NCBI GenBank assembly: GCA_030765605.1
Contig: JAVCCG010000056.1
Location: forward strand, 1 to 54,969
Length of the DNA: 54,969 nt
Reading direction: 5' to 3'
DNA from: Candidatus Alcyoniella australis
Lineage (GTDB): Bacteria > Lernaellota > Lernaellaia > JAVCCG01 > Alcyoniellaceae
Shown: piece after piece, positions 1 to 54,969 of the stretch
How the letters are laid out: every line of letters begins with the position of its first letter
Numbering within the stretch: position 1 is the stretch's first letter
Position numbers and translations under genes: made by a program
The notes under the pieces: model-generated
The model's database searches: none
Seen by the model: the letters and a program-made list of their open reading frames with translations, nothing else
Told to the model about the DNA's origin: nothing

Positions 1-131
1 ACGGCCGTTCGAACGATGATCTGAGGCGCAAGACCTCGAATAGGCGGATGGAGGGAGCTGAAATCATCCTCGCCGGAGGAAAACCAGCAACGATACTTGA
101 CTGCCCTCTTTCATAGGCGGCTCAAAGCCGC
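1..131. other. Window edge, 3' flank of the first gene
   Basis: This stretch follows the stop codon of the minus-strand gene at 132-2069. No coding frame with a start and ribosome binding site is visible. A short GC-rich inverted repeat (GCGGCT, CAA spacer, AGCCGC) lies at about 117-131, immediately downstream of that stop, and may act as a terminator hairpin, although no T-run follows. It resembles the palindromes in other gaps of this window. Confidence 0.3.
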
Positions 132-2069
132 TTATGGATTTGCCGCGTTGATTCGTCGCAAGTCGCTGTCGGACGATTCGTCCCACAGCACCGGCTTGGG
201 CTCGCCCTCTACGTCGCGCAGACCCCAGTCCGAATACGGCAGCTGCATGGCCGCAGCGATCAACGCCACGGGCACGCCGGGATCGAGGCTGCCCACGCTG
301 AGCACGGCCAGGGCCGATCTCTCGGGCGCAGGGTCGGATAGGGCGACTAGGCTCACCGGCTGGGCGCCGAACTCCGGCCAGCGGGTGTAATAATTCCCGA
401 GCAGCGCGCCGGCTTGATCGAGCCAGTCGATGCGCGCCCACAATCCACTGCCCGCGTTGCGCGTGCCCAGGGTCGTGATCTCGATCCGCAGCCGCACACC
501 CGGGGCAACGGCCGCGCTGTGCAAAAAGAAATCGTTATCGTCGACCAGCGCCACGGGCATCGGGTAGGGCTGCATTCCATTGTTGTAACCAAGGATCGGT
601 ATCAGCAACGGCGACCCCGCGCGCTGCACGTCCAGCGGTTGCCCCCCTTCGCCTAGACGCCGCAGGGCCGGGTTGTCGTTGAGCGGCGAGCTGACGTGCA
701 GATCGTCGCGCCAGGTCCACAGCGCGGCCCCCACGTTGCGTTGCAAGTCCAGGGTCGCGGCGTAGGACACCAGCAGTTCCTCACGTCCGCCGTCGGGCAG
801 GTCGCGTTCGGAGCGCGCGCCGAGTTCCTCGCAATAAAGCGGCAGACTGCTGGTCTCGAGCAGCCACTGATGGGTGGCGAGCAGCTCGCGCAGCTGCCAC
901 TCCAGGGGCGGCCGGTCGCCGCCGAACGCCTCGATCCGGCGTTGTGGGAAGTAGGCCCAGGCCGCCAAGTCGAAGCCCAGCGACTCGAGTGCCGCGTAGA
1001 GCGCGCTGTCGTCGACGATCTCGCGGCAATAGACGCCGGGATCATCCCCCGGGTTAGGCAGCTCGCGGCCGCGGCTGGTCGCAGATTGCGGCAGCCAGTC
1101 GGCGTCCGGGTCATGGGCCGGATCGTAGGCCGGGTTGGGATCGCACTCTAAAATATTGCTGCGTCCTAAAAAGCCCAGGGCCACCTCGGGGTCGACCGTG
1201 CGCAGCGCCGCGAGTGCATCGTCGAGCAGGTCGATCAGCAGTTCCTCGTGCCAGCGATGGAACAGCTCGACCTTGTCCCAGGCCGGGTCAAGGGCCCAGG
1301 GCGATCCGCTGTAGCCCGGCGACGAGGGCAACGTGACGTACGACCAGCATTGCTCATCCGTGGGGTCGGCGCACTCGGGCGTCGGCTCTCCCCAGCGCTC
1401 AAGCCAATACAGGGCCGAGGGCTTATCGTCCGCCAGCCATTCGCGGAACGCCGCAAGGTTGGCCGGGTCGGAGAGCACGTAGTCCCAGCGGCTGAGGCTC
1501 ATGGCCTCGATGCTCAGGTACTCGATCAGCAGCGCCGGGTGGTCGGCCAGTCGTGCGGCAATTGTGGATATCGAATCGATGAACGCCGCGCGCTCAATCG
1601 AATCGGTCATCCGCGCCCGGGCCGTGAAGTTCACGCCGCGCGCTCCCTGGGGTAGGCGATCAACGGTGCACAGGCTGAGCACCGCATACAATCCAGCGTC
1701 GGCCGCCAGGTCGAGCAACGCCTCGAGTTTGTCCAGGTTCTGCGCATCGTAGCCGTACGCGCCGTCGGACCCGGGCTCCACGCTTGTGAGTACCTCGCCC
1801 CAGGGCACGATCAGCGCCAGGGCGTTGAACCCGTCCGCGGCCAGCTCTGCCAGATCGTCTTGCGCCAGGTCGAGGTCCATTTCGCTGAGCACGTAAGTGG
1901 TGTTGGCGTCGGGCTGGTTGTAGAACGCGGCGCGCAGGGTGAACGGCTCGCCGTGGAAATTGATAAAAGTAGCGGTGTCCGCGTCGAGGGACGCCGGACC
2001 CTCGAGTCCGGCCCAGGCGTTGCCCGCGGCCAACGCGATCAGCGCGAGCAGCACGAGTGCGCGGCGCAC
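132..2069 (-). CDS. Secreted TIM-barrel glycoside-hydrolase-like protein
   Basis: A 645-residue exported protein. The GTG start at 2069 is chosen because GAGGGG lies about 7 nt upstream and the following residues form a signal peptide ending near AGNAWA at residues 15-20. The body is rich in Trp and acidic residues. It reads like a beta/alpha barrel of the GH5/GH42 type: an early segment on a 'gdp' housed in FNALALIVPWGE, a Leu-rich helix series, and a late YCEELGARS segment of the kind that carries a barrel-end Glu in glycosidases. The last 150 residues look like a beta-sandwich. The stop of the upstream lipoprotein gene lies one base before the start, so the two are co-transcribed. No substrate can be assigned and the catalytic residues are guesses. 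It could be a non-enzymatic barrel. Confidence 0.6.
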   Translation of the reverse strand: MRRALVLLALIALAAGNAWAGLEGPASLDADTATFINFHGEPFTLRAAFYNQPDANTTYVLSEMDLDLAQDDLAELAADGFNALALIVPWGEVLTSVEPGSDGAYGYDAQNLDKLEALLDLAADAGLYAVLSLCTVDRLPQGARGVNFTARARMTDSIERAAFIDSISTIAARLADHPALLIEYLSIEAMSLSRWDYVLSDPANLAAFREWLADDKPSALYWLERWGEPTPECADPTDEQCWSYVTLPSSPGYSGSPWALDPAWDKVELFHRWHEELLIDLLDDALAALRTVDPEVALGFLGRSNILECDPNPAYDPAHDPDADWLPQSATSRGRELPNPGDDPGVYCREIVDDSALYAALESLGFDLAAWAYFPQRRIEAFGGDRPPLEWQLRELLATHQWLLETSSLPLYCEELGARSERDLPDGGREELLVSYAATLDLQRNVGAALWTWRDDLHVSSPLNDNPALRRLGEGGQPLDVQRAGSPLLIPILGYNNGMQPYPMPVALVDDNDFFLHSAAVAPGVRLRIEITTLGTRNAGSGLWARIDWLDQAGALLGNYYTRWPEFGAQPVSLVALSDPAPERSALAVLSVGSLDPGVPVALIAAAMQLPYSDWGLRDVEGEPKPVLWDESSDSDLRRINAANP

Positions 2070-2070
2070 G

Positions 2071-2631
2071 CTAAAACCCCTCGGGCGTGCGCGTGCCCAG
2101 GTCCGAACCGTCTTGGCCGATCAAGTACCAGACTCCGGCTCCGGCATTGCCAAACGCCGCGCGCCAGCACGGTTGCGGCTGCTCGCCGGGCCAGGGCGCG
2201 TCGGAGTTTAAGTAGAGCGCGATCCAGCCCTGGCGCGTGAACGCGCCGCGTTGGATCAGCAACGGCGCCAGCTGGTCGGAATCGATCCAATCCGCGGGTA
2301 GGGCCACGCGCTGCGCATAGGCCGAGAGGTCGCTGTCATCGGCGCGCAGCACGCCGGATTGGTCCACTACCACACGCAGGATCGACCCTCGGCCCTGGGC
2401 CGCGAACTCCAATGCCCACGGTCCGGGGTCGCGTCCCCACTCATCGGGATCCCACACCGCTAAACCGATTAAAAAGGCGGCCGCGTCCCAGTCCTTGGCA
2501 GCGGGCCGCGCCAGTTCCAGGGCGTCGCGCGCGCTGAGTCCCGCGGCCTGTTCCTGGGGCAGGACTCCGTGCCCGGCACAACCGGTCAGAGCGAGCAAGG
2601 CGGCAATCAGCAGGACGCAGATTTGTTGCAT
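2071..2631 (-). CDS. Small lipoprotein, unknown function
   Basis: A 186-residue lipoprotein. The ATG at 2631 is preferred over longer in-frame starts because it opens directly into a lipoprotein signal: MQQIC, a hydrophobic stretch, then the lipobox LTGC with the lipidated Cys near residue 18. The mature part has no domain I recognise. It contains many Trp residues and short segments that resemble a compact alpha/beta fold. It is the first gene of a two-gene unit with the hydrolase-like gene downstream. It is divergent from the membrane glycosyltransferase starting 57 bp away, so both promoters must lie in or beside that short gap. Confidence 0.6.
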   Translation of the reverse strand: MQQICVLLIAALLALTGCAGHGVLPQEQAAGLSARDALELARPAAKDWDAAAFLIGLAVWDPDEWGRDPGPWALEFAAQGRGSILRVVVDQSGVLRADDSDLSAYAQRVALPADWIDSDQLAPLLIQRGAFTRQGWIALYLNSDAPWPGEQPQPCWRAAFGNAGAGVWYLIGQDGSDLGTRTPEGF

Positions 2632-2688
2632 CACGATCAATCTATCACAGCATTGGAGAGCGTGGCCGCCGCGGGTTATGCTGGCGCG

Positions 2689-4374
2689 ATGCGCAAGGTT
2701 ATCAACGTCGTCCCGGTCATCGGGCTGATCGCGCTGCTCGCCATGCACCTCTGGCTGGGCCTGGCGTGGATCGCGCAGACCACCCATCCCGGCGGCGTGG
2801 ACGAGGTGACCAACCTCAACTGGACCTTCCGCTTTCACCACACACTGGCCAACCACGCCTACGACGACCCGCTACGCTTCGTGCTGGGCAGCGAGCACTT
2901 CCTGACCACACCGCCGCTGCTGTTCATGCTCTCGAGCCTAGGCTTTCGCGCAATGGACCCGAGCTGGGCGACCTGCCTGCTGGTGCCGCTGGGCAGTCTG
3001 CTGCTGTGGATCTTCGCCGGGTATTTGCTGGCCGCGCGCCTCGCCGGTCGCTGGGCCGGACTGACCGCCGCGGCGCTGATCGGCTCGGGACCGATGGCCT
3101 ATTTGTTCGGCCGCACCTACAACACCTCTTGCCTGGCCGCGGCGCTGATTACGTTGGCGCTGTGGGCGCAGGTATCGTCCGATGGCCTGCGGCGGCTGTG
3201 GCCCTCGCTGCTGATCGGCCCGCTGATCGGTCTGGCGCTGATCGCCGAACGCGCTACTCCGGCCGTGGCCCTGGCCGGACCGACGCTGGTGCTGTTCGCG
3301 GCTGCACTAATCCGCGCACGCCACGACGCCGGGCAATTGCGGCGGGCCATTGCGCTCACCGTGCTGGCCACAGCCGTGGCGTTGGCGCTTAGTCTGCCGT
3401 TCCTGCGTTCGTACATCGAGGTCACCTGGCAGCACAACGCCGAGCTGATGCGGCAGCCGGTAAACCAAGTCGCCGGACCGTGGGACGCCGATCGGCCCGG
3501 ATGGTTCTATTACCTCAACGGGTTGATCACGGCCCAGCAGGTGCCGCTGGTGGCACTGGCCGCGCTGCTGGGATTGGTACCGCTGCTGGTCCACCGCCGA
3601 GTCGAGGGACTGGCGTTGCTGGCCTGGCTCGCGCTGCCGCTGATCTTTTTCGCGCCCATCGCCCAGCGCAGCCTGAACTACACCTTCAGCATCGCCGCGG
3701 CGCTGTGCGTGATCGCTGCGGCCGGGCCCGCGCTAATGCAGCGCTCCGAGCTGCAATGGCCCAAGCGCGCGACCCTGGCGCTGCTGCTGATCTTGGGCGT
3801 GCTCAAACCGCTGGATTGCGCCCTGGGTTGGCGCGTGCTGCACGTCTCCGAGCGCACCAGCCCCGATAGCCTGCTGCAGTTGGTCGTCGACCCCACGCAG
3901 TTCCAGATCCCCGAGCCATCGCCGCTGAGCGGCTACTTTTGGGAGCCCGAGGTCGAGCGGATGCTGGCCGACAACCAAGGCGACCAAGTGCTGTTCCTGC
4001 GCGCCGAGCCGGGTTACGCCGTGGAGAACTCGCGGATCCTATTCGCGTTGGCCCTGGCGCAACGGCCCACGCTCAAGGCCTACATGCTGCACCGGCCCTG
4101 TGCGGCCCTCGGAGCTCAGGGATTGCCGAACGAGGGCGAGGTGTCGCTATTGCTCGCGCCGATCGATCTTAAAACATCCCAGGCATTGGCCGCGCGGCTG
4201 AGCTACGATACCTGGGGCGCGGCCGAGTACAGCCGCGACCTGGACGGCGCGACCTGCGACGCGGTCTGCGCGGCTTTGGGCGAGGCCGTGATCGAACGTC
4301 GGCCGGACGTGGCCCTGGGCAACGGACGCACCCTGAGCTACGGTTTAATCAACGGCGGACTTAACTGGCCTTAA
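2689..4374 (+). CDS. GT-C type integral membrane glycosyltransferase-like protein
   Basis: A 561-residue membrane protein with about ten to eleven hydrophobic helices followed by a soluble C-terminal third. The ATG at 2689 begins MRKVINVVPVIGLIALL, a first membrane helix. A longer in-frame start would add a polar tail inside the divergent promoter region. After helix 1 comes GGVDEVTNLNW, which fits the acidic catalytic loop of GT-C enzymes (ArnT/PMT, GT39/GT83 families) that use polyprenyl-phosphate sugars on the periplasmic side. The C-terminal region lacks membrane segments, also typical of that fold. The family call rests on topology and the acidic loop only. The acceptor is unknown and no glycan cluster surrounds it. 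Confidence 0.6.
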   Translation: MRKVINVVPVIGLIALLAMHLWLGLAWIAQTTHPGGVDEVTNLNWTFRFHHTLANHAYDDPLRFVLGSEHFLTTPPLLFMLSSLGFRAMDPSWATCLLVPLGSLLLWIFAGYLLAARLAGRWAGLTAAALIGSGPMAYLFGRTYNTSCLAAALITLALWAQVSSDGLRRLWPSLLIGPLIGLALIAERATPAVALAGPTLVLFAAALIRARHDAGQLRRAIALTVLATAVALALSLPFLRSYIEVTWQHNAELMRQPVNQVAGPWDADRPGWFYYLNGLITAQQVPLVALAALLGLVPLLVHRRVEGLALLAWLALPLIFFAPIAQRSLNYTFSIAAALCVIAAAGPALMQRSELQWPKRATLALLLILGVLKPLDCALGWRVLHVSERTSPDSLLQLVVDPTQFQIPEPSPLSGYFWEPEVERMLADNQGDQVLFLRAEPGYAVENSRILFALALAQRPTLKAYMLHRPCAALGAQGLPNEGEVSLLLAPIDLKTSQALAARLSYDTWGAAEYSRDLDGATCDAVCAALGEAVIERRPDVALGNGRTLSYGLINGGLNWP

Positions 4375-4439
4375 TCCACATTATTCACAAAGGTTGTCCA
4401 CCGAACGCGTAGCGGCACGCGAGACGGAATATAATAAGC

Positions 4440-6137
4440 ATGATGAAAGACAAACAGGACACGACGGATCTGGCCAGACGCATCGAGTTCGCGCCGGCCA
4501 AGCAGCGGATGGAGATGATTATCTCGTCGGACGACGCCGAGGCCCTGGTGGCCGCGATGGAGCCGATGGACGTCTACCTGACGATCAAGGAGGTCGGCGA
4601 GCTGGACTCGGCCGAACTCTTCGAGCTGGCGCATCCCGAGCAGGTGCGATGCATGCTCGACCTGGAGTGCTGGCACAAGGACTGCCAGCATCCGCAGCTC
4701 ACGCGCAAGTGGATCGGGATGCTGATGCAGCTCGAGGACGACCGTTTTCTGGAGAACGTCAAGAGCCTCGATCTGGCCTTCGTCATGCTCTACCTCAAGC
4801 GTCAGATCCAGGTGTTTAAGCTCGACGACGTTTCCTCGGACGTGCTGGACTCGGAGCGGCCGATTTTCACCTCGCCCGACGGGCGCTATTTGATCGAGAA
4901 CATCGACGACAACGAGCAGCACTCCGCGCTGGTCAACCGCTTCATCCTGCGCATCAACCGCATCGACATCGAACTGTTCAACCGGCTGATCGAGGGGGTC
5001 TACTACGGGCTGGAGAGCAACCTCGAGGAGGAGGCGTTTGAGGATAAGGTCCGCCGCCTGGGCGACCGCGGTATTCCCGAATACTACGACGCGATCGAGA
5101 TCTATAGCCCGCTGGATCCGCAACGCTTCCAACCGCAGGCCAGACTACGCGGGATGTACAGCGCGATGGAGGGCTCGCCGCCGGCCTACCCAATGCGCGT
5201 GGGCGACAGCGAGAGCCTGCTGGCCAATGCGCTGGTCAATGAAGCGGACAACGTCGAGCTGCGCGAAGAACTCAACTGGGACCTGGCGATGCTCTCGAAC
5301 AAAGTGCTGGTAGCGGACATCGTCGAGCTCGGCAGCACCGAGAACGTGCGCGATGTGCTCGAGCGCATCCAGCACACGCTGAACATCGGATTGGAATATC
5401 TCTCGGGCGGAGTGCTGCAGCGGGCTCGCGAGCTGCTGCGCGAGATCTATGCGGTCGACCTGTTCCGCCTGGGCCACAGCCTGCTGATTTCCTACGCCCG
5501 GCGTGCGCGCATCTCTCTACGCGCGATCAGGCTTAGCGAGCAGCATTCAACCCTCGCCCTGCTCGACTCGCCGCTGCGCGAGACCATGGAGGGAGTGCTC
5601 GCCGACCGGCCGCAATGGTACGAGGGCCAGGACGGGGGCGGCCGCCACCGCTACCGCGACTTCCACGACCTGCGCGACATCCAGCGCATGGAGCTGTTCA
5701 TCGCCCGCATCGAGGGACTCTGGGCGCTGATGCGCTGCCTGCTGGGCGAGGACTTCACACCCCTTGACGAGCACGACCTGGCCGGCACCAACCACGCGGA
5801 CTCCGGCGGCCTGACCATCGGCACCCTGTTGTGTACTGCACTGTCCAACCTGATGCTGCGCCAGAGCTTCGATTTCAGCGCCCTGTCGCGCTCCGACCTG
5901 ACAGAGCTACGCGACAAGCTCGGCGCGGATCGCGGCCCCAACGCCGATCCGCAGGTGCTGCGCGACTTCATGACCTATGCGGCGACGAGCTGCCAAAAGC
6001 TGACCGCAGCCGATCTCGAGCGCGCCCAGGAGCTGGCCCAGGTATTCGTCGACGAGCTGGCCCAGGAACTGCACACCACCGCAGAACTATCCCGCGCCGA
6101 CCTACGCTATCTGCGCTCGCTGATCGTGTCCTTCTAG
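4440..6137 (+). CDS. DUF6178-like protein
   Basis: A 565-residue soluble, mostly helical and highly acidic protein with no signal peptide or membrane segment. The N-terminus (LARRIEFAPAKQRMEMI, then a DAEALVAAMEP segment) and the overall length match what I recall of the DUF6178 family, common in deltaproteobacteria and of unknown role. Helical repeats at residues 20-110 recall MgtE-N/FliG-like domains that recognise position or damage. Two Met codons lie at the start (4440 and 4443) with only a weak ribosome site. A hairpin at 6142-6169 follows the stop. Its neighbour downstream is a PAS histidine kinase, but the 160-bp gap suggests separate transcription. Confidence 0.6.
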   Translation: MMKDKQDTTDLARRIEFAPAKQRMEMIISSDDAEALVAAMEPMDVYLTIKEVGELDSAELFELAHPEQVRCMLDLECWHKDCQHPQLTRKWIGMLMQLEDDRFLENVKSLDLAFVMLYLKRQIQVFKLDDVSSDVLDSERPIFTSPDGRYLIENIDDNEQHSALVNRFILRINRIDIELFNRLIEGVYYGLESNLEEEAFEDKVRRLGDRGIPEYYDAIEIYSPLDPQRFQPQARLRGMYSAMEGSPPAYPMRVGDSESLLANALVNEADNVELREELNWDLAMLSNKVLVADIVELGSTENVRDVLERIQHTLNIGLEYLSGGVLQRARELLREIYAVDLFRLGHSLLISYARRARISLRAIRLSEQHSTLALLDSPLRETMEGVLADRPQWYEGQDGGGRHRYRDFHDLRDIQRMELFIARIEGLWALMRCLLGEDFTPLDEHDLAGTNHADSGGLTIGTLLCTALSNLMLRQSFDFSALSRSDLTELRDKLGADRGPNADPQVLRDFMTYAATSCQKLTAADLERAQELAQVFVDELAQELHTTAELSRADLRYLRSLIVSF

Positions 6138-6141
6138 CCCG

Positions 6142-6169
6142 GGCACCTTTGCTGCACCTCCAAGGTGCC
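6142..6169. terminator. Hairpin after the DUF6178-like gene
   Basis: Perfect 8-bp arms GGCACCTT (6142-6149) and AAGGTGCC (6162-6169) with a 12-nt loop lie 5 bases past the stop codon. There is no clear T-run, so it may terminate weakly or stabilise the transcript end. The same GGCACC palindrome recurs at 14677, 26568 and 49594. Confidence 0.45.
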
Positions 6170-6227
6170 TCAATGGCGCCGCGTAGTCTCCATTACCGAC
6201 TTACGTATGTTTTTGCCTGATATTCTG

Positions 6228-6263
6228 AAAGTTCACGGATCGGTTGACCCGTGAGGGAACTTT
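6228..6263 (+). promoter_or_regulatory. Leader hairpin ahead of the PAS histidine kinase
   Basis: AAAGTTCACGG at 6228-6238 pairs with CCGTGA plus AACTTT at 6249-6263, giving an 11-bp stem interrupted by a GGG bulge. It sits 35 bases before the chosen start of the kinase gene, so it would be in its 5' leader or overlap its promoter. A regulatory role (operator or mRNA structure) is an inference. Confidence 0.35.
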
Positions 6264-6297
6264 GGCCGACCCAGACCCGAGAAGTGGAGATCGATTG

Positions 6298-9200
6298 ATG
6301 AGTAAACAGGACCGGGACGAGCTGCTTAAACGGATCGCACAGCTCGAGGATGAAAAGAAGCTGTTGGAGCAACTGTGCGAGGAGAGCGCACAAAGATTTT
6401 CGCAACAGCAGCGTATCATCGACACGGTCCTGCAATCGATCCCCAATCCGCTGATGATCATCGACGTCGAGCAATACACGGTGGTCGGCGCCAACCCCGC
6501 GGCCAACTGCGAGGTCAACAGCCGCCTTAAGACCTGCTTCAACATCTGCCATCACCGCGACGAGCCCTGCGGTCTGGGAGGCGAGAACTGTCCGGTCGAT
6601 ATGGTCAAACAAAGCGGCGAGCCGGTGGTGGTCGAACACGAGCACTACACATCGCAAGGAGAGCGGCGCGAGGCCGAGATCCACGTCTTTCCGATCAAGG
6701 ACGATCAGGGGCGGGTAGTCCAGGTGATCCAATACTGCCTGGACATCACGGCCAGCAAGACCGCCCGGCTGGAGGCCGAGCAGGCCCGCGCCTTTCTGAT
6801 GGAAGTGATCAACGCCGCGCCCTCGACGATCTACGTCAAGGACCAGGACGGGCGCTATCTGCTGGTTAACAGGGAGATGGCCAAGCTATTTGGTATGACC
6901 TCGGAGGTAATGACCGGCATGACCGACGCCTCCTTTGCCAACCTGTCGAACAACAGCCTGGAACAGGCCGAGAAGTTCCGCGCCGACGACCTGGAGGTGA
7001 TCCAGAGCAAGCAGCCGAAGTTTGTGGCGGAGGAATCGTTCACCAGGCCCGACGGCGTAGTCCGTCACTTCCAGACCTACAAGATCCCGATCATGCTCGA
7101 CCAAAATCCCGACTGCGTACTCGGGATTTCCACCGACATCACCGAACACAAGCAGGCGCAGGTAGAGGCGACCGAGGGCCAGCGGCGCTTTAAGGGCCTG
7201 TTCGACAACCTGAACAGCTCGGTATTGATTTACGAGGCCGTGGACGAGGGGCGGAACTTCGTGATCCGCGACATCAACCAGGCAGGACTCGAGGTCAGCA
7301 ACAAATCGCTGGACCAAATCGTGGACAAGTTGGTCTCCGATGTCTACCCCGGACTCGAGGCCTCGGGGCTGGTCGATTTGTTCCGCAAGGTCTGGCTTAG
7401 CGGCGAACCGATGCGTCAGCCGCTGTTCAAATACGAGGACGACCGGCTCACACTCTGGGTCGCCAGCTACATCTACAAGCTCCCCTCGGGCGAAATAGTG
7501 GCGATCTTCGACGATCTGACCGAGCGCAAGCTGGCAGAGGACCAGCAGCGCAGCGACTACGTTTTCTTGCAGACCCTGATCGACACCATCTCCAGCCCGA
7601 TCTTCTACAAGGACGCCAAGGGGATCTATACCGGCTGCAACGCTGCTTTCGAGCAATACATCGGCCTGACCAGGGAAAAAATCGTCGGCTCCACGGTTTA
7701 CGACATCGCGCCGCGCGAGCTGGCCGAGGTCTACCAGCGGGCGGACGACAACCTGCTCAAGGCGGGCGGCTCTCAGCAATACGAGGCCCAGGTGCGCTAC
7801 GCCGACGGGACGCTGCACGATGTGATCTTCAACAAGGCGGTGTTCAAACGCGCCGAGGGCGAGCCGGACGGTATCATCGGCGTGATCATCGACATCACCG
7901 AGCGTAAGTTGGCCGAGGAACGTCTGCGACAGGGGGAAAAACGCTTTCGCGAGCTGGCCGAGATGCTGCCCCAGATTGTGTTCGAGCTTGATACCGAGGG
8001 TCGGCTAACCTTCGTCAATCAACAGATGTATCAGTTCACCGATCTGACCCCGGAACAGGTCGAGCGCGGATTCAACGGGCTGGAGCTGGTCGTCCCTGAT
8101 GACATCGAACTGGCGACCCGGATTTTGAGTGATCTGTTGTCCGGCGGACACATGGCGCCCCAGGAGTTCGAAATCCGGGGCCGCAACGGCCGCCCGCTCC
8201 CGGTGCTGGCTTACGCCACGGCGGTCGAGCACAACGGCCAAATCACCGGCCTACGCTGCATCCTGCTCGACATCAGGGATAGCAAGCGGCAGCAGCAACG
8301 GCTGGCCGAGTCGGAGGAGCGCTTCCGCACGCTGTTCGAGATGGCCCCCGACGCTTACTACATCAGCGAGCTCGACGGCACGCTGATCGACGGCAACCTC
8401 GCCGCTGAAAAGCTGATCGGCTACCCCCGCGAACAACTGATCGGCTCGAATTTCCTCGAGCTCGGCCTGCTCGCATCGGAGGACATTCCGTGCGCCGCAG
8501 AACTGCTATACAAAAACAACCAGGGCCTGGGCACCGGACCGGACGAGCTGACGCTCAAATCCGGCGACGGCAGACGCCTCACCGTCGAGATCCACACCCG
8601 CCCGGCCAAAATCGGCGAGCGCACGCTGGTCTTGGGATTAGCCCGCGACATAACGGCGCGCAAGCTGATCGAGCAGCAGATGCAGCAACAGCAGAAGATG
8701 GAATCGATCGGCACTCTGGCCAGCGGCGTGGCCCATGAGATCAACAACCCGCTGCACGTGATCGTCAATTACAGCGAGCTGATCGCCGAGCGCAAATGCG
8801 TGGACCCCGAACGCACCGCTGAATACGCCCGAATCGTAGTCCAGGAATGCGACCGGGCGGCGCGGATCGTCCAGGGGCTGATGCGCTTCGCCCGCCAGCA
8901 GCCTGAGGAGATCACCCCGACGCCGATCGCCGAGTTGGTCGAACAGACCGCGTGCCTGTTCCGCGGCATGCTGAAAAACGATCAAATCGACTTGGAGCTC
9001 GACGTGCCCGACGGTTTGCCGTTGGTCCCCTGCCGAACGCAACAAATTCAGCAGGCGCTGCTGGGCTTGGTCAACAACGCCCGCGATTCGCTCAACGCCA
9101 AATACGGGGATCAGACCGAGGTCAAACGTGTGAGCGTCAGCGTGCGGCCACTGGAGCGCGACGGCGCGAGCTGGGTGCGCATCGCGGTGCGCGACAACGG

Positions 9201-9390
9201 CGAGGGGGTCGATCCGAGTCTGAGCGAGCGGATCTTCGAACCGTTCTTCACTTCCCGCGATCGCAGCAGCAGTTCCGGTTTGGGGTTGGCCGTGGGATAC
9301 AACATCATGCAAGACCACGGCGGCGAACTGTCCTTTGACAGCGAGCCGGGCGTCTACGCCGAGTTCCGCCTCGACCTTAAGGCTCAGTAA
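6298..9390 (+). CDS. Multi-PAS cytoplasmic sensor histidine kinase
   Basis: A 1030-residue soluble kinase. The ATG at 6298 follows a GTGGAG site at about 6284. A short coiled coil (residues 1-40) leads to about six consecutive PAS/PAC units (roughly 40-155, 165-280, 290-415, 425-545, 555-670, 680-795). The dimerisation domain has the H-box GVAHEINNPLH with phospho-acceptor His813. The ATPase domain has the N-box NNARDSLN, a G1 box DNGEGVD, the F-box EPFFTS and a G2 box SGLGLAVGYNI. The first PAS carries Cys80, Cys84, Cys91 and Cys98, which could bind metal or sense redox. No membrane helices are present, so it senses internal signals. No response regulator gene is adjacent, making it an orphan kinase here. 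Confidence 0.9.
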   Translation: MSKQDRDELLKRIAQLEDEKKLLEQLCEESAQRFSQQQRIIDTVLQSIPNPLMIIDVEQYTVVGANPAANCEVNSRLKTCFNICHHRDEPCGLGGENCPVDMVKQSGEPVVVEHEHYTSQGERREAEIHVFPIKDDQGRVVQVIQYCLDITASKTARLEAEQARAFLMEVINAAPSTIYVKDQDGRYLLVNREMAKLFGMTSEVMTGMTDASFANLSNNSLEQAEKFRADDLEVIQSKQPKFVAEESFTRPDGVVRHFQTYKIPIMLDQNPDCVLGISTDITEHKQAQVEATEGQRRFKGLFDNLNSSVLIYEAVDEGRNFVIRDINQAGLEVSNKSLDQIVDKLVSDVYPGLEASGLVDLFRKVWLSGEPMRQPLFKYEDDRLTLWVASYIYKLPSGEIVAIFDDLTERKLAEDQQRSDYVFLQTLIDTISSPIFYKDAKGIYTGCNAAFEQYIGLTREKIVGSTVYDIAPRELAEVYQRADDNLLKAGGSQQYEAQVRYADGTLHDVIFNKAVFKRAEGEPDGIIGVIIDITERKLAEERLRQGEKRFRELAEMLPQIVFELDTEGRLTFVNQQMYQFTDLTPEQVERGFNGLELVVPDDIELATRILSDLLSGGHMAPQEFEIRGRNGRPLPVLAYATAVEHNGQITGLRCILLDIRDSKRQQQRLAESEERFRTLFEMAPDAYYISELDGTLIDGNLAAEKLIGYPREQLIGSNFLELGLLASEDIPCAAELLYKNNQGLGTGPDELTLKSGDGRRLTVEIHTRPAKIGERTLVLGLARDITARKLIEQQMQQQQKMESIGTLASGVAHEINNPLHVIVNYSELIAERKCVDPERTAEYARIVVQECDRAARIVQGLMRFARQQPEEITPTPIAELVEQTACLFRGMLKNDQIDLELDVPDGLPLVPCRTQQIQQALLGLVNNARDSLNAKYGDQTEVKRVSVSVRPLERDGASWVRIAVRDNGEGVDPSLSERIFEPFFTSRDRSSSSGLGLAVGYNIMQDHGGELSFDSEPGVYAEFRLDLKAQ

Positions 9391-9617
9391 TTTTCCGTTA
9401 CGGAGCTGCGGCTTGCAGCTGTGCGTCGAGCAGATAGCGCCGCAGGATCGGCGCGATTCCCCATGGCATGAATCGCCGAAAGATTTGTCCCAGACCGCGC
9501 GACCAACGAAATCTGCGGCTCCCAGACCGTGGACATAACGTAGTTCAGCCGGTCCATCTGCGCGGCGCGGATGCGCTTGCCGGGCGTCGCGTTCATTTGA
9601 AAACGATTGTACGTCAT
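9384..9617 (-). CDS. Doubtful small frame coupled to the pseudouridine synthase gene
   Basis: A possible 77-residue product starting MTYNRFQMNATPGKR. Its ATG overlaps the stop of the upstream truC-like gene in an ATGA arrangement, which favours real translation, but no family is recognised. Around 9500 coding character seems to shift frame: another minus frame reads FRRFMPWGIAPILRRYLLDAQ and then stops near 9404, which looks more protein-like than the annotated tail. The locus may be a frameshifted gene remnant or a short unrelated frame. It also overlaps the end of the convergent kinase gene by 7 bases. Confidence 0.3.
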   Translation of the reverse strand: MTYNRFQMNATPGKRIRAAQMDRLNYVMSTVWEPQISLVARSGTNLSAIHAMGNRADPAALSARRTAASRSSVTENY

Positions 9618-10309
9618 GCCCGAAGGACCTTAAGGCCATCCAGCTCGAATCCCATGCGCGAAAGCGGGGCGGCCAAATCGTCGGGCAGCGGAGCGCGGAT
9701 GGTCAGGCGCTCGCCGCTGGTCGGGTGGGTCAGCTCCAGCACGGCCGAATGCAGCCCTAGGCGGTTTAATCCCCAGCGCTGACTAATCGCCCGGTTGAGT
9801 TTCGTATCGCCGTAATTGGAGTCGTTGATCAACGGGTGGTCGATGTGCCGCAAATGACGCCGCACCTGGTGCAGCCGGCCGCTACGCGGCAGCGCCTCGA
9901 CCAACGACAGTTCGCGCGGCTCGAGTTCGAGAAATTGCAGCAATCGAAATTCGGTGAGCGCGGGCACTCGCTCGCCGTCGGGCTTGCGCGCGGGGATCGG
10001 GTAATCGATCACTCCCGAATCCGGGGCTCGGCCGCGTACCAGGGCGATGTAATGTTTGCGAACAGCGCCGCAATCAAAGTCGCGGTTCAACGCCGCGGCG
10101 GTCGGCTGATCCAGGGCAAAGACGATCACCCCGCTGGTGGCGCGATCCAGCCGATGCACCGTATACGCCGTGCGTCCGCCGCCCAGCTCGCGCACCAAGT
10201 CGGTGAGCACGCGCGGCGCCCTGGCCCAGCCGCGGTGCACCAACATGCCCGAGGGCTTGTTCAGCACCAGCAGTTGTTCGTCGCGATAGAGGATCTGCGC
10301 GAAGTCCAT
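9614..10309 (-). CDS. truC: RluA-family pseudouridine synthase, TruC-like
   Basis: A 231-residue enzyme that isomerises uridine to pseudouridine in RNA. The N-terminal LNKPSGMLVHRGW and the catalytic motif HRLDRATSGVIVFAL (its Asp at about residue 54 is the family's active-site Asp) are diagnostic of the RluA family. The LVHR segment and small size without an S4 domain most resemble TruC, which modifies U65 of tRNA. A substrate in rRNA cannot be excluded. It ends in GLKVLRA with an ATGA overlap to a small downstream frame. It is convergent with the PAS kinase and divergent from the aromatic operon. Confidence 0.8.
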   Translation of the reverse strand: MDFAQILYRDEQLLVLNKPSGMLVHRGWARAPRVLTDLVRELGGGRTAYTVHRLDRATSGVIVFALDQPTAAALNRDFDCGAVRKHYIALVRGRAPDSGVIDYPIPARKPDGERVPALTEFRLLQFLELEPRELSLVEALPRSGRLHQVRRHLRHIDHPLINDSNYGDTKLNRAISQRWGLNRLGLHSAVLELTHPTSGERLTIRAPLPDDLAAPLSRMGFELDGLKVLRA

Positions 10310-10433
10310 TTACCGCGGGATTCTACTACAGGCGCGACGCGCTTTGCGCGGCCGACCTTGCCGCAGTGCGTCAAATATCCTACCATGATTATCTTAACGA
10401 CAATCGTACGCATATCAGGCGTGGAGAAGAACA

Positions 10434-12323
10434 GTGCTGATAATTCTAAAGTCGGACTGCCGTCCGCAAGACAAACGCCAACTTGAGGAGTTCCTCAAGG
10501 AGGCGGACCTTCGCGTGGCCGACCTGGACAACACCGAGGAGCCGTGCATCGGCGCGGTGGGAGGCAAGGGCGTCGACCCGCTGCGGGTACAGATGTTTGC
10601 CTGCGTTTCGCGCGTAGTGCAGCTCTCCAAGCCCTACAAGCTGGCCAGCCGCGAGATGCACCCCGAGAACAGCGTGGTGCGCATCGGCGACGTGGCAGTG
10701 GGCGGCGACAAAGTGGTTGTGATCGCCGGGCCCTGCGCCGTGGAGAGCGAAGAGCAGATCATGAGCTCGGCCCAAATCGTCAAAGCCAGCGGCGCGGTGA
10801 TTTTGCGCGGCGGCGCGTTCAAGCCGCGCACCTCGCCCTACGCCTTCCAGGGGCTCGAGGAACAGGGACTCAAGCTGTTGGCCAAGGCGCGTGAGGCCAC
10901 GGGCCTGCCGTTTATCACCGAGATCACATCGCCGGAGTACATGGAGCTGATGGCCCAATATTGCGACGCGGTGCAGGTCGGCGCGCGCAACATGCAGAAC
11001 TTCGAACTGCTCAAGCGCGTGGGCCAGCACAAGCTGCCGGTAATGCTCAAGCGCGGAATGTCGGCCAAGATCGAGGATCTGCTGATGGCCGCGGAGTACA
11101 TCCTCTCCCAGGGCAATCCCAACGTGATTCTCTGCGAGCGCGGCATCCGCACCTTCGAGTCGGCCACGCGCAACACCCTGGACATCTCGGCGGTGCCCGT
11201 GCTCAAGGAGCTGACCCACCTGCCGGTGATCGTCGACCCCAGCCACGCCATCGGCATCCGCGACAAGGTGATGCCCATGGCGCGCTCGGCCATCGCCTGC
11301 GGAGCGGATGGCGTGATGATCGAAGTCCACCCCGAGCCGGACAAGGCGTTATCCGACGGCCCGCAGTCGCTCTACCCCGAGCAGTTCGAGAAGCTGATGC
11401 GCGAGATCCAGGCGATCTGCCCGATCATCGGCCGCCAGTTGGACATGAACCTGACTATTTCGCGGATGAGCGATCGCGCTCCGGACGCGCGCCAGGTGGC
11501 GTTCCAGGGAGTGCCCGGCGCGTTCTCGGGCCGCGCGGTGCGCCAGTTTTTCGGCGAGGAGGTCCAGCCGCTGCCCTGCGAAATGTTCGACGACGTGTTC
11601 GACCAGATCGAGTCCGGCGAGGTGCTGTTCGGCGTGGTCCCGCTGGAGAACTCCAACGGCGGATCAGTGCACGAGGTCTACGACCTGCTGTTGCGGCACG
11701 AACAGATCAAGATCCGCGGCGAGCTGCGGCTGCGCATCAACCAGACGCTGATCGGCCACCCCGGCGCAAGCCTCGGGCAAATCCGGCGCGTCTACTCCCA
11801 CCCACAGGCTCTGGCCCAGTGCCACCGCTACCTGCGCGCGCATCCGGATTGGGAGCGGCTGCCGACGCTCGACACTGCGGGCGCTGTCAAATTCGTCAAG
11901 GACCGCGGCAAGCCCGAGGAGGCGGCGCTCGCCAGCTTCGAGTCGGCCAAGATCTACGACATGAGCGTGCTGGCCGAATCGATCGAGGACGAGCCGTCGA
12001 ACTACACGCGCTTTGCTGTAATCGGCCGCGGGGCGGATCAGCCGGAGCAGCCGGACAAGGTCTCGCTGGTCTACGCCACGCAGGATCGTCCCGGCGCGCT
12101 GCTCTCCACGCTGCAGGATTTCGCCGAGTACAAGGTCAACCTGAGCAAGCTCGAATCACGGCCGGTGCTGGGCAATCCGCTGGAACACATGTTCTACGTG
12201 GATCTCGAGCTCGACCCGCAATCGCGGGACTTCGCCGAGCTGATGGAGCAGCTGGGCAACAAGACCGTGCTGCTGCGCGACTTGGGGCACTATCGCAAAG
12301 CTAGCCACCGGATCGATGGGTAG
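10434..12323 (+). CDS. Fused DAHP synthase - prephenate dehydratase
   Basis: A 629-residue bifunctional enzyme. The GTG start at 10434 follows GGAG at 10422. Residues 1-70 form the ferredoxin-like regulatory domain of type I-beta DAHP synthases. Residues 75-345 are the synthase barrel ([28 protein letters not shown]), which condenses PEP and erythrose-4-phosphate. From residue 354 ([15 protein letters not shown]) it is prephenate dehydratase, with the catalytic SNYTRF motif, followed by an ACT domain at about 545-622 carrying the GALL and ESRP phenylalanine-binding motifs. PheA is usually free or fused to chorismate mutase, so this fusion partner is unusual. It opens an operon with a second DAHP synthase and tyrA, and is probably feedback-controlled by Phe and/or Tyr. 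Confidence 0.9.
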
Positions 12324-12438
12324 GCCGGATCTACGCACCCCGTCAATCATCCGGGCTGGCACGCGATCGGGCATTGCAATAGGATTTCGGTGTTGCGGAT
12401 GACGGCGGGGCGAACACGTCGGCGAGAGGGACCTTGAG

Positions 12439-13467
12439 ATGATTATAGTTTTCGAAACACATGCCACCGAGGAGCAGATCCGGCAGGTGACGCACAGGGC
12501 CGAACAGCTCGGCCTGGGCGCCCATCGCTCGGACGGCGCCTCGAACACGGTGCTGGGACTGGTCGGCGACCGCAGCAAGATCGCGGACATCAGACAGTTC
12601 GTGGTGCTGCCCGGCGTGCGCGATGTGATCCCCGTTTCCAAGCCCTACAAACTGGCCAGCCGCGAGTTCCACCCCGACGACACCCTGCTGCAGATCGGCG
12701 AGACGACCATCGGCGGCCAGGAAGTGGTGGTGATGGCCGGACCGTGCTCGATCGAGTCCGCGGACCAGATCGAGGTCACTGCAGCGGCCGTGGCCGCGGC
12801 AGGCGCGCGCTTCTTACGCGGCGGAGCTTTCAAGCCGCGCTCGTCGCCCTACTCTTTTCAGGGATTGGGCGAGGAGGGCCTTAAGCTGATCCGCGAGGCC
12901 GCCGACCACCACGGACTGTTGGTAATCACCGAGGTGATGACCATCGCCCAGATCGAGCTGGTGGCGAGCTACGCCGACGTGCTGCAGATCGGCACGCGCA
13001 ACATGCAGAACTTCCCGCTGCTCACGCAGCTTGGAAAATGCGAGAGGCCGGTGCTGCTCAAGCGCGGGATCTCGGCGACCATCGAGGAATGGCTGATGAG
13101 CGCCGAATACATACTGGCCGCGGGCAATTCGCAGGTCGTGCTCTGCGAGCGCGGCATCCGTACCTTTGAGACGGCCACACGCAACACCCTGGACCTCTCG
13201 GCCGTGCCGGTAATTAAGAAACTCAGCCATTTGCCGATCATCGTCGATCCCAGCCACGGCGTGGGCAACCGCGAGTTCGTGGCCGCATTGGCGCGGGCCG
13301 CAGTGGCCGTGGGCGCCGACGGCGTGATGATCGAGGTCCACCCCGATCCGGACAGCGCGCTGTCCGACGGCCCGCAATCGCTGACCCCCGATCAGTTCGC
13401 CGCGCTGATGAACCGTTGCCGGATCATCGCCACCACCCTCGGACGCAAGATCGCCAAGGGCGGCTGA
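12439..13467 (+). CDS. aroF: DAHP synthase, type I-beta (second copy)
   Basis: A 342-residue 3-deoxy-7-phosphoheptulonate synthase. It has the N-terminal ferredoxin-like domain (residues 1-65), a linker [15 protein letters not shown], then the barrel with [31 protein letters not shown] and DPSHGVG. This resembles the Thermotoga enzyme, which is inhibited by Tyr and Phe through the N-terminal domain. It is closely related to the synthase half of the gene before it, and a local duplication is the simplest explanation. Its stop overlaps the start of the tyrA gene (TGATG), so they are translationally coupled. Differential feedback control of the two synthases is likely but not visible. Confidence 0.92.
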
Positions 13468-14612
13468 TGCGCGTCGCCGTCATCGGCTGCGGTCTGATCG
13501 GCGGTTCGTTCGCCCTGGCCCTTGAGCGCCTGCGGCCCGACGTAAACTTGCTGTGCATCGACCTGCCCCAGCGGCTGCCGGCGTTGCGCGCCGCAATACC
13601 GAACTCCGACGCCCTTGCGCTGGATCAGGCAACGGACCAGCTCCGCGAGTGCGCGCTGGTGCTGCTGGCCAGTCCGGTGGAGCGGATCATCGAGCTGATC
13701 CCACGGCTGGCCCCGCTGCTGGGCCCGGGAGCGATCCTCACCGATGTGGGCAGCACCAAGACACAGGTCATGGCCGTGGCCCGCGAGGCAAGGGGCGAGG
13801 GCACGCACTTCATTGGCGGCCACCCAATGGCCGGAGCCGAAAGCTCGGGCATTGAGTCCGCCGATCCGTTGCTGTTCAACGGCAGGGCCTGGCTGCTGTG
13901 TCCGGCGGGCGACACGCCGCCCGATGCACTGCTGACGCTGATCGATCTGGTCGAGTCGATCGGCGCCAAGCCGATCACCATCGAGGCTGAGGAGCACGAC
14001 CGAATCCTCGCCGTAATCAGCCACGCCCCGCAACTGCTCTCGCTGGCGCTGATGAGCGCCGCGATCGAGGTCGACCGCGCCCACGAGCTGTTGCAGATGG
14101 TCGCCGGGCCCGGCTTCAAGGAACTGACGCGGCTGGCCGCCTCGGACTACGCGGTCTGGCGCGGCATCCTCGAGAGCAACCGCGCGCCGGTGATCGAGGC
14201 GCTGAGCCTGATCGAGGCTCGGCTCGCCGATGTGCGCCGGGCCTTTGAGCGCGACGAGCTCGACGGGCTGTGGGCCGAGGCCCGCCAGCGTCGTACCCAG
14301 ATGGGCCTGGACAGCGTGCCCGGAGGCCGCAAGCCCGACATTCGACGGCTGATCGACCATTGTGACGAACAATTGCTCAAGGCCCTGGCCGATCGCATGC
14401 GCGCGGCGCGGCGCATCGGCGAGATCAAGGCCGCAGGCAACGAGCCGGTGCGCGACGAGCAGCGCGAGCGCGAGCTGATGCACAAACGCCTGGAGTCGGC
14501 GGCCAAGCTCGACCTGCCGGTGGAACTGGTCCAGCGGCTGTTCGCGCTGGTGCTCGAGCAAAGCCGACACGTGCAGGACCAGATCGTCGCCCGCAAGCAG
14601 CCGAACGAATAA
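13467..14612 (+). CDS. tyrA: Fused prephenate dehydrogenase - chorismate mutase
   Basis: A 381-residue bifunctional enzyme. The ATG at 13467 shares one base with the aroF stop and begins with the NAD-binding Rossmann motif VIGCGLIGGSFALAL. The dehydrogenase domain runs to about residue 280 (GGHPMAGAESSG, and the catalytic-region ISHAPQLLSLAL). A helical chorismate mutase of the AroQ type follows at about 285-375 (IDHCDEQLLKALADRMRAA, ARRIGEIK). In E. coli TyrA the order is mutase first, so this is the reverse arrangement. With the dehydratase of the first gene it channels chorismate to both phenylpyruvate and hydroxyphenylpyruvate. A 22-bp palindrome 24 bases past the stop may end the operon. 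Confidence 0.9.
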   Translation: MRVAVIGCGLIGGSFALALERLRPDVNLLCIDLPQRLPALRAAIPNSDALALDQATDQLRECALVLLASPVERIIELIPRLAPLLGPGAILTDVGSTKTQVMAVAREARGEGTHFIGGHPMAGAESSGIESADPLLFNGRAWLLCPAGDTPPDALLTLIDLVESIGAKPITIEAEEHDRILAVISHAPQLLSLALMSAAIEVDRAHELLQMVAGPGFKELTRLAASDYAVWRGILESNRAPVIEALSLIEARLADVRRAFERDELDGLWAEARQRRTQMGLDSVPGGRKPDIRRLIDHCDEQLLKALADRMRAARRIGEIKAAGNEPVRDEQRERELMHKRLESAAKLDLPVELVQRLFALVLEQSRHVQDQIVARKQPNE

Positions 14613-14636
14613 GCTGGAAAACGAGGGTGGGGGAGT

Positions 14637-14658
14637 AAAGATCGATAAATCGATCTTT
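14637..14658. repeat. 22-bp palindrome, copy 1
   Basis: Arms AAAGATCGAT and ATCGATCTTT flank a central AA; the palindrome is perfect. A G-rich tract precedes it and TTGTG plus AAGGCTC follow. It lies just after the tyrA stop and may work as a two-way transcript end or a protein site. Other copies lie at 23561 and 54530 with the same flanks. Confidence 0.6.
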
Positions 14659-14676
14659 GTGAATAAGGCTCGCCGG

Positions 14677-14809
14677 GGGCACCTTTGAGGTGCCCGCAAA
14701 ACTCGCGCATTGCGATTGTTATTGAGCAACGACCAATCCCGCGTCGCGGCATGGGTCGACGCTAGACGACCAGGGAAATCTGCGAGCCATGTGGCGGCTC
14801 GAAGCCGGG
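14677..14809. repeat. Intergenic palindromic repeat block
   Basis: It contains a perfect GGGCACC-TTTGA-GGTGCCC type hairpin (14677-14695), then a CAAAACTCGCGCA linker, and a GGCGGCTCGAAGCCGGG-like imperfect hairpin near 14791. The same modules, in varying order, fill other gaps of the window (31014, 49515). No gene is visible. Confidence 0.55.
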
Positions 14810-16168
14810 CTAGAGCGCGTCGGCCTCGTGTTGCGCCTGGGCGCGGAACTGCTCCAGATCCACCACCGTGCCGCTTTTACGCGCCTGCTCCGCGGCAAAG
14901 CACAGCAGGTGGCTCTCCAGGGTTCCGTCGCCGAACAGCATGTGCTGATCAAATGTGTTGTTGCGCACTGCGTCGGCGAACTGCAACAGCAGCTCCTCGT
15001 CGCCACCGCCGTGGATCACGCCGTGGTAGCGGATGCGCTCCTTGGTCACGCGGCCGGGCAGATAGGTGCGGGTCTCGAGCCGTCCGGAGAAGTCGGCGCT
15101 ACGGATCTCACCCTTGGTGCCGTGCAGGTTGAGCATACGCTCCCAGATCAGGCTGAAGCCGTTGAGCTGGTAGTTGATCGTCAGGCCGTTCTCGTACTCG
15201 ATGCTCACGCTCTGGTGGTCGACCACGTTGTTGTCGCAACGAAAAGCGCAGCGGCCGTAGATCGTCTCTTCCAGGGCCTTGGTCACCGACTTGCGGCTGA
15301 TGTCGCGCACGATCACCGAGGCCAGGGTGCGGAAGCGTGGATTGGTGGCCACGTCGCGCAACGCGCCGAGGCTCATCCCGCTGAACAGGCTCAGCGGGAT
15401 TTCGGGCCGCCCGGGCTTGAGGAACATCTTAATTGCGTCGAACGGGCACTCGTCCTGGACCGGGCAGCCATCGGCGCAACGCTCGGGAGCGCCCTCCGGG
15501 GCGTTGTCCGCGTTGAAAAACGACAGCTCGCCGAACGACGAGATCCGTTTGGCGCGTGAGCCCGCGAACCAGTTAAGCAGGTCCAGGTCGTGGATCCCCT
15601 TGGCCGACAGGAACGAGTGCGACATGTCCTCGCGGTGATGGATGCCGCGCACATAGCTCATCACGAAGTGCCAGTAGCCGATGTTCTCGGCGCAGTCGAT
15701 GCACATCATGCGGCCGATGGTTCCGGCGTCGAGCAGCTCGCGCACGCGGGTGTAGATTTTATTCAGCCGACACTGCAGCGCGACCATCAGCCCCAGGCCG
15801 CGCTCGTCCGCGGCCCGTACCAGCTTGACCGACTGCCCCGGGTGCAGCGCCATCGGTTTTTCCAGCAGCACGTGGTACCCGGCCGCCAGGGCGGCCATGG
15901 TCGACTCATAGTGCATTGGGCAGGGCAGGGCGTTGATCACAGCGTCGCCCAGGCGCGGCGCCTGCTCCAGCTCGCGCCAGTCCTTGAGCGCGTTGGCGCG
16001 CGGGATCGAGTAATTTTCAATAAAGCATTCGCGGCGTTCGTCGTCGAGTTCGACCACGCCGGTGATTTTAATCGCGTCCCGGTGGCGCTTGGCCAGCCAG
16101 GCCAGGTTGAGCTCCCCGCGGGCTCCCGCCCCGATCACAACCAGCTCCAGCGGCTTGGAACGATCCAT
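14810..16168 (-). CDS. Gfo/Idh/MocA family oxidoreductase
   Basis: A 452-residue NAD(P)-dependent oxidoreductase. The N-terminal Rossmann fold begins ELVVIGAGARGELNLAW, and the family's conserved EKP motif is in HVLLEKPMAL (about residue 100), with the Lys being the expected catalytic residue. The C-terminal half contains a His-rich segment HHREDMSHSF and a Cys cluster CADGCPVQDEC typical of a subgroup that acts on sugars or sugar-like substrates. Its start follows a GGAG site. It stands alone between the aromatic operon and the secreted protein gene. The substrate is unknown; sugar or inositol dehydrogenation is the family norm. Confidence 0.85.
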   Translation of the reverse strand: MDRSKPLELVVIGAGARGELNLAWLAKRHRDAIKITGVVELDDERRECFIENYSIPRANALKDWRELEQAPRLGDAVINALPCPMHYESTMAALAAGYHVLLEKPMALHPGQSVKLVRAADERGLGLMVALQCRLNKIYTRVRELLDAGTIGRMMCIDCAENIGYWHFVMSYVRGIHHREDMSHSFLSAKGIHDLDLLNWFAGSRAKRISSFGELSFFNADNAPEGAPERCADGCPVQDECPFDAIKMFLKPGRPEIPLSLFSGMSLGALRDVATNPRFRTLASVIVRDISRKSVTKALEETIYGRCAFRCDNNVVDHQSVSIEYENGLTINYQLNGFSLIWERMLNLHGTKGEIRSADFSGRLETRTYLPGRVTKERIRYHGVIHGGGDEELLLQFADAVRNNTFDQHMLFGDGTLESHLLCFAAEQARKSGTVVDLEQFRAQAQHEADAL

Positions 16169-16262
16169 CTTCTACTCCGCAGGTCATGTATTAATGCTCG
16201 GCTCGATGTTAAAGGCTAACAGAAGCTGCGTAGTGAGGGAATTACTTAGCCGCACGCTTTGG

Positions 16263-16268
16263 TATAAT
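16263..16268 (+). promoter_or_regulatory. Putative -10 element
   Basis: A perfect TATAAT hexamer in a relatively AT-rich gap upstream of the secreted protein gene at 16340. The region that should hold a -35 element (around 16240) has only a weak match, so this is a tentative promoter. Confidence 0.3.
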
Positions 16269-16339
16269 GGAGGATAACCATCCGAGACCTTCCGCGGCTG
16301 TCTACGTTTTTAGCCATTTGCCTTGTAAGGAGACCGTCC

Positions 16340-18340
16340 ATGTTCCGCAACTCACTATTAATCGTCTGTGCTCTGCTTCTGTTGTCGGCGACAGCCGCCC
16401 GCGCCGAGTGGGTGGTTGAGACCATCGACAGCGAGGGCGACCAAGGGCAGTACGCCACCATCGCCCTGGACAGCTTCGGTACGCCCCACGCCGCATGGTA
16501 CGACGCCTCGGCGGGCAACCTGATGTACGCCTACCGCGAGTTCTTCGACGGCTGGTCCGAGCCCGAGGTCGTGTCCTCGGGCAGCACGGGCAAATACGCC
16601 AGCATCGCCATCGACCCGATCAGCGACATGCCGGCCATCGCCTTTATGGACGAGGCGCGCGGCGATTACGACGAGGCGATGTACGCCTATTACGACGGCA
16701 CGTGGAACGTCGAGCAGATCGTCTGGGACGACGACAGGAACGAGGGGCGCTACATCGACCTGGCGTTCACCACCACGGGCACGCCGATCGTCTCCTATCA
16801 CTTCAACAACGGCGCGTTCCACAATTACGGGCTGAACGTGGTCTGGCGCAGCGGCGACGGCTGGAGCGGCGACCGGGTCGAGTCGCGGGTTTGGGGCGGC
16901 GGCGAGTACGGTAAGCACTCGGCGATCGCCATTGACAGCGGCAACCAGCCGCACGTGATCCACCGCGACAGCCTTAACCAGATCCCGGACCACTCGTGGC
17001 GCGACGGCACGGGCTGGCACTCGGAAAAGATAGTGGGAATCCTCTCGGACTACTGCGGCGAGTACAACGACATCGCCATCGCCACCAACGACAAGATCTG
17101 GGCCAGCACATTCGACCCGACCACCATCGGCGACAACTGCCTGGGCGTGATGTCCAAGGGCTCCGGCGACTGGGATAAGACCGAGCCCGAGTGCGGCGAC
17201 GGCAGCGACTTCGGCAAGTACACCTCCATCGCTCTGGATTCGGCCAACGAGCCGCACGTGACCTTTTACGCCGACGGCGAGCTGCACCTGGCGGTGCGCA
17301 GCAAGGCCGACTGGGACATCGAGGTTCTCGACGACAACGGCAACGTGGGCCAGTTCACGGGCATCGCCCTGGATGACGCGGACAGCGCCTACATCGTGTA
17401 CTACGACGTGACCAACCACGACATGAAGTTCGTCTGGTGGATGTTCCCGCCCGAGGTCGACGCCATTGATCCGGACTCGGGAAACAACGACGAGCAGCTC
17501 ACCGACGTGGAGGTAACCGGCAGCGGATTTACGCCCGAGAGCACCGTGCGCCTGTCCTATCCCGACCGCGAGGTGACGATCGAGGGCACGGGCGCGGTAG
17601 TCGCCTCGGCCGAAGCGCTGAGCGCGGACTTCGACCTCGACGGCGCCTGGCCCGGCATGTGGGACGTTGAGGTGACCAACCCCGCGGGCACCGGCTCGCT
17701 GCTCGACGGTTTTGAAATCCAGAGCGATTCGCCGCAGCTCGACTCGATCTCGCCGACCTCGGCGAGCAACGACCTGTCCAGCGTGGCCATTGAGCTCGAC
17801 GGCGAGAACTTCGCCGACTCGCTGACCGTGACGCTGCAGATGAACGGACAGCCCGACGTGGCCGCGCAGACCGTGATCATCCACACCCTGCAAGACGCCG
17901 CAGCGACCTTCGACCTACGTAACGTGGCCAGTGGCCTGTGGCACGTGGCGATCAGCACCGACTACGGATCCGACCTGCTGAGCAACGCCTTCGAGGTGAC
18001 CTGCGGCGCTCCGGACGCTGACTTCGACGCGGCGCCCACCGCGGGCGCGGCCCCGCTGCCCGTGCAGTTCACCGACGCCACAGAGGACTTCAAGACCTGT
18101 GAGGTCGAGAGCTGGCTGTGGGACTTCGGCAATGGCGACACATCCAGCGAGCAGAACCCGCTGTACACCTACGAACTCGAGGGGACTTACAGCGTAACGC
18201 TGACCGTGACCGCGCCCGGCGGCAGCGACACCGTTGTTAAAGAGGCGGTGATTCAGGTCCAGCCCGGCGGCGGCGATCACTCCGGCGACGATGACGACTC
18301 CCGCAGCTCGGATGAGGACGACGGCGGCTGCTGCGGCTAA
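16340..18340 (+). CDS. Secreted beta-propeller-like protein with TIG and PKD domains
   Basis: A 666-residue exported protein. AAGGAG lies 6 nt before the ATG. The signal peptide ends at about ARA-EW (residue 22). Residues 30-370 carry repeated units with the pattern G-x-Y-A-S-I-A-x-D followed by PH and YYD, suggesting a beta-propeller. Two IPT/TIG-like domains follow (about 373-460 and 463-555), then a PKD domain (about 557-640) with the typical WLWDFGNGDTSS core. The end is an Asp/Ser-rich tail and a terminal GGCCG. Such architectures are extracellular adhesion or binding proteins. The paired cysteines at the extreme C-terminus are odd and recur in the lipoprotein at 24033. Confidence 0.75.
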   Translation: MFRNSLLIVCALLLLSATAARAEWVVETIDSEGDQGQYATIALDSFGTPHAAWYDASAGNLMYAYREFFDGWSEPEVVSSGSTGKYASIAIDPISDMPAIAFMDEARGDYDEAMYAYYDGTWNVEQIVWDDDRNEGRYIDLAFTTTGTPIVSYHFNNGAFHNYGLNVVWRSGDGWSGDRVESRVWGGGEYGKHSAIAIDSGNQPHVIHRDSLNQIPDHSWRDGTGWHSEKIVGILSDYCGEYNDIAIATNDKIWASTFDPTTIGDNCLGVMSKGSGDWDKTEPECGDGSDFGKYTSIALDSANEPHVTFYADGELHLAVRSKADWDIEVLDDNGNVGQFTGIALDDADSAYIVYYDVTNHDMKFVWWMFPPEVDAIDPDSGNNDEQLTDVEVTGSGFTPESTVRLSYPDREVTIEGTGAVVASAEALSADFDLDGAWPGMWDVEVTNPAGTGSLLDGFEIQSDSPQLDSISPTSASNDLSSVAIELDGENFADSLTVTLQMNGQPDVAAQTVIIHTLQDAAATFDLRNVASGLWHVAISTDYGSDLLSNAFEVTCGAPDADFDAAPTAGAAPLPVQFTDATEDFKTCEVESWLWDFGNGDTSSEQNPLYTYELEGTYSVTLTVTAPGGSDTVVKEAVIQVQPGGGDHSGDDDDSRSSDEDDGGCCG

Positions 18341-18640
18341 GGTTAAAAATTCGCGAGCGATCCAGGCACGTTGTTATACGATGCTATCCGCGACGCGGAA
18401 ACGACGGTGCGGCTTGGAGCCGCTAAAATACTCGCGAGCGAACCAAGCACTTTGTTAAAAGATGCTTTCCGCGACGCGGAGTGGATCGTTTCCTAACGAC
18501 CAGCGAACTGTGCGAGTTTTGCTGCGCCTCAAAGGCGCCCACAAAACGCGCGAGCGAACCAGGGTCGCAAGGCCAAAGCCCACGCCGCGTGTGGGGAGCG
18601 CGGCGCGGAAACAATCGTTAAAAAATGATAGCGGTCCGGT
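18341..18640. repeat. Repeat-filled gap with an 81-bp spaced tandem unit
   Basis: No gene is seen in these 300 bases. A unit running from CGCGAGCGA through TTGTTA and GATGCT to CCGCGACGCGGA occurs at about 18350-18400 and again at about 18432-18480, with a GCGGCTTGGAGCCGC hairpin (18411-18425) between them. Part of the unit (CGCGAGCGAACCA) appears a third time near 18550. A related unit occurs at 31078-31135 and, reversed, near 54790-54850. Confidence 0.6.
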
Positions 18641-19945
18641 TCAGGAATCCAGCCCCAGTTCGCGTGCAATCAGCCCCAGCTCGGGCTCGAGCACCAGCGG
18701 TGCATTGCTCACCTGCGGAGTGAGCCCCGGCAGCGCTCCGGTGTGGTAGTCCACCGAGACCCCGGAGAACTTGGCGCCGTGAGCCGTGAGAATTACCACC
18801 ACGCTCTGGTCGTCGTGGATCGTGCCCTCGGCGCGCAGCTTGCGCAGCCCGGCCAGGGCCACGCCGGAGTTGGGACAGACCGCAACGCCGCAACGGTCGG
18901 CAGCGGCCTTGGCGTCCATCAGCTCGGCCTCGGTGACTTTGGCCATCACGCCGTCGAACTGCTGTACGACCTTGACCGCCTTGTCGTGACTCACCGGCGC
19001 GCCGATGCGGATCGCGCTTGCCAGGGTCGGCTCGGCGGTCACGTGGATCTTTTCCTCGAATCCGCTTAGGTAGCTGCGGTACAGCGGGTCCGCGGCCGCG
19101 GCCTGTATCCCGGCGATGCGCGGCAGGCGGTCGATCAGGCCCAGCTCGTAGGCCTCGCGCAGCCCCTTGCCCAGGGCGCTGACGTTGCCCGCGTTGCCCA
19201 CGGGGATCACGAACCAGTCCGGCACGCGCCAGCCCAGTTGCTGCACGGTCTCGATGCCGATCGCCTTTTGCCCCTCGATGCGGAACGAGTTCATCGAGTT
19301 CAACAGGTAGATCGGATGCTGCTCGCAGATCTGTTGCACCAGTCGCATGCAGCCGTCGAAGTCCGTGCGTAGGGCCAGGGTCCTGGCGCCGTAGGTGATC
19401 GCCTGGGCCAGCTGCTCGGGGCTGACCTTTTCGTGGGGCAGAAACACCACGCCCTGCATGCCCTCGACTCCGGCCGCGTAGGCCGCCATCGCCGCCGAGG
19501 TGTCGCCGGTGGAGGCGCAGGCCACGACCTTCATGCCCAGATGGTGGGCCCAGGAGACGCCGGCGGTCATGCCGCGATCCTTGAAGCTCAGGGTCGGGTT
19601 CTCGCCCTCGTGCTTTAGAAACAGCCGTTGCGTGTCGAACGCCGCGCTGAGCTTGGGGCTGCGATAGAGGTTGGTGTTGCCCTCGGGCTTGGTGACGATT
19701 TGCTCGGGCGGTAGGTCGGGCAAAATCAGCTCGCGGTAACGCCAGACCCCGGAGCTGTAGGGCGGGTCCACGGCCGACAGCCGCTGGTCGAACAGAGCGC
19801 GCAAATCCGGGAAGTCGTGCTTGATTCGCTGCAAATCGTGGCGCACCTCGAGCAGGTCGCCGCAGTCGCAACGGTAGCGCACATCGGTCGCGTCGTAGCT
19901 CTTGTCGCAGCCAATGCAGTGCAATCGTGAGTAGGGTTCGCTCAT
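18641..19945 (-). CDS. thrC: Threonine synthase
   Basis: A 434-residue PLP enzyme converting O-phosphohomoserine to threonine. An N-terminal Cys-containing segment (CIGCDKSYDATD, then CDCGD) forms the zinc-ribbon-like start seen in many threonine synthases. The PLP lysine lies in PTLSFKDRGMTAG (about residue 116). The phosphate-binding loop is VGNAGNVSALGKG (about 243-255). It is the last gene of the threonine operon: its ATG overlaps the thrB stop by four bases (19942-19945). Pathway neighbours make the assignment secure. Confidence 0.93.
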   Translation of the reverse strand: MSEPYSRLHCIGCDKSYDATDVRYRCDCGDLLEVRHDLQRIKHDFPDLRALFDQRLSAVDPPYSSGVWRYRELILPDLPPEQIVTKPEGNTNLYRSPKLSAAFDTQRLFLKHEGENPTLSFKDRGMTAGVSWAHHLGMKVVACASTGDTSAAMAAYAAGVEGMQGVVFLPHEKVSPEQLAQAITYGARTLALRTDFDGCMRLVQQICEQHPIYLLNSMNSFRIEGQKAIGIETVQQLGWRVPDWFVIPVGNAGNVSALGKGLREAYELGLIDRLPRIAGIQAAAADPLYRSYLSGFEEKIHVTAEPTLASAIRIGAPVSHDKAVKVVQQFDGVMAKVTEAELMDAKAAADRCGVAVCPNSGVALAGLRKLRAEGTIHDDQSVVVILTAHGAKFSGVSVDYHTGALPGLTPQVSNAPLVLEPELGLIARELGLDS

Positions 19946-20910
19946 ATCCGCCTCGCGCCTTGCGGGCTGGGCCGCGTTACCAACGCCTGGCTTTGCAGGC
20001 CCGCGCGCTGGAACGCCGCGTGCATTGCCTCGGCCGCGCGTTGTGCTGTGGACTGATCGAGGGCCAGGGCAAAGATCGTCGGCCCGGCGCCGCTGATCGA
20101 CGCGCCCAAGGCTCCGGCCTCAAGCGCCGCGGCCTTGACCTGCTCGCAGCCCGGTATCAATGCCGCGCGGTGCGGCTCGACGATCCGATCGCACAGCGCC
20201 GCGGCCAGCAGGTCGCAATCGCCGCGCAGCAGCGCCAGCACCAGGGCCGCGCTGTTGGACCAGTTGTCCACCGCAGCGTCGAGGGGAACAAGCCGAGGCA
20301 GGATCTCCCGCGCGGTCTTGGTGGGAATCTCGATCTGCGGAGTAACCAGCGCCACTGCCAGCTCGAGCGCCGGGTCGAAGCGTTCCACGCGCAACGGGCT
20401 GCGCGACTGGACAATGGTGAACCCGCCGAGCAGGGCCGGAGCCACGTTGTCCGCATGCTCCGCGCCCGAGGCCACGGCCTCGCCCGCCAACGCTCCGCGC
20501 AGCACCAGCTCGCGATCAAAGGTCGCGCCGCTAAGCGCGACGATCGCCTCCATAGCCGCTACCGCACCGGCGGCCGCACTGGCAGCGCTCGAGCCCAGGC
20601 CCGAGCACAGGGGCAGCCCTTTGTCGATCTCAAGCTCCAGGCCGTACTGCGCGGCCAGCTCGGGATAGCCCTCGAGCACGCGCAGGGCGGCCACGCTCGC
20701 GGTGTTGCGATCGGGCTCGCGCGGCAGCTTGCCGCCGTCGCCCTCGATGCGCAGCACTTTCGCTCCGCTGCCCGCGACAATTCGCACCCGCACCACGTCG
20801 CCGGGCTGCTCAACGGCAAAGCCGAAGCAGTCGAATCCCGGGCCGACGTTGGCCACGGTGGCCGGCGCAAACACGCCGACCCAGTCGCGGGATGCAGGCC
20901 GCGCGCTCAT
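19942..20910 (-). CDS. thrB: Homoserine kinase
   Basis: A 322-residue GHMP-family kinase that phosphorylates homoserine. The start at 20910 is chosen because its ATG overlaps the stop of the upstream thrA gene (20907-20910) and gives MSARPASRDWVGVFAPATVANVGPGFD, the expected N-terminal segment of ThrB. The ATP loop is CSGLGSSAASAAAGAV (about 88-103) and motif 3 is near SISGAGPTIFAL. A longer in-frame reading runs back into thrA and is not supported. Both junctions in this operon are ATGA overlaps, so the three genes are translationally coupled. Confidence 0.93.
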   Translation of the reverse strand: MSARPASRDWVGVFAPATVANVGPGFDCFGFAVEQPGDVVRVRIVAGSGAKVLRIEGDGGKLPREPDRNTASVAALRVLEGYPELAAQYGLELEIDKGLPLCSGLGSSAASAAAGAVAAMEAIVALSGATFDRELVLRGALAGEAVASGAEHADNVAPALLGGFTIVQSRSPLRVERFDPALELAVALVTPQIEIPTKTAREILPRLVPLDAAVDNWSNSAALVLALLRGDCDLLAAALCDRIVEPHRAALIPGCEQVKAAALEAGALGASISGAGPTIFALALDQSTAQRAAEAMHAAFQRAGLQSQALVTRPSPQGARRI

Positions 20911-23375
20911 GCGTGCCGCGCCACTTTGAGCAAATCGCCGAACACGCCCGCGGCCGTGACCTCGGCTCCCGCGCCCGGACCGCGAATCACCAGCGGGTTC
21001 TCGCCGGTGTAGCGGTCGGTCTGGTAGACCAAAATATTGTCCGGCCCGCTGAGCTGCCCCTCGGGGCTGGATAGCTCCACCGCCTGCAGGCCGACGCTCA
21101 CGCCCTCGGGCGTAATCTGAGCCAGGTAGCGCAGCACGCGCCCCTGGTCCGCGGCCTGTCGCACCTTTTCGGCGTAGGGCTCGTCGAGCTCGTCCAGGCG
21201 CGCCAGGAAGCTCTCGACGTCGGGCAGCGCCAGCAGCTCGTCGGGCACCATGCCCTCGAGGGCCACCTGCTCCATCTCCAGCGGTTGGCCCATCTCGCGG
21301 GCGATGATCAGCGCCTTGCGCGCTACGTCCATGCCGCACAGATCATCGCGCGGATCGGGCTCGGTGTACCCCAGGCTTTTAGCCTCGCGCACTACCTCCG
21401 AGAAACGTCGCCCGGTTTGCAGACCGGAGCAGATGTAGCCCAGGGTGCCCGAGAAGCAGCCGGTGATGCGCTGGATCGTATCGTGGGTTTCAAGCAGATC
21501 CTGCAAGGTGAACAGCACCGGCAGGCCCGCGCCGAAGGTGGTCTCGTAGTACAGGCCCACGCCCTTTTCGCGGGCGGTTTGGCGCAAAGAGCGGTAGAGC
21601 TCGAGGGGCCCGGAGAGCGTCTTTTTATTGGCGGTCACCACGTGGATTCCGTGACGCATGGCGCCTAGTTGCAACTCGCCGGTCTCGGCCGCGGTGACGT
21701 CGACCAGCGCCACATCCAGACGGCGGGTCTGGAGCACGCGCTTGAGGATCTCGCGGTAGTCCGGCCGCTGCTCGCCGCCCAGCTCGAGCAGCGATTCACC
21801 GTCTGCAATACGGCGCAGGGTCTGATCGTCGATGCCGAACTCGTTGAACAGCAGTTCGGTGCGGCCGCAAACGCCGATCACGTTGAGCCAGGTGCCGTGG
21901 CGGCGCAGGCGCGCCTTGCTCTGGACGAGTTGGCGCAGCAGCGTACGGCCGATTAGGCCCTTGCCCAGTACGAAAACGTGGGTCGCCGAGGTCAGGCCGA
22001 AGCGGGTGTGGACCGCGCCCACCGCGCGGTGCAGGTCGTGCCGGTCGACCACCACCGAGACGTTGAGCTCCGAGCTGCCCTGGGCGATCGCCAGCACGTT
22101 GATGTGGCTGCGACCCAAGGCCGTGAACAGCTTTTGGCTGATGCCCGGGGTGCCCTTCATCCCCTCGCCGATGATCGCCAGGATGCCGACCTCTTCGTTG
22201 AGATCCACGCGCTCGATGCGGTCGCGCTCCAGCTCGAGCTCGAACTCGCGGTCCAGCGCGGTCTTGGCCCGCGCGCCGTCGCGCTTATGCACCAGCAGGC
22301 TGATGTTTTGCTCGGAGCTGGCCTGGGAGATCATGTAGACGTTGATCGACTCGCGGGCCGTGGTGGCGAAAACGCGGCCGACCACCCCGGGCACACCGAT
22401 CATCCCCTTGCCCTCCACCGTGACCATCGCAATATCCGAGATCGAGGTCACAGTTTTGACCCCCTCGAACTGGTCGGTGCGGCTATCGGTGATCAGCGTG
22501 CCTTCGAGCTCGGGCCTGAACGAGTTGCGCAGACGGATCGGAATCTTCGCCTGAACCGCGGGGATCATCGTGCTCGGGTGCAGCACCTTGGAGCCGAAGT
22601 ACGACATCTCCGCCGCCTCGCGGTAGGAGATCGAGGGCAGCACCTCGGCCTCAGGCACCACCCGCGGGTCGGCGGTCATCACGCCGTCCACGTCGGTCCA
22701 GATCCAGATCCGATCGGCGTCGAGAAACGCGCCGAGCAGTGAGGCGGTGTAGTCGCTGCCGCCACGACCCAGGGTCGTGCTCAGGCCCTGGGCTGTGCGG
22801 CCGATGAATCCGGTGACCACCGGGATCGAGTCGCGGGACAAGTCCAGCAGCGCGGCGCGCGTCAGCTCGCGGCTGGTCTGGATATCGACGTTGGCCTTGC
22901 CGAAATGGTCGTCAGTACGAATGAAGTCGCGCGCGTCGCAGGCCCGGCTTGGAGCGCCTGATTGCTCGACGGCCGCGGCCAGCAGCTCGCAGCTCAGCCG
23001 CTCGCCGAACGAGAGGATCAGGTCCAGCGAACGCCGCGGCAAATGCCGCAGCAGGGCCACCCCCTTGATCAGCTTGCCCAGCTCGTCGAGCAGTTCGTCG
23101 ATTTGCGTGGTCAGCCGTGGCTCGGGGGTCGAGTCGGCGAACAGCGCCTCGGCCGCCAGCTGGTGGCGGTCGCGTAGCGCACCCAGCAGCCCGGCGACCT
23201 GCGCCTCGTCCTGCGCCTCGGCGGCCCGGGCCAGCTCAATCAGGCTGTCGGTCACCCCGGCCATGGCCGAGGTCACAACCACGCAGGGCCGCCGGTTCTC
23301 GACCGCCAGCCGCGCCACGCCGCTGATCCGCTCGGCGTCCTTGACCGACGTTCCGCCGAATTTATGCACCAACAT
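20907..23375 (-). CDS. thrA: Bifunctional aspartate kinase - homoserine dehydrogenase
   Basis: An 822-residue enzyme catalysing the first and third steps of the threonine branch. The kinase domain starts with KFGGTSV (residues 4-10) and includes GRGGSDYTA and TADPRVVPEA. Two ACT-type regulatory domains lie at about 310-460. The dehydrogenase half begins near residue 465 with the Rossmann motif LGKGLIGRTLLRQL and contains TANKKTLSGP and the substrate region GTLGYICSGLQ. This is the E. coli ThrA/MetL architecture. A GAGGAA site precedes the ATG. As first gene of thrA-thrB-thrC it is probably feedback-inhibited by threonine. No leader attenuator was recognised in the large upstream gap. Confidence 0.95.
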   Translation of the reverse strand: MLVHKFGGTSVKDAERISGVARLAVENRRPCVVVTSAMAGVTDSLIELARAAEAQDEAQVAGLLGALRDRHQLAAEALFADSTPEPRLTTQIDELLDELGKLIKGVALLRHLPRRSLDLILSFGERLSCELLAAAVEQSGAPSRACDARDFIRTDDHFGKANVDIQTSRELTRAALLDLSRDSIPVVTGFIGRTAQGLSTTLGRGGSDYTASLLGAFLDADRIWIWTDVDGVMTADPRVVPEAEVLPSISYREAAEMSYFGSKVLHPSTMIPAVQAKIPIRLRNSFRPELEGTLITDSRTDQFEGVKTVTSISDIAMVTVEGKGMIGVPGVVGRVFATTARESINVYMISQASSEQNISLLVHKRDGARAKTALDREFELELERDRIERVDLNEEVGILAIIGEGMKGTPGISQKLFTALGRSHINVLAIAQGSSELNVSVVVDRHDLHRAVGAVHTRFGLTSATHVFVLGKGLIGRTLLRQLVQSKARLRRHGTWLNVIGVCGRTELLFNEFGIDDQTLRRIADGESLLELGGEQRPDYREILKRVLQTRRLDVALVDVTAAETGELQLGAMRHGIHVVTANKKTLSGPLELYRSLRQTAREKGVGLYYETTFGAGLPVLFTLQDLLETHDTIQRITGCFSGTLGYICSGLQTGRRFSEVVREAKSLGYTEPDPRDDLCGMDVARKALIIAREMGQPLEMEQVALEGMVPDELLALPDVESFLARLDELDEPYAEKVRQAADQGRVLRYLAQITPEGVSVGLQAVELSSPEGQLSGPDNILVYQTDRYTGENPLVIRGPGAGAEVTAAGVFGDLLKVARHA

Positions 23376-23475
23376 CTATCGATTCCTCGCTAAACATTAT
23401 CGGTCCCGCCCACAGGGCGCTGTACCGACAAAAACAGTCGGTTAATATCATAAGCCATAATTGAATCATAGCCGC

Positions 23476-23540
23476 CCGGCTTTGAGCCGGGGGCAAGGCT
23501 CGTATTGTTCGCTGGTCCTAATGCCACGATCCACCCCGCA
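23476..23540. repeat. Intergenic palindrome plus linker
   Basis: A 16-base hairpin with CCGGC and GCCGG arms is followed by GGGCAAGGCTCG and, after about 17 bases, by AATGCCACGATCC and ACCCCGC. The same hairpin, tail and linker occur in the same order at 49659-49726, showing a dispersed compound repeat rather than chance. Confidence 0.6.
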
Positions 23541-23560
23541 TAGGAAGATGGGGGTGGGTT

Positions 23561-23582
23561 AAAGATCGATAAATCGATCTTT
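23561..23582. repeat. 22-bp palindrome, copy 2
   Basis: Identical to the copy at 14637: AAAGATCGAT, AA, ATCGATCTTT, preceded by GGGGTGGGTT and followed by TTGTATC. Unlike copies 1 and 3 it does not lie just after a plus-strand gene; it lies 64 bases past the second stop of the transposase relic. Confidence 0.6.
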
Positions 23583-23645
23583 GTATCTAGCGCGAGCGGT
23601 TGTGATTTTTCGGTTTTTAAATGCCCGAAAGCTTGCGACGCTCTC

Positions 23646-23849
23646 CTATGCGAGGACGTGCGATCGCTGTTCGCAATACACGGCGATGCGCACTCTGATT
23701 TCTCTCAGATAACGGTCGATGGCATTACGGTTGAGGCAGGTGATTTTTGCGATCTACGTGGCGTCCAAATCGAGCGCGAAAAGGCGCAAAATCTGCTTGA
23801 TTTTAGCCTCTGAAATCTTCGCACGTTTTGCGTACCTGTTTTTCGCCAT
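23646..23849 (-). pseudogene. Remnant of an IS1595-type transposase
   Basis: Reading the minus strand from the ATG at 23849 gives MAKNRYAKRAKISEAKIKQ, then ILRLFALDLDAT, an in-frame TAG at 23754-23756, and a further 35 codons (IAKITCLNRNAIDRYLREIR and so on) to a second stop at 23646-23648. This pattern of a short basic start, a Leu-rich helix and a helix-turn-helix with LNRN and YLR is the N-terminal domain of IS1595-family transposases as I recall them. The catalytic ISXO2 domain is absent. The element is inactive and truncated. Its lower GC relative to the neighbours supports transfer. Confidence 0.6.
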
Positions 23850-24032
23850 GATAACGATGGCTTAACATACTTTCAGAACCCCGGTTCTAGTCTTGACCCA
23901 TGTTTTAACTTACCATGCGCCTGATCGTTTGTTATCATTTAGCGGAATCCCAACCAACGACGCTCATCAGCCGGAGGACTTCAGGCTGGACGTCTGCTCC
24001 GCCTCTTCGGCCGACGAGTTCGGGAGGTGCAA

Positions 24033-26558
24033 ATGTTCGATCGCAGGCTGCTGGTGACCGTGGTTTTATTGCTGGGCTTGGTCGCGCTGAGTGTGAACTG
24101 GGGCTGTGGCAACGATGACGACGATGACGACGACGACCAGATCGCAAACGTCGAAACGCTTGTGGAACGGCTGGTCGATCAGTTCGACACCGACGGCGAA
24201 AATAACGCCTGGGTAGCCTACGTGGTGACCCAGCCGCTGGCCGCCGACGTAGCGGTGACCGCGGCCGAAGGCGAGGTTTCGCACGCGCCTGACAACGCGT
24301 TCTGGTTCGCCTACCTTGACGAGGATCCCTTGGGCCAGTTCGAGCACGCCACGCGCTTCGTGTTCGTGGACGCGGACTCCGGCGCTTTGGTCGCCGAGCA
24401 GCCCCGCTGGTGGCCCGAGCTCGACGGCCAGGCGCTGTTCCTCGCTGATTACGACCTGCTCAAGGTCTACGCGCCCCAGGCCGTGCCCGACGAAATCACG
24501 CAGGGCGGATCGACCAAAGCCAAGGCCGACGCGCCCAATGCCGACTACGGCGACGCGCCGGACGATACCCCGGCCTATCTCAACGGTTCCATCGGCGGCA
24601 GCTATCCCACGCTCTACGCCACGGCCAACTCGGCCACCGGCGATCCGGGCGGCCATACGTTGACCGTGGGCCAGGAGACCCTGGGCCCCAACGTCTCGGC
24701 CGAGGTCGACGCCGACGATCCCAACGACCCGGACGGCACGCCCAACCTGATCGACGACGATGCCGACGACAAGGTCTACTGGGTTTTCTACTTCGACCGC
24801 AACAGCGGCGCGCTCACTGTGCGTTTTCTGGTCGAGGTCGCGGTGGCAGCGGGCGCACCGGACCAGGATCGCTACATCAACATCCTGGTCGACACCGACC
24901 GCAGCGGCCAATGGAAACACAACAGCCTGGGAGACGAATGGCTGGTGCAGAACTTCAAGGTCAACGTCAGCCCCGGCAGCTCGCGCTGGATCTGGACCGA
25001 CCCCGTGGCCATGCCCCTGAGCGCCAACAACACCTTCGTGTTCGAGACCTGGGTGCGCGTGGCCCTGACCCGCTCGCAGATCGATGGCACGCCGTTTGGT
25101 TCCGATGGCTGGGACGGCTCGGGCGCGTTCAAGTACGGCGAGATCGAGGACCACTACTTCAACTTCGTCCCCTGGTACGGCCCGGGCGGCGGAGGCGACG
25201 ACGACGACGATGATATTGACGATGACGACGACGTTACTCCGCCGACATATCCCGTGCCCGAATTGCCGCCGGTCACGCCGCCGGAGCCCGAGGAGAAGGA
25301 GTGCGTCTACGTCTGCCAGGAGGACCAGATCGAGATTCCCTACCAGTGCAAGGCGCTGGTGATCAACCTGGGCGACTCGCCGGGCAACTCCTGGATGGAG
25401 CGCAACGGCCAGAAGGCCCAGTCGTTCTTTGAGGGACGCTTCGGCTCGGGCAACTCAACCCTGCTCAACAAGCCGACCGCCGACGAGGCGGCCGACGCAA
25501 TCAGCGATTTTCTCGAGGGCGGAACGTGCCTGGACGAGCTGTGGGTCTACATCACGGGCCACGGCAGCACCAGCGGCATCCGTGCGCAAAACGGCGGCGG
25601 CAAGCTGACATCCCAGAAGTTGCGCGACGCGATTGATCCAGACGGACACTGCCAAAGCCCGATGGATTACTACGCCGGCGAGTGCAGCGAGGAGGGCTAC
25701 TGCAACCTGAACTTCATGATCCAGAGCTGCCACTCGGGGCACCTGGTCGACGGATCGAGCGACGCCATCGACCTGCCGGGAGTCAACGTGCTGACCTCGG
25801 CGAGCAAAAACAAGGTCTCCTACGGACGCGGAGACGGCGACGGCTCGTACGTGTCCAACGCCCTGTGGGGCGCCCACGAGAACAATCAGGCCGACGATCC
25901 GCCCAACGGCAACGACGACGGCGAGGTCGATCCGCAGGAGGCGATGAGCTGGGCCAAGGATAACTACAAGGGGAACAAAAGCGATCCGCAGACCAGCCTC
26001 GGCGGCGACTGCGAGTGCGTCTGCACTCTGCCCGAATGGGGTTGGGAAGACCCGGAGGGCGATCTGATCTTCTGGTACGGAGTGCCGGGCAGCCCCACGG
26101 ACACACCGGGAGCCGACGTGCTGACCTACGGAATCAAGCAGACCGTCGAGGGCTTCGATGCGATCATCACCTACGCCGACGACCTGGATACGGTCTCGAG
26201 CTACACCGAGTGGGCCGTGGCCTTTGACTCCGACCCCTCCTCGCCCAACGGCGAGCCCACATCCCCGCAGGCCGGGGCGGACGAATACTACGTCATCTTC
26301 AGCGAGGCGCCGGGCGTGTTCGAGCTGTTAAGGGTCTCGTTCAACGGCTCTTCATGGGCGCCGGTCGCAACCAGCACGACCTACGAAGTTGATGGCGATA
26401 CCCTGACCCTGCACATCGACCCGACCGAGATGGGTATTGTAGAAGATCAAGATGTGCCCGTGCACGCGGTGACGTACTTCCTGGACGGCGATCCAGCGGG
26501 GGACGACACCACGTATCATGATTTCGCACTACCGCCGCTGCCCAGCTGCTGCCGCTAA
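24033..26558 (+). CDS. Asp-rich lipoprotein with GEVED-like and caspase-like regions
   Basis: An 841-residue lipoprotein. The ATG at 24033 has GGGAGG five bases upstream. The signal ends in NWGCGN, and the Cys is followed by eight Asp. Residues about 165-380 include ADYGDAPDDTP and KYGEIEDHYFNF, hallmarks of GEVED surface domains. A Gly/Asp/Pro linker (about 385-425) leads to a region resembling clan CD peptidases: LVINLGD strand, YITGHGS with His510, and FMIQSCHSGHL with Cys566, a His/Cys order and spacing like caspases, legumains and gingipains. A further beta domain follows, ending in PSCCR. A surface-anchored cysteine peptidase is inferred; it could be an inactive fold. It stands alone with its own upstream gap. 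Confidence 0.7.
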   Translation: MFDRRLLVTVVLLLGLVALSVNWGCGNDDDDDDDDQIANVETLVERLVDQFDTDGENNAWVAYVVTQPLAADVAVTAAEGEVSHAPDNAFWFAYLDEDPLGQFEHATRFVFVDADSGALVAEQPRWWPELDGQALFLADYDLLKVYAPQAVPDEITQGGSTKAKADAPNADYGDAPDDTPAYLNGSIGGSYPTLYATANSATGDPGGHTLTVGQETLGPNVSAEVDADDPNDPDGTPNLIDDDADDKVYWVFYFDRNSGALTVRFLVEVAVAAGAPDQDRYINILVDTDRSGQWKHNSLGDEWLVQNFKVNVSPGSSRWIWTDPVAMPLSANNTFVFETWVRVALTRSQIDGTPFGSDGWDGSGAFKYGEIEDHYFNFVPWYGPGGGGDDDDDDIDDDDDVTPPTYPVPELPPVTPPEPEEKECVYVCQEDQIEIPYQCKALVINLGDSPGNSWMERNGQKAQSFFEGRFGSGNSTLLNKPTADEAADAISDFLEGGTCLDELWVYITGHGSTSGIRAQNGGGKLTSQKLRDAIDPDGHCQSPMDYYAGECSEEGYCNLNFMIQSCHSGHLVDGSSDAIDLPGVNVLTSASKNKVSYGRGDGDGSYVSNALWGAHENNQADDPPNGNDDGEVDPQEAMSWAKDNYKGNKSDPQTSLGGDCECVCTLPEWGWEDPEGDLIFWYGVPGSPTDTPGADVLTYGIKQTVEGFDAIITYADDLDTVSSYTEWAVAFDSDPSSPNGEPTSPQAGADEYYVIFSEAPGVFELLRVSFNGSSWAPVATSTTYEVDGDTLTLHIDPTEMGIVEDQDVPVHAVTYFLDGDPAGDDTTYHDFALPPLPSCCR

Positions 26559-26567
26559 AAGGGGAGG

Positions 26568-26584
26568 GGCACCTTGGGGGTGCC
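26568..26584. terminator. Hairpin between convergent genes
   Basis: GGCACC (26568-26573) and GGTGCC (26579-26584) form a hairpin inside the 32-bp gap between the lipoprotein gene (plus) and the YchF-like gene (minus). It is placed to serve both transcripts. No long T-run is present on either strand. Confidence 0.45.
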
Positions 26585-26590
26585 ACCACC

Positions 26591-27601
26591 TCAGACGTTG
26601 AACTTGACGTGCATGATCTCGCCGTCTTGCACCAGGTAGGTCTTGCCCTCTTGGCGCAGCAGGGCGGCGGAACGGCAGGCGGGGAGCGAGCCGAGTTTAA
26701 TCAGGTCTTGCCAGCCCACGACCTCGGCGCGAATGAACCCGCGTGCGAGGTCCGAATGGATGCGGCCGGCCGCGACCTTGGCCGGGGTGTTGCGCGGGAT
26801 CAGCCAGCCGCGCACCTCGTCCTCACCCACGGTGAAGAACTGGATCAGCTGGAGTTGGTCGAGGATTTCGCGCACAAGCATATCGACCGCGGGCTCGCTC
26901 ATGCCCAGGTCGGCCAGGAATGCGGCCTGCTCCGAAGGGTCGAGCAGCGCCAGCTCCGCGGCAATGCCCAGGGGCGCAGCGGCCACGCGGCGCTCGCCCG
27001 CGACCTGCAGCAGCTCGGGGTCCGGCGTGTACTCCTCCGCGTCCTCGGGAGTGTTGAGCACCAGCAGCTGCGGGATGAACGTCACCAGGTTAAAGCCCGT
27101 CATCGCCTTACGCAGGTCGGGCTCGCAATCCATGGTGCGCAGGGGGCGCTCCTGCTCGAGCCACTTTTGGGCCGCGGCCAGCGCCTCGACCAGACGCGGC
27201 TCGCGCTGCTCCTTGATCAGCCGCTCGCGCATGCGCTCGACGATTCCCAGGTCGGCGAGCATCATCTCGGCGTCCAGGGCCAGCAGTGCGGCGTGCGGAT
27301 CGCTCCCGGAGTTGAAGGCGTCGAGCACGTGCACCAGCAATTCCGAGCCGTGCAGCCGGGTGACGTAGCGCTCCCACTCGTTGCGCCGTCCGCCCTCGCG
27401 CACCTCGAGGGTCATCTCCTCGAGCACGATCTCGGCGCGGGTGGTTTTCTTGGGTTTGTACATCTCGCTGAGCTGATCCAGACGCTCGTCGGCCACGCGC
27501 ACGGTGACCGGTCCCTGGTGAGAGGCCATCTGGATGCCTGAGAGCGCCTGAAGCGCGCTGGTCTTGCCGCAACGTGGTTGTCCGATAAGCGTGGCTCGCA
27601 T
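26591..27601 (-). CDS. Divergent YchF-like nucleotide-binding protein
   Basis: A 336-residue protein related to the Obg/YchF family. It keeps a P-loop (GQPRCGKTSA, residues 7-16), the DERLDQLSEMYKPKK segment that matches the DPRLD...KP region of YchF, and the C-terminal TGS-like DUF933 domain (about 255-336: FFTVGEDEVRGWLI, AGRIHSDLARGFIRAEVV, and HVKFNV at the end). However, the DxAG switch II motif expected after the KP region is absent, and the base-specificity loop reads LNTPED rather than the usual NVxE. It may bind a nucleotide without normal hydrolysis, or use another base. It is not the housekeeping YchF. Its partner and role are unknown. Confidence 0.65.
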   Translation of the reverse strand: MRATLIGQPRCGKTSALQALSGIQMASHQGPVTVRVADERLDQLSEMYKPKKTTRAEIVLEEMTLEVREGGRRNEWERYVTRLHGSELLVHVLDAFNSGSDPHAALLALDAEMMLADLGIVERMRERLIKEQREPRLVEALAAAQKWLEQERPLRTMDCEPDLRKAMTGFNLVTFIPQLLVLNTPEDAEEYTPDPELLQVAGERRVAAAPLGIAAELALLDPSEQAAFLADLGMSEPAVDMLVREILDQLQLIQFFTVGEDEVRGWLIPRNTPAKVAAGRIHSDLARGFIRAEVVGWQDLIKLGSLPACRSAALLRQEGKTYLVQDGEIMHVKFNV

Positions 27602-27676
27602 GTGGCGCAGTTTACAGCATCGCGCGGTGGAATCTAATATTGATTAAGACGACTGACCACAATAAGGAGGCCGCTG

Positions 27677-27868
27677 ATGAAGATCGACCGCGATCAGCAG
27701 AAGTTGGTGTCTCTGGGCCAGGCCGCTGAAATGCTGCTGGTGGACGAGCAGGCGCTGCTCGACGCCGTGCAGAGCGAGGAGCTTGCGGCCGTGCGACAAG
27801 GCGATTTCGAGCGCTTTGATGTGCGCGAGCTGCTGCGCTTTAAGCGCGAAAGGTTAACCCGTCAGTAG
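27677..27868 (+). CDS. Small MerR/excisionase-like HTH protein
   Basis: A 63-residue protein with AAGGAGG eight bases before its ATG, so translation is well supported. The segment VSLGQAAEMLLVDEQALLDAVQSEEL looks like the winged-helix start of HTH_17/MerR-type DNA-binding domains (LxxAAxxLxVxxxxL), and the following basic end would form the recognition wing. It is divergent from the YchF-like gene, with 75 bp between starts, and its last five codons overlap the end of the convergent membrane protein gene. A regulatory role at this divergent promoter is possible but not shown. Confidence 0.55.
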   Translation: MKIDRDQQKLVSLGQAAEMLLVDEQALLDAVQSEELAAVRQGDFERFDVRELLRFKRERLTRQ

Positions 27869-28270
27869 CGAGAGGATTCCCGACTTGGTGACTAGGCTGA
27901 CGGTCAGCATGGCGGCGAAGACCAGGAAAAACAGCAGCGAAATAATCCCGGCGTAGATCAGCGAGAGCTTGACCCTGCGGCCGATCTCGGCCAGGGCCTG
28001 AGCCTCGCGATGCTCCTGGAACGCCTCGGCGTTGCGCGAGAGCGCCAGCAGGTGGATGCCCAGCAGCAGCATCAGGACTCCGGCCGGAATGCCGAAGAGG
28101 GTCAGCATCTCGGCGATCCCCAGCAGCAGCACGCACCAGCCGCTGATCGAGGACCAGCGACGAATCGATTGGACGATCTGCATGTCGGCCGAACTCAGCT
28201 CGACCTTGATCGTCTGCGGCTTGACCGGTTCGATCTGCGGCTTTTCTTGCTTGTTCTGCTTATCTGTCAA
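27854..28270 (-). CDS. Small membrane protein, unknown function
   Basis: A 138-residue protein with a polar Lys/Gln/Pro-rich N-terminus (about 40 residues) and three hydrophobic segments: WCVLLLGIAEMLTLFGI, with the adjoining VLMLLLGIHLLAL, and near the end LIYAGIISLLFFLVFAAML. Between them lies a charged helix (NAEAFQEHREAQALAEIG). It resembles DUF5362-type small membrane proteins but I am not certain. The TTG at 28270 is preferred because AGAGG lies upstream; a TTG at 28297 lacks a ribosome site. It overlaps the convergent HTH gene by 15 bases. Confidence 0.5.
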   Translation of the reverse strand: MTDKQNKQEKPQIEPVKPQTIKVELSSADMQIVQSIRRWSSISGWCVLLLGIAEMLTLFGIPAGVLMLLLGIHLLALSRNAEAFQEHREAQALAEIGRRVKLSLIYAGIISLLFFLVFAAMLTVSLVTKSGILSLLTG

Positions 28271-28343
28271 CTCGCGCCTCTTATGATAGGTGGGCAACGT
28301 CTAACATAAAGCGCCGCACCGGACAATGGCCCGCAACGCGCGG

Positions 28344-29030
28344 TTATCGGTCGCGCAGAATCAGCAATCGCAAGAAATTGAGGATCGCCATCAGTGCGCC
28401 TGCCACGTAGGTCATGGCCGCGGCGCTGAGCACCGAGCGGGCGCCGCCGACCTCCTCATCGCTGAGGTAGCCGGTCTGGGTGAGCATTTGCAGCGCCCGG
28501 CGCGAGGCGTTGAACTCCACCGGCAGGGTTACCACCGTGAAGAACACATAGAAGGTAAAGAGCATGATTCCCACGTCGAGCAGGATTCCCATTTGGCTGT
28601 GGAAAAACAACCCGAGCAGGAATGTGGGCATAAAGGCCCAGGAGCCGATGCGCGCCACGGGGAACACCGCGTTGCGCACGCCCAGCGGCAAATAGCCCTC
28701 CGAGTGCTGCAACGCGTGTCCGGTCTCGTGCGCGGCCACGCCGATGGCGGCCAGGCTCGGGCTGGCGTAGACCCCGTCGGAGAGCCGCAGCACGCGGGCT
28801 CGCGGATCGTAGTGGTCCGACAATCGGCCGCCCACGCGCTCGATCGCCACGTCGTTCAGGCCCGCGCCGTCGAGCAGATAGCGCGCCACCTGGGCACCGG
28901 TATAGCCCTGGCGCGAACGGACCTTGGAGTATTTCTTGAAGCTGCTCGATACCTTGGCTTGGGCCCACAGCCCGAGGATCAGCGCCGGTATCAGCAGCAG
29001 TACGGTCCAGTCCCAGAAGAAGAAGCCCAT
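28344..29030 (-). CDS. YugP-type membrane zinc metallopeptidase
   Basis: A 228-residue protein of the Zn_peptidase_2 (YugP) family. An N-terminal membrane helix (FWDWTVLLLIPALILGLWA) precedes the TGAQVARYLLDGAGL region, the segment LSDHYDPRARVLRLSDGVY and the zinc motif AAHETGHALQH (about residues 112-122). Three more hydrophobic segments follow, as in the family. The length matches the usual 220-230 residues. GGAGG lies upstream of the ATG. The family is thought to be inner-membrane metallopeptidases, but no substrate is known. Neighbours are small membrane proteins on the same strand. Confidence 0.88.
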   Translation of the reverse strand: MGFFFWDWTVLLLIPALILGLWAQAKVSSSFKKYSKVRSRQGYTGAQVARYLLDGAGLNDVAIERVGGRLSDHYDPRARVLRLSDGVYASPSLAAIGVAAHETGHALQHSEGYLPLGVRNAVFPVARIGSWAFMPTFLLGLFFHSQMGILLDVGIMLFTFYVFFTVVTLPVEFNASRRALQMLTQTGYLSDEEVGGARSVLSAAAMTYVAGALMAILNFLRLLILRDR

Positions 29031-29089
29031 CTATTCGATTCCTCCGATGATCATTGGTAAATGTAAGTCCGATTTCTCGCGAATCAAGG

Positions 29090-29344
29090 CTAGCGACAGA
29101 TCTTTTCCAGTGCGGTGCACAGCCGTCTGATCTTGGCTTGCCCCTCTTTGTTGATTCCGCGGTAATCGCGCAGGGTCAGCTGGAGGTGTGCCATTACGCT
29201 GCGGCCGTTGAGCCGCATCACCTCGAGCAGCATCCGCTCGCGTTTGGAGAACACGTCGTCCCCCACGTCGAAGCGCGAGAGTTTATAGATGATCTGCTCG
29301 AGTTCCAGCACGAACTGGTCGTCGAGCAGCAGTGAGTCGTTAAT
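29090..29344 (-). CDS. Small hypothetical protein with possible ATT start
   Basis: An 84-residue helical, charged protein with no recognised family (KLSRFDVGDDVFSKRERML and LQLTLRDYRGINKEGQAK are typical segments). No ATG opens this frame. A GTG at 29311 has no ribosome site. An ATT at 29344 lies six bases after AGGAGGA and shares a base with the TAA stop of the upstream membrane gene, so I place the start there. AUU is a rare initiator known from infC. The protein has no membrane segment or signal peptide. It probably forms a two-gene unit with the gene at 29340-29918. Confidence 0.45.
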   Translation of the reverse strand: MNDSLLLDDQFVLELEQIIYKLSRFDVGDDVFSKRERMLLEVMRLNGRSVMAHLQLTLRDYRGINKEGQAKIRRLCTALEKICR

Positions 29345-29918
29345 CTCTGATCCTCCTGCGCACGACCAGCAGCCAGGCTACGAGCCAAACGCCGGAAACG
29401 GCCAGCTCGATCATCAACCGCCAGCAACGCCAGATCGGCACGGCCTGCCCGGCCTGGAACTGCTCCAGAGTGCCGAACAGGTGCAGCACGTCGCCGGGCG
29501 CGATCAGGCTCAATACGTAAATCGCGCACGAAACGGCAAACATCAGCGGAGCCCAAATCGAGCCGCCACGCAGCAGCTCGCAGCTCCAGAAATAGCCTAG
29601 CAGCAGCAGGCCGACCTGGGCGGTCAGCGCGAACACCACCAGGTTCCAATTGATCGGCGAATCGGCCACCGCGTAAGCCCAGCTCCAGGCGGGATGGACC
29701 AGCAGGAAGTAGAGGCTGACCGGCACCCAACCTAGCGCGGCAAACAGCAAGGTCCAGCCTAATTCCCGCCGTCCGGGCGCGTCGGGCTCGGACAGTCCGT
29801 GGCTGGCCAGCCAGGCTATGAGTTGGCCGATTGCAAAACAACTTAAAGCATCTTGTAAGGCGGCTTTAATCACCCCCCTTCGCCTGTCCCTCGTACCATC
29901 GGCCCACGCGCTTGTCAA
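29340..29918 (-). CDS. Multi-pass membrane protein, unknown function
   Basis: A 192-residue protein with about five hydrophobic helices (for example LGWTLLFAALGWVPVSLYF, LVVFALTAQVGLLLLGYFW and LMIELAVSGVWLVAWLLVV) ending in RRRIRD. I do not recognise a family; Yip1 or DUF-type small membrane proteins are possible. The TTG at 29918 lacks a good ribosome site, and a GTG at 29873 (giving MIKAALQDALS) is an alternative start that would remove 15 polar residues. It is divergent from the small membrane protein gene at 29971, with about 50 bp between. Confidence 0.5.
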   Translation of the reverse strand: MTSAWADGTRDRRRGVIKAALQDALSCFAIGQLIAWLASHGLSEPDAPGRRELGWTLLFAALGWVPVSLYFLLVHPAWSWAYAVADSPINWNLVVFALTAQVGLLLLGYFWSCELLRGGSIWAPLMFAVSCAIYVLSLIAPGDVLHLFGTLEQFQAGQAVPIWRCWRLMIELAVSGVWLVAWLLVVRRRIRD

Positions 29919-29970
29919 AGGTGCGGCGCGACGCGGCTTGTGCTAATTATATCGAACAGGGAGGAACGCC

Positions 29971-30342
29971 GTGATGTCCAACGATGATCCCCAGCTTACG
30001 GGGTTGATCAATATCGTGCTCGGCGGGTTCGGCCTGCTCGGCGCGCTGCTGACCTATTGGATGCTGCTGGTGCTCGCGCCGCGCTCCATGGCCCAATTCG
30101 CCGCGGAGGGCCTGGACCTGCCGACGCTGACCCAGCTGGTAATGAAGCTGGGCACGCTGCTACGCACGTCAATGGGCGGACTGATCGTCATCTGCGTGCT
30201 GCTGTGCATCCAGGGAATCTTGGCCTATCTGGGCGTGCGCTACTGCCGCCGAAGTCTGACCATCGCCAATACCGTGGTCTGGGGCCTGTGGCTGATCGCT
30301 TCGCCGCTGACGATATTCGCGATCTACATGCCCACGTTGTGA
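29971..30342 (+). CDS. Small three-helix membrane protein
   Basis: A 123-residue protein. AGGGAGG lies six bases before the GTG at 29971 and nine before the ATG at 29974; either could be used. Hydrophobic segments LINIVLGGFGLLGALLTYWML, SMGGLIVICVLLCIQG and TVVWGLWLIASPLTIFAIY are visible, the first broken by glycines. No family is recognised. Its stop overlaps the start of the next gene (TGATG at 30340-30344), indicating an operon of two membrane proteins with linked function. Confidence 0.55.
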   Translation: MMSNDDPQLTGLINIVLGGFGLLGALLTYWMLLVLAPRSMAQFAAEGLDLPTLTQLVMKLGTLLRTSMGGLIVICVLLCIQGILAYLGVRYCRRSLTIANTVVWGLWLIASPLTIFAIYMPTL

Positions 30343-31013
30343 TGTCCAACCTGGCGCGCACCCCGCTGATATTGGCCCTGCTGGCGCTGCTGCTGTGCTC
30401 CAACGTCGTGCTCGCCGCGGGCGAGCAGCCGATCGAACCTGCCGAGGAATCGCTGGGAGAGACGCTGCTTACTACCGCCGACCTCATCGGGCAACAGATG
30501 CAGCCGCCCCAAACGGCGCCGGCCGAACGCGAGGCAAGTAAAAAGATCCCCCATTCAGGATTTTTCTCGGGCCTGCTGCACGGACTGTGGTCGCCGGTGG
30601 TGACGTTGTTGAGCCTGTTGAGCGATAAGCTGCCGCTGATTCAGTTCCCCAATCGCGGGTTTCTCTACAACCTGGGCTTCCTGCTCGGCGTGGCGATCGT
30701 AGTGCTGATCCTGCGGCGATTGATCCTCTGGTGGCCCAGAGCGCGCAGGGACAAACCCCGGCCGCGCGTCAGGCCGCGACGCCGCGAAGATCTGGTGCGC
30801 TGGGTTGACGAGGACGGCATGCCCGTGGCGCGCGACTTCGAGGAACTCAGCGACGAGTTGGGCGAAGCGTTGCGTGAGGCGCTCGAGGAGCAGGTAGTTA
30901 AGCACAAGCTCGACGACCAGGCCGCCGAGGAGCTGCTCGAGGCCGGACATGTGGCATTGCGCCAGTCCCTGGCCCGGCGCGCCGAGCCCACCGACAAAGA
31001 CGGAAAATTATAA
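30342..31013 (+). CDS. Exported single-pass membrane protein with acidic C-terminal domain
   Basis: A 223-residue protein coupled to the gene before it by a TGATG overlap. An N-terminal signal (LILALLALLLCSNVVLA) is followed by a Gln/Pro/Glu-rich stretch, a weakly hydrophobic segment (GLWSPVVTLLSLLSDKLPL), a clear membrane helix (LGFLLGVAIVVLILRRLILW), a very basic stop-transfer patch (PRARRDKPRPRVRPRRRED) and an acidic helical cytoplasmic tail. No family is recognised. The topology suggests a periplasmic N-terminal part and a cytoplasmic C-terminal domain, as in membrane adaptor or regulator proteins. Confidence 0.5.
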   Translation: MSNLARTPLILALLALLLCSNVVLAAGEQPIEPAEESLGETLLTTADLIGQQMQPPQTAPAEREASKKIPHSGFFSGLLHGLWSPVVTLLSLLSDKLPLIQFPNRGFLYNLGFLLGVAIVVLILRRLILWWPRARRDKPRPRVRPRRREDLVRWVDEDGMPVARDFEELSDELGEALREALEEQVVKHKLDDQAAEELLEAGHVALRQSLARRAEPTDKDGKL

Positions 31014-31193
31014 AACTCGCGTAGTACGCTGGTCGTAGCGCCACGACCCACCCCGCGCCCGGGCGGCTATGAGCCGCAGCATGGCACGCGAGCGGACCAT
31101 CATTATTGTTCAATGATGCTTTCCGCGACACGGGATTGATCAATGTCCAAAAATAATCGCGGTGCGCGAGTTTTGTGCCGGCTCCAAGCCGGG
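31014..31193. repeat. Intergenic palindromic repeat block
   Basis: AAACTCGCGTAGTACGCTGG, a GCCACGACCCACCCCGCGCC linker, a GGCGGCTATGAGCCGC hairpin, then a CGCGAGCGGACCATCATT unit with a self-complementary ATCATT-AATGAT core, CTTTCCGCGACACGG, and finally a CCGGCTCCAAGCCGG hairpin. All modules recur elsewhere in the window (18341, 49515). It sits between convergent genes and no coding frame is convincing. Confidence 0.6.
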
Positions 31194-32801
31194 TCAGTGT
31201 TTTTCGGCGTTACCGTCCACAGCCTGTGACAGGGCCTGCACCGCGTGTTCGAGGGTGCGGCTGATCTTGGAGTCGGGCTCCCAGGAGCTGATCGGCAGCG
31301 CCTGAAGCATGATCAGCGCGCAGCCTGAGGCCAGAGCTGCGCAGCCCAGTAGCGGCGAAGTGCCCAGGCCGACCGTGCCGTGCAGCAGTCCCACTGCCAG
31401 CACCAGGGCCACGGCGTGCGGGAGGGCCGATGCCAGGCGTACCCGCGAGGCCCGGCGCGAGATCGAGGCGGCCAGGCCCACAGCGTTGATCACGCCGTCG
31501 AGGTCCGGCGATTCGACGATCACGTCGGCCCCCGGCGGCACAGCCCCGGCCGGAGCGCCGAGCACCACCGCCAGGTCGACCTCGCGCGCCAGCTCGGGGT
31601 CGAGCAGCGGCCCGCTGACCAGTGCCACGCACTCGCCTGCGGCGCGCCATTGTCGAATCAGTCCGGCCAGTCCCTCGGGTCCGGGCTCCACCGCCTCGAG
31701 CGCCGGTAGGCGTTCCAGGGCGATCCGTCCCGCGACTTCGCGCGGTTGAGCCAGCGTTGCAGTACAGCCCCCGGCCTTGAGCGCCTCGACCACCAGTCCG
31801 GCCTCCATGCGCAGGGTCGAGGCCAGCGCCAGGAATCCCAGGCAGCGTCCGCCCAGTGCAACCAGAGTGGGCTTGGCGCCGCTTTGCTCGCAACGCGCCG
31901 TGTGCTCGGCGAACCCGGCCACGTCGATCCCTCGCGATTCGAGCAGCTCGGGTCGACCGACCAGCGCCTCGAGGTCGTCGACGGTTGTGCGGTAGCCCAG
32001 CCCGGGCAGTTGCTCGAGCCGCTCCGCGGGCATGGAGTCCAGTCGCTTGAGCAGGTCCACCAGCTCGTCGTTGTTCACGCCCGGCGCCAGGCCCAGGTCC
32101 ACGATCGACGGCGAGGACGAGACCAGCAATCCGGAGTCGACGAACAGCGCGCGGTCGATCTTGCCCGGCAGGCGTAGTGTGCGCCAGGTGCAGGGGCGTA
32201 TGCTGAATTCGCCGCCGCGCGCCGCAGCCACCAGCAGCAGGGCCGACAGGCCGAACGAGAGCGTGACCGGCGGGCCCACGGCCAGCACTGCCAGCATTGC
32301 CAGTCCGGCGGAGCTTGCGGCGGTTCCCGCGTTGTCGAGCACGGCCCAGATTCCCGCGGCCAGCAGCGTGGCCAACAGCAACAACGGCAGACTGAAACGG
32401 GTCAGCCGATCCGGCCCGGGGGGCGAGGCTGCGTCCACCTCGCCCAGCGCCTTGCGCGCCAGGTTGCGTCCCGCGGCCCAGATCAGCGCGCTGAGTGCGA
32501 CGAAGATCATGTACGGCCCGCCGAGGCTCAGCCGCGGATCGTCCGGTCGCAGCAGCGCCCACAGCGCCATGCCGCAACAGGCCAGGCAGGCCACGACCGG
32601 CAGCGGCCAGGGGCTGAGCAGCGGACTCCGGGCCTCGCGTAGCGGCACCACGATCAGCAGCACGGTCAGCGGCAAACCCAGGCCCAGCTGGATCCACTCC
32701 AGCGCGCCGGACTGTTCCGCGAGCACCACTGCGAACAGCGTGATCAGCATCATCGGCAGGCCCAGGGCCAAAACAATCCACATTATTCGGTCGCGTCCCA
32801 T
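31194..32801 (-). CDS. Catalytically degenerate P1B-type ATPase homologue
   Basis: A 535-residue membrane protein with paired helices at about 8-55, 65-110, 138-190 and 455-500. The order of motifs matches heavy-metal P-type ATPases, but each is altered. The CPC helix reads AVGPPVTLSF (174-183). The region before the phosphorylation site, GGEFS...KIDRALFV, aligns well, yet DKTGT is replaced by VDSGL, with Val221 where the Asp should be. VGRPELLESRGID (281-293) matches the nucleotide-domain segment VGN..L...G. TGD becomes AQP (351-353), and GDGxND becomes SGPLLD (396-401). It therefore should not form a phosphoenzyme. A structural or regulatory pseudoenzyme is inferred. No active partner is in the window. 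AAGGA precedes the ATG. Confidence 0.72.
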   Translation of the reverse strand: MGRDRIMWIVLALGLPMMLITLFAVVLAEQSGALEWIQLGLGLPLTVLLIVVPLREARSPLLSPWPLPVVACLACCGMALWALLRPDDPRLSLGGPYMIFVALSALIWAAGRNLARKALGEVDAASPPGPDRLTRFSLPLLLLATLLAAGIWAVLDNAGTAASSAGLAMLAVLAVGPPVTLSFGLSALLLVAAARGGEFSIRPCTWRTLRLPGKIDRALFVDSGLLVSSSPSIVDLGLAPGVNNDELVDLLKRLDSMPAERLEQLPGLGYRTTVDDLEALVGRPELLESRGIDVAGFAEHTARCEQSGAKPTLVALGGRCLGFLALASTLRMEAGLVVEALKAGGCTATLAQPREVAGRIALERLPALEAVEPGPEGLAGLIRQWRAAGECVALVSGPLLDPELAREVDLAVVLGAPAGAVPPGADVIVESPDLDGVINAVGLAASISRRASRVRLASALPHAVALVLAVGLLHGTVGLGTSPLLGCAALASGCALIMLQALPISSWEPDSKISRTLEHAVQALSQAVDGNAEKH

Positions 32802-32841
32802 GCCGGTCCTTGTAGCCTCCAGCAGCGTGTTTAGTCAAACT

Positions 32842-33024
32842 TAGCCTGGATTATTCATGAGGCTCGGTTACGAGGCGTGCAAGATGCCGCAAGAACAAGG
32901 AAGCCGAGTTGATACTCCGCAGGCGTACCCACTGCGGTACGTCGAGGACGGATCAGTGAGGATGACGAAGTTATTGCGAGCAGATTGTGCGCCGCAGTAG
33001 AAGCCTCATGAATAATCCAGGCTA
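32842..33024. repeat. MITE-like inverted repeat, copy A (full length)
   Basis: A 183-bp element with 23-bp perfect terminal inverted repeats: the left end runs TAGCCTGGATTATTCATG, then AGGCT, and the right end is its exact complement (33002-33024). Inside are GAGGCGTGCAAGATGCCGC, ACAAGGAAG, a GTACC-CACTGC-GGTAC hairpin with the following GTCGAGGACGGATC, and TTGTGCGCCGCAGTAGAAGC. There is no coding capacity. It occupies the divergent promoter gap between the ATPase-like gene and the DsbA-like gene. Confidence 0.8.
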
Positions 33025-33095
33025 GGTGAGCGTTCCGATTGACTCTCGGCCGACCCTTGACCACAATACGCAAATAATTATCCAGGGGAATCGAA

Positions 33096-33989
33096 ATGAA
33101 CGAAAAAGGATCAATCATACCGACGATTATCATCGTCTTCGTTTGCCTGGCCGTGGGTTTGGCCACCGGCTGGTTTATCGGATCACAGGGTCTGGGCGGC
33201 AAGGAGCAGCCGGTCAAGCCGACCGCTGACTCCTCGTCCAAGCTCAGCGACCAGCAGGAAGCACAGGTCAAGGCGGCGATCTCTCTGGCGATCGTGGCCC
33301 ACGCCGATGAGCTGGCAGCCGAGGTCTACACCAGCCTCAAGGCCGGCAATGTGGACAGCGAGGCGCTGACCACGCTGCAGCGCGTGGCAATGGCCAACCG
33401 CGCCAGCAATCGACAGCGCCCCGAACGCACCCCCGAGGACCATGACAAGGTCTGGGACGTCCAGGTCAACGACAGCATGGTCCGAGGGCCCGAGAACGCG
33501 GTGGTGACGATAGTTAAATTTAGCGAGTTCCAGTGCCCGGCCTGCTCCAAGGCCTATGCCAGCCTGGAACATATCATGGAGCAATACCCGGGCAAGATCC
33601 GCCTGGTGTTCAAAAGCAAGATTCTGCAGCGCCACACCGAGGCGCCGCTGGCGCACAACGCGGCCCTGGCCGCAGGCGAGCAGGATAAGTTCTGGGAGTT
33701 CTACGACAAGATCTACCAGGCCCGCAACGGCCCTGATCGCCGCGACGCGCTCAAACGCGAGAATTTGCTCAAGTACGCCCAGGAGCTGGGGCTGGATATG
33801 GCGCGTTTTGAAAAGGACATGGATTCGGACAAGTTCGCCGACTTCCTGGCCAAGGAGGCCCGCGAAGGCGACGCTCTGAAGATTCGCGCCACGCCCACGA
33901 TCTTTATCAACGGCCACCGCTACACCGGCCTGCCGCGCAACCTCAAGGAGATCGTGGAGAAATACATCGGGCAGCCCCAGGACAAATAA
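33096..33989 (+). CDS. Membrane-anchored DsbA-like thiol oxidoreductase
   Basis: A 297-residue protein. GGGGA precedes the ATG. A single N-terminal membrane helix (IIIVFVCLAVGLATGWFIG) anchors a periplasmic domain; residues 45-115 are a helical linker. The thioredoxin-fold DsbA domain starts near residue 130 with VVTIVKFSEFQCPACSKA, whose active-site pair is Cys147 and Cys150. The cis-Pro loop is in RATPTIFINGHRYTG. This matches the Com1/BdbD-like class in which the helical insert follows the first strand pair. Function is periplasmic disulfide formation or isomerisation, and the electron partner is unknown. Copy A of the inverted repeat lies directly upstream. Confidence 0.88.
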   Translation: MNEKGSIIPTIIIVFVCLAVGLATGWFIGSQGLGGKEQPVKPTADSSSKLSDQQEAQVKAAISLAIVAHADELAAEVYTSLKAGNVDSEALTTLQRVAMANRASNRQRPERTPEDHDKVWDVQVNDSMVRGPENAVVTIVKFSEFQCPACSKAYASLEHIMEQYPGKIRLVFKSKILQRHTEAPLAHNAALAAGEQDKFWEFYDKIYQARNGPDRRDALKRENLLKYAQELGLDMARFEKDMDSDKFADFLAKEAREGDALKIRATPTIFINGHRYTGLPRNLKEIVEKYIGQPQDK

Positions 33990-34151
33990 ACGAAATAATA
34001 CGTAGGCATTACGCGGCTGATTTGTCGTTGACCAATCCCATTGCGAAATAGGGTTGCGGTTTGCCGACCCTAAAAGATACGCCTTGTGAGCCCTGAAAAT
34101 GTTTGATATAGAGGGCTGGCAACCGCAAAGCACCAACAGCAGGGGGTAGAG

Positions 34152-34670
34152 ATGGACTCGCTCGGAAGGGCGTGCGTAAGTGTATTGTTTTCACTGGCGT
34201 TGATTTTCACAACAGCCGCCGCATCGGAGAACGCCTACAACAACAAAGGGCTCTCCTTTAAATACGACAGCGCATGGAACGTCAGCGAAGACCACAACGA
34301 GCTGGGCGATACCAGTTACACACTGATCACCGTGGACTCGCCGGGTAGTGCGTTCGTCAGCATCGCGGTCTACAACCGGGACATGGGCTTGGACAAGACC
34401 GTCGACGAGTTCCGCGATGGGCTGAAGCAAAATTTTGAGGCTTTTGGCTCTGTGACTGTTGAGCCGTATTCCGCCGGATTTGCAGGGAGTGAGTTCAAAG
34501 GCTATCGCCTGACCGTCAAAGCCCTGGGGATTCCGCACACCAACCACGTGGTCGGCGCGTTGTTTAACGAACGGACCATGGTGATTTCCTGGCAGTATGC
34601 GGACGAGGATTTTGAGCAGTTCGGCCCGGCGATCGAGCTGATTAAAACGACCCTGCAGGTCTCCAAGTAG
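34152..34670 (+). CDS. Small exported protein, PsbP/DcrB-like
   Basis: A 172-residue protein with AGGGGG upstream of its ATG. The signal peptide runs to about ASA-SEN (residue 25). The mature protein begins YNNKGLSFKYDSAWNVSED, a pattern of PsbP/DcrB-like domains (short beta, 'gl-F-yP--W'), and ends with FEQFGPAIELIKTTLQVSK, the helix expected at the end of that fold. It probably acts in the periplasm. The role in most bacteria is unknown. It stands alone between repeat-bearing gaps. Base composition is more AT-rich than its neighbours, hinting at later acquisition. Confidence 0.6.
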   Translation: MDSLGRACVSVLFSLALIFTTAAASENAYNNKGLSFKYDSAWNVSEDHNELGDTSYTLITVDSPGSAFVSIAVYNRDMGLDKTVDEFRDGLKQNFEAFGSVTVEPYSAGFAGSEFKGYRLTVKALGIPHTNHVVGALFNERTMVISWQYADEDFEQFGPAIELIKTTLQVSK

Positions 34671-34675
34671 CCTAG

Positions 34676-34730
34676 ACCATCTGCGACCCACCCGGCCCGG
34701 CTATGAGCCCGGGCAAAAACCGCCCCCGCG
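34676..34730. repeat. Short intergenic palindrome
   Basis: A TGCGACCCACCCGGCC linker leads into CCCGGC-TATGA-GCCCGGG, an imperfect hairpin of the family seen at 23476 and 49659, just after the exported protein gene. It may serve as a weak terminator. Confidence 0.45.
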
Positions 34731-34740
34731 CTGATCCTGT

Positions 34741-34771
34741 TAGCCTGGACCATTATGAATAATTTAGGGCT
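34741..34771. repeat. MITE-like inverted repeat, minimal copy E
   Basis: TAGCCTGGACCAT followed directly by TATGAATAATTTAGGGCT looks like the two ends of the family joined with the whole interior deleted. It overlaps the last codon and TAA stop of the DUF362 gene (34764-34766). Match to the full copies is partial, so the identity is moderately sure. Confidence 0.5.
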
Positions 34772-35897
34772 GAGGCAGTTTGCCGTTCGGGGCCAGGCCC
34801 TGGGAGCGTTTGGCGAACGCCGCGCGTAGCGGCCTGAGCACCTCGAGCCCGATGCAGCCGGACGGTGCCAGGGCAGCGCAGGTCAGGCAACCCCAGCAGC
34901 GGCGGCGCACGATGCGCAACGGCGGGCCCACCAGCGCATTCCACGGACAGATTTCGATAATCCCCTCGAGCTTTGCAGCCTCGGGTTGGCGCAGGATTAT
35001 TGGCCGCACCGCGCGTCCGCGCAGGGTGTAGGACAGGCGTCCGATCAGTCGGTTGCGTTTGAGGTCGCTTCCCGCACGTTGCAGCGGCGGGTCGATTGGC
35101 TCGTACGGCTCGACAACCTCGGGGCTCCCCAGGCCCGCGGCCTGGGCCGCGCGGATCGTCGGCACGTCATCGATGCTCCAACCGGCCAGCCCGGCGGCAG
35201 TGGCGTCGATCGCCACGGGATCGCGTCCGGCCAGAGCCAGGCCCAGGCGTCGCGGGGTTCCGCTCTGGCTGCCGCCGCCCTGGCGCACTACAACGGCGTC
35301 GACTACATGACAATCAAAGTCAGCCGCGCGGCAGATGTCGGCCAGCATTGCGCACAGCCGGTCCATGCTCGCGCCGAAACGCGCGTGAAACAGCGGCTTG
35401 ACCGCGCCGGGCAGGCAGCCCATGGCGTTCTTCACCGCGCACGAGAGTCCGACCAGGGTGTGACTCTTGAGCTTGGGCACGTTGATCCGCAGGTCGGCCT
35501 CAAGCAGCGGCCGCGGCAGCGGCACCTCGCGCAGAACCGCCCCGTCCAGGGGCACAAGCTCGACCGGGCAGTGATCGAAGTCCACGAAACTCGCCCCGAC
35601 CTGGGCCAATCCGCGCAGCAGGCCGATGCGCTGGGCTCCGGCGCTGGTCAGGCCCAGGGCGCCCGAGCTGTCGCCCACGCTCACCTGCGCGCCGCGTTCG
35701 ATCAGGTATTGGGCCAGGGAGATCACGAACAACGGGTGGGTGCAGGTGGCGGCCTCGGGGTCGACCGCGAGCATCAGATTGGGCTTGAGCAGTACCTTGT
35801 GTCCCGCGAGATTGCCCAGCTCGAGCGGCGCGAGCAGCGAGTCCCAGGCGCGGTCAAGATTAAAGTAATCCAGGCCGTCTCGCAGAACCACCTTCAT
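34764..35897 (-). CDS. DUF362 protein with C-terminal ferredoxin-like domain
   Basis: A 377-residue cytoplasmic protein. The DUF362 region (about 35-260) begins HKVLLKPNLMLAVDPEAATC, includes the GDSSGA motif and LRINVPKLKSHTLVGLSCAVKN, all hallmarks of the family. The C-terminal 90 residues carry CPWNALVG and a Cys-rich segment CWGCLTCAALAPSGC, forming a partial [4Fe-4S] ferredoxin-like site with one gap longer than usual. The family is redox-linked but biochemically unassigned. The ribosome site for its ATG lies inside a copy of the inverted repeat (35898-35976) and its stop lies in another (34741-34771), so the gene is bracketed by the family. Confidence 0.85.
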   Translation of the reverse strand: MKVVLRDGLDYFNLDRAWDSLLAPLELGNLAGHKVLLKPNLMLAVDPEAATCTHPLFVISLAQYLIERGAQVSVGDSSGALGLTSAGAQRIGLLRGLAQVGASFVDFDHCPVELVPLDGAVLREVPLPRPLLEADLRINVPKLKSHTLVGLSCAVKNAMGCLPGAVKPLFHARFGASMDRLCAMLADICRAADFDCHVVDAVVVRQGGGSQSGTPRRLGLALAGRDPVAIDATAAGLAGWSIDDVPTIRAAQAAGLGSPEVVEPYEPIDPPLQRAGSDLKRNRLIGRLSYTLRGRAVRPIILRQPEAAKLEGIIEICPWNALVGPPLRIVRRRCWGCLTCAALAPSGCIGLEVLRPLRAAFAKRSQGLAPNGKLPQP

Positions 35898-35976
35898 TAA
35901 TATTCCGGGCTCGGATAACGAAGTAGTTGCGAGCGAATTGTGCGCCGCATTAGAAGCCTCATGGGTAATCCAGGCT
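35898..35976. repeat. MITE-like inverted repeat, internally deleted copy D
   Basis: The right half (GGATAACGAAGTAGTTGCGA, TTGTGCGCCGCATTAGAAGC, CTCATGGGTAATCCAGGCTA) matches copies A and C. A shortened left end (ATATTCCGGGCTCGG) begins at the DUF362 start codon. It occupies the whole gap between the DUF362 and amidohydrolase genes and must therefore hold the leader of the DUF362 gene. Confidence 0.65.
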
Positions 35977-36796
35977 AGAGCCCCAACAGCTCCTTAGGAT
36001 TGTGCTCGAACAGCCGAGTCTTGATTTCGTCCGACAGCTCGAGCTTGTCGATCTCGTTTACCAAGCGTTTGCGCGGTAGCAGCGGGTGGTCCGAGCCGAA
36101 GAGCACCTTGCGCTGCAGCGGTCCCCGAAGGTAGCGCAGCAACACCTCGGGCCAATGCCGCGGGGCCCAGCCCGCCACGTTGAGATACACGTTGCGATTA
36201 CGCAGGGCCACGGCGATCGCCTCGTCGGTCCAGGGCCAGCCGAAGTGCGCGGCCACCAGCTTGAGCTTGGGGAAGTCGACCGCGATCTCGTCGATGAACA
36301 GCGGCTGGCAATATTTGATCTTGCGGCCGGCGTGGTAGTGGGTGCCGGTGTGATGCAGCACCGGCAGGCCGCGCGCGGAGGCCTCCTCGTAGATCGGATA
36401 GAACAGCCGGTGCGATGGTTCGAGCTCGTTGAGGTGACAGATGAACTTGATCCCGCGCAGCCCCAGCTCGTCGTGGCTGCGTCGCAGCTCGTCAATCGCC
36501 GCGTTGCCCTTGCGCGGATCGAGCCCCATGAACCCGATCAAACGACCCTCCGACGCGTCGACCTCTTTGGCCACCAGCTCGTTGGGCACCCTGAATCCGG
36601 CGTTGGTCTCGGCGTCCACGCCGACCACCACCGAGAGATCGACTCCGGCCTCGTCCATGTCGGTCAGCGTGTCGCTCGGCGGCGACTTGGCCATGAAACC
36701 CGCGTAGCCCAGATTTTCCAGGCCGGGAATGCGGCCGGCCTGGACCTGGTCGATGAATCCGCGGGTGTAAAGCTGAGCGTGGGTGTCGATGATCAT
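35975..36796 (-). CDS. Amidohydrolase family protein
   Basis: A 273-residue TIM-barrel metal-dependent hydrolase of the amidohydrolase-2 (PF04909) type. IIDTHAQLYTRGF at the start replaces the usual DxHxH with DTHAQ, so the first metal site is atypical. Later conserved points are GLRGIKFICHLNEL, GLPVLHHTGTHYHAG and LVAAHFGWPWTDEAIA, with the terminal FGSDHPLLPR carrying the catalytic Asp (about residue 239). Related enzymes decarboxylate or hydrolyse small aromatic compounds. The gene lies five bases after trmN6 and is last in the purD operon. Substrate unknown. Confidence 0.82.
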   Translation of the reverse strand: MIIDTHAQLYTRGFIDQVQAGRIPGLENLGYAGFMAKSPPSDTLTDMDEAGVDLSVVVGVDAETNAGFRVPNELVAKEVDASEGRLIGFMGLDPRKGNAAIDELRRSHDELGLRGIKFICHLNELEPSHRLFYPIYEEASARGLPVLHHTGTHYHAGRKIKYCQPLFIDEIAVDFPKLKLVAAHFGWPWTDEAIAVALRNRNVYLNVAGWAPRHWPEVLLRYLRGPLQRKVLFGSDHPLLPRKRLVNEIDKLELSDEIKTRLFEHNPKELLGL

Positions 36797-36801
36797 CTTA
36801 G

Positions 36802-37581
36802 CTATAGCCCCGGCTTTTCTTCGAGGAATCCGTTGACCTCGTCGGTGTAGTCGCCCTCGAGGTTGTAGACGAACAGCGGCTTGAGCACGTTGAGCTCGAC
36901 TCCGCCGCCGTTGACCGCCTCGACCAGCACCAGCTTGGCCCGGGTGTTCTCGTTGTTGTGGACCATCTGGATGGTGCGTGGCTCAAGATCGTGCTGGCGG
37001 CAAGTTTGAAGCATGTCGACCAGCCGCGTTGTGGTGTAGACGAAGTAGGCCCGGCCGCCGGGTTTGAGCAGGTAGGCTGCGGCCGCGGCCATGCCGCCGA
37101 GGTCCATCGAGATCTCGTGGCGGGCGATGGCCTTCTGCTCGTCCGAGGGAATCCGGCCGCCGCCCTGCCTGATATACGGTGGGTTGGAGATCACCGCGTC
37201 GAATTCGTTGGCCTCGCAAACATTGCGGATGTGCATGTAGTCGCCCTCGACGATTTCGATGCGATCCTCGAACCCATTGAGCTTGGCCGAGCGTTGCGCC
37301 TGGTCGACCAGCGAGGGCTGGATCTCGATCCCGACGGAATGCGCCCCTTGGCCCTGGGATGCCAGGATGATCGGCATTACGCCGCTGCCCGTGCCCAGGT
37401 CGGCCACCACGTCATCGGGCTTGATGTCGACGAATCCGCACAGCAGAATCGGGTCGATCGAGAAGCGGTAGCCGTCCTGCTTTTGCACAATGCGCACCTT
37501 GCCGTGCAAAAACTTCTCGATGTGTTCGCCCTGTTGAAGGTCGACGCTCTCTTCGATCGTCTCGTTGTTTTTTTCGCTCAT
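36802..37581 (-). CDS. trmN6: TrmN6-like tRNA adenine methyltransferase
   Basis: A 259-residue SAM-dependent methyltransferase. The start at 37581 is preferred because GGTGG lies seven bases upstream; a longer reading from 37593 would overlap the DUF1015 stop. The N-terminal KVRIVQKQDGYRFSIDPILL is typical of TrmN6/YfiC. The SAM loop is VVADLGTGSGVMPIIL (about 58-73). The target-base motif is ISNPPYIRQGG (about 126-136), where NPPY marks N6-adenine methylation. E. coli TrmN6 methylates A37 of tRNA-Val. Together with tsaC, two genes upstream, this operon thus contains two tRNA modification enzymes that act at position 37. Confidence 0.85.
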   Translation of the reverse strand: MSEKNNETIEESVDLQQGEHIEKFLHGKVRIVQKQDGYRFSIDPILLCGFVDIKPDDVVADLGTGSGVMPIILASQGQGAHSVGIEIQPSLVDQAQRSAKLNGFEDRIEIVEGDYMHIRNVCEANEFDAVISNPPYIRQGGGRIPSDEQKAIARHEISMDLGGMAAAAAYLLKPGGRAYFVYTTTRLVDMLQTCRQHDLEPRTIQMVHNNENTRAKLVLVEAVNGGGVELNVLKPLFVYNLEGDYTDEVNGFLEEKPGL

Positions 37582-37585
37582 TTGT

Positions 37586-38899
37586 TTATCCACCGAATCG
37601 GTTGAAGACCAGCCCGGAGGGAACCTTGGGGTAGAAGTAGGTCGCCTTCTGGGGAAAGACCAGACGCTCGGCCGCGGCCTGTATGACCTGCTCGATGCTC
37701 AGCGGCCGTACGATGAAGCCTGCGGCCAGCCCGCCGTCGGGATCGCGTAAGCGGGCCAGCATGTCGGCCGGATCGCGAAAGTAGCTCAGCCGATCGCCAG
37801 CCGCCAGTTGCACCGCGCCGATGCCGAGCAGATCCTCGAGCACCACCTTGTGCAGCACCGCCACGTCCATTTGCTTGAACGAGGGCTTGTCATCGGGCGC
37901 GAAGCAGCGCTCGCCGTCGGCCGGCCGGTAGCGCAGCCGATAGGCCTCGTTGCCCACCGCAGCCAGCAGTTCGGTGGTCAACGAGTCGCCCTCAAGGAAC
38001 TGCCGTACGTAGCCCGCGTCGTTCAGCAGTGCGGGATCGAGCAGTTCAACATCAAAGGATCGAGTCAGATCGTCGGTCAGCGCGTCGATCGCGAGCCCCT
38101 CGCGGCGCAGAACTCCGCGATGGGTCGGCAGCACCAGCAGGCCCGGATCCTCGAACGCGGCCATGTAGACCAGCGCCCAACCGCTGGGTCCGTCCTCGCT
38201 GTCCAGCCCCTCGGCGACCAGCCGCTGGTGTACCTGCAGTGCCGCGCTGTAGCGGTGGTGGCCGTCGGCGATGAACGCGCTGCTTTTACCGATCGCCGCA
38301 CTGATGCGCCCGGCCGCGTCGCCGTCAATGGCGCGCAGCTCAAAGCAATCGTCCTCGAGAGCGGCTTGGAACAGCAGCTGATGCGCGCAGGCGGTCGCGA
38401 GCTCTTCGCTCACCGAGCCCGAGCCGTCGTTGAACAAACAAAATACCGGCTCGAACTGCGAGCGGCAGGTGTAAATCAGATTGAGGCGGTCGGTGCGCGG
38501 CCCGGTGAGCGTGCGCTCGTGGGGCACGACCGCTCCGTCCTCGAACGGCTCGAGCTTGATCAGCCCCAGCAGCCCGCGGCGCGTGATGCGTCGACCGTCG
38601 GGCGCGCTGAACTCGTGGCTCAGGGCGTAGAAGCACGGTCGGTCCTCGGTGAGCAGTACGCCGGTGGCCAGCCAGCGCTCGAGGGTGGCCGCCGCGCGAG
38701 TGTAGCGGTTGTCCTGCTCGTTGTCCTGGGAATGCTGTAGGCCGAGGATCAACCGCACGACGTTGTGCGGATCGCGCTCGTGCAGCTCGAGCTGATGCTG
38801 CTGCGAGATCACGTCGTAGGGCGGGGCGATCAGCGCAGAGGGATCGCCGGCCACCTGTAAATCGTAGCGCATTGCTTGGAACGGTTTAAATTGCACCAT
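37586..38899 (-). CDS. DUF1015 family protein
   Basis: A 437-residue soluble protein. It begins [11 protein letters not shown] and has the family signature LIAPPYDVISQQ (about residues 22-33), followed by NVVRLILG and the central GRITRRGLLGLIKLEPFEDG and FIADGHHRYSAAL. These match the DUF1015 family, often annotated as SerC-like or phosphatase-like but of unknown role. The His pair in DGHHR is conserved in the family and could be an active site. Its ATG overlaps the end of tsaC by 14 bases. Confidence 0.88.
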   Translation of the reverse strand: MVQFKPFQAMRYDLQVAGDPSALIAPPYDVISQQHQLELHERDPHNVVRLILGLQHSQDNEQDNRYTRAAATLERWLATGVLLTEDRPCFYALSHEFSAPDGRRITRRGLLGLIKLEPFEDGAVVPHERTLTGPRTDRLNLIYTCRSQFEPVFCLFNDGSGSVSEELATACAHQLLFQAALEDDCFELRAIDGDAAGRISAAIGKSSAFIADGHHRYSAALQVHQRLVAEGLDSEDGPSGWALVYMAAFEDPGLLVLPTHRGVLRREGLAIDALTDDLTRSFDVELLDPALLNDAGYVRQFLEGDSLTTELLAAVGNEAYRLRYRPADGERCFAPDDKPSFKQMDVAVLHKVVLEDLLGIGAVQLAAGDRLSYFRDPADMLARLRDPDGGLAAGFIVRPLSIEQVIQAAAERLVFPQKATYFYPKVPSGLVFNRFGG

Positions 38900-39548
38900 C
38901 TTGGATTTCCCTCAATGCGTCGGTGATTAGCGATGGATCGATTGCTCCGTTGCGCAGAATTTTGGGCGAGGGATTGCACAGCGCGACAACGCTCGATCCC
39001 GGGTTGGAAGGCAGCACTCCGGCGTCGAGAATTAACTCAACGCCCGCACCGAGCTCGCGTTCGATCAATTGTGGATCAAGGGCGCCCGCATTGCCGCTGA
39101 GGTTGGCGCTGGTGCCCACCAGCGGTCGTCCCAGCAGCTTGATCAGTCCGCGAGCCGCGGCGTTCGCCGGAACGCGCAGGGCGATGCAACCCCGCTGGTT
39201 GAGCAGACGGGGGTCGATGCCTGCGCAGCCCCCACTCAAGTCGGCGGACAGCACCAGCGTCAGTGCTCCGGGCCAGAAGCGCCTCGCCAGCCGCTGGGCG
39301 GCGGAAGGCCAATCCGCGCACAGGCCGCGGGCCTGCTTTTCGTCGGCAGCCAGCAGCGGAAACGGGTCGGCCGCGTCGCGTCCCTTGATCTGTGCGGCCC
39401 GGGCCACGGCCTGCGAATTGAACGGATCGGCTCCCAGGCCGTAAAGGGTATCGGTGGGAAAGACCACCAGCCCGCCCTCGCGCAGAATTTGTGCGGCCCG
39501 GGCCAGCAGCCCGGGCTCGGGCTGATCGGGATCGATCTTGATTCTCAT
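38886..39548 (-). CDS. tsaC: L-threonylcarbamoyladenylate synthase
   Basis: A 220-residue YrdC/Sua5-type enzyme that makes threonylcarbamoyl-AMP for the universal t6A37 modification of ANN-decoding tRNAs. It has the family motifs [15 protein letters not shown] (about 30-44), [12 protein letters not shown] with the conserved Lys and Arg, [11 protein letters not shown] and [11 protein letters not shown] (about 144-154). The length fits TsaC without the extra Sua5 domain. Its ATG overlaps the purE stop by four bases (39545-39548), so translation is coupled. The other t6A genes are not in this window. Confidence 0.92.
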
Positions 39549-40048
39549 CGATTGAGCTGTTTGGAAAGCTCGGCGTCCTTGGACGCCACGGACAGCGCCT
39601 GCTCGGCCTTGAGCTGCTCGAGCTTTGCGGCAAGTCCTTCATCGGACAGCGAGAGGATCTGCGCGGCGAACAGCGCGGCGTTGTGCGCCCCGGCTTTACC
39701 GATCGCCATGGTGGCCACCGGCACTCCCGGCGGCATCTGTACCGTGGAGAGCAATGCGTCGAGCCCGCCGAGTCCGCCGGCGTCCAGCGGCACGCCGATG
39801 ATAGGCAGCGTGCTTTGCGCCGCGGCCGCCCCGGCCAAGTGCGCGGCCATGCCCGCGGCAGCGATGATCAGTTTGATCCCGCGCCCGCGCGCCTCGCCGG
39901 CTAGTTGCGCGGCAAAGGCCGGGCTGCGGTGGGCGCTGCAGACGTGCGCCTCGTAGACTATTCCGAGCCCGTCGAGCTGCTCGAAGCAAGGACGCATGCG
40001 CTCGACATCGGAGTCCGAGCCCATTATCAGTAGTACGCTCGGTTCCAC
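39545..40048 (-). CDS. purE: N5-carboxyaminoimidazole ribonucleotide mutase
   Basis: A 167-residue PurE. Motifs are [10 protein letters not shown] (about 9-18), [10 protein letters not shown] with the catalytic His, [14 protein letters not shown] and [21 protein letters not shown]. Class I PurE usually reads AGGAAHLPG at the third motif, and this protein has AGMAAHLAG, a mild variant. Class I enzymes need PurK to make the substrate; no purK is present here, so it lies elsewhere or this PurE uses AIR and CO2 directly as class II does. It follows purD by 16 bases. Confidence 0.9.
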
Positions 40049-40064
40049 GATTGGCTCCCCCTTT

Positions 40065-41336
40065 TTATAGGTAGCTCAGGGCCTTACGTCCGATGTCCGT
40101 GCGAAAGTGCATACCGTCGAAATGAATCGAGCGCGTCCGGTTGTAGGCCGCGCGGATCGCGTCCGGGATGTCCGCGCCCAGGGCCGTGACCCCCAGCACC
40201 CGGCCGCCGCTGCTGACGATTTTGCCCTCGTCGCGGCGCGTGCCGGCATGGAACACCATGGTGTTCGGTTGCTGGATATCGAGCCCCTCGATCGGCAGGC
40301 CCTTGGTGTACGATCCGGGATAGCCGCCCGAAGTCATCGCTACGCAGACCGCCGGCTTGTCTGACCATTGCAGCTCGATCTTGTCCAGGCTGCCGTTGCG
40401 GCAGGCCGCCAGAGCGGGCAGCAGGTCGCTTTTAAGCCGCATCATCAGCGGCTGGGTTTCGGGATCGCCAAAGCGGCAGTTGAACTCCAGGACCTTGAAC
40501 GCGCCCTGGGGATCGATCATCAGCCCGGCGTAGAGAATCCCGCGGTAAGGGGTGCCGCGGTCGGTCATCGCTCGCACCGCCGGGACCATTACCTGCTCCA
40601 TGATCGCCTCGCCCACCCGCGGGCTGACCACCGGCGCCGGGCTGTAGGCGCCCATCCCGCCGGTGTTCGGGCCGGTGTCGTCGTCGAATACCGGTTTGTG
40701 ATCCTGGCTGGTGGCCATCGGCAGCACGGTGAAGCCGTCGGTCAACGCCAGGAAGCTCGCCTCCTCGCCGACCAACAGTTCCTCGACTACGATCCGGCTG
40801 CCCGCCTCGCCGAACTGCCGTTTGCGGCCGATGTCGTCCACGGCCTGCAGCGCCTCGTCGCGCTCGCGGCAGATAAGTACGCCCTTGCCCGCGGCCAGCC
40901 CGTCGGCCTTGACCACGATCGGCGCACCCTTGGTCTCGATGTAGGCCGCTGCCTTGTCCGGATCGTCGAACACAGCGTAATCGGCGGTGGGAATGCCGGC
41001 CTCAACCATCAGCTCTTTGGCAAAGGTCTTACTGGCCTCGATTTGAGCCGCGGCCTTGGTTGGGCCGAAGCACGGCAGCCCTTGATCCTCGAAGCGATCG
41101 ACCAGCCCTTGGGCCAGCGGCACCTCGGGACCGACCACCGTCAGGTCGAAGCGTTGGGTCCGCGCGTACTCGAGTAGCGAATCGACGTCTTCGGCGGAGA
41201 TCGACGGTCCGGGGGCCACCGCCTGGGTGCCGGCGTTGCCCGGCACGCACGAGACCGCCGTCGCCAGCGGGCTTTGGAGTATTTTCCACACCAGGGCGTG
41301 TTCGCGCCCTCCTCCGCCAATCACAAGAACCTTCAT
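40065..41336 (-). CDS. purD: Phosphoribosylamine-glycine ligase
   Basis: A 423-residue GAR synthetase of purine synthesis. The ATG at 41336 is chosen because MKVLVIGGGGREHALVWKI is the standard PurD start; longer readings add an unlike tail. Other motifs are VVGPEVPLAQGLVDRF, the ATP-grasp segments PIVVKADGLAAGKGVLIC (about 139-156) and VEELLVGEEASFLAL, and the region DHKPVFDDDTGPNTGGMGAY with metal-binding FNCRFGDPETQ. It is the first gene of a six-gene run (purD, purE, tsaC, DUF1015, trmN6, amidohydrolase). Purine control of the operon is possible, but no PurR site or riboswitch is visible upstream. Confidence 0.95.
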   Translation of the reverse strand: MKVLVIGGGGREHALVWKILQSPLATAVSCVPGNAGTQAVAPGPSISAEDVDSLLEYARTQRFDLTVVGPEVPLAQGLVDRFEDQGLPCFGPTKAAAQIEASKTFAKELMVEAGIPTADYAVFDDPDKAAAYIETKGAPIVVKADGLAAGKGVLICRERDEALQAVDDIGRKRQFGEAGSRIVVEELLVGEEASFLALTDGFTVLPMATSQDHKPVFDDDTGPNTGGMGAYSPAPVVSPRVGEAIMEQVMVPAVRAMTDRGTPYRGILYAGLMIDPQGAFKVLEFNCRFGDPETQPLMMRLKSDLLPALAACRNGSLDKIELQWSDKPAVCVAMTSGGYPGSYTKGLPIEGLDIQQPNTMVFHAGTRRDEGKIVSSGGRVLGVTALGADIPDAIRAAYNRTRSIHFDGMHFRTDIGRKALSYL

Positions 41337-41528
41337 CGACAGGTGACTCCCGAGCCTGAGAAAACGATCGGAAAGAGGCAGTCGTTCATCGATCGAGGAG
41401 GCCGACGGTATTTCAACGCAACCGCACGGCACTGAACCCGCCACAATTTATCAGGGCTCCATCCGGCTGTCCAGACGGCCGTCCGGACCGAGGTTGCCGC
41501 GCCGCCCCGGCTCCAATAAGCTAGCTTT

Positions 41529-43076
41529 ATGCATTACCGACCGCACTTCACCATGCGCGACCTGGAGCGGGTGCTGGCCCAGCCGCTGCCCGTAGACTTC
41601 GCCTTCGGCGTGGCCACCAGCGGCTATCAGGCCGAGGGTGGATTCAACGGCCCGGACGAGCCGAAAAACAACTGGTATCCCCACGAGCAAAGCGGCCGCG
41701 TACAGCGCACGGGCGGCGCCTGCCGCCTGCTCGAGCTGTGGCGCGAGGATGTGCAGCGTGCCGCGGCCCTGGGCTGCCGCGCGTTCCGGCTGGGAATCGA
41801 GTGGGCGCGGGTCCAGCCCGCCGTCGATCCGCAACAACGCGGACCGGCCGATTTCGATCCCGCGGCCCTGGATCTCTACGCTGAGATTTTGCACGGCATC
41901 CGCGAAGCGGGCATGGAGCCGCATCCCACGCTGTTTCATTTCGTGCATCCGCTGTGGGCCGGAGAGGATCTGTGGCTGCACCGCGATCTGTGCGTGCCGC
42001 TGTTCGCCCAGTACGCATGCGAGACGATCGAACGGCTCAACACGCGGCTGATCGAACGCGGCTCCGCGCCCCTGCAGCGGATCATCACCATCAACGAGCC
42101 GCTGATGGTGCCCTTTGCCACCTACGTGCTCAAACACTTCCCCGGCCCGTCGGCGGACCGCGGGTTCGGCACGGCGATCACGGCCCTGGAGAACAACTAT
42201 CTGGCGCACGTCGAGGCGGTCGAGCGTTTGCGAGGGCTCTATTGCGAGCGTGGCTGGGAGCGGCCCTTGATCTCGACCAACAGCTGGTCGTGTTGCGTTT
42301 ACGAACTCGACCGGTTGCCGTGCGATCTGCTGCGCGCACCGGCTGCGGGCGTGGGTCCGCGCGAGCTCGACGCCTATATCGGCGGACTGCGGCAACGGCA
42401 CATCCAGCGTATGCTCGACGCGCCCCTGAGCCGATCGTGGCCCGGAGTGCGACGGCACTTCGAGCGCCGATTGCAATGGTGGGTCACCAAGCTGATGGGC
42501 CCGAGACCCTTTGGCGCGTTGCGGGATCGCGTGCTGCGCTCGGACGAGCCGCTGATCGACGAGGTGCTACTGGATTACTACGATCCGTTTATGCTCGACT
42601 ATGTGGATCTGGGTTTGCGGCCGCAGCTGCGTACCGAGCCCTGGGACTGGCGCTTTGCGCCCGAGGGCATGGGCCCGATCCTCGAGGGCTACGCCGATGG
42701 TGCGGCCGACGCGCCGATCGGCATTGTCGAAAACGGCATGGGCCTGCGCCACGACGGCGTTCGAGCCCATGCGCGTCGCGACGGCGTGCAGCGCGATCAA
42801 GCCTTGGCCTGCTCGCTGTACGAGGTGGCCAAGGCCGTGCGCGCGGGGATCAAGATCGACCGCTACTACTACTGGACCCTGGTCGACAACTACGAGTGGG
42901 GCAGCTATGAGCCGCGCTTCGGCCTCTACGGCGTGGACTACGCCAACGGCGCGCAACGGATGGAGACCGACGCCGCGGGCGTGGATGCGGGACGTGCCTA
43001 TACCGAGCTGATCGAGGCGCTGCAAAGCGGCGGGCGCGAGGCGGTGCAGGTCTTTGCACGCCGATCCGGACTTTAG
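41529..43076 (+). CDS. Glycoside hydrolase family 1 enzyme
   Basis: A 515-residue beta-glycosidase-like protein. The N-terminal FAFGVATSGYQAEGGFNGPD is the GH1 signature. The acid/base Glu190 lies in ITINEPLMVP and the nucleophile Glu401 in IGIVENGMGL. The late YYYWTLVDNYEWGSYEPRF segment carries the aglycone-site Trp residues. The length is slightly above the usual 440-480. No signal peptide is present, so it acts in the cytoplasm on imported glycosides. No strong ribosome site is seen; a Met at 41553 is an alternative start. No sugar transporter is adjacent. Confidence 0.9.
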   Translation: MHYRPHFTMRDLERVLAQPLPVDFAFGVATSGYQAEGGFNGPDEPKNNWYPHEQSGRVQRTGGACRLLELWREDVQRAAALGCRAFRLGIEWARVQPAVDPQQRGPADFDPAALDLYAEILHGIREAGMEPHPTLFHFVHPLWAGEDLWLHRDLCVPLFAQYACETIERLNTRLIERGSAPLQRIITINEPLMVPFATYVLKHFPGPSADRGFGTAITALENNYLAHVEAVERLRGLYCERGWERPLISTNSWSCCVYELDRLPCDLLRAPAAGVGPRELDAYIGGLRQRHIQRMLDAPLSRSWPGVRRHFERRLQWWVTKLMGPRPFGALRDRVLRSDEPLIDEVLLDYYDPFMLDYVDLGLRPQLRTEPWDWRFAPEGMGPILEGYADGAADAPIGIVENGMGLRHDGVRAHARRDGVQRDQALACSLYEVAKAVRAGIKIDRYYYWTLVDNYEWGSYEPRFGLYGVDYANGAQRMETDAAGVDAGRAYTELIEALQSGGREAVQVFARRSGL

Positions 43077-43542
43077 CCGCCGGCCGCTGGCCCTCGATAT
43101 TGCGCTGTACCTGGCGCGGCTGGGCCTGACGCTCTATCTGCTGCGGCTGGCCGCCACAGCGGCTTTTCCTCACGATGGCGGCTAGACTGGACATCTGCTG
43201 CGGATCGGGCTGACCGCTGAGCTCGACGTGCTGCGCCTGCTGTTCTTCTCGTCCTACTACGGCCTGCGGCTGCTGCGCAGCGTGATCGCGCCGCCGTTCG
43301 TCACTGACATTGTGATTGATCCCGTGCGAGGCCGGGCCTATCTCGCGGCGCGCGAGCACGGCCTGTGGCGGCTGGACCTAAAGCGCTTGCGCGAACGTCC
43401 GCAAAGCGCGCCGGACCCGTTCTATAAGCTGCTTAATCTGCTGAGCAATCGCGCCCAGCGCCTGCTGGGCTGGCCCTCGCGCATTCCCGACGAGCTGCTG
43501 CCCCAGCCGCGGATCGAGCTTGGGGCCGATTGCCCGGGTTGA
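43077..43542 (+). pseudogene. Amber-interrupted small frame after the GH1 gene
   Basis: One plus frame reads through this gap with a single TAG at about 43186: before it comes LALDIALYLARLGLTLYLLR and FPHDGG, after it TGHLLRIGLTAELDVLRLLF and then a 104-residue stretch starting at the GTG at 43228 (SSYYGLRLLRSVIAPPFVTD and so on, with a basic Leu-rich end). Both parts look like the same hydrophobic, Arg-rich helical protein. The stop at 43540 abuts the stop of the convergent gene at 43543. It may be one gene broken by a nonsense mutation, or two short genes. No family is recognised. Confidence 0.4.
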
Positions 43543-44199
43543 TTACTTCCCGCGCCACTGCTCCATAAGATCGGGATTGGCCTTGCCATAGGTCTCGATG
43601 AATGCCTGGATTAAATCGTTCAGCGGCAGGTCGTGATAGCGGCCAATGTCGCGCACGTACTCGATGTGCGGCCTGCCATCGAGGGTCGTGGAGTGGAACA
43701 CTGCATCGCAGCTGCCGTCGAACTCCACCGGGCGGAATCCATGGCGCTGGCACATCGCACTATCGAACGCCGGCGTGGCCTTGACCCAACGCCCCTCGAG
43801 GTACAGCTCGCAGTAGCCGTGGTAGGTGAACAGGTTGGTCCCCATCAGTTCCAGCAGGTCGCCGGGCACGCAGTGGTTGAGCAGGTCCGCGAAGCACAGC
43901 CGGGTCGGGATTTTCGCGGCGCGGCAAAGCGCGGCGAGCAGCACGGCCTTCTGCACGCAGTAGCCCGAGCCGCGTTGCAGCGTGGCGCTCGCCGCATACT
44001 CCTCGGCGCAGAACATCGGAGCGAACGGGTTGTAGCGAATCGCGTCGCGCGCAAAGTAAAAAAGCCGCACTCCGCGCTCGCGTTCCGAATCAACGCCCTG
44101 GATCAGTTCCAGGGCCTTGTCGCGCACCAGCGGCGAATCGCTGTCCACGCTGGGTGTGGGACGCAGGAAAAGCTCGAGTTCACAAAGACGATCGTTCAT
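43543..44199 (-). CDS. Transglutaminase-like (papain-fold) protein
   Basis: A 218-residue soluble protein of the transglutaminase-core superfamily. The nucleophile Cys lies in RGSGYCVQKAVLLAALCRAA (about residue 80), the His in LFTYHGYCELYLEGRWVK (about 126) and the Asp in ATPAFDSAMC (about 145), in the expected order. The N-terminal LVRDKALELIQGV and the RYNPFAP segment fit the proto-transglutaminase pattern. Such bacterial proteins are often amidases or peptidases. Its ATG overlaps the stop of the upstream phosphodiesterase gene (44196-44199), giving a coupled two-gene unit. No signal peptide. Confidence 0.78.
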   Translation of the reverse strand: MNDRLCELELFLRPTPSVDSDSPLVRDKALELIQGVDSERERGVRLFYFARDAIRYNPFAPMFCAEEYAASATLQRGSGYCVQKAVLLAALCRAAKIPTRLCFADLLNHCVPGDLLELMGTNLFTYHGYCELYLEGRWVKATPAFDSAMCQRHGFRPVEFDGSCDAVFHSTTLDGRPHIEYVRDIGRYHDLPLNDLIQAFIETYGKANPDLMEQWRGK

Positions 44200-45902
44200 T
44201 GCAAATACCCCAGGGAACGCAGGCGCTCGAGCAGCTCGGGCGTCATCTGCGGCGAGTCCAGAGTGATTTCGGCCAGGCTGATCGGGTCGCGCTGCGGCGG
44301 CGAGGTCTCGTAGGTCGCAACAAAGCGCACCGGATCAACGGCCAGCGCCGCGGGCTCGAACGCCTTGCTCAGCACGCGTCCGTCGAGGTCTTGGCCCACG
44401 GGCAGGCCCAGCAGGTAGAGCACCGTGGGCGTTACGTCCACCAGGCGTGCGCCCTGGATTCGCGCTCCGGGTTTGACCTTGGGGCCGACGATCAGCATTA
44501 CGCCGTCGTCCCCGGGGTTGTGATGAGCGCAGGTGAATTCCAGTGCCACAGCGTCGCGCTGTTGCGGGGTCTGCAAGCGGCATGCAGCGCTCAACGTCGC
44601 ATCGACCGCTGGCCGCACCAGCAGGCCGCGGTCCTCCACGTTTTGGAATTCGAGCAGCGCGGATTGCTCTCCCAGGGCCGATTGCAGGTCCGTGCGCACG
44701 GCATCGATCCAGCCGGGTGCGGTTCTGCCCGCAGGCTCGATCAGCAACTGCTCGCGCACCAGCCAAGTGGTCTCGGGCCCCTCGCGCCATTTGAAGTGCG
44801 CCAGGTGTGCGGCCTGGAAGTCGTAGGAGCGTGTGGCGCGCAGCCTGCGCTGCCCGAGGCGGAACTCGAGCCCCGCGGGCTGCTGTTCGATCCGCTCGCG
44901 ATCCAGGGCCAGGGCCGCGAGGGTTCCGTGGCCGAGCCCGGCGTGCAAATGCGTGGCCTGGGGCACGCCGAAGCCGTGGTCCGAGCAGATCACTAGGTGT
45001 GCGCCGGAGGGCATACGCTGCCATAGATAGCCCAGGGCGCGGTCGATTCCGATCCAGGTTGCGCTCAGCCGGTCGGGCTGATCGAGCTGCGCCACCTGCG
45101 GATCGTCGGCGAACATTTCGGGATGCCAGCGCCGCAGCCAGCAAAGCTCGGCCTTGTGCGCGGCCACGTCGGTCTGCTGCACCAGGATTATCGAAAGGTC
45201 CATCGGTCGTCGGCCGATGATGCACGCCTTTTGAAACAGGTGCTCCAGCTCTCCGGCCTCGGGGTTGTAGCAGCCCTCGAGGCTCAGGCCCGCGGGCAGC
45301 AGTTGGTCGTCGGCCGAGCCTAGGTCGGGGATGTAACCCCAGTTGCCCGCGGCGCGCGGACGGCTGAAGTAGTAGTCGAAGACCGCGATGGTGCGCTGCC
45401 GGTCGCGCGCCATCTCCCACACTCGGCGCACGTTGATCTCCTGCGGCTCAAGGGCCATCGCGCCCCAGCTCAGCTTGTAATCCGGGGTCACTCCGTGGCG
45501 CACCGGGACTTTACCGGTGGCGATGGTGGTCCAACTGGTGGGCGAGAACGCGTGGTCGGTCTGGAGCACGCCCGCGGCCCCGGCGGCCAACAGGCGCTCG
45601 AAGTTGGGCAGCAGCCCGGCAGCCATCAACGGTTCGAGGATTCGCCAATCAGCGCCGTCCAGCCCCAGCACTACAACCCGCTGGCTGTCCGACCCAAGCT
45701 CGATCGGCTGGGTTTGAACCTGCGGTATTTGGCGCTGCGGCATCTTTGATTCGGAGGGCGCCTGCCAGCCCACGGCGTAACCGTGATCCAGCGGCTCGGG
45801 ATCAACATGACCCTGGGGCGGCAACGGTTGCGGAGCGCAGGCCGCGAGCAGCAGGCAGATCAGCGCCGTTGTCGGCAATTGCCATGCGTGGTGCATGATC
45901 AC
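44196..45902 (-). CDS. Alkaline-phosphatase-superfamily lipoprotein
   Basis: A 568-residue lipoprotein of the type I phosphodiesterase/nucleotide pyrophosphatase group. A GTG at 45902 or an ATG at 45896 can start it; the signal ends ICLLLAACAPQ with the lipidated Cys at about residue 22. VVVLGLDGADWRI gives the first metal Asp, AFSPTSWTTIATGKVPVRHG the nucleophile Ser/Thr, and LVICSDHGFGVPQ with AGLGHGTL the second metal site. A VGPKVKPGARIQGARLVDVT segment matches the family's end. Its substrate is unknown. The gene is coupled to the transglutaminase-like gene downstream. It is followed upstream by an inverted repeat copy. Confidence 0.82.
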   Translation of the reverse strand: MIMHHAWQLPTTALICLLLAACAPQPLPPQGHVDPEPLDHGYAVGWQAPSESKMPQRQIPQVQTQPIELGSDSQRVVVLGLDGADWRILEPLMAAGLLPNFERLLAAGAAGVLQTDHAFSPTSWTTIATGKVPVRHGVTPDYKLSWGAMALEPQEINVRRVWEMARDRQRTIAVFDYYFSRPRAAGNWGYIPDLGSADDQLLPAGLSLEGCYNPEAGELEHLFQKACIIGRRPMDLSIILVQQTDVAAHKAELCWLRRWHPEMFADDPQVAQLDQPDRLSATWIGIDRALGYLWQRMPSGAHLVICSDHGFGVPQATHLHAGLGHGTLAALALDRERIEQQPAGLEFRLGQRRLRATRSYDFQAAHLAHFKWREGPETTWLVREQLLIEPAGRTAPGWIDAVRTDLQSALGEQSALLEFQNVEDRGLLVRPAVDATLSAACRLQTPQQRDAVALEFTCAHHNPGDDGVMLIVGPKVKPGARIQGARLVDVTPTVLYLLGLPVGQDLDGRVLSKAFEPAALAVDPVRFVATYETSPPQRDPISLAEITLDSPQMTPELLERLRSLGYLQ

Positions 45903-45908
45903 CAGCCG

Positions 45909-46029
45909 TAGCCTGGGTGCTTCATGGGCTTCGTAGCGAGGCGTGCAAGATGCCGCAAGAACAAGGAAGACGCGGTTATTGCGAGCATATTGTGCGCCGC
46001 AGTAGAAGCCTCATGAAGCATCCAGGCTT
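45909..46029. repeat. MITE-like inverted repeat, shortened copy C
   Basis: A 121-bp relative of copy A lacking about 56 internal bases (the hairpin section). Ends are TAGCCTGGGTGCTTCATGGG and the complementary CATGAAGCATCCAGGCTTA. Where copy A has ATTATTCAT on the left and ATGAATAAT on the right, this copy has GTGCTTCAT and ATGAAGCAT, so the arms have changed together. Its right end supplies the TAA stop of the lipoprotein gene at 46028. Confidence 0.75.
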
Positions 46030-47185
46030 AGTCGCCTAACACCTGGTCGGCCAGTTGCAACATCTCTCGCATCAGCGTGACCAGCGGCTCGTCCGGCGGC
46101 GCCAGCGGCTCGGTGTAGATCGTGTCGAGCCAGGCCGCGGGATCGTCCTTATCGAGGATCCCGGCGAAGTGGTAGATATCGATACCGGCCACGCCCGCGG
46201 CCCGGGCCGCTGCCACGTCGGCCGCCAGCTGTGCGATCTCGTCGTAGCCAGTCTCGCCTGCCACGTCGACCTGGCCGATCGAGAGCGCGGCCGCGCCGTC
46301 GAAACGCTCCGCGGCCTGCGCGCCGTAGCTGTATGGGAAGGCCGGGCCGATGGTCATCCCGGCGAACTGTGAATACATCGTGGTGTAGGTGGTGAAGCCC
46401 CAGCGGTCAAAGTTGATACCGTCCACGGGCACCTCGGCCAAATCCTGGATGTCGTAATCGCCGTCGAGCATGTCGTCGAGCACAAAGGGGTAGGTCGTAA
46501 CCTGCACCAGGTAGCCGCGCTCGTGCAGCTGGTCGACCAGCGTTTGGAACTTGGCCCGGCTTTGCTCGAAGCGCGTCGCGTCGCGATTGGCCGCGATGTA
46601 CAGCAGCGCGCCCATGTAATCGCCGTCGGACAGCAGTTGCTGGAACTCGTCGATGTAGGGGTGACACAGCTCCATGTTGAGCACCACCCACTCGACGTTG
46701 TTCTCAACGCTTTCGACGTAATCCATGGTCGCCAGCACGTTGGCGATCCACTCGTCGGCGTCGCCCTCGCAGCCCCAGCTCCCCTCGTTGGAGGGCAGCA
46801 GCGGCCAGATCTTGACCGGCACGTCGAGCTCTTCGGCACGCGCCAGCAACGCGGTGGTGTTCGGCGTTTCAAGATGGTAGGTGCGCAGCGCCAGGTAGAG
46901 CGACATCTCGCGGTCGGCCAACAGCTCGAGGTTGTCCGCGGCCACGTCGTGGGCCACGTTGTCGGCCTTGACCGAGAATTCGACTTCGGGCGGACCCTCG
47001 TCGTCATCGTCATCATCGTCGGCATCATCGTCGTCATCGTCATCGGCCGTGTCGTCGTCGTCCAGATCGTCGTCGTCGTCAGCCGCTTGGTCGTCATCAT
47101 CATCGTCGCCATCGCAGGCGACCAACGTCAGACCGAGCAACAGCAGCAACGCGATCAGCAGCAATCCGGATAGATATCTATTCAT
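46028..47185 (-). CDS. Asp-rich lipoprotein with TIM-barrel-like domain
   Basis: A 385-residue lipoprotein. The signal ends LTLVACDG with the Cys at about residue 24, followed by about 40 residues that are mostly Asp in runs of four to eight, broken by QAA, L, TA and A. The rest (from about residue 65) reads like a beta/alpha barrel: MSLYLALRTYHLE, VPVKIWPLLPSNEGSW, VEWVVLNMELCHPYIDEF, YLVQVTTYPFVLDD, and AGVAGIDIYHFAGIL. The Glu in NMELC is a possible catalytic residue. GH18-like or sugar-hydrolase folds fit but no family can be named. The Asp run probably spaces or calcium-tethers the domain off the membrane. Confidence 0.6.
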   Translation of the reverse strand: MNRYLSGLLLIALLLLLGLTLVACDGDDDDDDQAADDDDDLDDDDTADDDDDDDADDDDDDDEGPPEVEFSVKADNVAHDVAADNLELLADREMSLYLALRTYHLETPNTTALLARAEELDVPVKIWPLLPSNEGSWGCEGDADEWIANVLATMDYVESVENNVEWVVLNMELCHPYIDEFQQLLSDGDYMGALLYIAANRDATRFEQSRAKFQTLVDQLHERGYLVQVTTYPFVLDDMLDGDYDIQDLAEVPVDGINFDRWGFTTYTTMYSQFAGMTIGPAFPYSYGAQAAERFDGAAALSIGQVDVAGETGYDEIAQLAADVAAARAAGVAGIDIYHFAGILDKDDPAAWLDTIYTEPLAPPDEPLVTLMREMLQLADQVLGD

Positions 47186-47498
47186 TGTAATGGCCCTTCC
47201 AAGGTGTCTACCCGCTGATTCTAAGCCGAACCCGCTTGTGGTGAAAGCGCCGGGCCCACCCGCCCGTATTATCCATTAGGCTTCTACTGCGGCGCACAAT
47301 TCATCCGCAACTACTGCGTCATCCGTGACGATCCGTCCTCGACGTACCGTAGCGGGTACGCCTGCGGATGATTGCCCCGGCTTCCTTGTATTTGCGGTGC
47401 CTTGCACGCCTCGTTGACGAACCCTCCTGAATAATGCGGGCTAGCGCGGCTTGACGCGTGGATATCCAATGATAGATTAGCGTGCCCTGGGAGGAATC
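47186..47498. other. 313-bp gap holding a full inverted-repeat copy
   Basis: The gap between the divergent lipoprotein gene and metG holds copy B of the MITE-like family (47262-47443) and little else. The remaining 55 bases before metG, with its GGGAGG ribosome site, must contain the metG promoter or the repeat itself supplies it. Confidence 0.55.
47262..47443. repeat. MITE-like inverted repeat, copy B (full length, reversed)
   Basis: A 182-bp copy in the opposite orientation to copy A. Reading the minus strand: TAGCCCGCATTATTCAGGAG, CGAGGCGTGCAAGGCACCGC, ACAAGGAAGCCGG, CGCAGGCGTACC with GCTACGGTACGTCGAGG, TTGTGCGCCGCAGTAGAAGC and a right end GATAATACGGGC. The central GTACC...GGTAC hairpin has a different loop from copy A but the same stem. 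Confidence 0.78.
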
Positions 47499-49514
47499 AT
47501 GACGCGACGCATCCTGGTGACCGCGGCGTTACCCTACGCCAACGGCTCGATCCATCTGGGCCACCTAGTGGAATACATCTATACCGATATCTGGGTGCGC
47601 TATCTGAAGATGCGCGGCCACGACGCGATCTACATCTGTGCAGACGATACCCACGGCACGCCGATCGAGATCAGCGCGCGCAAGCAGGGGATCCGGCCCG
47701 AGGAGCTGATCGAGCGCATGCACGCCGAGCATGAGCGCGACTTTGCCGACTTCCAGATCGAGTTCGACTTCTTCGGCTCGACCCACTGCGACGAGAACCG
47801 GCGCTGGGCCGAGCGGATTTTTCTCGCGGCCCGCGACGACGGACACATCGAACGCCGCGAGATCGAGCAGAACTACTGCCCCAAAGACGAGCTGTTCCTG
47901 CCCGATCGTTTCCTGCGTGGCACCTGCCCCAAGTGCGCAGCGACGGACCAGTACGGCGACGTGTGCGAGGTCTGCGGCTCGACATACCAAAGCAGCGAGC
48001 TGCTTGAACCGCACTGCGCGCTGTGCGGCACCGTGCCCGAGCGCCGCAAGAGCGAGCATCTGTTCTTCAGGCTTTCGGACTTCGGCGATTTCCTCAAGCA
48101 GTGGACCTCGGCCCAGGGTCATTTGCAGCCGAAGATCGCCAACTCGGTCCAGGGCTGGATCGAGGACGGACTGCGCGACTGGGACATCACCCGCGACGGA
48201 CCGTACTTCGGCTTTCCGATTCCCGGCGAGGAAAACAAATATTTCTATGTCTGGCTCGATGCGCCGATCGGCTACATTTCCAACACCGAGCGCTGGTGCG
48301 CGCAAAACGGCCGCGACGTCGCCGATTACTGGGAGCGGCCGGGCACCGAGATCTACCACATCATCGGCAAGGACATCGTCTATTTCCACGTGCTGTTCTG
48401 GCCGGCGATGCTGCAGGCCGCGGGCCTGAACCTGCCCGACGCAGTCCAGGCCCACGGCTTCCTGCGCATCGGGGGGACCAAGATGAGCAAGTCGCGCGGC
48501 ACGTTCATCAACGCGCGGACCTTCCTCGACCAGATGGATCCCCAGGCGTTGCGCTACTACTACGCGAGCAAGCTCGACAACGGAGCGGACGACCTCGACC
48601 TGTCGTTCACCGACTTCGTCAACCGCGTCAACGCCGAGCTGGTCAACAAGATTTCCAACCTGGCCAGCCGCTCGATCTCGTTTCTGAACAAGCGACTGGA
48701 TTCGCGGCTGGGCAAGATCGACCCCGCTGCCGCCGAGATGATATCCGAGGCCGAGGCCGCGATGGAGCGCATCGCCGAGCACTACGAGCAGCGCAACGTG
48801 GCCGCCGCAATCGAGATCGTCAATCAGCTCGCCGAGCGCGGCAACGTCTATTTGCAGAACGCCGAGCCCTGGAAGCTGATCAAGGACGATCCCGAGGCCG
48901 CGCGCAACGTGTGCACCGCCGCGGTCAACCTCTCGAAGATCATCACCGTGGCGCTCAAACCCGCGCTTCCCAAGTTCGCCGCGGACATTGAGCGCATCCT
49001 GGGAATCGATCCGCTAACCTGGAACGACGCCCGGGCCGACTTGGTCGACCGCGAGATCAACGAGTTTCAGCACCTGGTCGATCGCATCGAGCAGAAACAG
49101 ATCGACGCGATGGTGGAGGCAAGCAAGGTGGAGCAGCAGCCCGTGGAACAGTTCGACTACGAAGTGCCGCAGATCGCCGACGAGATCGCATACGACGATT
49201 TCCTCAAGCTCGATCTGCGCGTGGCCCAGGTAATCAAGGCCACGATGGTCGAGGGTGCGGATAAGCTGATCCGCCTACAGATTAGTCTGGGACCGCTGGG
49301 CGAGCGCACGGTGTTCGCCGGCATGCGCAAGGCAGTGGACGACCCGGCCGTGCTTGATGGGCGCAAGGTGATCTGCGTGGCCAACCTCGCGCCGCGCAAG
49401 ATGCGCTTCGGACTGTCCGAGGGGATGGTGCTGGCCAGCACCGACGGCAAGGACGGCAACCTCAACTTCCTTTGGGCCGATCAGAGCGCCCAGCCGGGCG
49501 AAAAGGTCTCCTGA
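47499..49514 (+). CDS. metG: Methionyl-tRNA synthetase
   Basis: A 671-residue class I synthetase charging tRNA-Met. GGGAGG precedes the ATG. The HIGH motif is present as SIHLGH (about 17-22), the KMSKS motif as TKMSKSRGTF (about 327-336). A zinc knuckle with paired CPKC and CEVC plus a second CALC segment (about 145-180) identifies the MetG1 type with two metal-binding knots. The C-terminal 110 residues (DFLKLDLRVAQVIKATMVEG onwards) are the EMAP/Trbp111-like tRNA-binding dimerisation domain. Length fits the E. coli type. It is monocistronic between repeat-rich gaps. Confidence 0.96.
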   Translation: MTRRILVTAALPYANGSIHLGHLVEYIYTDIWVRYLKMRGHDAIYICADDTHGTPIEISARKQGIRPEELIERMHAEHERDFADFQIEFDFFGSTHCDENRRWAERIFLAARDDGHIERREIEQNYCPKDELFLPDRFLRGTCPKCAATDQYGDVCEVCGSTYQSSELLEPHCALCGTVPERRKSEHLFFRLSDFGDFLKQWTSAQGHLQPKIANSVQGWIEDGLRDWDITRDGPYFGFPIPGEENKYFYVWLDAPIGYISNTERWCAQNGRDVADYWERPGTEIYHIIGKDIVYFHVLFWPAMLQAAGLNLPDAVQAHGFLRIGGTKMSKSRGTFINARTFLDQMDPQALRYYYASKLDNGADDLDLSFTDFVNRVNAELVNKISNLASRSISFLNKRLDSRLGKIDPAAAEMISEAEAAMERIAEHYEQRNVAAAIEIVNQLAERGNVYLQNAEPWKLIKDDPEAARNVCTAAVNLSKIITVALKPALPKFAADIERILGIDPLTWNDARADLVDREINEFQHLVDRIEQKQIDAMVEASKVEQQPVEQFDYEVPQIADEIAYDDFLKLDLRVAQVIKATMVEGADKLIRLQISLGPLGERTVFAGMRKAVDDPAVLDGRKVICVANLAPRKMRFGLSEGMVLASTDGKDGNLNFLWADQSAQPGEKVS

Positions 49515-49744
49515 GGGCACCTTTGAGGCGGCTTAGAGCCGCAGCAAAACTCGCGCAGTTCGCTGGTTTTAATGCAACGACCCGCCCCGCGCCGGCACCT
49601 TCGAGGTGCCACAAAACTCGCGTAGTTCGCTGGACGTAGTGCCACGACCCACCCTGCGCCCGGCTTTGAGCCGGGGGCAAGGCTCGCGGGCGGACAAGGG
49701 ACGGAATGCCACGATCCGCCCCGCGATTTACTAAATAGCCGGAT
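49515..49744. repeat. Intergenic palindromic repeat block
   Basis: It holds, in order, a GGGCACCTTTGAGG fragment, a GCGGCTTAGAGCCGC hairpin just after metG, two direct copies of AAAACTCGCG followed by AGTTCGCTGG (49547 and 49613), a GGCACCTTCGAGGTGCC hairpin (49594-49610), a CCCGGCTTTGAGCCGGG hairpin (49659-49675) and the GGCAAGGCTCG tail with AATGCCACGATCCGCCCCGC. No gene is visible. Confidence 0.65.
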
Positions 49745-49781
49745 AAAAAAACGGCCGGGAGCCTGTGCCCCCAGCCGTTTG
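49745..49781 (-). terminator. Intrinsic terminator of the OMP-lipoprotein pair
   Basis: On the minus strand, 15 bases after the stop of the TPR lipoprotein gene, AAACGGCTGGGGGC and GCTCCCGGCCGTTT pair around ACAG and are followed by a run of seven T. This is the clearest rho-independent terminator in the window. Confidence 0.85.
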
Positions 49782-49794
49782 TCGATTGCGTAGA

Positions 49795-51387
49795 TTACTC
49801 TACGGGAGCCGACTTGAGGTCGAGCTCGCCGCCGAAGAACATGCTGCCGATCAGCTTGAGGTCTTCGACCAGGTTCAGCGCGAAATCGCGGAAGTCGTAG
49901 ACGTTGGGGTCGGTGAAGAAGTGCGAGAAGTCGACCAAGTCGTTGTTGGTGTATCCGTCGCCGAAGATCAGGCGGCAGATCAGGTCGACGTACCACAGGT
50001 TGTAGGAGTCCAGCACGTTGCGGAACAACGAGACGTCGAACGGGTAGTCCGTGCCATAGACCAGGTTGAGTTCCATCCCCTCGCACATCGCCGCGATCTG
50101 TTCGGCCTGGATGCGGTTGATGGTGATCCCCAGCCCCTTGAACTCGACGTACTCCTCCGGGTCCCAGATGCCGTTGTTGTTCGTGTCGCCGTAGCCCATC
50201 GCCTTGCCGGTCTGGCGTTCGGGGTCGATCATCAGGTAGTCCAGGTAGCGGCCGAAATCGCCGAACGCGTAGCCCAGTTCGGGGCCCGAGGCCTTGATCA
50301 GCTCCAGCGACTTCTCGTCGTCGTAGGCGATCAGCGCGTTGGGGAAGATCGGATCGTAGAGCATGTTCTCGACCGCGGTGGTGAGCCCCCAGTACATCTC
50401 CTCGAAGCCCTCGGCCTCGCGTACGTTGAGGTCGAAGGTCACGGTGTTGATGTCCAGGTTGGTCGAGGTGGCGCAGAACAGGAACCAGTTGAAGAAATGC
50501 GCCATCGCCCGGGAGAAGTATAGCTCGGGCACGCCGAAGCGGCCGGGAAGTTCCCACTTGACTGCCGGGTCGTGAAATTCGAGCCAGAAATTCTTGAGGA
50601 AGAGCTGCTGCTCGGGATGCTCAAGCAGGACGTCCGAATACTTTAAAATTTCGGGCGGCATTTTGGTGCCCAGCTCGCGGAACAGCACCTGGAAGCCGAC
50701 GATCGTATGCTCAAAGCAGGTGCGGTCTTTGCGGTTGCATTCCCCGAGGTGCTTGGTGAAGCAGCGGCTATGGTGCTCGACGTACATTCTGGGGCAGCGC
50801 TCGATGAACTCCTGCTTGTCGTAGGTGATCGGCGGGTTGAAGTTGCCGCACATCTCCAGGGTGCCGGCAATCGCCTCGCAGTCCTCGGGCTGGGTGTTGA
50901 GGATCCATTCGATGGCGTCGTGGCGCACGGCGTCGCAGTCATCGGAGGCTGTGATGTCGGCGAACATCATCGGCTGCAGACCCCAGGGGCAGTCTTGCAT
51001 GCAGGTCTCTTCGGATGAGCGGATCTCGTCGAGCAGATTGCACTCGGTCAGCCGCTCGCAGGCCTCGACGCACTCCTGGCTCGTGGGCTCGTAGATGTAG
51101 ACGCCGGCCAGCAGGTCGACCAGGCCGTCGAGGTTGGACACGATGCGGTCCATGGTGGAGACGGTCACGCCCCACATCGCCTCAAGGTTGTCCGGATCGA
51201 TCTGCAGCGCGTCTTTGTAGAAGTTATAGGCGGTCGAGCCGTTGCCTTCCTGCAGGGCCAGCCGGCCCTCGGAGAGCAACTTCTGCAGCGACCATTGTTC
51301 GGGCGGCTCGCCTTGGCATGACCAGGCGATGAATGCCGTAGCAATCAGGGCGACAATCGCGACGATAACAAGCTTACGCCGTCTCAT
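49795..51387 (-). CDS. TPR-containing Cys-rich lipoprotein
   Basis: A 530-residue lipoprotein with an excellent AAAGGAGGTGA site before the ATG, which overlaps the stop of the upstream OMP gene by four bases. The signal ends in FIAWSCQGE, with the lipidated Cys at about residue 24. Residues 32-70 are a TPR pair (LLSEGRLALQEGNGSTAYNFY, DALQIDPDNLEAMW). Residues 100-230 contain about 14 Cys arranged in CVEAC, CMQDC and CFTKHLGEC segments, which may form disulfides. The rest is helical with an EF-hand-like GDTNNNGIWDPEEY at about 405 that could bind calcium. Function unknown; with its operon partner it probably forms an envelope complex. Confidence 0.65.
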   Translation of the reverse strand: MRRRKLVIVAIVALIATAFIAWSCQGEPPEQWSLQKLLSEGRLALQEGNGSTAYNFYKDALQIDPDNLEAMWGVTVSTMDRIVSNLDGLVDLLAGVYIYEPTSQECVEACERLTECNLLDEIRSSEETCMQDCPWGLQPMMFADITASDDCDAVRHDAIEWILNTQPEDCEAIAGTLEMCGNFNPPITYDKQEFIERCPRMYVEHHSRCFTKHLGECNRKDRTCFEHTIVGFQVLFRELGTKMPPEILKYSDVLLEHPEQQLFLKNFWLEFHDPAVKWELPGRFGVPELYFSRAMAHFFNWFLFCATSTNLDINTVTFDLNVREAEGFEEMYWGLTTAVENMLYDPIFPNALIAYDDEKSLELIKASGPELGYAFGDFGRYLDYLMIDPERQTGKAMGYGDTNNNGIWDPEEYVEFKGLGITINRIQAEQIAAMCEGMELNLVYGTDYPFDVSLFRNVLDSYNLWYVDLICRLIFGDGYTNNDLVDFSHFFTDPNVYDFRDFALNLVEDLKLIGSMFFGGELDLKSAPVE

Positions 51388-52841
51388 TTGTCACCTCCTT
51401 TGTAGCGATAGCGATCGGGCGGCGCGATCGGGATGAAGAAGCCCATGCCCACCTGGTAGGCGTCGCGCCAGACCATCGCGTTGCGGCCGTCGGTGGTGTA
51501 GTCCATGCGCAGCATGGCCACTGCGGGGATGTAAAGCGGGGTCAAGGGCAGGGTCAGGCTGACGCTGAGCTTGCCGTCGTCGCCGTTGCCCACCAGACCG
51601 ATGTAGTCGATCAGGTTGTCGAAGCCCTCGCTGTTGGACTTGTAGTGCGCCTCCCAGCCCCAGCCATGGCGGTAGCTGATGCCGATGATGCTGAAATTCA
51701 GCCCCACGGTCACGGCGGCCCACGGTCCGGGCTGAAAATCGTAATACTCGTCCAGATCGGTCAGATCCTGGAAAAGATCGACCTCCATGCCCTGGGCCTC
51801 GAGGTAGTCGCGCACGTCCTGGTTGATATCCAGGAACGTCGGGCTGCGGCGCTTGGAGGGCAGGAAGTAGGCGCCGTCGCCCGTGACCGAGATCCCCAGG
51901 GCGTTAAGCGGCTTGGGCATGCTGAATGACAGCGGGATGCCCAGGCCCAAACCCCAGGCGCTGTAGCCGGTGTCGGTGTCCGGGCCCATCGCGAAGATCA
52001 TGTTCTTGTTGGCGTCCGCCTGGTGCGCCGTTGGCAGGTAGATATGCCAGTTGGTGCCCGTGGCGAACCAGGAGTTGCGGTAGCAGCTCCATACAACGTC
52101 GATTATGGTGTCGCCCCAGTCCACCGGGTCGCTCTTGTAGTGATGTACCGGCGCCGGATGTCCCAATGCCTCGAACATGTCGTAGAAGTCGTCGCGCGAG
52201 GCGATGCCCAGGCGGTCGGAGGTGCCCGGCTCGAACACCGGATCGATGTTGATATCGAGGTCCATGAACATCGTGCTCACGCCCACGGTCAAGGTGTCGG
52301 TGATGCCGTACATCAGCGCCACCGCGTAACCGCTGGCGTTGCCCGATAGGTTGAACGAGAACTCGAAGAACTCGCCGCCGTAGTGAAACGGATCCTCGAA
52401 TTGTAAAACCGGCAGCAGGTTGTCCATCTCGCGGTTGTTGTCGAACCGGCCATAGGGGCGCATCGTGCCCCAGCCGACCACCGCAACCAGGAAGCCCTGG
52501 GGGACCGTCATGGTGCCGCGCATGTCGAGGTTCAGCGCCATGTTCTCGTAGTGTTTGAGCCAACGGCCGTAACGTCCGAACAGCGGCTCGCGCTGCAGGT
52601 AGGCGTCGAGAAACGCGTCCCCGGTGCCTGCGGGCTGTTCTTCCGCCTCGGCCGACTCCTCAGCCTCGTCGGTTTGTTCGGCATCGTCCGTCTGCTCGGC
52701 GTCGCCGGGCTCATCCGATTCGTCTTGATCGTCTCCGGCTTCCCCCTCGTCGGCAGCGGCCGCGATTGGAAGCAGCATCAAGCAAATCGTAAGCAGTAGC
52801 AGCAGCCAAAACCCCGCTGATAGCGGCATACGTTCGAACAT
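51384..52841 (-). CDS. Outer-membrane barrel-like protein with acidic N-terminal repeat
   Basis: A 485-residue exported protein. The ATG at 52841 is chosen because GGAGGA lies nine bases upstream; a TTG at 52850 sits too close to it. The signal (WLLLLLTICLMLLPIAAAA) is followed by about 50 acidic residues with DDAEQTDEAEE-type repeats. The remainder has alternating aromatic and polar strands (for example FSFNLSGNASGYAVALMYG, TVGVSTMFMDLDINI, WAAVTVGLNFSIIGISYRHG) as in transporter-type beta-barrels, and it resembles DUF3187 or phenol-degradation MetA-like outer-membrane proteins. The barrel call is inferred from strand pattern. It is coupled to the TPR lipoprotein gene by an ATGA overlap. Confidence 0.6.
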   Translation of the reverse strand: MFERMPLSAGFWLLLLLTICLMLLPIAAAADEGEAGDDQDESDEPGDAEQTDDAEQTDEAEESAEAEEQPAGTGDAFLDAYLQREPLFGRYGRWLKHYENMALNLDMRGTMTVPQGFLVAVVGWGTMRPYGRFDNNREMDNLLPVLQFEDPFHYGGEFFEFSFNLSGNASGYAVALMYGITDTLTVGVSTMFMDLDINIDPVFEPGTSDRLGIASRDDFYDMFEALGHPAPVHHYKSDPVDWGDTIIDVVWSCYRNSWFATGTNWHIYLPTAHQADANKNMIFAMGPDTDTGYSAWGLGLGIPLSFSMPKPLNALGISVTGDGAYFLPSKRRSPTFLDINQDVRDYLEAQGMEVDLFQDLTDLDEYYDFQPGPWAAVTVGLNFSIIGISYRHGWGWEAHYKSNSEGFDNLIDYIGLVGNGDDGKLSVSLTLPLTPLYIPAVAMLRMDYTTDGRNAMVWRDAYQVGMGFFIPIAPPDRYRYKGGDK

Positions 52842-53092
52842 GTCTTTCAATCCTCCATGGTGTCAGGACGCAACCAGCCCTTGCGGTGCGGCACATGCTC
52901 GTTAATTCTTAATTCGGTCAATATTTTTATCGTTAGAAAGTGGTGCGGCGTATCCGAGAAAAAGTACAGGATTTGTGCTTTGATTACAATTGATCGGCTG
53001 CGGAAAGTTTCAACGGCAAATCGACGCCGTTGACCGATCAACGCTGCAGTGCCATGTTTTGCGGCCGAACGAAAAGCGCAGGAGACAATAAG

Positions 53093-54520
53093 TTGAAAAG
53101 CCATCATCAAAACCAAGCGCGAATAAACAGACTGTCCGTCGCGGCCGTCCTGGTCTTGACCCTGGCCCTATTGGCCGGTTGTTCAAACACCGCGATGGTT
53201 GCCGGGCTGGTCAGCGTGCCCCAGGGCAATGCCGTTGCCGCGACCACGGAACAGCAGGCGCCGATCGGCGACATCGACCCCGGCGTGCTGCGGGTCGGCG
53301 TATCGCGGCTGGAGATCACTCCGCTGAGGTCCGCGATGATGGGCGGCTACGGCGTGTACGTGGGCAGCATCGAGACCTGCCGCTGGTCGCAGGGAGTGCA
53401 CGATCCGCTCTACGCCACGGCAATGTACATCGGTCTGGACGACCAACGGCTGCTGCTGATCTCCCTGGACCTGGTGGGGCTCGCCGGGCCGGACCAGGAC
53501 GAGATCAAGGCCGCCATCGCCCAGCGCTGGCCCATCGCCCCGGACCAGGTGATCATCAGCTCCACCCATACACATCACAGCCCGGACACCATGGGGCTGT
53601 GGGGCACGCTGCTGCCGCCGCGCACCGGACGCGACGAGGGCTACATGCTCTACATGAAGTCCCAGGCCGTGCAGGCCGCGGGCCTGGCGTTCGAGTCGCG
53701 CCGACCGGCGCAGCTCAGCTACGGGGTGGGCGAGCTGGCCGAGCCGCACTGGAACCACTATCAGACCCAGGTCGACGACGCGCCCATCGACCACACGCTG
53801 ACCGTGCTGCAGGCCGCGGACTTCGAGGGCCGGCCGATCGTCACCGTGCTCAACTGGGGCTGCCATCCGACCTGCGAGAACGGCGACAACCTGCTGGTCA
53901 GCTCGGACTGGGTCGGCAGCTACTACGCGATCATGCGCCGCCGCGACGTGGGCATCCCGATGTTCATCAACGGCTCGATCGGCGCCTCGATTCAGCCCTC
54001 CGAGCCCTGGCGCGAGCAGAACGTGGGCGACGAGCGGCAGTCGCAGGGTTTCGTCTGGGCCGACGCCGTGGGCCGCGCCGTGGCCCAGCGCACGATTGCG
54101 GTGCTCGCCAAGCTCGAGCCGCTGTCCGTGGACGCGATCAAGGTCGAGTCCGCGCCGGTGACCGTGACCATGGACAACCGGATCTTGGGATTGGCCAAGG
54201 GCCTGGGGCTGATGCCGTTCGACCTGCCGCCGATGCACGAACAGTTCCAAACCAAAGTCACTCTGGCGCGCATCGGCGAGCTGTGGCTGGCCACGGTGCC
54301 CGGCGAGCTCTCACCGCAGATCGGAATGACGATTCGCGAGGCGGTGGGCGGCAAGGCGCAGATCATCTGCGGCCTGAGCCAGGACTACCTGGGGTACATT
54401 ATCGACGTCGAGCAGTATGAGGATCCGATCTATCGCTATGAGAAGATGCTCTGCGTGGGGCCGGATATTGCCGACGGGCTGATCGCGGCCCATAGCGCAC
54501 TGGCCGCAGAGCTTCAATAG
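53093..54520 (+). CDS. Neutral-ceramidase-like lipoprotein
   Basis: A 475-residue lipoprotein. A TTG start at 53093 is preferred over the upstream ATG at 53030 because AGGAGA lies eight bases before it and the sequence then opens as a basic N-terminus, a hydrophobic run (LSVAAVLVLTLALLAGC) and a lipobox with Cys at about residue 31. The mature part matches the neutral/alkaline ceramidase N-terminal domain (PF04734): LRVGVSRLEITPL, GVHDPLYATAMYIG, STHTHHSPDTMGLWG with the zinc His residues, and NWGCHPTCENG. Bacterial relatives act on N-acyl or lipid substrates, but several are of unknown substrate. The C-terminal Ig-like domain of full ceramidases is missing. Confidence 0.82.
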   Translation: MKSHHQNQARINRLSVAAVLVLTLALLAGCSNTAMVAGLVSVPQGNAVAATTEQQAPIGDIDPGVLRVGVSRLEITPLRSAMMGGYGVYVGSIETCRWSQGVHDPLYATAMYIGLDDQRLLLISLDLVGLAGPDQDEIKAAIAQRWPIAPDQVIISSTHTHHSPDTMGLWGTLLPPRTGRDEGYMLYMKSQAVQAAGLAFESRRPAQLSYGVGELAEPHWNHYQTQVDDAPIDHTLTVLQAADFEGRPIVTVLNWGCHPTCENGDNLLVSSDWVGSYYAIMRRRDVGIPMFINGSIGASIQPSEPWREQNVGDERQSQGFVWADAVGRAVAQRTIAVLAKLEPLSVDAIKVESAPVTVTMDNRILGLAKGLGLMPFDLPPMHEQFQTKVTLARIGELWLATVPGELSPQIGMTIREAVGGKAQIICGLSQDYLGYIIDVEQYEDPIYRYEKMLCVGPDIADGLIAAHSALAAELQ

Positions 54521-54864
54521 GGGGGGGGTAAAGATCGAGAAATCGATCTTTGTGTGTAAGGCTCACGGGGCATTGGCTCGAAATTTATTAATATCGGAGT
54601 GCATGCCGCCTTTGACAGTATCCGCGACCCTCAACAGTCAGCATGTCAGCCTTACAGGGTTCTCCACGCATTTTTTCTTCGACATGCACGAGGAAGAGCA
54701 CGCTTTTCAGTCCACCGCAAAATAAATCTCAAGACAATGCCCTGCTCGCGCCTACCCAATAATGTTATCCAACATTATTACCCTCCCCCATCTTTCGTCG
54801 CGGAGAGGCTCGTTGGATTACGACCATGGTTCGCTCGCGTGCATTGCTGCGTATACATGAAAGA
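54521..54864. other. Gap leading into the mobile element
   Basis: It contains the third 22-bp palindrome (54530-54551), an AT-rich 9-bp-arm palindrome AATAATGTT/AACATTATT (54758-54779), and a reversed copy of the CGCGAGCGAACCA / TCCGCGACG repeat unit (about 54790-54850). No gene is visible. The junction between chromosome and mobile element lies somewhere here and cannot be placed. Confidence 0.45.
54530..54551. repeat. 22-bp palindrome, copy 3
   Basis: AAAGATCGAG, AA, ATCGATCTTT: one change (T to G) from copies 1 and 2. It lies nine bases after the stop of the ceramidase-like gene, preceded by a run of G and followed by TTGTGTGTAAGGCTC, matching the flanks of copy 1. Confidence 0.55.
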
Positions 54865-54947
54865 GGGCTGTCCTCGAGGTCTGTTTGATAAAACAGCCTC
54901 AAACGTTAAACGTGCTCATACGGCACAAACTTTGAGGAGGACAGCCC
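54865..54947 (+). ncRNA. Structured leader, candidate IS110 bridge RNA
   Basis: The 11-base GGGCTGTCCTC (54865-54875) is exactly complementary to GAGGACAGCCC (54937-54947), ending just before the start codon at 54949. Inside are a perfect hairpin CTGTTT-GATA-AAACAG (54881-54896) and a second stem CCTCAAA (54897-54903) with TTTGAGG (54931-54937), whose loop holds a further GTGC...GCAC pairing. This three-way-junction layout directly upstream of an IS110-type transposase start is where bridge or seeker RNAs are encoded in IS110-group elements. An attenuating 5' UTR is the main alternative, since the outer stem also hides the ribosome site. A bridge RNA would usually be longer and may start upstream. 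Confidence 0.4.
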
Positions 54948-54948
54948 A

Positions 54949-54969
54949 ATGCAACTTTACATCGGCCTG
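54949..54969 (+). CDS. Start of a probable IS110-type transposase (partial)
   Basis: Only seven codons (MQLYIGL) are in the window. AGGAGG lies seven bases before the ATG, so a gene surely begins here. The sequence Met-x-x-Tyr-Ile-Gly-x is the usual opening of IS110-family DEDD transposases, where an Asp normally follows as the first catalytic residue. The folded leader upstream supports this. The identification rests on very little sequence. Confidence 0.45.

Follow-up and report, generated by a model that had tools for sequence, protein, structure and literature searches.

A candidate P1B-type pseudo-ATPase without an actuator domain in Candidatus Alcyoniella australis

What becomes of a heavy-metal pump that has lost the residues with which it pumps? 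Pseudoenzymes are well described for kinases and for many soluble enzymes, but hardly for P-type pumps. The question is raised here by one gene in the window, by which we mean the whole stretch of 54,969 nucleotides that was analysed (Candidatus Alcyoniella australis, contig JAVCCG010000056.1). The gene (P0001; 31194..32801) lies on the reverse strand, to which all coordinates given below for parts of the gene also refer. A sequence-only reading had described it as intact and long, and its product as a P1B-type ATPase homologue that has lost every catalytic motif. We found an unbroken ORF of 535 aa with an ATG start at these coordinates. Our preferred reading of this gene, to which we give a probability of roughly 0.6, is that it encodes a P1B (CopA-type) pseudo-ATPase that would be maintained for a non-catalytic role, without ATP turnover.

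Descent from a heavy-metal ATPase was shown by comparisons at the protein level. The 535-aa protein matched the NCBIfam models PRK10671 (CopA; NF007952; E = 4.2e-14) and TIGR01525 (E = 2.2e-9), in each case with a score well short of the curated cut-off; a Pfam search returned no match. In a phmmer search against the PDB, residues 130-509 matched the CopA of A. fulgidus (3j08, E = 2.2e-13). A family HMM built from 30 active P1B ATPases gave the protein 93.8 bits, against 6.7 bits for the best of 200 local shuffles that served as control, which rules out a chance or compositional match. The profile search, being so far above chance, bears out the proposed homology to P1B-type ATPases together with the NCBIfam and CopA matches. 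The same homology had been thought to cover the whole length of the protein, which holds for residues 131-508 and fails for residues 1-130. The HMM assigned 82.5 bits to residues 253-508, 10.5 bits to residues 131-250 and none to residues 1-130, which resemble a P1B ATPase by helix count alone (four hydrophobic helices). The highest identity to any P1B relative was 26%, compared with 0.49-0.71 for active members. In a P1B tree, the branch of the pseudo-ATPase was saturated and very long, and the tree left its placement open.

In the AlphaFold model, the P/N part of the protein has a pLDDT of mostly 80-92, while confidence is low before residue 130. Foldseek matched this model to the structures of CopA, ATP7B and ZntA (E down to 1.6e-19, probability 1.00). 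The model was made with an alignment that included P1B relatives and is not independent of the sequence evidence. In fact, the P/N part modelled without an alignment reached a pLDDT of only 44 and gave no significant fold match, so that the fold evidence depends on the P1B alignment. A P1B fold match is thus found for a model fed with P1B relatives. Taking homology, motif losses and Foldseek together, we consider the earlier proposal of a P-type fold without catalysis to be well supported.

The motif losses were read from an L-INS-i (MAFFT) alignment with 30 active P1B ATPases. The phosphorylation motif FDKTGTLT has become FVDSGLLV (DKTGTLT position, here V221-DSGLLV; 32121..32141). Since the S-G of the pseudo-ATPase aligns with the T-G of DKTGT, the register is fixed; the phosphorylated Asp corresponds to V221, as had been noticed from the sequence, and D222 falls on the Lys position. 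The loss of the CPC metal motif (32265..32273) was also recognized correctly, but its residues in register are P177-P178-V179, with the middle Pro retained, and not GPP. TGD, read earlier as AQP, is lost too, its site being either deleted or unalignable. The hinge motif GDGxND does read SGPLLD (S396-GPLL-D401; 31599..31616); its first Asp and both Gly are gone and its final Asp is retained as D401. The statement that every catalytic motif is lost therefore stands for the DKTGT Asp, CPC, TGD and GDG, but not for the last Asp of GDGxND.

Other losses had been overlooked, namely those of the actuator domain, of the SEHP segment and of the metal ligands in M5 and M6. At residues 255-256 (32034..32039), the alignment shows a gap of about 21 aa in place of the SEHP (HP) segment, which binds ATP. 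In M5 and M6 (residues 435-506; 31284..31499), placed by alignment and HMM, the YN motif corresponds to P461-H462 and MxxSS to L490-ASG-C494. The P1B-1 membrane ligands are consequently absent from M4 (CPC to PPV), M5 (YN to PH) and M6 (MxxSS to LASGC). In total, 28 of the 117 near-invariant positions are kept, a count that includes a few matches in A-domain columns which MAFFT filled with M1-M2 residues.

Judged from its aligned motifs, the protein cannot run the P-type (Post-Albers) cycle, since it has lost the phospho-acceptor, the Mg hinge, the segment that binds ATP and the whole domain with the dephosphorylation loop. An active, highly aberrant ATPase would have to use D222 or D401 as nucleophile. 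The first of these adjoins the lost Asp and the second is the retained last Asp of GDGxND, but the register places D222 on Lys, and the A domain, TGE, SEHP, TGD and the first hinge Asp are all absent. A possible parallel is TMEM94/ERMA, whose motifs are non-canonical and for which one group has reported Mg2+ pumping (PMC13322241); however, ERMA retains the Asp, and even so a second group saw no ATPase activity (PMC12134183). We regard such an aberrant ATPase as highly improbable.

The largest change in the protein is the absence of the actuator (A) domain, about 115 aa with TGE, from between M2 and M3. At the junction (residues about 113-130; 32412..32465), GRNLARK runs directly into PDRLTRF of M3, according to the alignments, a manual GRxL match in M2 and the model, in which a helix at 96-122 is followed by one at 132-155 with no structure between them. 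The loss leaves the flanking helices in frame. Before the junction, the secondary structure of the model has four N-terminal helices (residues 3-27, 34-56, 67-84 and 96-122; 32436..32795) in place of MA, MB, M1 and M2, predicted at low confidence and with zero homology signal. The predicted M1, placed by this low-confidence model, bears C72, C75 and C76. After the junction, M3 to M6 and the P/N part align in order, beginning with the M3 and M4 helices (residues 132-198; 32208..32408), which are covered by the phmmer match from residue 130 and by the 10.5-bit part of the HMM match. An extra C-terminal helix (residues 511-534; 31200..31271) is predicted by the model, again at low confidence.

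The best-kept sequence is that of the N domain (residues 230-345; 31767..32114), which enters the 82.5-bit part of the HMM match and lies in the well-modelled P/N part. It retains GLG and VGRPELLESRGID (the VGxxELLxxxGI stretch), and the GxG is present as G267 and G269. Relative to active pumps, its agreement with the consensus is 0.79, compared with 0.27-0.44 for P, M4 and M5-M6 (P2 0.37, M5-M6 0.27). Active pumps conserve the N domain less than any other of the parts compared; as it is the best kept here, the conservation pattern is inverted. Such an inversion, although seen in one sequence, points to selection on the N domain rather than to uniform decay.

Decay is at the centre of the strongest rival explanation, according to which the gene is a slowly decaying pseudogene, the remnant of an old CopA paralogue that is no longer functional and has survived by chance in a genome rich in GC and poor in stops. 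The very long branch, with identities so far below those of active members, and the disappearance of all catalytic residues at once would be expected of such a relic, and an open frame by itself says little, since GC-rich genes often have open alternative frames. The frame of this gene, however, has normal codon use. Its GC3 (0.84) and CAI (0.63) match those of neighbouring genes along the entire gene and differ from those of its other frames, a comparison that rules out a spurious or out-of-frame ORF. Codon-position periodicity is strong from start to end, with GC1/2/3 of 0.76/0.51/0.84 and no in-frame stop.

We also simulated neutral drift by letting the CopA of this organism diverge to 25% identity and counting stops over a 408-aa stretch. 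The mean number of stops was 8.5, 6.5 and 1.9 at equilibrium GC of 0.60, 0.66 and 0.84, respectively, and the GC1/2/3 profile became flat. The pseudo-ATPase gene, at 22% identity, has neither stops nor frameshifts where drift would yield 2-9 stops, and its profile is not flat. Moreover, at 144 family-novel positions, columns in which it has a residue not seen in any active member, hydropathy still tracks that of the family (r = 0.26; no neutral run exceeded 0.15), although this signal is modest. Indirect and made on a single sequence as they are, these tests show a gene that still evolves as a coding gene. Slow decay is further at odds with the loss of a whole A domain that nevertheless left the flanking helices in frame, and with an N domain that stayed close to the level of active pumps when its surroundings were lost, where uniform decay predicts otherwise. 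The single-sequence tests thus disfavour slow decay, which we consider rather unlikely. The earlier opinion that recent decay is improbable holds up on the same grounds of codon use, drift simulation and uneven domain retention, all taken from one sequence.

The source genome (G000; 4.29 Mb in 157 contigs, 98% complete) encodes a single further P1B ATPase, on contig C143, which is an intact CopA with a length of about 750 aa. We found no orthologue of the pseudo-ATPase in six genomes of the same class, which come from outside the family and order of the organism. None was found either in about 1,200 genomes (a diverse sample and three further phyla), where nothing exceeded the weak level of ordinary pumps; in these large searches the best few candidates per genome were scored, and weak orthologues could escape. 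One genome-contig scan, one viral-contig scan and a plasmid set also gave no orthologue and no match above that level. The near-full-length matches that were examined, from the first 98 relatives and the six same-class genomes, were all canonical P1B pumps with DKTGT, and with GDGxND where the frame was complete. Three neighbours of the gene have same-class orthologues, in different surroundings, and no degenerate P-type-like gene was found beside them. The pseudoenzyme had been called conserved, a description that the class, the 1,200 genomes and the contig, viral and plasmid sets do not bear out; the best reading is that it is lineage-restricted as far as searched. The lack of an orthologue in any set searched is also a point in favour of slow decay. 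Among the same-class genomes, one that is 77% complete carries a canonical P1B ATPase in two open frames of 723 and 160 aa (L037, G005:C3:149083-150265), due to either a frameshift or an assembly error.

No adjacent gene shares the strand of the pseudo-ATPase gene: a DsbA-like gene (33096-33989) is divergent from it, and the gene on its other side, of unknown kind, is convergent with it. There is no partner gene in an operon with it at the locus, and its neighbourhood is not shared with any of the same-class genomes. A functional link to the DsbA-like neighbour is unsupported, as the orthologues of the latter in the class have no such neighbour. Elsewhere in the window, a fusion of DAHP synthase and prephenate dehydratase (10434-12323) has another DAHP synthase (12439-13467) immediately after it, and a 1048-aa histidine kinase that contains about six PAS domains is encoded at 6244-9390. 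A divergent YchF-like GTPase (26591-27601), with a Pfam match to the C-terminal domain only and a TIGR00092 score below cut-off, has a counterpart with 43-48% identity in each of the six same-class genomes.

Between the pseudo-ATPase and DsbA-like genes we found a palindromic, MITE-like element (32838-33027; about 185-190 bp). It is bounded by terminal inverted repeats of 26 bp, and its entire strand forms a single hairpin (z = -13). The source genome has at least 13 full copies including that of the window (13 of 93 candidates were scored), the others being 86-91% identical, and none was found in 59 other genomes. The element ends 37 bp upstream of the start codon of the pseudo-ATPase, so that the promoter must be sought inside the element, on its far side or in the few bases left before the gene. 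No promoter-like site on the strand of the gene turned up near the element in a simple scan. With a repeat so close to the start and no such site, expression of the gene is putative, and a mobile-like repeat in this position is one more feature that slow decay would accommodate.

If the protein is a maintained pseudo-ATPase, as we prefer to think, its membrane helices would anchor the modified P/N headpiece, and the retained N domain may bind a partner protein. We tentatively propose that this P1B pseudo-ATPase without actuator domain or catalysis could be a membrane-anchored regulator or metal sensor acting via its N domain. The role of regulatory subunit or sensor is kept as a hypothesis, no partner gene being adjacent, and selection on the gene is a deduction from one sequence. 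Against a maintained pseudo-ATPase weigh the missing orthologue, the lack of an operon partner and of a shared neighbourhood, and the repeat near the start codon with no promoter-like site. The likeliest class of partner would be a metal-homeostasis protein, for instance the organism's own intact CopA, which the pseudo-ATPase could inhibit, scaffold or tune. This particular partnership, proposed from the co-occurrence of the two proteins in one genome, is doubtful.

A changed metal-sensing site may also be present, comprising H462 at the position of the M5 Asn, C494 at that of the second M6 Ser, and the three Cys of the predicted M1. These replacements invite another explanation, namely a membrane protein that would itself bind a small molecule or metal at this reshaped site, as a sensor or passive conduit. 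In its favour, C487 lies, like C72, C75 and C76, within predicted helices, and the Cys of the own CopA are limited to positions 25, 28, 285, 398 and 400. However, M5-M6 is the least-kept part of the protein, its ten Cys are scattered, several of them in the soluble headpiece, and the location of M1 comes from the low-confidence model. Such a protein is distinctly unlikely.

Compared with P1B-1 CopA (PDB 3j08, 3rfu, 4bbj), the maintained pseudo-ATPase that we favour is arranged alike from M3 to M6, with M5-M6 at the C-terminus, and has an N domain of the same kind, with significant sequence and fold matches. Unlike CopA, it lacks the A domain, phospho-Asp, TGD/GDG, SEHP, CPC, YN and MxxSS as well as an N-terminal metal-binding domain, and it has 535 aa instead of about 750. 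To our knowledge, a bacterial P-type pseudoenzyme of such kind has not been described, and none was found in the open-access literature with the terms used. The nearest precedent that we know is TMEM94/ERMA of animals. This protein is built like a P-type ATPase, has degenerate motifs (DKQGI, GSSANL, no TGES) and a disputed ATPase status; it is eukaryotic, has ten helices, is structurally closest to SPCA and keeps an A-like domain and the Asp (PMC12134183, PMC13322241). The protein studied here is P1B-derived and without A domain or Asp; the likeness is one of concept only. The AdoMetDC prozyme, a catalytically dead paralogue that regulates its active partner (PMC5201418), offers another analogy, in that a dead copy and an active paralogue share one genome and regulation by contact is proposed; the families are unrelated, and for the pseudo-ATPase the interaction is a proposal.

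A P1B relative with headpiece and membrane part but without A domain or catalytic residues would show that the P-type scaffold is reusable without its cycle. It would also offer a natural test of the role of the N domain apart from ATP binding.
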